Shown: positions 1 to 21,383 of the stretch, in pieces
Layout: the number at the start of each line of letters is the position of its first letter
Position numbering within the stretch: position 1 is the stretch's first letter
Virus record (IMG/VR): IMGVR_UViG_3300015024_000035
Span: 1 to 21,383 of that record
Source: a virus
Reading direction: 5' to 3' (one strand)
Length of the DNA: 21,383 bases
Translations under genes and position numbers: made by a program
Notes under the pieces: generated by a model
The model's input: only the letters and a program-made list of their open reading frames with translations
Databases searched by the model: none
Told to the model about the DNA's origin: nothing

Positions 1-2
1 AT

Positions 3-158
3 ATTTTACCAGACGATAGGTTGGATGACTGGTCGATTAAATTAGAGTCAATATATAAGAAAATTAAATCCATTTCTAATATATATTTTTTAGTAGAAAG
101 TGGTGCTTCTCTAAGAGAAGCAAAGATTATGACTGCCTTACAGTTAGGTAATTGCTAA
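3..158 (+). CDS. C-terminal end of an unrecognised protein (partial)
   Basis: An open frame enters from the left edge and ends with TAA at 156-158, giving 51 residues. The visible part is charged and helical-looking (ESIYKKIKSI, then SLREAKIMTALQLGNC) with no motif I recognise. Its stop overlaps the ATG of the next gene as TAATG, the same coupling used by many genes in this genome, which supports it being real. The function cannot be named from this fragment. Confidence 0.6.
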   Translation: MLPDDRLDDWSIKLESIYKKIKSISNIYFLVESGASLREAKIMTALQLGNC

Positions 159-445
159 TGACTAACCCGACTCAAACTACTATCCCTTACTCTGCGGAAG
201 CCGTGGATAACCTCGTTAAAGTAGAACGGGAACACTATGAAAGATTATTTACTAATCACGATGGCATAAAAGATAAGATGTGTGGTTATATTAATTGTTA
301 TCATATTTTAATTGATAAATATGTACCAAATAGACCATATCCAGCAAATATTTACCCCTGCCCTACTCTCGTGAAAGCGAGAGCCAAGGCTGCCGTGGAA
401 ACCCGGGTAGCAGTCGCGTTAATAATAGCGGGTGATAATAAGTGA
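158..445 (+). CDS. Hypothetical protein, 95 aa
   Basis: The ATG at 158 overlaps the upstream stop (TAATG). A TTG two codons earlier is possible but less likely. The protein is 95 residues, with a charged N-terminal half (VKVEREHYERLF) and an alanine-rich C-terminal helix (ARAKAAVETRVAVALIIAG). No catalytic motif or membrane segment is convincing. It overlaps the next small zinc-finger gene by four bases (GTGA, 442-445), so it belongs to a coupled run of small genes typical of a phage accessory or early region. The function is unknown. Confidence 0.65.
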   Translation: MTNPTQTTIPYSAEAVDNLVKVEREHYERLFTNHDGIKDKMCGYINCYHILIDKYVPNRPYPANIYPCPTLVKARAKAAVETRVAVALIIAGDNK

Positions 446-567
446 AAATAATTAACAAGTTAATTAGAAGAACTTGGAAATTATGTCCATATTGTAATTC
501 AGCCTTTTATTCATATAAAAATCATTTCTCAGATTGCTATGAACTATTTATAAGGAATTCACGATGA
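442..567 (+). CDS. Small C2HC zinc-finger-like protein, 41 aa
   Basis: GTG at 442 overlaps the previous stop (GTGA), and the TGA at 565-567 overlaps the next ATG (ATGA), so the gene fits exactly between its neighbours. The 41-residue product contains CPYC (Cys15, Cys18), His28 and Cys32, a CxxC-x9-H-x3-C pattern expected to bind one zinc ion. The N-terminus is basic (KIINKLIRRTWK). This suggests a nucleic-acid-binding or adaptor protein, which is inference. The perfect fit and the Cys/His pattern are the support; no RBS is evident beyond coupling. Confidence 0.6.
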   Translation: MKIINKLIRRTWKLCPYCNSAFYSYKNHFSDCYELFIRNSR

Positions 568-890
568 CTAATTTTCTATATACCGAGAAAGAATACTTGG
601 AATACCTTGGTAATCATGAATCTAATTTAACCGTCTGGCAATGTCCACTTTGCCAAGAATGGCAACTTGACTGTCCAACCGCGTTAGAGATAATCGCAGT
701 AAGAGAAATAGAAGAAACCCTGGAACTCCATATAGTTACCTGTAAAGGTGGATATTACGGAAAGACCGCAAGAATAATCCGAGAACACTTAAAAGTATTA
801 CATGAGCGAATTCAATACACCTACTATGCACCGATTCCAAAGGCTGGATATCAAAGAAAGCAGGATAAAGATGACCGAAGATTACAGTAA
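564..890 (+). CDS. Hypothetical protein with CxxC...HxxxC zinc-binding pattern, 108 aa
   Basis: The ATG at 564 follows a good ribosome binding site (AAGGA, 552-556) and overlaps the upstream TGA. The 108-residue product has CPLC (Cys27, Cys30) followed by HIVTC (His56, Cys60), a plausible zinc site with a 25-residue loop. The C-terminal part is basic (KAGYQRKQDKDDRR). It follows another Cys/His-rich protein, and a third lies directly downstream, so this region encodes a set of small zinc proteins. I do not recognise the family. DNA or RNA binding is a reasonable guess only. Confidence 0.65.
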   Translation: MTNFLYTEKEYLEYLGNHESNLTVWQCPLCQEWQLDCPTALEIIAVREIEETLELHIVTCKGGYYGKTARIIREHLKVLHERIQYTYYAPIPKAGYQRKQDKDDRRLQ

Positions 891-1200
891 CTCTCTAGAT
901 GAGATGGCTCGCAGTGAACGCTTAAAAGAATTGGCTAGTGAGACTGGTATCGCCGCTCGCCGGGCTAGATATAAGTTAACTCGTCCAAGTAATGATAAGA
1001 ATTTAACAATGTGCCCAAAAGGGCATCCCTATAATGCAGAAAATACTCTATTTAATACTAATGGACGAAAAATATGTTTAACATGCCTAGCTGCTAAACG
1101 CATATATAAAGATAAGCCTGCGATAGGTAATTATCCTGTAATCCAACTTCCATATAACAATGATGGTTACCAAAGTCGAGATATCAATAAAAACGTATAG
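871..1200 (+). CDS. Zinc-ribbon protein of the kind seen near phage HNH proteins, 109 aa
   Basis: I chose the ATG at 871, preceded by AGGA at 862-865. An in-frame ATG at 802 would add 23 residues but lies deep inside the preceding gene. The chosen start overlaps that gene by 20 bases. Residues 48-72 form C-P-K-G-H-P (Cys48, His52), then ENT, then a C-x2-C pair (Cys69, Cys72). The pattern CxxGHxxxxEN...GxRxCxxC is common in small phage zinc proteins and in the N-terminal part of some phage HNH endonucleases. No HNH catalytic motif follows, so I call it a DNA-binding-type zinc protein rather than a nuclease. The N-terminal helix (EMARSERLKELASETGIAARRARY) is basic. Confidence 0.65.
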   Translation: MTEDYSNSLDEMARSERLKELASETGIAARRARYKLTRPSNDKNLTMCPKGHPYNAENTLFNTNGRKICLTCLAAKRIYKDKPAIGNYPVIQLPYNNDGYQSRDINKNV

Positions 1201-1211
1201 CCCCGATATAC
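1192..1211 (+). repeat. 20-bp box upstream of gene 1232, second copy at 6839
   Basis: AACGTATAGC, CCC, GATATAC here matches AACGTATAGC, GGG, GATATAC at 6839-6858, so the two copies differ only in the central three bases. The core TATAGC...GATATA is near-palindromic. Each copy ends about 20-46 bases upstream of an ATG that has an AT-rich -10-like element and no ribosome binding site. A regulator-binding site or upstream promoter element is the simplest reading, but it is inference. Confidence 0.4.
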
Positions 1212-1216
1212 CATAA

Positions 1217-1225
1217 TGCTATAAT
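1217..1225 (+). promoter_or_regulatory. Extended -10 promoter (TGC-TATAAT) driving a likely leaderless gene
   Basis: TATAAT at 1220-1225 is preceded by TGC, the TGN extended -10 element of housekeeping sigma promoters. Six bases separate it from the ATG at 1232, so transcription would start at or next to the initiation codon. No Shine-Dalgarno sequence precedes that ATG. There is no good -35 at the usual distance, which extended -10 promoters tolerate. Confidence 0.55.
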
Positions 1226-1231
1226 TGCCTA

Positions 1232-1795
1232 ATGAACACATCAAAACCTTGGCCACATCTCATAAATAGGGATGCGGTTACTGGGATTCCTGAGATGCCA
1301 ATGCCTCTATTAGTTAAAGAGCATCATTACTTTACAAGACACATAGGATCGCACTCTAAGCCTCCAGATGATGCTCTAACGGTTGTAGAAGTCCGTTCCT
1401 GGGGTATTTGTAGCCAGCATGGTAGAAAAGCACTAGATACTCAATTTGAGTTCGCTAGAGAGATTCTGGCGAGTATGAAGTTTGGTTCTCCTTGGTTTCC
1501 TGAGGTTTCCTATAGTCGTGTTGAATATTCGGAAGAATCCGTTGAGGCTGTATTTATAGATGCAGTTATTTCTATACCGGATTATGAACTTGAGAAATTG
1601 CCTTATGGCTTAGATAGTGAATTAATTTATGCGTTGAGACCTGGATGGGTTGCTTGGAACCTTGCAGACCCTGGGGTATCAGTTCCCTTTAATAATAGGA
1701 CGCGTTTAATGACTAGAACTGCTGAACTAATATGTAGCGGTATTGAATGGCGAGCGGCGTTATCTTTAGCTGAAGTGGAAATAGCACAGGGTTAA
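1232..1795 (+). CDS. Hypothetical protein, 187 aa, probably translated from a leaderless mRNA
   Basis: The 187-residue product has no motif I recognise. It is mixed alpha/beta, without membrane segments or signal peptide, and has a proline-rich N-terminus (GIPEMPMPLLVKEHHYF) and an acidic middle. The start is set by an extended -10 box (TATAAT at 1220-1225) only six bases before the ATG and the absence of any ribosome binding site, so the mRNA is probably leaderless. It is the last gene before the small terminase, separated by a copy of the recurrent CCGGAC motif. This gives it a promoter different from the structural genes, consistent with host-polymerase expression. Confidence 0.65.
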   Translation: MNTSKPWPHLINRDAVTGIPEMPMPLLVKEHHYFTRHIGSHSKPPDDALTVVEVRSWGICSQHGRKALDTQFEFAREILASMKFGSPWFPEVSYSRVEYSEESVEAVFIDAVISIPDYELEKLPYGLDSELIYALRPGWVAWNLADPGVSVPFNNRTRLMTRTAELICSGIEWRAALSLAEVEIAQG

Positions 1796-1802
1796 CAATT
1801 AT

Positions 1803-1823
1803 CCGGACACCATCACGCACTAT
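1803..1823 (+). promoter_or_regulatory. Recurrent CCGGAC...CACTAT motif, copy 1 (putative phage late promoter)
   Basis: CCGGACACCATCACGCACTA followed by T. It ends eight bases before the ATG of the small terminase. If it works like a T7-type promoter (CACTAT at -7 to -2), transcription would begin near 1825 and leave a leader of only about six bases. It is one of five copies in the window, all on the + strand. Confidence 0.65.
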
Positions 1824-1830
1824 TAGGTAT

Positions 1831-2361
1831 ATGAGTAAATCCTCCTTTCGTCCAAAACCTACAGCTGAGCTGGCTGAAGAGATAACTGTCCGCGTGGTTA
1901 ATGGAATGTCCATTATTGATTCTGCTCGGCTTTCTGGCATTTCTCCTAGCGTGTTTCATAAGTGGAAATCAATCGGTAATGTGGAGTCGGCTATTAGGGA
2001 ATCCTGGGATGACCTTGATGTTAAAGAGCGAGCGGCTACTCCAAAAGAGGCACGTCCTAATTCTAAGAATGATGTCTATGTCAACTTCGTGGACGCGATT
2101 GAGCGGGCTAGAACATTTTATAAGCAGGAGTTCCTGGGTAACCTTAGGGTCTTAGCTAAGAATGGTTCGGTTACTGCTAATACTTTCTTACTTGAAAAGG
2201 GTTGGCCTGATGAGTTTGGTAAGAATGTTCAGAAGGTTGAACTATCGGGTCCCGATGGGGGTCCAATGCAATCCCAAGTCTCCACTGTTTCCGATGCTGA
2301 CTTATTGAAGATGGCTAATGAGTTAAACGGTATTGGTCCAGTGTTACCTGTAATCCTGTAA
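1831..2361 (+). CDS. Terminase small subunit
   Basis: The 176-residue product has an N-terminal helix-turn-helix region (about residues 13-47: AEEITVRVVNGMSIIDSARL, then GISPSVFHKWKS), the DNA-recognition fold of small terminases. A helical oligomerisation segment (ERARTFYKQEFLGNLRVLAK) and the motif LLEKGWPDEFGK followed by VELSGPDGGP come next; that tail is typical of phage small terminases, which recognise the packaging site and recruit the large subunit. No ribosome binding site precedes the ATG, and a putative phage promoter ends eight bases upstream, so a very short leader is likely. Unusually, the large subunit lies 4.8 kb downstream, beyond an opposite-strand island and the lysis genes. 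The assignment is by motif and context. Confidence 0.75.
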   Translation: MSKSSFRPKPTAELAEEITVRVVNGMSIIDSARLSGISPSVFHKWKSIGNVESAIRESWDDLDVKERAATPKEARPNSKNDVYVNFVDAIERARTFYKQEFLGNLRVLAKNGSVTANTFLLEKGWPDEFGKNVQKVELSGPDGGPMQSQVSTVSDADLLKMANELNGIGPVLPVIL

Positions 2362-2389
2362 TCTTGGAGACCGAAAATAACATAGAAGG

Positions 2390-2671
2390 TTAATTTACTT
2401 TGAGTCTCATTGCTACTTCTACCTTTGTAGTCGGGTCTGCCTGGTTTCTGGCTTCCATTAATACTTGGCAATTAATTACTTGGACCATATTTATGTCAAA
2501 GGCACGTTCATTAAATATGCAACATGGTTCAACGGTCTTTCCTTCTAGTTTTAATAGTATGAATGTTTCCCAAGTGATTACCTGGTTGCCCTCGTATTCT
2601 GATATATAGTTATGTGCTAATTCTAGGTTATATAAATCGGTTACCGCTTCTAGTGAATGTGGTCTAATCAT
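2390..2671 (-). CDS. Hypothetical protein, 93 aa, last gene of the reverse-strand island
   Basis: Starts at ATG 2671 and reads left, one base after the stop of the upstream reverse gene (TAA-T-ATG), so translation is probably coupled. The product is 93 residues, with a helical N-terminus (SLEAVTDLYNLELAHNYI) and a Val/Leu-rich C-terminus. It has no motif I recognise. Its end converges on the small terminase with a 28-bp gap in which I see no clear terminator. A + strand open frame at 2400-2609 lies over it and is taken as a shadow, because the reverse genes form an evenly spaced run. Confidence 0.55.
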   Translation of the reverse strand: MIRPHSLEAVTDLYNLELAHNYISEYEGNQVITWETFILLKLEGKTVEPCCIFNERAFDINMVQVINCQVLMEARNQADPTTKVEVAMRLKVN

Positions 2672-2672
2672 A

Positions 2673-2855
2673 TTATTGTCCCATCGTTAGTTGACTATTA
2701 AAAATAATTCCCTGCCGTGGAACACTATTAACGCTATCTATTCCACCTACTACCTTGGTTAATAACGAATGTAATGCAACTACTAACACTATCATTCCAA
2801 GGATTATCAGAATTCCCTCAATAATATTAGTGAGGTAAGACTTATTGATTTTCAT
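2673..2855 (-). CDS. Small single-pass membrane protein, 60 aa
   Basis: ATG at 2855 overlaps the stop of the preceding reverse gene (ATGA). One strong hydrophobic segment (about residues 11-32, IEGILIILGMIVLVVALHSLL) follows a short basic N-terminus (MKINKSYL). The remaining 28 residues are polar. A small inner-membrane protein is well supported. The role could be holin-like, superinfection exclusion or host modification, and the sequence does not decide between them. It sits about 1.2 kb from the endolysin but on the opposite strand, which argues mildly against it being the main holin. Confidence 0.6.
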   Translation of the reverse strand: MKINKSYLTNIIEGILIILGMIVLVVALHSLLTKVVGGIDSVNSVPRQGIIFNSQLTMGQ

Positions 2856-3358
2856 TCTTTACCTTTCAGTACCGCTTTTACGGTATCCAATGTGCCCTGG
2901 GAAGCGGCGGACCGAGCGTCTCTTATTGCACTGCATAACCAACGCAGTTGATCTGGGTGATAGCCACAATCACAACCGCCTGTTTTCATTAATTCCCTAT
3001 GCAGTAACTCTAAAGAGAGCATTATCTCAATGGCTTCTTGGTTTACCTTGGGCTCAATGGGAACAAAAGATTCAACAGTTGCATTAGATAATTGAACGTC
3101 TAATACCTTTAATGCCATAGCTAATAAATGCTTATAATTCTTTAACTCTAAATACTTTCTATCAAACTCATCTTTTTTAACTTTTAATTCATTTAACTTA
3201 TTTGGTTTACGTGCGTAATAGAGTAATTGCTCAGAAGCCCACTTACTATTAATACTTGTTGATTCTTTTTCAATAGTCTTAATTTCAGTATTAACTTCAC
3301 TTAACTTATTAACAACCACTGATCTCTTGTATTCTAAACTTTCTTTGTCCTTGTCCAT
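2852..3358 (-). CDS. Coiled-coil protein with Cys-rich C-terminal segment, 168 aa
   Basis: The 168-residue product starts at ATG 3358 with a ribosome binding site (AGAGAGGA) on the reverse strand. The N-terminal two thirds is highly charged and helical (MDKDKESLEYKRSVVVNKL, then KLNELKVKKDEFDRKYLELK), with leucine/isoleucine spacing suggestive of coiled coil. Near the C-terminus, GGCDCGYHPDQLRWLC carries three Cys and one His and might bind metal. The binding site for ribosomes is partly inside a hairpin (3369-3404). It overlaps the downstream membrane-protein gene by four bases. The family is not recognised. Confidence 0.6.
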   Translation of the reverse strand: MDKDKESLEYKRSVVVNKLSEVNTEIKTIEKESTSINSKWASEQLLYYARKPNKLNELKVKKDEFDRKYLELKNYKHLLAMALKVLDVQLSNATVESFVPIEPKVNQEAIEIMLSLELLHRELMKTGGCDCGYHPDQLRWLCSAIRDARSAASQGTLDTVKAVLKGKE

Positions 3359-3368
3359 CTTGGTAATC

Positions 3369-3404
3369 CTCTCTAAGGGTAAGACGATTGCCTTACATAG
3401 AGAG
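3369..3404 (-). promoter_or_regulatory. Nested hairpin over the ribosome binding site of gene 3358
   Basis: CTCTCTA (3369-3375) pairs with TAGAGAG (3398-3404), and inside it GTAAG (3379-3383) pairs with CTTAC (3392-3396) around an 8-base loop. In the reverse-strand RNA the 3' arm of the outer stem overlaps the AGAGAGG ribosome binding sequence of the gene starting at 3358. It could limit translation or mark an RNA-processing site. It is not followed by a T run, so it is not an intrinsic terminator. Confidence 0.4.
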
Positions 3405-3420
3405 ATATCGGCGTCAATTA

Positions 3421-3924
3421 TTAATTCATAGCAACGTGAATTTCTGCTGCTTTCCTGGAATACCCGGCGTCCTTAGCGTCCCTCATAACTTGGCGAACCT
3501 TGGATTCCCATTCACCAATCAATATCCCATTATCAATATCATGTTTGCCAAGTTTCCCATGTTTATCAACATAATAGTTAAAAACTTCAGGGTATTCATC
3601 TAATACTCTCTTGTAATTAATTATAAAATTCCTATCATTTTCAATTATTACTTTGTCAGTTTTAGCCATCTCCATATGCTCATTACACCATTCAATATCT
3701 TTATTACTAGTCAATAATTCTTCTGCAACTAAAGAAGGTAATAAATCAATAGCAAATTCCAATATGGTGTCATACTCTTCAAAATCAATCTCACCAGAAG
3801 AATATTCCTTTAAGTTTTCTCTAAAGATGGCTTCCCATTTTTGTTTAATCTCCAAGCAAAGTTTGTTGTTGCGATATAACTCGAGGCAGGTTTCCAGGAC
3901 TTTTTCATCAGGTGTTTGCATCAT
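3421..3924 (-). CDS. Hypothetical acidic helical protein, 166-167 aa, first gene of the reverse-strand island
   Basis: Two adjacent ATGs (3924 and 3921) could initiate. A GATAAT element on the reverse strand (3928-3933) lies six bases before the second one and there is no ribosome binding site, so a leaderless start at 3921 is plausible. The product is acidic and predominantly helical (VLETCLELYRNNKLCLEIKQ), lacks membrane segments, and ends with a basic stretch (VRQVMRDAKDAGYSRKAAEI). No family is recognised. It begins a four-gene leftward run that is divergent from the endolysin operon, as expected for a separately controlled accessory set. Confidence 0.6.
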   Translation of the reverse strand: MMQTPDEKVLETCLELYRNNKLCLEIKQKWEAIFRENLKEYSSGEIDFEEYDTILEFAIDLLPSLVAEELLTSNKDIEWCNEHMEMAKTDKVIIENDRNFIINYKRVLDEYPEVFNYYVDKHGKLGKHDIDNGILIGEWESKVRQVMRDAKDAGYSRKAAEIHVAMN

Positions 3925-3927
3925 CTA

Positions 3928-3933
3928 ATTATC
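3928..3933 (-). promoter_or_regulatory. -10-like GATAAT for the reverse-strand island
   Basis: On the reverse strand GATAAT precedes the ATG-ATG pair of the gene starting at 3924/3921, with six bases to the second ATG. The spacing equals that seen for the gene at 1232. No convincing -35 element is visible, so support is moderate. Confidence 0.35.
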
Positions 3934-3963
3934 ATCGGTCAGACCATAAAAATCTAGATCTAA

Positions 3964-3984
3964 CCGGACACCATCACGCACTAA
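3964..3984 (+). promoter_or_regulatory. Recurrent CCGGAC...CACTA motif, copy 2 (putative phage late promoter)
   Basis: CCGGACACCATCACGCACTA followed by A. It lies 71 bases upstream of the endolysin GTG, in the divergent region between the reverse island and the lysis genes. The first 20 bases are identical to copy 1. Copy 2 differs from the others in having CACTAA, a variation also seen in T3 promoters (CACTAAAG). Confidence 0.65.
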
Positions 3985-3997
3985 TAAGAGTAATAAC

Positions 3998-4027
3998 ACC
4001 CGCACCTCTGTTTATACAAGTGCGGGT
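3998..4027 (+). promoter_or_regulatory. Stem-loop in the endolysin leader
   Basis: ACCCGCAC (3998-4005) and GTGCGGGT (4020-4027) form an 8-bp stem with a 14-base loop. It lies between putative promoter copy 2 and the endolysin start, so it would be near the 5' end of the transcript. It might stabilise or process the mRNA. The downstream bases are only moderately T-rich, so a terminator function is less likely. Confidence 0.45.
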
Positions 4028-4054
4028 TATCTGTTATCTTTATAGGAGTGCCCC

Positions 4055-4957
4055 GTGTCGTATCCGTTTATTCAAGCTAAGAATTACACGCCAGGTCGCG
4101 GTGGTAAGACCGTCCGAATGATTGTTCTCCATACTATGGAGACCCCCGAGACTGGTGGACGGGCTGAACAAGTTGCTAAATGGTTCGCCGGGGAAACCGC
4201 TCCACAAGCAAGTGCACATTACTGTGTAGATAACACAGCCATATGGCAAAATGTTAAAGACACTGATACTGCCTGGGCTGTCGCCGTAGAAGACTACAAC
4301 CAAGAATCGATCTCACTCGAGCTCGCTGGCCAGGCATCACAAACACCCGCACAATGGGCGGATACTTATTCGCGAGGAGAATTAGCGGGAGCAGAGAAAC
4401 TCTCGGCTGAACTTTCCGTTGAACACGGTATTCCGCCAATTCACTTAACTGACAAGCAAATCTTGGACGGGGTAACCAAGGGTTTCTGTTATCACGCTGA
4501 TATCTCCAGAGCCAAGGCAATAGCTGGTGGTCACACGGATCCAGGCGTAAACTTTCCACTATATAATTTTCTTGCTAGTGTAGCCGGGCTAAACACCCCT
4601 AAATTGGGCGGACGTTCGGTTTTGGCGGGTTCTCCTGTTATCCCTGGCGTAATCACTTCAACAGAAGTAAAAAAGTCTTCTAATCCAATCGTCCAACCAA
4701 AATTACAAGTTATTAAAGTAGCTGATGTTCAACCTGGTAAATCTGGCAATGAAGTAAAACTTGTCCAAGAAGCATTAACAAAAGTTGGATGTAATCCCGG
4801 TTTACCAGATGGCATCTTTGGAAACAAGACAGTCAACGCTTATGGAACTTGGCAAAGAGAATGCGGTTATCGCGGTGCGAATGCTAACGGTGCACCTGGA
4901 TTTACGACTCTCGCATTACTTGGCAAGAAAAGTGACTTATTTGAAGTAGCCGTTTAA
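4055..4957 (+). CDS. Endolysin: N-acetylmuramoyl-L-alanine amidase (amidase_2 type) with peptidoglycan-binding domain
   Basis: GTG at 4055 has AGGAG at 4044-4048. Residues about 18-170 form an amidase_2/PGRP-like catalytic domain that cleaves the bond between muramic acid and the peptide stem. Candidate zinc ligands are His26 (IVLHTME) and His160 (GGHTDPG), and His55 (SAHYCVD) also sits in a conserved position. A linker (about 180-225) leads to a C-terminal PG_binding_1-like domain (about 229-292: VKLVQEALTKVG, DGIFGNKTVNAYGTWQ). The 300-residue length suits a phage lysin. There is no signal peptide, so it needs a holin. It heads a run of genes that overlap by a few bases down to 6279 and is preceded by a putative late promoter and a leader hairpin. 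Clear assignment by domain motifs. Confidence 0.9.
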   Translation: MSYPFIQAKNYTPGRGGKTVRMIVLHTMETPETGGRAEQVAKWFAGETAPQASAHYCVDNTAIWQNVKDTDTAWAVAVEDYNQESISLELAGQASQTPAQWADTYSRGELAGAEKLSAELSVEHGIPPIHLTDKQILDGVTKGFCYHADISRAKAIAGGHTDPGVNFPLYNFLASVAGLNTPKLGGRSVLAGSPVIPGVITSTEVKKSSNPIVQPKLQVIKVADVQPGKSGNEVKLVQEALTKVGCNPGLPDGIFGNKTVNAYGTWQRECGYRGANANGAPGFTTLALLGKKSDLFEVAV

Positions 4958-5025
4958 TGACAGAAACATATGCTCCAAAGCCTGGAGACCTTGGAATCGT
5001 TAGAACTAAAGGATTAGCCGCGTGA
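4957..5025 (+). pseudogene. Truncated copy of the YiiX-like gene at 5755 (22 codons)
   Basis: ATG at 4957 overlaps the endolysin stop (TAATG). The frame reads MTETYAPKPGDLGIVRTKGL, then AA and stop. The protein starts like the gene at 5755 (PKPGDLGIVSTNGLAA), and the DNA at 4978-5022 matches 5785-5829 at 40 of 45 positions. The copy ends exactly where the next gene begins (GTGA overlap at 5022-5025), so it looks like the 5' remnant of a duplicated gene. It may still serve to couple translation of the next gene. Confidence 0.7.
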
Positions 5026-5690
5026 TAACAATCCTAGTAACCACAGATTGCCTACCAGTAGCCGATCTCAATAACTGTGTTGAAGCTCTTAACCGCACTC
5101 TGCTCAAATGGTGTCCAAAGTGGAACATCCAAGCCACCGCGACAACTGACCCTAAAGTTAAAGCCCAGATGGCTATTAGAGTGACCGACAACAATCGGCA
5201 CACAGGCGCACTCGGCTATCACACGGTCGAGAAGGGTGTACCGACCTCGTACTGCTCACCTAGGGCCGTCGGGCGCACCTATGGACATTATTCCCCACCT
5301 CTCTACACCCGTGAGGTGAAGGTACTGGGTAGGGTCCTTAGACCTGCTCGACTAGTACACCCTGCTATCTACACGCAGGGACTCGTCACGGTAATCATCC
5401 ATGAGGCCTTAGAGATGTTGGCAGATGCGAACATTGACAAGGTCGCCAAAGCAACCGATGGGAAGAATTGGTTGGTTGAAGTTTGCGACCACGTTTCAGG
5501 AATCTATAGCACCGAAAATGTGGCTGGTAACATCTGCGTTATTCCAGATGCCACATTCCCTAGTTATTACCAATCCAATGGGGTAGCACCCTTTGACTTA
5601 TTTAATTCAGATCACAGCGCCTTCGATAAGTCAGCCCCTAAGTTTTACGCCTTCTACCAGGACACTAATGGAAAGTGGGTGGCGGTATGA
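5022..5690 (+). CDS. Putative phage metalloprotein with HExxE motif, 222 aa
   Basis: GTG at 5022 overlaps the stop of the truncated copy upstream (GTGA). The 222-residue product contains VIIHEALEMLAD, an HExxE motif (His127, Glu128, Glu131), followed by LVEVCDHVSG (Glu153, Asp156). This resembles a group of phage and bacterial hypothetical proteins with a SHEvlEmlvDP-like motif that may be metal-dependent peptidases. I recall the motif but not a formal family name. No signal peptide or membrane segment is visible. Its GC-rich codons near the start (CTCGACTAGTACACC) differ in feel from the AT-rich neighbours. It lies between the endolysin and a peptidase-fold gene, so a role in cell-wall or surface breakdown, or in the virion, is possible; this is inference. 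Confidence 0.65.
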   Translation: MITILVTTDCLPVADLNNCVEALNRTLLKWCPKWNIQATATTDPKVKAQMAIRVTDNNRHTGALGYHTVEKGVPTSYCSPRAVGRTYGHYSPPLYTREVKVLGRVLRPARLVHPAIYTQGLVTVIIHEALEMLADANIDKVAKATDGKNWLVEVCDHVSGIYSTENVAGNICVIPDATFPSYYQSNGVAPFDLFNSDHSAFDKSAPKFYAFYQDTNGKWVAV

Positions 5691-5755
5691 GTGAGGACAA
5701 GGTAACTCTCACCAAACTTGGTACTGAGTCTGGTCTATTTAAGGCAATCCTCTAA
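5687..5755 (+). CDS. Micro-ORF between coupled genes, 22 aa
   Basis: ATG at 5687 overlaps the upstream stop (ATGA), and its TAA at 5753-5755 overlaps the next ATG (TAATG). The 22-residue product, beginning MSEDKVTLTKLG, has no recognisable domain. The perfect fit at both ends suggests it is translated, if only to pass ribosomes to the next gene. It could also be a remnant of a longer gene, like the truncated copy at 4957. Confidence 0.45.
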   Translation: MSEDKVTLTKLGTESGLFKAIL

Positions 5756-6279
5756 TGACGCAACCAATCATTGCTTATGTTCCGAAGCCTGGTGATCTGG
5801 GAATCGTTAGCACTAATGGATTAGCCGCGAGACTGATTCAAGTTGGCACGGTATCCAGATGGAACCATGTCTTTATCTATATTGGTCCAACTCTCGTGGA
5901 CGGCGTTTGGTATGACTTAGTTGAAGCTACTCCTAGTGGGGTTAAGTATGGCAACACAAGTGAATATTCAAACATCGTTTATAACAAGCACCAAGTTTTC
6001 AGCAACGAAGAGGTAGACCGTGCTTTCATCGTTGCCTATGCTCGCGGTCTTGTTGATAAGCCTTACAACTGGGTGAATATTTTTAGAATCGCTTTCCGTA
6101 TCTTGGGTCTAAAGATATTTGCTAATACGAAACTTATGAAGCATCTCGCGTCTAAGGACGGTTATATCTGTTCTGAGGCCGGTGAAGAGGCTTATGAGAA
6201 GTCGGGTAATCCTTTGGTTCTCAAGGATGCTGGGGAAACATCGCCTGGTGATCTTCTTGAAGCGATTGTTTATCAATAA
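5755..6279 (+). CDS. YiiX-like permuted NlpC/P60-fold protein, 174 aa
   Basis: ATG at 5755 overlaps the micro-ORF stop. The order of motifs fits the circularly permuted NlpC/P60 papain-like fold of YiiX/YebB-type proteins: GDLG (13-16), catalytic-type His38 in WNHVFIYIG, an acidic residue in LVEATPSG (Glu57), and Cys139 in YICSEAGEEAY near the C-terminus. Such enzymes act on amide or ester bonds in cell-wall peptides or lipids. The 174-residue length is usual. No signal peptide is seen. It ends the coupled run that starts with the endolysin, so an accessory role in lysis is likely by context. The 5' end of a second copy is left at 4957-5025. Confidence 0.7.
   Translation: MTQPIIAYVPKPGDLGIVSTNGLAARLIQVGTVSRWNHVFIYIGPTLVDGVWYDLVEATPSGVKYGNTSEYSNIVYNKHQVFSNEEVDRAFIVAYARGLVDKPYNWVNIFRIAFRILGLKIFANTKLMKHLASKDGYICSEAGEEAYEKSGNPLVLKDAGETSPGDLLEAIVYQ
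5785..5829 (+). repeat. Direct repeat partner of 4978-5022 (40 of 45 identical)
   Basis: This 45-bp segment, which encodes KPGDLGIV...GLAA, matches 4978-5022 at 40 positions by eye. The repeats bracket the HExxE gene and the micro-ORF. They mark a duplication of the 5' end of the YiiX-like gene and could have been the boundary for gain of the intervening genes. Confidence 0.65.
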
Positions 6280-6351
6280 TTTATATTTTTTATAAGTGCC
6301 GATAAATAAGTTGTAGGGCAAATAGTTCTACACCTTAGAGAGGGAAAGATT

Positions 6352-6690
6352 ATGTTTAAAAGAATAAATGTTTTATGTAGTAAGGGTAACCAAGGGTTTA
6401 CTATTATTGAGACAACTGCTGTTGCACTATTAGTTTCAATACTTTCCGTTGGCGGTGCTACTGCTTTTGCATCATATGCAGACCAGTTAGACAAGGTTGT
6501 TCAGACTCCCCCTGCTGAGCTTGCTTGTATCTCGGACGTGCTGGCTTCTTCAGGGTTAACGCAGTTGCAGGTTACCGAAATAATTAAGGCAGACCCTAAT
6601 TCTGAGATTGCTGTATCGCTTTCTGCGTGTGTTGCTGTAGATGCAAGTAGTGAGCCCCAGTGGTTGCAGGATGACCTTTCTAAGATTTAA
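6352..6690 (+). CDS. Type IV prepilin-like protein, 112 aa
   Basis: ATG at 6352 follows GAGAGGGA. The N-terminus is a class III (prepilin) leader: basic residues and Gly (KGNQG), then FTIIE and a hydrophobic helix (TTAVALLVSILSVGGATAFA). Prepilin peptidase would cut between Gly15 and Phe16, leaving Phe+1 and Glu+5 (Glu20), the two signature residues of pilins and pseudopilins. The mature 97-residue protein has two Cys (59, 93) that could form a C-terminal loop. It follows the lysis genes on the same strand. Possible roles are interference with host pili, a pseudopilin decoy or superinfection exclusion. A simple membrane protein such as a holin that happens to resemble a pilin is the alternative. 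Confidence 0.65.
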   Translation: MFKRINVLCSKGNQGFTIIETTAVALLVSILSVGGATAFASYADQLDKVVQTPPAELACISDVLASSGLTQLQVTEIIKADPNSEIAVSLSACVAVDASSEPQWLQDDLSKI

Positions 6691-6736
6691 AAGTTTTAGC
6701 AGAAACTTGGATTATCACGCCGATAGTTCAAGGTGA

Positions 6737-6829
6737 GGTTGTGAACCTGGTCTTAATGGCCGCCCTCTCTCGGCAAGCAAGATGAGTGACTGTTCCTTTC
6801 CGGTCCCCTTGCACACCAGGTTCACAACC
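6737..6829 (+). ncRNA. Candidate structured RNA: 15-bp perfect stem with 63-nt loop
   Basis: GGTTGTGAACCTGGT (6737-6751) is perfectly complementary to ACCAGGTTCACAACC (6815-6829). The 63-base interior can form smaller helices, for instance GCAAG (6777-6781) with CTTGC (6808-6812). A TTTTT run follows at 6834-6838, so the whole could be a small RNA ending in a weak terminator, a large terminator hairpin, or an inverted repeat with a DNA role. No gene of meaningful length covers it on the + strand. It is not a tRNA: there is no 7-bp acceptor stem with the usual arms. Confidence 0.45.
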
Positions 6830-6838
6830 GTAGTTTTT

Positions 6839-6858
6839 AACGTATAGCGGGGATATAC
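6839..6858 (+). repeat. Second copy of the 20-bp box at 1192-1211
   Basis: AACGTATAGC, GGG, GATATAC, identical to 1192-1211 except for three central bases. It lies 46 bases before the ATG of gene 6905, directly after the large hairpin. The strongly conserved flanks point to a protein-binding site or upstream promoter element. Confidence 0.4.
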
Positions 6859-6893
6859 ATATTGTCATAGGGACGGACACGGTCGTCAGTAGA

Positions 6894-6899
6894 TATATA
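6894..6899 (+). promoter_or_regulatory. -10-like TATATA before gene 6905
   Basis: TATATA lies five bases upstream of the ATG at 6905, and no ribosome binding site is visible. The layout resembles the leaderless arrangement at 1232, but the -10 is weaker and no -35 is evident. Confidence 0.3.
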
Positions 6900-6904
6900 A
6901 CTTT

Positions 6905-7174
6905 ATGAGCGTAAGAACTATAAGAAACAGGAGTCCTATAAACGTGTTTAACGATGATGATTATGAAGATGATTCTATTTGCACTCCTGAACACGAAGCG
7001 GTTTTAGGATTACTTGAAGAAGCCATATATCAAGCAACTTTAGTCCAGGACTGTAATGAAGAATGTTCCTATATTCACGCCGTATTATCCGCGGCTTACC
7101 TTGCTTGCATAGGTGTTGATGATGAAGAAATTTATAGAGACTTTGGATTACCTTGGATTAGCGAGCGGCCATAA
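6905..7174 (+). CDS. Hypothetical acidic protein upstream of the large terminase, 89 aa
   Basis: The 89-residue product is strongly acidic (FNDDDYEDDSI, GVDDEEIYRDFG), with a helical centre (HEAVLGLLEEAIYQATL) and four Cys. No family is recognised. It has no ribosome binding site, and an AT-rich -10-like element sits five bases before the ATG, so it may be leaderless. Its TAA overlaps the large terminase ATG (TAATG), so terminase translation probably depends on it. A small acidic protein that helps DNA packaging would fit the position, but this is inference. Confidence 0.6.
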   Translation: MSVRTIRNRSPINVFNDDDYEDDSICTPEHEAVLGLLEEAIYQATLVQDCNEECSYIHAVLSAAYLACIGVDDEEIYRDFGLPWISERP

Positions 7175-8628
7175 TGGAATTACCAAAGAATCCTTCTGAT
7201 AGGCAACGCTTAATAAAATTATTAGAAACCCGTAAGGAAGCTTGTGCTTGGCGTTGCACAAATCGTGCTTGCGACGGTAAACCACACGATGGCTATGACT
7301 ACAAGCATGCTCGAGGAAAGCAACAACCACCCTGGGGTCAAGTAATTACTATTCCCGCTACAAAAAAGAAACCAGAGCGCCAGGTTGCTGTTAGGCGTTG
7401 GTATGCCCGAGGTGGACGTGGAAGTGGAAAGACTTGGGCTGGTGCTAATGCTCTCGCTGAAATCATCCTTTGGTATGGCGGAACAGATGAAGCTGGTGAA
7501 CAGCGATCGTATGCAGTAGTTGGTCCAAACTTTAGTCACGTTCGAAGGACTTGTTTAGAGAGCGGTAAGAGCGGACTCATTAAAGCTCTAGGTGGATTAA
7601 AAGGTCCGCATATTCTCAAATGGAATCGTAATGATGGCGAACTGCATCTTAAAAATGGTGCCATCGTCGTTGTATCTGGCGTTGAAGATGGTGCTAAACG
7701 TATTGAAGGTGGCAACTTCTGTGCTGTCTGGTGTGATGAGGTTGGATTATGGAATCTGCATAGGTGGAAGAAAGCTTGGCAAGAGGCTATCCAGGGAGCC
7801 GTTCGTATGTCTCCGTCTATATTTATTTTTACTGGGACACCAAAACAAGGGCATCCATTTGTAAAGATGCTGACTTCTGATCCTCGAACAGTTGAAGTTG
7901 TTATGCCTACCTCTGAGAACGAGGACAATCTTGATGCAACTTATGTAGAAGAAATAAAAGACATGTTCGAGGGCACGCAGTTATATCGCCAAGAATATAT
8001 GGGCGAGATTCTTCAGGATGTTGCTGGTGCCCTATGGAATTCCGCAATGATTGAGACAACGCGACATGAGTTTCCTCCTGCTGTTGATGAGATGCTCAAC
8101 ATTGTTGTCGGTTGGGATCCTGCCGTCACTTCTACTGATAAAAGCGATGAACATGGAATTATTGTCGCTGCAAGGTTAAAAGGCGAACCCTCTCACTTTG
8201 TAATCCTTGATGACCGCTCTGGTGTCTATTCTCCAGATGGTGCTGTCTCTATGGTGCTTGATGCTTATGAGACTTGGAGTGCTGATTCAATAGTTGTTGA
8301 AGTTAACCAGGGTGGCGATTTTGCTGAGAGTTTATTGAAGACCCGGACGCTATCACGCACTATAGATATTAATAAGGTTCGCGCTTTACGCGGTAAGCGT
8401 GTTCGTGCTGAGCCTACTGCCGCATTATCTGAACAAGGTCGCCTTCACATGGTTGGTTACTTCGTTCAACTAGAAGAGCAGATGACTACTTGGACTCCAG
8501 ATAAACCTGGTTCACCAGATCGTCTAGATGCGATGGTCTGGGCAATAACCGCACTTCTAGAAAAAAGTACTAATACAGGTGCCTACTACTACGGCCGCCG
8601 AAACCAACGCCCCGCAGGAGGCCACTGA
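7174..8628 (+). CDS. terL: Terminase large subunit
   Basis: The 484-residue product is a full-length large terminase, the ATP-driven motor and nuclease that fills the prohead. It has Walker A GGRGSGKT (80-87), Walker B CAVWCDE (183-189, Asp188-Glu189), the coupling motif FTGTP (219-223), and a C-terminal RNase H-like nuclease with Asp315 (GWDPAV), Glu376 (VVEVNQGG) and Asp449/Asp452 (SPDRLD). A Cys-rich N-terminus (CAWRCTNRACDG, then PHDGYDYKHAR) resembles actinophage terminases. The start is set by the TAATG overlap with the upstream gene; there is only a weak ribosome binding site. A copy of the recurrent motif is embedded in codons around residues 390-397. The small subunit lies 4.8 kb upstream. 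Confidence 0.93.
   Translation: MELPKNPSDRQRLIKLLETRKEACAWRCTNRACDGKPHDGYDYKHARGKQQPPWGQVITIPATKKKPERQVAVRRWYARGGRGSGKTWAGANALAEIILWYGGTDEAGEQRSYAVVGPNFSHVRRTCLESGKSGLIKALGGLKGPHILKWNRNDGELHLKNGAIVVVSGVEDGAKRIEGGNFCAVWCDEVGLWNLHRWKKAWQEAIQGAVRMSPSIFIFTGTPKQGHPFVKMLTSDPRTVEVVMPTSENEDNLDATYVEEIKDMFEGTQLYRQEYMGEILQDVAGALWNSAMIETTRHEFPPAVDEMLNIVVGWDPAVTSTDKSDEHGIIVAARLKGEPSHFVILDDRSGVYSPDGAVSMVLDAYETWSADSIVVEVNQGGDFAESLLKTRTLSRTIDINKVRALRGKRVRAEPTAALSEQGRLHMVGYFVQLEEQMTTWTPDKPGSPDRLDAMVWAITALLEKSTNTGAYYYGRRNQRPAGGH
8343..8365 (+). promoter_or_regulatory. Recurrent CCGGAC...CACTATAG motif, copy 3, inside the large terminase gene
   Basis: CCGGACGCTATCACGCACTA followed by TAG. It differs from copies 4 and 5 at one position (T for C, position 9) although it lies in coding sequence (TRTLSRTID). 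The portal start is 265 bases downstream of the predicted initiation point, so it could drive the portal, minor head protein and protease genes. Confidence 0.6.
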
Positions 8629-8629
8629 T

Positions 8630-10114
8630 ATGGGATTGATTAATAGAAAATCCAAGAAGGCCATAGAAAAACGCGATATATTATTAACAGGGCAATCCGG
8701 CAGTGGAATGGTCTCAAGCCCATATGGCAACTTCTCTTTTACATCGGGTGCCTGGGGATCCAACAGCATCTCAACTGAACAAGAGATGGCAAGATTACGA
8801 CCTAGCCTAGATAGAGCACTCGCAGTAAGTGCTATGGCGTCAAGATGTATAGACTTAAAAGTAAATGCTGCCGCTTCAAGAAAACTACAAGTAATAAATG
8901 AAGCTGGCGAAAAAGTTCCCCACTTCTTAGAAGACTTATTTAATAAATCACCTAATGCCTCACAATCCGCAATGCTATTTAGGTCTTCCTTCTGGCAACG
9001 CTTAAATATGACTGGTCAAGCATTCATTATTATGGATCGTGGTCTAAATAGAATTGATGACCCAACCAGTGCATGGCTTCATTATGGTTCAGTTCAAATT
9101 ATCCTTAATGACCCAACTCCTAAAACACCACATGGAACCGTTAAAGCTTTCAAAATTGCCTATGGAAATGACTTTGCTATTCTCGCACCGAGTGAAGTCT
9201 TATGGATTAGATATCCAGACCCAGTAAATCCATGGGGAGCCCGTGCTCCAATTGCTGCAGCATTAGATGCTATTGGGTTAACGAAAGCTGGACGTGAATG
9301 GCAAGCAGGGCAACTCGCTAACGGTGGAAACCCTTCAGGTATCGTCTATGTCGGTCAACCTTCAAGTGATGAAGAATATTATGGAATCCGAGAAGAAATA
9401 GAAGCAGCATTAACTGGTCCATCTAGTGCTGGTCGCATAGCTGTAGTAGCCGGCCCAATGAAGCCAGAATTTATGAAAACTTCATTTAGTCCTAAGGAAT
9501 TTGAATACCTGAACTCCCTGGGAGTCCAAGGCGATGATATTGCTCTTGCTTTAGGTGTTCCTCTTGACCTTGTTGGTGGACAACGTACCTATCAAAATGC
9601 CGATGCTGCTCGCACAGAGTTTTGGGAAACCACGGTTAGCCCAGAGTTAGCAATGGTTGCCAGTGAAATTGACCGTCAGATGCTCGCTGGTCAACCTTTA
9701 TACGTTGAATTTGATTTATCTGATGTCTCCGCTTTACAAGAAGCTCAAGATAGTCTTTCTACTAGAGTAAATACAACAGTAGTTAATGACATAATTACTA
9801 TTGATGAGGCACGTGCTGCTCTTGGTCAAGACGTTCTTCCAGAATATGGACACTTAACTCTTACTGCGTATAGAGCACTATTTGCTCCTAAGCCAGTAAC
9901 TACTGAAGGTAGAAGCACTCCAGTTGTAGTCAATGTTCGCAACGAACGGGAATCCGTGTCCACAAATGTAGACACTAATACTGAACCGTCCAATCAAGAG
10001 ATTAATACAATTGAAGAGCGAATTGAAATTCCTGTTCGTCAGGTTCGCGGTGTAACACAAGCTCACGCTCATAAGACTTTGGACCGCTTGGAATCCGGGA
10101 TGACAGAGCAGTAA
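8630..10114 (+). CDS. Portal protein (HK97-type)
   Basis: I chose ATG 8630 because AGGAGG (8616-8621) lies eight bases upstream. An in-frame ATG at 8579 would overlap the terminase and lacks such a site. The 494-residue product matches portal proteins: SLDRALAVSAMASRCIDLKV near the N-terminus, GREWQAGQLANGGNPSGIVY in the centre, and VPLDLVGGQRTYQNADAART, the hinge-proximal segment of HK97-type portals. Portals form the 12-mer ring at the head vertex through which DNA passes. The C-terminal 100 residues are low-complexity and charged. The last 40 bases overlap an open frame in the -1 frame that continues into the minor head protein without a start codon. Confidence 0.88.
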   Translation: MGLINRKSKKAIEKRDILLTGQSGSGMVSSPYGNFSFTSGAWGSNSISTEQEMARLRPSLDRALAVSAMASRCIDLKVNAAASRKLQVINEAGEKVPHFLEDLFNKSPNASQSAMLFRSSFWQRLNMTGQAFIIMDRGLNRIDDPTSAWLHYGSVQIILNDPTPKTPHGTVKAFKIAYGNDFAILAPSEVLWIRYPDPVNPWGARAPIAAALDAIGLTKAGREWQAGQLANGGNPSGIVYVGQPSSDEEYYGIREEIEAALTGPSSAGRIAVVAGPMKPEFMKTSFSPKEFEYLNSLGVQGDDIALALGVPLDLVGGQRTYQNADAARTEFWETTVSPELAMVASEIDRQMLAGQPLYVEFDLSDVSALQEAQDSLSTRVNTTVVNDIITIDEARAALGQDVLPEYGHLTLTAYRALFAPKPVTTEGRSTPVVVNVRNERESVSTNVDTNTEPSNQEINTIEERIEIPVRQVRGVTQAHAHKTLDRLESGMTEQ

Positions 10115-10809
10115 AAAGACTTGCTGAAATTCAACTTAAAGATGCTCAAAAGAGACTTAATCGTCAACGTTCAGACAAACTTCCAAGTGTTAAGTCAGTA
10201 TTTGATCCATCACTTTGGACGGAACGAACAGTAGATGCTTTCCTATCTTCGCTTGCTGCAGCTTTTGATGCCGGGGCAAGTGATGTTGCAGAAGCTCTTG
10301 GTTCTAAGTCTGTAGTTGATGACTTAATTATGAAGGCAGCAGAAAATAGAGCGACGGCTCTTGCTAACTTAGTTAATGAGACAACTTCTAAGGTGCTTGA
10401 ACAGAAGTTAGCCGCTATTGCTAATTTTGACGGTTTAACGGTTAACCAGTTCTCCGATGCATTGGCTAGCACTTTTAGTGATTTATCTACCTGGCGTGCT
10501 GATTCTATTGCTAGAACTGAGATGGTTGGCGGTTACAACGGGGCTTCCAGGATGTCTGCAGTTGAATCCGGTGTGACGAACTCTCGTATTTGGGTAGCGG
10601 AAGTTGATGAGCATACTCGTGAAACTCACGCAGATTTAGATGGTTATGAAACTAAGAATATGGATGATGAATATCCAAATGGCCTTATGTTCCCTGGAGA
10701 CCCAGATGGAGACCCAGAAGAGACAGTTAATTGTCGTTGTGTTGAGCAATACACGACTGATAACGGCGACAATGCCGAAAACACAGATGCCTCAGGAGGC
10801 GCAGAATGA
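10075..10809 (+). CDS. MuF/SPP1 gp7-like minor head protein, start unresolved
   Basis: The frame is open from 10075 to the TGA at 10807-10809, and the first ATG is at 10330. The 85 codons before it look coding (AVKRLAEIQLKDAQKRLNRQ, then SVFDPSLWTERTVDAFLSSL) but contain no ATG, GTG or TTG. The C-terminal half has the MuF signature: ARTEMVGGYNGASR, then WVAEVDEHTRETHADLDG, then FPGDPDGDPEETVNCRC. MuF-type proteins bind the portal inside the head. The start may come from a -1 shift out of the portal frame within 10075-10114, giving a portal-MuF fusion, or from a rare start codon or a sequence error. The coordinates give the open frame, not a proven start. The next gene overlaps by ATGA. Confidence 0.75.
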   Translation, partial: DFGPLGIRDDRAVKRLAEIQLKDAQKRLNRQRSDKLPSVKSVFDPSLWTERTVDAFLSSLAAAFDAGASDVAEALGSKSVVDDLIMKAAENRATALANLVNETTSKVLEQKLAAIANFDGLTVNQFSDALASTFSDLSTWRADSIARTEMVGGYNGASRMSAVESGVTNSRIWVAEVDEHTRETHADLDGYETKNMDDEYPNGLMFPGDPDGDPEETVNCRCVEQYTTDNGDNAENTDASGGAE

Positions 10810-11528
10810 ATAACAACCAGCCGCACTATGTAACTCGCGCAGTCCCTATTGTGTCTGATGAAGCCACTAATACTTTTGAAGGACTTGCCTGTAAATACAA
10901 TATAAAAGACTCATATGGCACAACATTTTATCCAGGTTGCTTTACTACTGGAGGTTTAGATACAAATACTTATGCTCTCCTATGGATGCATAGTCCTGAC
11001 CAACCAATTGGAATTCTTAGAGCTGAAGAGCGTAAAGATGGCCTATACATAGTTGGTGAATGGGATCAAAGTCACGCAGGACAGAATGCTAGAGCTACAG
11101 CACTTAGTGGTTCAGCATCAGAGTTATCTGTTGGATTTGAATGGCTTGACTGGTCTATGGAGAACCAAACGGAAATCCATAATGCAACTCTTCGTGAAGT
11201 ATCTCAAGTAACCACACGCTTTGGAGCTGTTCCTGGTTCTGCATTTACCGCTGCTAGGGCCATCCTTTCTGCCAGTGAGACTCGTGCTGGTCGCGTGTTA
11301 TCTGCAGCTAATGAAGAAGCATTACAAAAGGCAGTAGAACTTTTATGCGGTGTGCTTGGTCAAATTGATGCAATGCCCGTTTCTAATGAACCAGATGGAG
11401 ATGAAGGTTCTGCAGATACAAATAATGATGGCGATGGAACTCGTTTTAATGAAGAAGAGATGATTGCTGCTAACAAGCGTTCACGTGAAACTCTTTCACT
11501 GATCACTCGTTTAGCGGTTACAGAATAA
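10806..11528 (+). CDS. Prohead (capsid maturation) protease, HK97/U35 type
   Basis: ATG 10806 overlaps the upstream stop (ATGA) and has AGGAGG a few bases upstream. The 240-residue product has the expected order for the serine protease that trims capsid scaffold: FEGLACKYN, then YPGCF, His62 in WMHSPDQPIG, and Ser108 in SELSVGFEW. The C-terminal 60 residues are acidic and low-complexity (DGDEGSADTNNDGDG), as is common where protease carries scaffold-like tails. The usual major capsid gene does not follow directly: two membrane-protein genes intervene. A hairpin lies just after the stop (11534-11574). Confidence 0.87.
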   Translation: MNNNQPHYVTRAVPIVSDEATNTFEGLACKYNIKDSYGTTFYPGCFTTGGLDTNTYALLWMHSPDQPIGILRAEERKDGLYIVGEWDQSHAGQNARATALSGSASELSVGFEWLDWSMENQTEIHNATLREVSQVTTRFGAVPGSAFTAARAILSASETRAGRVLSAANEEALQKAVELLCGVLGQIDAMPVSNEPDGDEGSADTNNDGDGTRFNEEEMIAANKRSRETLSLITRLAVTE

Positions 11529-11533
11529 AGAAT

Positions 11534-11574
11534 CCAACCTAGGGCTGCATCGGGGTCAAAGCACTCTGGGTTGG
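11534..11574 (+). terminator. 11-bp imperfect stem-loop after the protease gene
   Basis: CCAACCTAGGG (11534-11544) pairs with CTCTGGGTTGG (11564-11574) with two G-U pairs and a 19-base loop. It lies between the protease stop and the holin start, where transcript levels may change. There is no T run after it, so it could also be an attenuator or an RNA-processing site. Confidence 0.4.
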
Positions 11575-11609
11575 TTACCAACTTCCCCTATAAGAATAAG
11601 GATATAAAA

Positions 11610-12011
11610 ATGAAGACAAGCACAAAGTTACTTTTAGGTTCATGGGTGCGAACATTTGTGGCATCTGTATCAGCATCTTTAACTGTAGTTGGTAAAGCAC
11701 CTTGGACTTTCAATACTAGTCATTTACTGGCTATTTTAGTAAGTGCTGGAGCTGCTACTGGTGCCGCTATATATAATTACTTTAGTCCTAGAGACGCACG
11801 CTTTGGCAAGACTATTGTATTTGTAGCCAAGGCAGCCCTGTTAGCATCTAAAGAAACTAATGTTTCTGCTCCAGTTAAAGCAGACGCCGAGGCAGTTGGT
11901 AATTATCTAGAAAGCCTAGCTTCAGAAAATACTCCAGTTGCACCCGTTGAAACTTCATTTCCTGCAAAATCTTTAGAAGCCAGACAAGTAGTAATTACTC
12001 CGGGTGCATAA
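11610..12011 (+). CDS. Putative holin (r1t-like, actinophage type), 133 aa
   Basis: ATG at 11610 has AAGGA at about 11597-11602; an ATG at 11571 in the same frame lies in the hairpin and is less likely. The product has two hydrophobic segments (about 8-27, LGSWVRTFVASVSASLTVV, and about 37-56, LLAILVSAGAATGAAIYNYF) followed by SPRDARFGK. This layout (WVRTF, GA-rich second segment, then NYFxPxxxRFG) resembles r1t-type holins of actinophages. The C-terminal half is polar and Pro/Ala-rich. Holins open the membrane for the endolysin. Its place between protease and capsid, 5.6 kb from the endolysin, is unusual, so a different membrane role remains possible. Confidence 0.6.
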   Translation: MKTSTKLLLGSWVRTFVASVSASLTVVGKAPWTFNTSHLLAILVSAGAATGAAIYNYFSPRDARFGKTIVFVAKAALLASKETNVSAPVKADAEAVGNYLESLASENTPVAPVETSFPAKSLEARQVVITPGA

Positions 12012-12013
12012 AA

Positions 12014-12427
12014 ATGTATATGGCATACACACACCTACTACTTACACTAAATGACACGAACTTAATTACTAACTCGGTCTGGGCTGTAATTGATTCCTTT
12101 GCCACCTTGATAATCGGTATCTTTGGTGTTTACAAGATTAGATCTTATCAAAAGAATAAAGCATCATGTAAAGATGAATTAATAGAAAATCAACAGCATG
12201 AGATTGCCTTACATACCGCTAATGACGCTGTTAAGACTCAACTTGAAGCTTTCGAGGATAAGTTTGATGAAAAAATTGATGCAATAAATAAAGTCTTAGT
12301 AAAGATTAACTATGCAATATTTAACTCAGGCAAAACTGGTCTAGTAAATAAAGTGGATGCAATGCTTGAGAATCAAACGGAAATGATCGTTGCTATTGAG
12401 GTATTAAAAGCTAAATCGCAAAAATAA
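12014..12427 (+). CDS. Membrane-anchored coiled-coil protein, 137 aa (possible second holin or antiholin)
   Basis: The ATG at 12014 has no good ribosome binding site; ATG 12020 is an in-frame alternative. The protein has one membrane segment (about residues 22-41, SVWAVIDSFATLIIGIFGVY) followed by a basic stretch (KIRSYQKNK) and a charged helical region (DAVKTQLEAFEDKFDEKIDA) that looks like a coiled coil. Paired membrane proteins beside a holin are common in actinophage lysis cassettes, where the second may be an antiholin. That role here is inferred from position and topology. It lies directly upstream of putative promoter copy 4 and the capsid gene. Confidence 0.55.
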   Translation: MYMAYTHLLLTLNDTNLITNSVWAVIDSFATLIIGIFGVYKIRSYQKNKASCKDELIENQQHEIALHTANDAVKTQLEAFEDKFDEKIDAINKVLVKINYAIFNSGKTGLVNKVDAMLENQTEMIVAIEVLKAKSQK

Positions 12428-12448
12428 ATGGGTTCCTGGATTACCTAT

Positions 12449-12471
12449 CCGGACGCCATCACGCACTATAT
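12449..12471 (+). promoter_or_regulatory. Recurrent CCGGAC...CACTATAT motif, copy 4, before the capsid gene
   Basis: CCGGACGCCATCACGCACTA followed by TAT. It lies in the gap between the membrane protein and the major capsid gene, with about 84 bases from the predicted initiation point to the capsid ATG. Together with the strong hairpin after the capsid gene it would define a short, highly expressed capsid transcript. Confidence 0.7.
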
Positions 12472-12554
12472 ACAGTGACCTAGATGTTTGCCCTGGGGAT
12501 GTTTTACGGCGACGCTAACTAATTACCTATCCATCTATCAATCAGGAGAACAAA

Positions 12555-13619
12555 ATGAATCTTAAAGACATGAAGGCTCAAGCCCGCAATCACCCTGCAG
12601 CTACAAGCCCAGAAACAGCAACCGACGAGCAGGTTGCAGAACTTCGTACGCTCGTATCAGAAATCGAAAAGCGCAATGATGCTGCTGCTGTATCTGCAGC
12701 TGCTGTTGCAGTTGGTGCAGAAGATGTAGTAGTCGTTGAAGCTCAAGAAGGCACAGTAACTCGTGCTAAGTCTTGGGGCACAGCTGCTAATGCTGAGTTT
12801 TCTGCTTTCAAGAGCGGACGCTCAAACAGTATTGTAGTTCCACTACAAACTCGCGATGCTCTTCTTACCTCAGGTGCTTTCATTAATCCAACAATTGATG
12901 AAATCGCCCCACTTCCAGTTCCAACTCCATTACTTGGAATTGTTTCTGTTGAAACCGTTAGCACTCCAGCAGTAGAAGTTGTTCACACAACTATTACCTA
13001 CAATGCTGATGATGTTGCTGAAGGTGCTGTAAAGCCAGAGTCAACAGTTTCATACACAGCTTCAACGCTGGTGGTTCCAACGGTTGCCCACTGGACCAAG
13101 GCTTCCCGCCAAATCCTCGCTGATAAGGCAAGACTTGATGGATTCCTTCGCGACAGACTCCAAGTTGGTCTTAACAAGAAGGTTGATACAGCCGTCTACA
13201 CTGCAATTTTGGCTGGTACATATACAGCTAAAACTGCTGCATCACTTCTTGCTGCTATCCGTTTAGCTAAGGCTGAGCTAGATGCTCTTGGTTTCGAAGC
13301 CAACGCAATGGTTATCAACCCAACAGATTTCGCTAACCTCGATATCGCTATCCTTAATGGAACACTTCGTGGTCCAGTCCTAAACGGTTCATACTGGGGT
13401 CTTACTCCAATTGCTTCCGCTAAGGTTGCAGCAGGAACTGTTTATATCGGTGACTTCAAGACCGCAGTAACAACCTACATGCGTGCAGATGCAGAGATTT
13501 ATATTTCTGACGCTGACGGAGATAACTTCACAAAGAACCTCGTAACTTACTTAGCTGAGACTCGTTCCTTGACTGTCGTTACAACTCCTCAAGCAATCGT
13601 CACTGCACACGTCGCTTAA
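12555..13619 (+). CDS. Major capsid protein, HK97 fold
   Basis: ATG 12555 follows CAGGAGA. The 354-residue product has the HK97-type layout: a short N-terminal scaffold-like segment (about 1-75, rich in Ala and Val), then VPLQTRDALLTSGAF, PLLGIVSVETVSTPAVEVVH, and the E-loop/P-domain region (ASTLVVPTVAHWTKASRQIL, DKARLDGFLRDRLQVGLNK). The C-terminal region carries FEANAMVINPTDFANLDIAI and ends VTTPQAIVTAHVA. The capsid shell is built from hundreds of copies. The gene has its own putative promoter (12449) and is followed by a GC-rich hairpin (13637-13674), consistent with high expression. Confidence 0.92.
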   Translation: MNLKDMKAQARNHPAATSPETATDEQVAELRTLVSEIEKRNDAAAVSAAAVAVGAEDVVVVEAQEGTVTRAKSWGTAANAEFSAFKSGRSNSIVVPLQTRDALLTSGAFINPTIDEIAPLPVPTPLLGIVSVETVSTPAVEVVHTTITYNADDVAEGAVKPESTVSYTASTLVVPTVAHWTKASRQILADKARLDGFLRDRLQVGLNKKVDTAVYTAILAGTYTAKTAASLLAAIRLAKAELDALGFEANAMVINPTDFANLDIAILNGTLRGPVLNGSYWGLTPIASAKVAAGTVYIGDFKTAVTTYMRADAEIYISDADGDNFTKNLVTYLAETRSLTVVTTPQAIVTAHVA

Positions 13620-13636
13620 TAAATAGCAACACCCGA

Positions 13637-13674
13637 GGGGGTGGGGAACCAGATAACCCTGGAGCCCCACCCCC
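13637..13674 (+). terminator. Strong GC-rich hairpin after the capsid gene
   Basis: GGGGGTGGGG (13637-13646) pairs perfectly with CCCCACCCCC (13665-13674), and CCAG/CTGG adds an inner helix. The stem is followed by ATTTCAATAATTAG, only moderately T-rich. It probably terminates part of the transcription and protects the 3' end of capsid mRNA, with read-through to the connector genes. Confidence 0.7.
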
Positions 13675-13702
13675 ATTTCAATAATTAGAAAAGGAACTTT
13701 AA

Positions 13703-14368
13703 ATGGCTTACTGTGCTGATGCTGATGTAAAACTATATTGCGCTCCAATTACTGGTGTAACAACAGATGAAGCAATTGCTCACGCAGAACATCAAATAGA
13801 GATGATTACTCACGACTATTTCGAGCCTCATAATGGAATGGTTGTAGATTCTTATACCAATAAAGCCGGCGTCGCTTATCTACCTGCAACAACAAGAGCC
13901 ATTACATCAGTAACCGATAAATACACTGGAATAACGATTCCTGATACAACTTATCGAATCACATTAGGAAAATTAGGCTGTATTCGAGTCACGCCTTATC
14001 GCCAGTACAACATTTTGATAGTTGGACTTGAACCTTGGAGACAGGGTCGCTGGCAAACAGGAAACATTTGGGTCACTGTTGAAGCTGACCTTGGGCACGA
14101 AACAACTCCAGATGCAATAAGACTTGCAACCGCAATGTTAGCCGCTTCATACATGATTAATACCGCACTAGCCACACCAACGGCATCTGGACAAATGCTT
14201 GTAGCACGCCCAGACAATGTGGCTTCAATAACTGTTGAAGGATTTGCTACAACTTTAACTGCTCCACCAAGCGAGCCTTTAACAAGTGAGATTCGTGGAA
14301 CTGGTTTTGGAATAATAGATAGATTACTTACTCCTTATCGTAGACAGCCAAGAACCAGGTGGTCTTAA
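13703..14368 (+). CDS. Head-tail connector (adaptor) protein, 221 aa
   Basis: ATG 13703 follows AAAAGGAA. The 221-residue product starts MAYCADADVKLYCAPITGVT, a pattern seen in phage head-tail connectors (gp6/gp15-like), which stack on the portal after packaging. The N-terminal helix pair (DEAIAHAEHQIEMITHDYF) is typical. A beta-rich central region, then a helical part (AIRLATAMLAASYMINTALA) follow. The C-terminus is basic (RRQPRTRWS). Its position between capsid and head-closure proteins supports the call. Sequence alone gives moderate certainty. Confidence 0.7.
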   Translation: MAYCADADVKLYCAPITGVTTDEAIAHAEHQIEMITHDYFEPHNGMVVDSYTNKAGVAYLPATTRAITSVTDKYTGITIPDTTYRITLGKLGCIRVTPYRQYNILIVGLEPWRQGRWQTGNIWVTVEADLGHETTPDAIRLATAMLAASYMINTALATPTASGQMLVARPDNVASITVEGFATTLTAPPSEPLTSEIRGTGFGIIDRLLTPYRRQPRTRWS

Positions 14369-14685
14369 TGATTACCCTGCCCTCTTTATCTTCACATTAT
14401 GCAAATATCTTTCGCAGGGACTCTTCTACAGATATAGAAGGAAGCCTTTCTCACAATTGGGTAAACAACGGAAACTTCTATGGTGGCTTTGGGGTTCCAA
14501 GGTCTACTAGACAAGAAGTAATTGGAGCTACGGGGCAAAAAGTAGAAGCAGCAATTTCTACTGAAGGAAATCCAGATGTAAAAGTTGGAGACCGTTTACA
14601 AATATTAGGAAGAAACTGGACAGTTATTGGTGCTTACGATTTAGGAATAACTCGTAGATTTCAATTGGCAGCTTGGGGGAACTAA
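14368..14685 (+). CDS. Head closure / head-tail joining protein, 105 aa
   Basis: ATG 14368 overlaps the connector stop (TAATG); a GTG at 14359 would add three residues. The 105-residue product is beta-rich, with KVGDRLQILGRNWTVIGAYD near the C-terminus, the pattern of small SPP1 gp16-like closure proteins. It occupies the expected slot between the adaptor and an HK97 gp10-like protein. Such proteins plug the portal channel after packaging. The residues between the N-terminus and the motif are less diagnostic, so the call rests on size, motif and gene order. Confidence 0.68.
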   Translation: MITLPSLSSHYANIFRRDSSTDIEGSLSHNWVNNGNFYGGFGVPRSTRQEVIGATGQKVEAAISTEGNPDVKVGDRLQILGRNWTVIGAYDLGITRRFQLAAWGN

Positions 14686-15128
14686 TGGCTACATATGGTC
14701 CAAAAAATGATTATGAAGTTTTTGATATTAAACCTTTTATTGATGCTGCTACTAGTTATCTTAAAAAATTGGACGAGAAAGCTTTTGATGAAGTTGTAAA
14801 ACTTGGCTATGAAATTCGTAATGAAGCAATAACTGCCACACCAGTTAAGACTGGAGTTCTTAGAGCTGGTTGGAAGGTTCGCCAGGGGCGCAATCAATAT
14901 GCCATATGGATAGAGGTATCAAACACTGTTCCATATGCGACTGATATTGAATACGGAACTAAGCCTCACTTAATTATCGCTAAAAATGCAAAAGTACTTG
15001 CTAATAAGCGAACAGGTCAATTCTTTGGAAAGACAGTTCATCATCCTGGAACTAGACCTTATCCAATGCTTCGTCCGGCAATAACGCATCAAGTTCCTAA
15101 GTTCCTAAAAAGATTGGCTGGTATGTAA
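14685..15128 (+). CDS. HK97 gp10-like head-tail/tail protein, 147 aa
   Basis: ATG 14685 overlaps the previous stop (TAATG); a TTG at 14673 is an unlikely extension. The 147-residue product matches HK97 gp10-like proteins: EIRNEAITATPVKTGVLRAG near residue 50, then VSNTVPYATDIEYGTKPHLI and RPYPMLRPAI near the C-terminus. In most phages these sit between closure protein and tail terminator and function at the head-tail junction or early tail assembly. The stop overlaps the tail terminator ATG, so the four connector genes are translationally coupled. Confidence 0.8.
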   Translation: MATYGPKNDYEVFDIKPFIDAATSYLKKLDEKAFDEVVKLGYEIRNEAITATPVKTGVLRAGWKVRQGRNQYAIWIEVSNTVPYATDIEYGTKPHLIIAKNAKVLANKRTGQFFGKTVHHPGTRPYPMLRPAITHQVPKFLKRLAGM

Positions 15129-15952
15129 TGTTTACGGTTACTTTTGATGCTAATGGTGGAACTGGTTCAGCTTCTCCACAAAGTTCCCCGTTTCCCAATG
15201 GTCTTACTCCTAATACCGCAACTCGTAATGGATATTTATTTACCGGCTGGAATACGGTAATCGATGGTTCCGGTGCCGGATATTACGATGGCGCTACATA
15301 TGATTTTTTTCATGATATTACGCTTTATGCTCAATGGACTTACACAATTACTTTTGATGCTAATGGTGGAACTGGAACAATGGCTCCAGAAACTGGAGGT
15401 TGGCCTTACAACTTAAATGCTAATACTTTTATAAATACTGGATATACGTTTGCTGGTTGGAATACTTCAGTAAATGGTTCTGGAACTTCGCATAGCGATA
15501 ATGAATTTATTTATTTAGCAAGCGATATAACTCTATATGCTCAGTGGAGCTTACCTCCTAAGCCAGTAACTATTGCGGGTGCTCTAAAGGTTGTTATCGC
15601 TATTGTTTTACCTGACCTCCATGTTTACCGTCTTGAGGCACCTTCACTTACTGAGACTCCAGTCGTCGTTATTTATGACGGATTATCTGTTAGTTCAAGA
15701 ACAGATATTATTTCTGATTTAATTCTTACAGAGACTGTTCAAGTTGACCTCTATACACAAACTGGTTCTGACTTCTCGCTTCCAGATGCCGTTCACAAAG
15801 CTCTCCATAGGTGTGAATTAGCCCTTGCTACTGGTCAGGTGTTTTTATGCCTAGTTCAACAGAGAACGGCGAACCCTACCCCTGGAGACCCAAATGACCA
15901 AGGTATAACTCGCACTACTTACACGCTCACAATCACTAGAAAACCCGCTTAA
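15128..15952 (+). CDS. Tail terminator protein with two N-terminal InlB/Flg_new-type repeats, 274 aa
   Basis: ATG 15128 overlaps the upstream stop. Residues 1-70 and 71-140 are two copies of a Listeria-Bacteroides repeat (InlB B-repeat): V/ITFDANGGTG at the start, GYxFxGWNT in the middle, DITLYAQW at the end. Residues about 146-274 (IAGALKVVIAIVLPDLHVYR, then VDLYTQTGSDFSLPDAVHKA, ending TYTLTITRKPA) resemble siphovirus tail terminators, which cap the tail tube and bind the head. The gene lies exactly where a tail terminator belongs. Repeats of this type are normally found in surface proteins, so here they would decorate the virion neck. The two repeats share a 28-bp identical DNA segment, which suggests a recent duplication. 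Confidence 0.78.
   Translation: MFTVTFDANGGTGSASPQSSPFPNGLTPNTATRNGYLFTGWNTVIDGSGAGYYDGATYDFFHDITLYAQWTYTITFDANGGTGTMAPETGGWPYNLNANTFINTGYTFAGWNTSVNGSGTSHSDNEFIYLASDITLYAQWSLPPKPVTIAGALKVVIAIVLPDLHVYRLEAPSLTETPVVVIYDGLSVSSRTDIISDLILTETVQVDLYTQTGSDFSLPDAVHKALHRCELALATGQVFLCLVQQRTANPTPGDPNDQGITRTTYTLTITRKPA
15138..15165 (+). repeat. 28-bp direct repeat, copy 1 (partner at 15348-15375)
   Basis: The 28 bases encode TFDANGGTG and recur without change at 15348-15375, 210 bp (70 codons) downstream. They mark the start of each InlB-type domain. Identity at the DNA level, including third positions, points to recent duplication or gene conversion. Confidence 0.85.
15348..15375 (+). repeat. 28-bp direct repeat, copy 2
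   Basis: Exact copy of 15138-15165. It begins the second InlB-type domain of the tail terminator gene. Confidence 0.85.
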
Positions 15953-15966
15953 CAACAACCATCCAA

Positions 15967-15989
15967 CCGGACGCCATCACGCACTATAG
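15967..15989 (+). promoter_or_regulatory. Recurrent CCGGAC...CACTATAG motif, copy 5, before the tail tube gene
   Basis: CCGGACGCCATCACGCACTA followed by TAG. It is the copy closest to the T7-class core (CACTATAG), with predicted initiation at G15989 and a 35-base leader to the tail tube ATG at 16024. It would start a transcript for the tail tube and the rest of the tail module. Confidence 0.7.
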
Positions 15990-16023
15990 ATGGTAGACCA
16001 CTAACCAATAAAAAAGGATCACC

Positions 16024-16569
16024 ATGACAGCCTCTATAGCAACTTACGTCTTTGCTTGTAAAGCAGCGACTATTTCTCCACTCTCAACAGATGTCGCAGG
16101 GGCTGCTGCCACCTATGGCACAAAAATTTACATCCCTGGTGCCATGAAAGTAACTGTTAATGCTCCTATGGACGTTAAAAAATTACAAGCAAACTTTCAA
16201 ACATTAGCAATTATATCTACACTAAAAGATGTCACTGTTGACATCGAGTTCTCTGAATTCGATCCAAACATCTTCGCTCTCTTGACTGGTGCAGCTCTTA
16301 CTCCAGGAACTGGAACTGACTATGCAATTGGTCTCAACTCTTCGAATGTTGCTGGTTTCTTCGGCTTTGAAGCAGTAAGTCTTGGCGCTAATGGTGCTGG
16401 TTCTAACTTCTCAATCACACTTAACAAACTGGTTGCCACAGAGATTCCAACACTTGGATTTACTGATGAGGATTTCCAGAAGTTCACATTGAAGTGTGCA
16501 GCAGTTAATCCTGTCGGAACTTCAAACTGGATCGATGTTGGATACCACAGCACTGCAGTAGTTCTTTAA
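16024..16569 (+). CDS. Major tail (tube) protein, 181 aa
   Basis: ATG 16024 follows AAAAAAGGATC. The 181-residue product is beta-rich: ATYGTKIYIPGAMKVTVNAP, STLKDVTVDIEFSEFDPNIF, FFGFEAVSLGANGAGSNFSI, and TDEDFQKFTLKCAAV. Length, composition and position between the tail terminator and the assembly chaperones fit a siphovirus tail tube protein, which polymerises around the tape measure. It has its own putative promoter and sits first in the tail transcript, as expected for a highly expressed subunit. No additional Ig-like domain is seen at the C-terminus. Confidence 0.8.
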   Translation: MTASIATYVFACKAATISPLSTDVAGAAATYGTKIYIPGAMKVTVNAPMDVKKLQANFQTLAIISTLKDVTVDIEFSEFDPNIFALLTGAALTPGTGTDYAIGLNSSNVAGFFGFEAVSLGANGAGSNFSITLNKLVATEIPTLGFTDEDFQKFTLKCAAVNPVGTSNWIDVGYHSTAVVL

Positions 16570-16608
16570 TAATATATAGCAAACCCTAATACCCCTAAGG
16601 ATAAGCAA

Positions 16609-16980
16609 TTGAACCCTAATAACATGCGTGAAGAAATAAGTGCGCCCGGTCGCGAGGTAACTCTTGAGGATGGGCGTACCACAATAATTCGTTATGGATT
16701 TAGTTCCATGGCAATATTAGAAAAAGAATATGGATCTCTTACAGGATTATTTTCTGAATTAGAAAAAGCAGATAAAGGTGCAATCTTCTCTGTTCTCGGC
16801 TTTATTTTATGGGCTGGAACAAAAAGAAAATTGAATCTAGAAACTTTTCTTGACATGCTAGACATGAAGAGAGTTGAAGAGTATTCGCTTGCCGTTCAAG
16901 GTGCTTTAACTGAGGCTCTTGGTAGTAATCAAGATGAACCGGGAAAACAGGAAGCCGGGGAGACCTCGGCAGAGATTTAA
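16609..16980 (+). CDS. Tail assembly chaperone (G-type product), 123 aa
   Basis: TTG at 16609 is chosen because AAGGA (16597-16601) lies seven bases upstream; an ATG at 16624 has no usable site. The 123-residue product (REVTLEDGRTTIIRYGFSSM, then LEKEYGSLTGLF) resembles the N-terminal tail chaperone of siphoviruses, which keeps the tape measure soluble. The C-terminal end (DEPGKQEAGETSAEI) contains the GGGAAAA slippery site at 16941-16947. A share of ribosomes would shift back one base there and continue into the second chaperone domain. Position between tube and tape measure supports the call. Confidence 0.85.
   Translation: MNPNNMREEISAPGREVTLEDGRTTIIRYGFSSMAILEKEYGSLTGLFSELEKADKGAIFSVLGFILWAGTKRKLNLETFLDMLDMKRVEEYSLAVQGALTEALGSNQDEPGKQEAGETSAEI
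16941..16947 (+). other. -1 ribosomal frameshift site, GGGAAAA
   Basis: The heptamer G-GGA-AAA fits X-XXY-YYZ in the chaperone frame (codons GGA at 16942-16944 and AAA at 16945-16947). It resembles the GGGAAAG site of phage lambda. The -1 frame is open from 16938 to 17192 and encodes a typical second chaperone domain, so the shift is well supported. Confidence 0.85.
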
Positions 16981-17192
16981 TTCCGTGGGTTGACTATTAC
17001 TACATGGTCACTCAAGTATTGAGAAGGTCCGATAAAGACTTTTTTAAGATGACTCCGGCTCAAGCTAATCATCTTCTTAATAAGCATATAGAAGTAAATG
17101 ACCCAGATTACAAACCTTCTAAGAGCAAAACGGAAACAGAATTAACACCCGAGACTATTGGTTTCCTATCCAATATGCGCCTAGAATCTTAA
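16947..17192 (+). CDS. Second tail assembly chaperone domain (T part, made by -1 frameshift)
   Basis: After slipping at 16941-16947 the ribosome reads ACAGGAAGC... in the -1 frame to the TAA at 17190-17192, adding 81 residues to 113 from the first frame, 194 in all. The added part includes DLIPWVDYYYMVTQVLRRSD and DFFKMTPAQANHLLNKH, characteristic of the C-terminal chaperone extension. The ATG at 17004 in this frame has no ribosome binding site, and coding similarity starts upstream of it, so separate initiation is unlikely. The fused product normally binds the tape measure, encoded 11 bases downstream. Confidence 0.82.
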   Translation, partial: TGSRGDLGRDLIPWVDYYYMVTQVLRRSDKDFFKMTPAQANHLLNKHIEVNDPDYKPSKSKTETELTPETIGFLSNMRLES

Positions 17193-17202
17193 GGAGAAGG
17201 AA

Positions 17203-19206
17203 ATGACATTCGGACAAACCGAAGGATTGCCTGCTCTAGGGATTCGCTTTAAATATGATGGCACTGGATTATCAACTGCATCTAATGCTCTTAAACAATT
17301 CGGTTCAAATAGTGCCAACATTACTAAAGGAATCGGTAGTGCTTTCTCTAAACTTGGAAACGGTATCGGCGGAGAATTTGGAGAGGTTCTTAATAAAGTA
17401 GGTGAGGGTTTTGATTCTCTCGGAGAAAAAGGAAAGAAACTTGAAAAATTGGGTGGAGTTCTTGCTGGTGTAGGTCTTGTACTTACTTCTATTGGTGCTA
17501 AAGATAAACAAGCACGAGACCAACTTAATCAGGCAGTAATTGATTCTGGGCATAACGTTGAAGATTACAATGATCAATTTGAGAAAGCTATTAAATCTCA
17601 AGAAAACTTTGGTCACTCTGCTACAGATACGATGGCCGCTTTACAAAAGATGACACAAGCAACAGGTAGCCCATCAAAGGCATTATCTAATATGGCACTT
17701 GTTGCAAATTTAGCCGCTGCACAACATATATCACTCGCTGACGCTGCTGGACTGGTTGACCGAATCATGGCTGGCAAGGGTGCTAGAACCCTCGCACAAT
17801 ATGGCATCACTATGCCAAAAGCTACAAATGCAACGGTTGACTTAACTAAGGCCACTAGAGCTCAATCAATTGCTTCTAATAACTTACAAAGCGTTGAAGC
17901 TAAATATAAGCTATTACAAGATCAAATATCGATTAAAAAGAAAGTTACTATTGCTGACCAAGATAGATTAGCAATCGCGGCACAAAAGGTAACGGGTGCC
18001 CAAAATACTCTAACCCTGGCTAACCAAAAACTTGCTACAGCACACTATGAGGCTGCTCACGCTGGGCAAGCACAAAAAGATGTTATAGACCAATTAAGCA
18101 AGAAAATTGATGGTCAAGCTAAAGCTTCAATGAATAACTTTAACGCGAAACTTAATGAGTTTAAGGTTAAGGCACTTGATGCAACTGCGGCCTTTGGTCA
18201 GAAGTTCGGTCCAGCAATAATGATTGCAGGTCCGCTTATGAGTGGATTCGGTGCAATTCTTGAAATCGTTAAAACACGTCACGCTGCAGCAGCAGCTGCC
18301 GCATTAATTCAAGCTGATGCTGAAGTTGCAGGCACCGCTGCAACTGAAGGAGCCACAGCGGCAACCGTGGGACTCAACGTTGCCCTACTTGCTAACCCAA
18401 TGGTCTGGGTAGTTGTTGCAATAGTCGCTCTAATCGCGGCGTTGGTTTTGGCATATAAACATATTAAATGGTTTCATGATGGCGTTAACGCAATCTGGAA
18501 AGGCATAAAGACTGCCGCTGTTGCTGTATGGGAATTCCTGGTATTTGCTTTTAAGCATTGGGGTAAATATATCCTTCTGGCTATCACTGGACCACTAGGT
18601 ATAATGGTTTACGAAGTTGTTAAACACTGGAATGCCATCAAATCTGCGGCTAGTGCAACTTGGAATGCAATTAAAGATACAGCTAAGGCTGCTTGGAATT
18701 TAATTGTAGCCGTAATTAAAGGTTACATAAAAATGATTGTTGGAGAGTTCCATATACTCGTTAAAGGTTTTGAGATAATTGGAGAAGGTCTAAAAGATGT
18801 TGGTGTAACTATAGCCAAATGGTTTACAGGGTTATGGAACATGCTGTTTGGATTTGGAAAGAAACTTTATAGCATTGGAAAGAGCACATGGTCTTACTTT
18901 ACTAAAGGAATATCTGAAGCACTATCTGGTGTAAGCGATATGGTTATGAAAGCATTAAATAAAATTCCTTTCCTGGGAAGTTTACTAAAGCACGTAGGAA
19001 TAAATATTACTGGTTCAGGAACTCCTACACCTCCAACCAATAGCAAATCAAATAAATCTTCAATGAGTAATGGTGCCGATGCACTTATTGCTGCTTCTAA
19101 GCCAAATACTACAAATATGTATGTAACTGCTCAAGGTCTCACGGTAGCCCAAGTACAAAAAGAGGCATTTCGTAAGCAACGTTTAATGGCAGCGGTAGGA
19201 GGTTAA
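17203..19206 (+). CDS. Tape measure protein, 667 aa
   Basis: ATG 17203 follows AAGGAGAAGGA. The long product has an N-terminal helical, Gly/Ser-rich portion (SNALKQFGSNSANITKGIGS), a Lys/Gln-rich helical middle (SVEAKYKLLQDQISIKKK), and hydrophobic segments at about 388-420 (NPMVWVVVAIVALIAALVLA) and 455-473. A Trp-rich repeat-like region follows (HWNAIKSAASATWNAIKDTA, WNLIVAVIKG). These traits mark the tape measure, which sets tail length and helps DNA entry. At 0.15 nm per residue, 667 residues imply a tail near 100 nm. It is the longest gene in the window and follows the frameshifted chaperones as expected. No lysozyme or peptidase domain is evident in it. Confidence 0.9.
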   Translation: MTFGQTEGLPALGIRFKYDGTGLSTASNALKQFGSNSANITKGIGSAFSKLGNGIGGEFGEVLNKVGEGFDSLGEKGKKLEKLGGVLAGVGLVLTSIGAKDKQARDQLNQAVIDSGHNVEDYNDQFEKAIKSQENFGHSATDTMAALQKMTQATGSPSKALSNMALVANLAAAQHISLADAAGLVDRIMAGKGARTLAQYGITMPKATNATVDLTKATRAQSIASNNLQSVEAKYKLLQDQISIKKKVTIADQDRLAIAAQKVTGAQNTLTLANQKLATAHYEAAHAGQAQKDVIDQLSKKIDGQAKASMNNFNAKLNEFKVKALDATAAFGQKFGPAIMIAGPLMSGFGAILEIVKTRHAAAAAAALIQADAEVAGTAATEGATAATVGLNVALLANPMVWVVVAIVALIAALVLAYKHIKWFHDGVNAIWKGIKTAAVAVWEFLVFAFKHWGKYILLAITGPLGIMVYEVVKHWNAIKSAASATWNAIKDTAKAAWNLIVAVIKGYIKMIVGEFHILVKGFEIIGEGLKDVGVTIAKWFTGLWNMLFGFGKKLYSIGKSTWSYFTKGISEALSGVSDMVMKALNKIPFLGSLLKHVGINITGSGTPTPPTNSKSNKSSMSNGADALIAASKPNTTNMYVTAQGLTVAQVQKEAFRKQRLMAAVGG

Positions 19207-19207
19207 T

Positions 19208-19654
19208 GTGACTAGTAGCAGACAAGTAACAATAGGTAGAGCTGGACTTAGTCTTGCTGACCTTAACTTAAATGACCCAACAAATGGTTTTTATGTATCT
19301 GATAACTGGACATCCGGTGGTCAGACTTGGCAAAGATATAACGCTACTCCAACAGCATGGGTGGATGGTGACCGAGTTGTAGGTCAAAGAATTATTGAAC
19401 AGACTGAAGTTTTTGATATATATATTTATGCAAGCACTCCAGCAGGATTAAAAGCAAAAGTTCAAACTATTGCTACGGCACTTTCTCAAATGCGTTACGC
19501 ATTAACCATTAACTGGGACGGCAATACGCATTCATATACGGCTAACGGTGCGGGTGACTTGGAAATCCAAGTTGGCGGAATGGATCCAGACTTTCACAGA
19601 GCAGGGTGGCTCACTGTCACCATCACAATTACTAGAGACCCATCAATAGGGTAA
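19208..19654 (+). CDS. Tail protein, possibly distal-tail-like, 148 aa
   Basis: GTG 19208 lies one base after the tape measure stop; an ATG at 19206 ends at once. The 148-residue product is beta-rich (TIGRAGLSLADLNLNDPTNG, then YVSDNWTSGGQTWQRYNATP, and WLTVTITITRDP). Position directly after the tape measure is where siphoviruses encode the distal tail protein that joins tube and tip, but this one is short. A distal tail or other minor tail protein is the likely role. The motif WDGNTHSYTANGAGD is not one I can assign. Confidence 0.6.
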   Translation: MTSSRQVTIGRAGLSLADLNLNDPTNGFYVSDNWTSGGQTWQRYNATPTAWVDGDRVVGQRIIEQTEVFDIYIYASTPAGLKAKVQTIATALSQMRYALTINWDGNTHSYTANGAGDLEIQVGGMDPDFHRAGWLTVTITITRDPSIG

Positions 19655-19664
19655 GGAGATAACC

Positions 19665-20096
19665 ATGGCTAGCGGATTTTCTGGACAAGATGAAAATACA
19701 GCACTAGATGCTCGCGTATTAAACTGGGGAAGTACCTGTCAACTAGCTATCTCTACAACTGAAGCAACTTGGGACGACACTGTAACTACTGGTTCAACTG
19801 CAGGCTTAACTACTGGTTCATTTACCGAGGTAACTGGTGCTTCATATGCTCGTGTAATTATTCCAACAGCTTCATGGGCAGTGGCTGCTAATCGTCTAAA
19901 AAGTAATTCTTCTAATATAACTTTCCCAGCACCAACCGCTGATTGGGGTTATGGAATCCAATATATGGTTATTTTTGATAGCACAGGAAATAATGCAGTT
20001 GCAATGATTGAACTTGATATAGCGATTGATATTTTAAATGGTGCTACAGCTCCTAATTTTCCTGCAGGAACAATTACTCTTTCACATGAATTATAA
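19665..20096 (+). CDS. Tail protein with ADWG motif, 143 aa
   Basis: ATG 19665 follows AAGGAGATAACC. The product carries ITFPAPTADWGYGIQYMVIF, then DSTGNNAVAMIELD and NFPAGTITLSHEL at the C-terminus. The pattern (N-x-I-x-FP...ADWG...FD..TG...G..I.F.AG.L) is familiar from small phage tail-tip or tail-fibre-associated proteins, although I do not recall a firm function. It is beta-rich, lacks membrane segments and has no start ambiguity. It lies between the putative distal tail protein and the large tail-tip protein, so it is probably a virion protein. Confidence 0.62.
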   Translation: MASGFSGQDENTALDARVLNWGSTCQLAISTTEATWDDTVTTGSTAGLTTGSFTEVTGASYARVIIPTASWAVAANRLKSNSSNITFPAPTADWGYGIQYMVIFDSTGNNAVAMIELDIAIDILNGATAPNFPAGTITLSHEL

Positions 20097-20105
20097 GGAA
20101 ATAAA

Positions 20106-21383
20106 ATGACCAATATTTCTTCAAATGCTAGAGGGCACAGTGCAAAAAGTAAACATAAAACAAAAGCTGCTATTGAATTTAGAAATGCGGTTTTAAGCCC
20201 TTCTGCAATTAGCAATTTACAGCGCGTTAGTCCAGTTTATACATCGCCAATAATTACCGCTGGAAGACCAGCAGGAGATAAATTAGTTCAAACATCTGAG
20301 ACTGTTGCAACCTGGGGTCACCCAAGGGTATTTGTAGGTGGTCATGACGTTACTTACTACAGAAATGCTCCAGTAGATATAACTTCAATAGCATGGACTC
20401 GTCTAGGAAACTATGAATCAATAGAATTTACTATTCCAACGTTAACGATCTTTGACCGTCCTGGTTATAATGATTTAACCTGGTTAACCGATAGTGCCCC
20501 AATCCGTGTTGATAAAATTGATGCTAGTGGAAATGCCTCAGTTCTTTGGCTTGGAACAATAAATGCTATTCGTCCAAGTGCAGATGGATTAGGGATGACT
20601 ATTACTGGTCATGGTCTCCTATATGAATTTGGTTATATTCTCGCGTTACCTTCCGCTGGTGGAGTTCAGACTGTTCCATTTCAAGACCTTGGTGCAACTC
20701 TCGCATCAAAAATGAATAGTCACAGAATTAATATGGCTTTATGTAAGCCTGTATTAGTTGGTCAGTATGCTCAAAAAGATGGCGGCGGGGAAGACATGCT
20801 TTCCTATATTAAATCTTGCTTAACTATGAGTGAATCTGCGGCTAATGCTGCTTGGACTATTTGGATAAATGGAAGTTCTATTCCGTCTATTGTAAGAACT
20901 AATGCAATACCCGGGAATAAGACCAATACATTAGTGGCGGGTCAAGATGGTGTAGTTGATAATCTTATTAAAGATACAACAAATGGTGTTACCGCTTTTT
21001 ATGGTCAGGGGACGACTAAGGGTGGCTTTGCTTGGAGAAATACGATGTATCCACTTTCTTCTGCTACGGCTCACAGGTTTCCCTTAGATGACCCTTTTGG
21101 TGGCTTTGCAGAAACCACAACAGATGGTCAACTTTATACATACTCTGGGGGAGTTACCGCCATCGGTGGTGTATTAAAGCAAAAGTTAGTAGCACTAGGT
21201 TGGACTATTCATTCAGCGTCAGCGACTGTTGGCTCTGTTGCTTATATGACTTTTGATTTAGATACAACTTCTGCTGTTAAGCAACAACAAACTTCTTGGA
21301 ATCAAAAAGTAACAGGAATAGTTGATTCTAAATTTTGGTCAAGATTAATGGGTCAAAGAGATTGCACTGCTGGATATTACATT
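20106..21383 (+). CDS. Minor tail / tail-tip hub-like protein, 5' part (426 codons in window)
   Basis: ATG 20106 follows AAGGAAA. The frame is open to the window edge, so only the N-terminal 426 residues are seen. After a charged N-terminus, the sequence DITSIAWTRLGNYESIEFTI and PTLTIFDRPGYNDLTW, then IRVDKIDASGNASVLWLGTI and GMTITGHGLLYEF, resembles the hub-type (gp27-like) beta-barrel domains of siphovirus tail-associated proteins. These form the ring at the tail tip. A central part has many Gly/Thr (TTDGQLYTYSGGVTAIGGVL). Full length and any receptor-binding or peptidase domain lie outside the window. Confidence 0.65.
   Translation, partial: MTNISSNARGHSAKSKHKTKAAIEFRNAVLSPSAISNLQRVSPVYTSPIITAGRPAGDKLVQTSETVATWGHPRVFVGGHDVTYYRNAPVDITSIAWTRLGNYESIEFTIPTLTIFDRPGYNDLTWLTDSAPIRVDKIDASGNASVLWLGTINAIRPSADGLGMTITGHGLLYEFGYILALPSAGGVQTVPFQDLGATLASKMNSHRINMALCKPVLVGQYAQKDGGGEDMLSYIKSCLTMSESAANAAWTIWINGSSIPSIVRTNAIPGNKTNTLVAGQDGVVDNLIKDTTNGVTAFYGQGTTKGGFAWRNTMYPLSSATAHRFPLDDPFGGFAETTTDGQLYTYSGGVTAIGGVLKQKLVALGWTIHSASATVGSVAYMTFDLDTTSAVKQQQTSWNQKVTGIVDSKFWSRLMGQRDCTAGYYI

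Follow-up and report, generated by a model that had tools for sequence, protein, structure and literature searches.

The window, by which we mean the whole stretch of 21,383 nucleotides analysed here (IMG/VR record IMGVR_UViG_3300015024_000035), carries on its plus strand an endolysin gene followed, in order, by genes for a 222-aa protein, a permuted papain-like protein and a prepilin-like protein, a structured RNA element, a gene for an 89-aa protein, and the terminase large subunit gene. The endolysin (4055-4957) contains Amidase_2 and PG_binding_1 domains, the 222-aa protein (5022-5690) has no assigned function, and the papain-like protein (5755-6279), which is of the YaeF/YiiX type, matches phrog_1128 as well as PRK11479 (E = 5e-11, below the equivalog cut-off). 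Next to the latter gene, a confirmed open reading frame at 6352-6690 begins with ATG, encodes the 112-aa prepilin-like protein, and is preceded by a Shine-Dalgarno-like GAGAGGG at 6338-6344. The RNA element (130 nt, 6704-6833) lies directly downstream, between the stop codon of this frame and the gene for the 89-aa protein (6905-7174), and the terminase large subunit occupies 7174-8628. The terminase small subunit gene is found further upstream, at 1831-2361 of the same strand.

A related phage, IMGVR_UViG_3300002092_000022 (hereafter L002), was reached through its terminase, which is 65% identical to that of the window. It carries a homologue of the prepilin-like gene at the matching position, flanked by the papain-like gene and the packaging genes. 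The 222-aa gene, which is common to other phages, is missing from L002, the papain-like protein is 28% and the 89-aa protein 35% identical, and the prepilin-like gene and the RNA element (9494-9618, plus strand) are both retained. Moreover, the prepilin-like gene of L002 starts before the papain-like gene has ended (9148 versus 9173), so that the two genes are probably co-expressed. Gene order and this overlap together suggest a single late operon, in which the prepilin-like gene would be expressed along with the lysis enzymes. A preliminary description of the window had placed the gene beside the lysis genes, which is true of the amidase and papain-like genes but not of the holin-like genes, which lie elsewhere, at 11571-12427.

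L002 probably represents a complete temperate genome of about 32.8-32.9 kb, as its contig carries a direct terminal repeat of 101 bp, a tyrosine integrase with a likely attachment site, and a sigma factor. The attachment site, probably attP, is a partial tRNA-Arg-like sequence, GCTCGTAGCTCAACGGATAGAGC, identified as a tRNA by eye and located just downstream of the integrase (12600-12662 of locus L111); it could serve to identify the host. Among isolates, the relatives of the terminase are led by Arthrobacter phages and those of the portal by Streptomyces phages, and all endolysin matches (367 of 367) are from phages of actinobacteria. An actinobacterial host is indicated by these relatives, and the window probably derives from a temperate tailed phage of an actinobacterium. 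No prepilin peptidase was detected in the analysed sequence of either phage. Of the control genomes, that of Corynebacterium glutamicum does contain a member of this family, so that the enzyme occurs in actinobacteria.

Several other features of the region can be recorded here. The small subunits of the two terminases are far more alike (92.6% identity; 5795-6352 in L002) than the large subunits, and about 5 kb, including the lysis/prepilin block, separate the two genes. The 222-aa protein bears a conserved HE..EMLAD motif, possibly protease-like, and accompanies permuted papain-like genes in otherwise different phages (L024, 9291-9962; L029, 9989-10618); it has no INPHARED match. Four small open reading frames on the minus strand (2390-3924), located after the terminase small subunit gene and before the endolysin gene, gave no family matches and are partly conserved in L002 (25-35%). 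A tail-region protein at 15128-15952 starts with two FDANGGTG...YAQW-type repeats outside the part aligned with L002, a likely insertion; we take these repeats to belong to the InlB B-repeat/Flg_new type found on bacterial surfaces.

The prepilin-type signal and its conservation

The encoded protein starts with MFKRINVLCSKGNQG, a short charged leader of 15 residues whose last residue is the expected Gly (Ala being the alternative at -1), and continues with FTIIETTAVALLVSILSVGGATAFASYADQLDK. Such an N-terminus is of class III, the type IV prepilin kind: the putative cleavage site lies between G15 and F16, the mature protein would begin with FTIIE, placing a glutamate at +5 (E20), and uncharged residues follow for 23 positions in the window protein and 19 in its L002 homologue, where at least 14 after the cleavage site are expected. 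The membrane helix spans about residues 21-43, and the outer domain contains two cysteines, C59 and C93. The leader KGNQG, the FTIIE with its hydrophobic helix, and Glu+5 are thus present at 6352-6690 exactly as first described.

Profile searches point in the same direction. With TIGR02532, the NCBIfam prepilin model of the GFxxxE domain (cut-off 16.3 bits), the L002 homologue scored 19.0 bits, above the cut-off, and the window copy 15.6 bits, just under it. With Pfam N_methyl (PF07963), the scores were 14.7 bits (E = 0.023) for the window and 17.7 bits (E = 0.0026) for L002, neither of which reaches the curated cut-off (21.2 bits). When a profile built from the two sequences was compared with the PDB, the top matches were pilins, namely geopilin (E = 0.005), PilA (E = 0.0098) and MshA (E = 0.045), with PpdD matched weakly (E = 0.25). 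The best of these, the geopilin domain 1 protein (9egp), has a short pilin helix, and the match is limited to the N-terminal half. Similarity to PHROG 3433, a phage "pilin" family of the moron category, concerns the first 38 residues, that is, the signal region only, and is not significant (E = 0.16).

A signal of this kind might arise by chance in an unrelated membrane protein. A regular-expression scan for the motif in six frames of about 1.08 Mb of phage loci related by terminase or lysis genes recovered the window gene, the L002 homologue, and a single 51-aa chance reading frame. The motif is thus nearly absent from the related-phage background, which argues that its occurrence here is more than chance. 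For PilFind, a rule-based predictor, a false-positive rate of about 2.7e-4 per protein has been published (PMC3244431).

The L002 homologue has 113 amino acids and is 44% identical to the window protein. Gly-1, Phe+1, Thr+2, Glu+5 and the two cysteines are shared, as is a C-terminal SSEPxWLQxDLSKI. The preliminary description had named homologues without Gly-1 and Glu+5 as grounds against a prepilin, and this sole homologue has both. The leader and cleavage region is more conserved (12 of 20 residues identical) than the membrane helix (5 of 25; one-sided Fisher p = 0.007), as would be expected of a site that has to be recognised by a peptidase. By the NG86 method, dN is 0.60 and dS 2.87, giving a dN/dS of about 0.2, which is approximate as dS is near saturation; the gene is, judging from this two-sequence comparison, under purifying selection. 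Motif, profiles, synteny and selection together support the earlier suggestion that the phage carries a type IV prepilin-like protein.

The gene appears to be rare. A scan of viral contigs with the window protein gave no relative, and the two-sequence profile returned L002 alone. In INPHARED, tblastn had no match to the window copy, and the matches to the L002 homologue were at E = 3 only. No further homologue was seen in more than 80 terminase-related phage loci, the motif being absent from four phages that share the 222-aa and papain-like genes (L024, L026, L028 and L029) and not found in the next nearest terminase relative, L030. Prepilin and endolysin scans of genome contigs gave no match; they relied on short peptide patterns, by which distant relatives can be missed. 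Within the collections searched, the prepilin-like gene would therefore seem to be an uncommon accessory, confined to a single narrow group of phages.

Resemblance to type IV prepilins and minor pilins (TIGR02532, PF07963) extends from the charged leader, Gly-1, Phe+1, Glu+5 and hydrophobic helix to an outer C-terminal domain with two cysteines. Unlike those proteins, however, this one is encoded by a phage, has no pilus genes around it, and has a mature part without a recognisable pilin head, either in the profile comparison with the PDB or in structure models. Where pilins typically have a long N-terminal helix and a beta-sheet head, AlphaFold2 models of the two proteins show a helical mature domain with no strands, at pLDDT of only 53 and 57, so that the all-helical fold is a low-confidence prediction. 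A Foldseek search with the low-quality model gave nothing usable. In sum, this is a phage-borne prepilin-like protein whose mature part does not resemble known pilins.

A structured RNA downstream of the gene

The 130-nt element comprises a hairpin (6706-6716/6722-6732), a closing stem of 15 bp (6737-6751/6815-6829) and two inner hairpins (6759-6762/6771-6774, with loop CCCUCUCU at 6763-6770, and 6777-6781/6808-6812). A run of 33 nt (6746-6778), CCTGGTCTTAATGGCCGCCCTCTCTCGGCAAGC, is identical in the window and L002. Comparison of the two phages shows all 35 base pairs preserved, six of them by changes on both sides and two by one-sided G-U wobbles. In slid controls, at most 46% of cells were kept and no double change occurred; since the structure was derived from the same two sequences, this control is biased in the structure's favor. 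In a shuffle control, the figure was 7 of 500. Relative to shuffled sequences, the fold z-scores were -5.5 and -5.4 on the plus strand and -2.8 and -2.4 on the minus strand, which favors an RNA of the sense strand over a mere DNA palindrome.

At the nucleotide level, no long DNA is better conserved in the two phages than the element (79% identity over 153 aligned bases) and the terminase small subunit gene (83%); apart from two short ones, the remaining long aligned stretches are 67-72% identical. Rfam 15 gave no match at gathering score, with two meaningless matches at E > 1, and the element was absent from the other loci searched, an exact-pattern scan of viral contigs returning L002 only. 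Candidate roles are regulation at the boundary between lysis/pilin and packaging genes, a processed small RNA, and a packaging site, the last suggested by the co-conservation of the terminase small subunit. A pairing of the loop CCCUCUCU with the Shine-Dalgarno region of the prepilin-like gene, AGAGAGGG (6337-6344), was rejected, since the ribosome-binding site of L002, CAGGGAGG, is an imperfect partner and GAGAGGG occurs at about chance frequency. The GCCGA of the hairpin loop could pair with UCGGC of an inner hairpin as a putative pseudoknot or switch. The element is well supported as a structured element, and stands as an independent finding of possibly greater novelty than the prepilin-like protein.

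Possible roles of the prepilin-like protein

Our preferred reading, which we hold tentatively, is that the protein is a pilin mimic processed by the host and that, as a false or minor subunit, it obstructs or modifies the type IV or competence pili of the host. Beyond the presence and conservation of the signal, we infer every step. The protein would be produced late, alongside the endolysin and the papain-like enzyme; its charged leader would place it in the membrane with the C-terminus outside; the host's own prepilin peptidase would cut between G15 and F16; and the cleaved protein would enter the host pool of pilin subunits. As its outer domain is short, apparently helical and unlike a normal pilin head, it would most likely serve as a false or minor subunit. 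Blocked or altered pili might then lower the pilus-dependent adsorption of rival phages or the uptake of DNA. The preliminary description had already raised competition within the pilus machinery, a change in adsorption or uptake, and the shutting out of other phages, all of which are plausible as hypotheses.

This interpretation draws on the prepilin profiles, the pilin matches in the PDB, the syntenic homologue with its Gly-1, Phe+1 and Glu+5, the conservation of leader and cleavage region, the excess of dS over dN, and the low background of the motif. The probable co-expression with the papain-like gene, the retention of the gene while its neighbours change, and the temperate nature of L002 are likewise in keeping with it. 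There is precedent for phage proteins that target pili: PfsE of Pf4 binds PilC (PMC8764522) and other phage proteins inhibit PilB (PMC11436027), while an altered ratio of minor to major pilins changes pilus dynamics (PMC13249403). Interference with type IV pili by small phage proteins was shown in those cases and is proposed in ours; however, those proteins bind PilC or PilB, and none is described as a prepilin mimic (PMC8764522, PMC11436027). No account of a phage-encoded prepilin mimic turned up in the open-access literature searched. Against the mimic reading, the window copy falls just under both family cut-offs, two sequences only are available, the mature domain matches no pilin head and is modelled, at low confidence, as all-helical, and the late, lysis-associated location suits a lysis role equally well.

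Such a lysis role is the main rival, and one we consider rather unlikely. The protein would be a small membrane protein with a single span and an extracytoplasmic domain that regulates or assists the endolysin and the papain-like enzyme, its leader being a mere anchor. The position of the gene directly after the genes of these enzymes, its overlap with the latter in L002, and the small size and single membrane span of the product speak for this role. Nonetheless, the residues of the cleavage site are conserved beyond what an anchor needs, the holin-like genes are elsewhere, and other phages possess the same papain-like and 222-aa genes without the prepilin-like gene. Alternatively, the complete class III signal, the two conserved outer cysteines and the temperate relative could be those of a true pilin subunit, a cargo gene rather than an inhibitor, whose product joins host pili and so alters adhesion, uptake or the phage receptor of the infected cell or lysogen. 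This we judge unlikely, given the lack of a recognisable pilin head and the location in a late/lysis block instead of a separate cassette expressed by the prophage. That the motif is a coincidence, carried by an unrelated phage membrane protein that escapes prepilin peptidases altogether and has nothing to do with pili, would fit the small sample (n = 2) and the window scores under curated cut-offs, but is very unlikely in view of the agreement among several profile sets, the low motif background, the published PilFind rate (PMC3244431) and the site-specific conservation.

A broader proposal, in which the pilin mimic and the RNA form a two-part unit of a small temperate phage family, the mimic being processed by the host peptidase and poisoning pili and the downstream structured RNA controlling expression of the unit or of the packaging genes after it, seems to us quite doubtful. 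As to pilin mimicry itself, the described phage attacks on type IV pili that we found act on motor or platform proteins. If the mimic reading is true, entry through the host prepilin peptidase would be a distinct strategy, that of subunit mimicry, and pili would matter in the competition of phages among actinobacteria.
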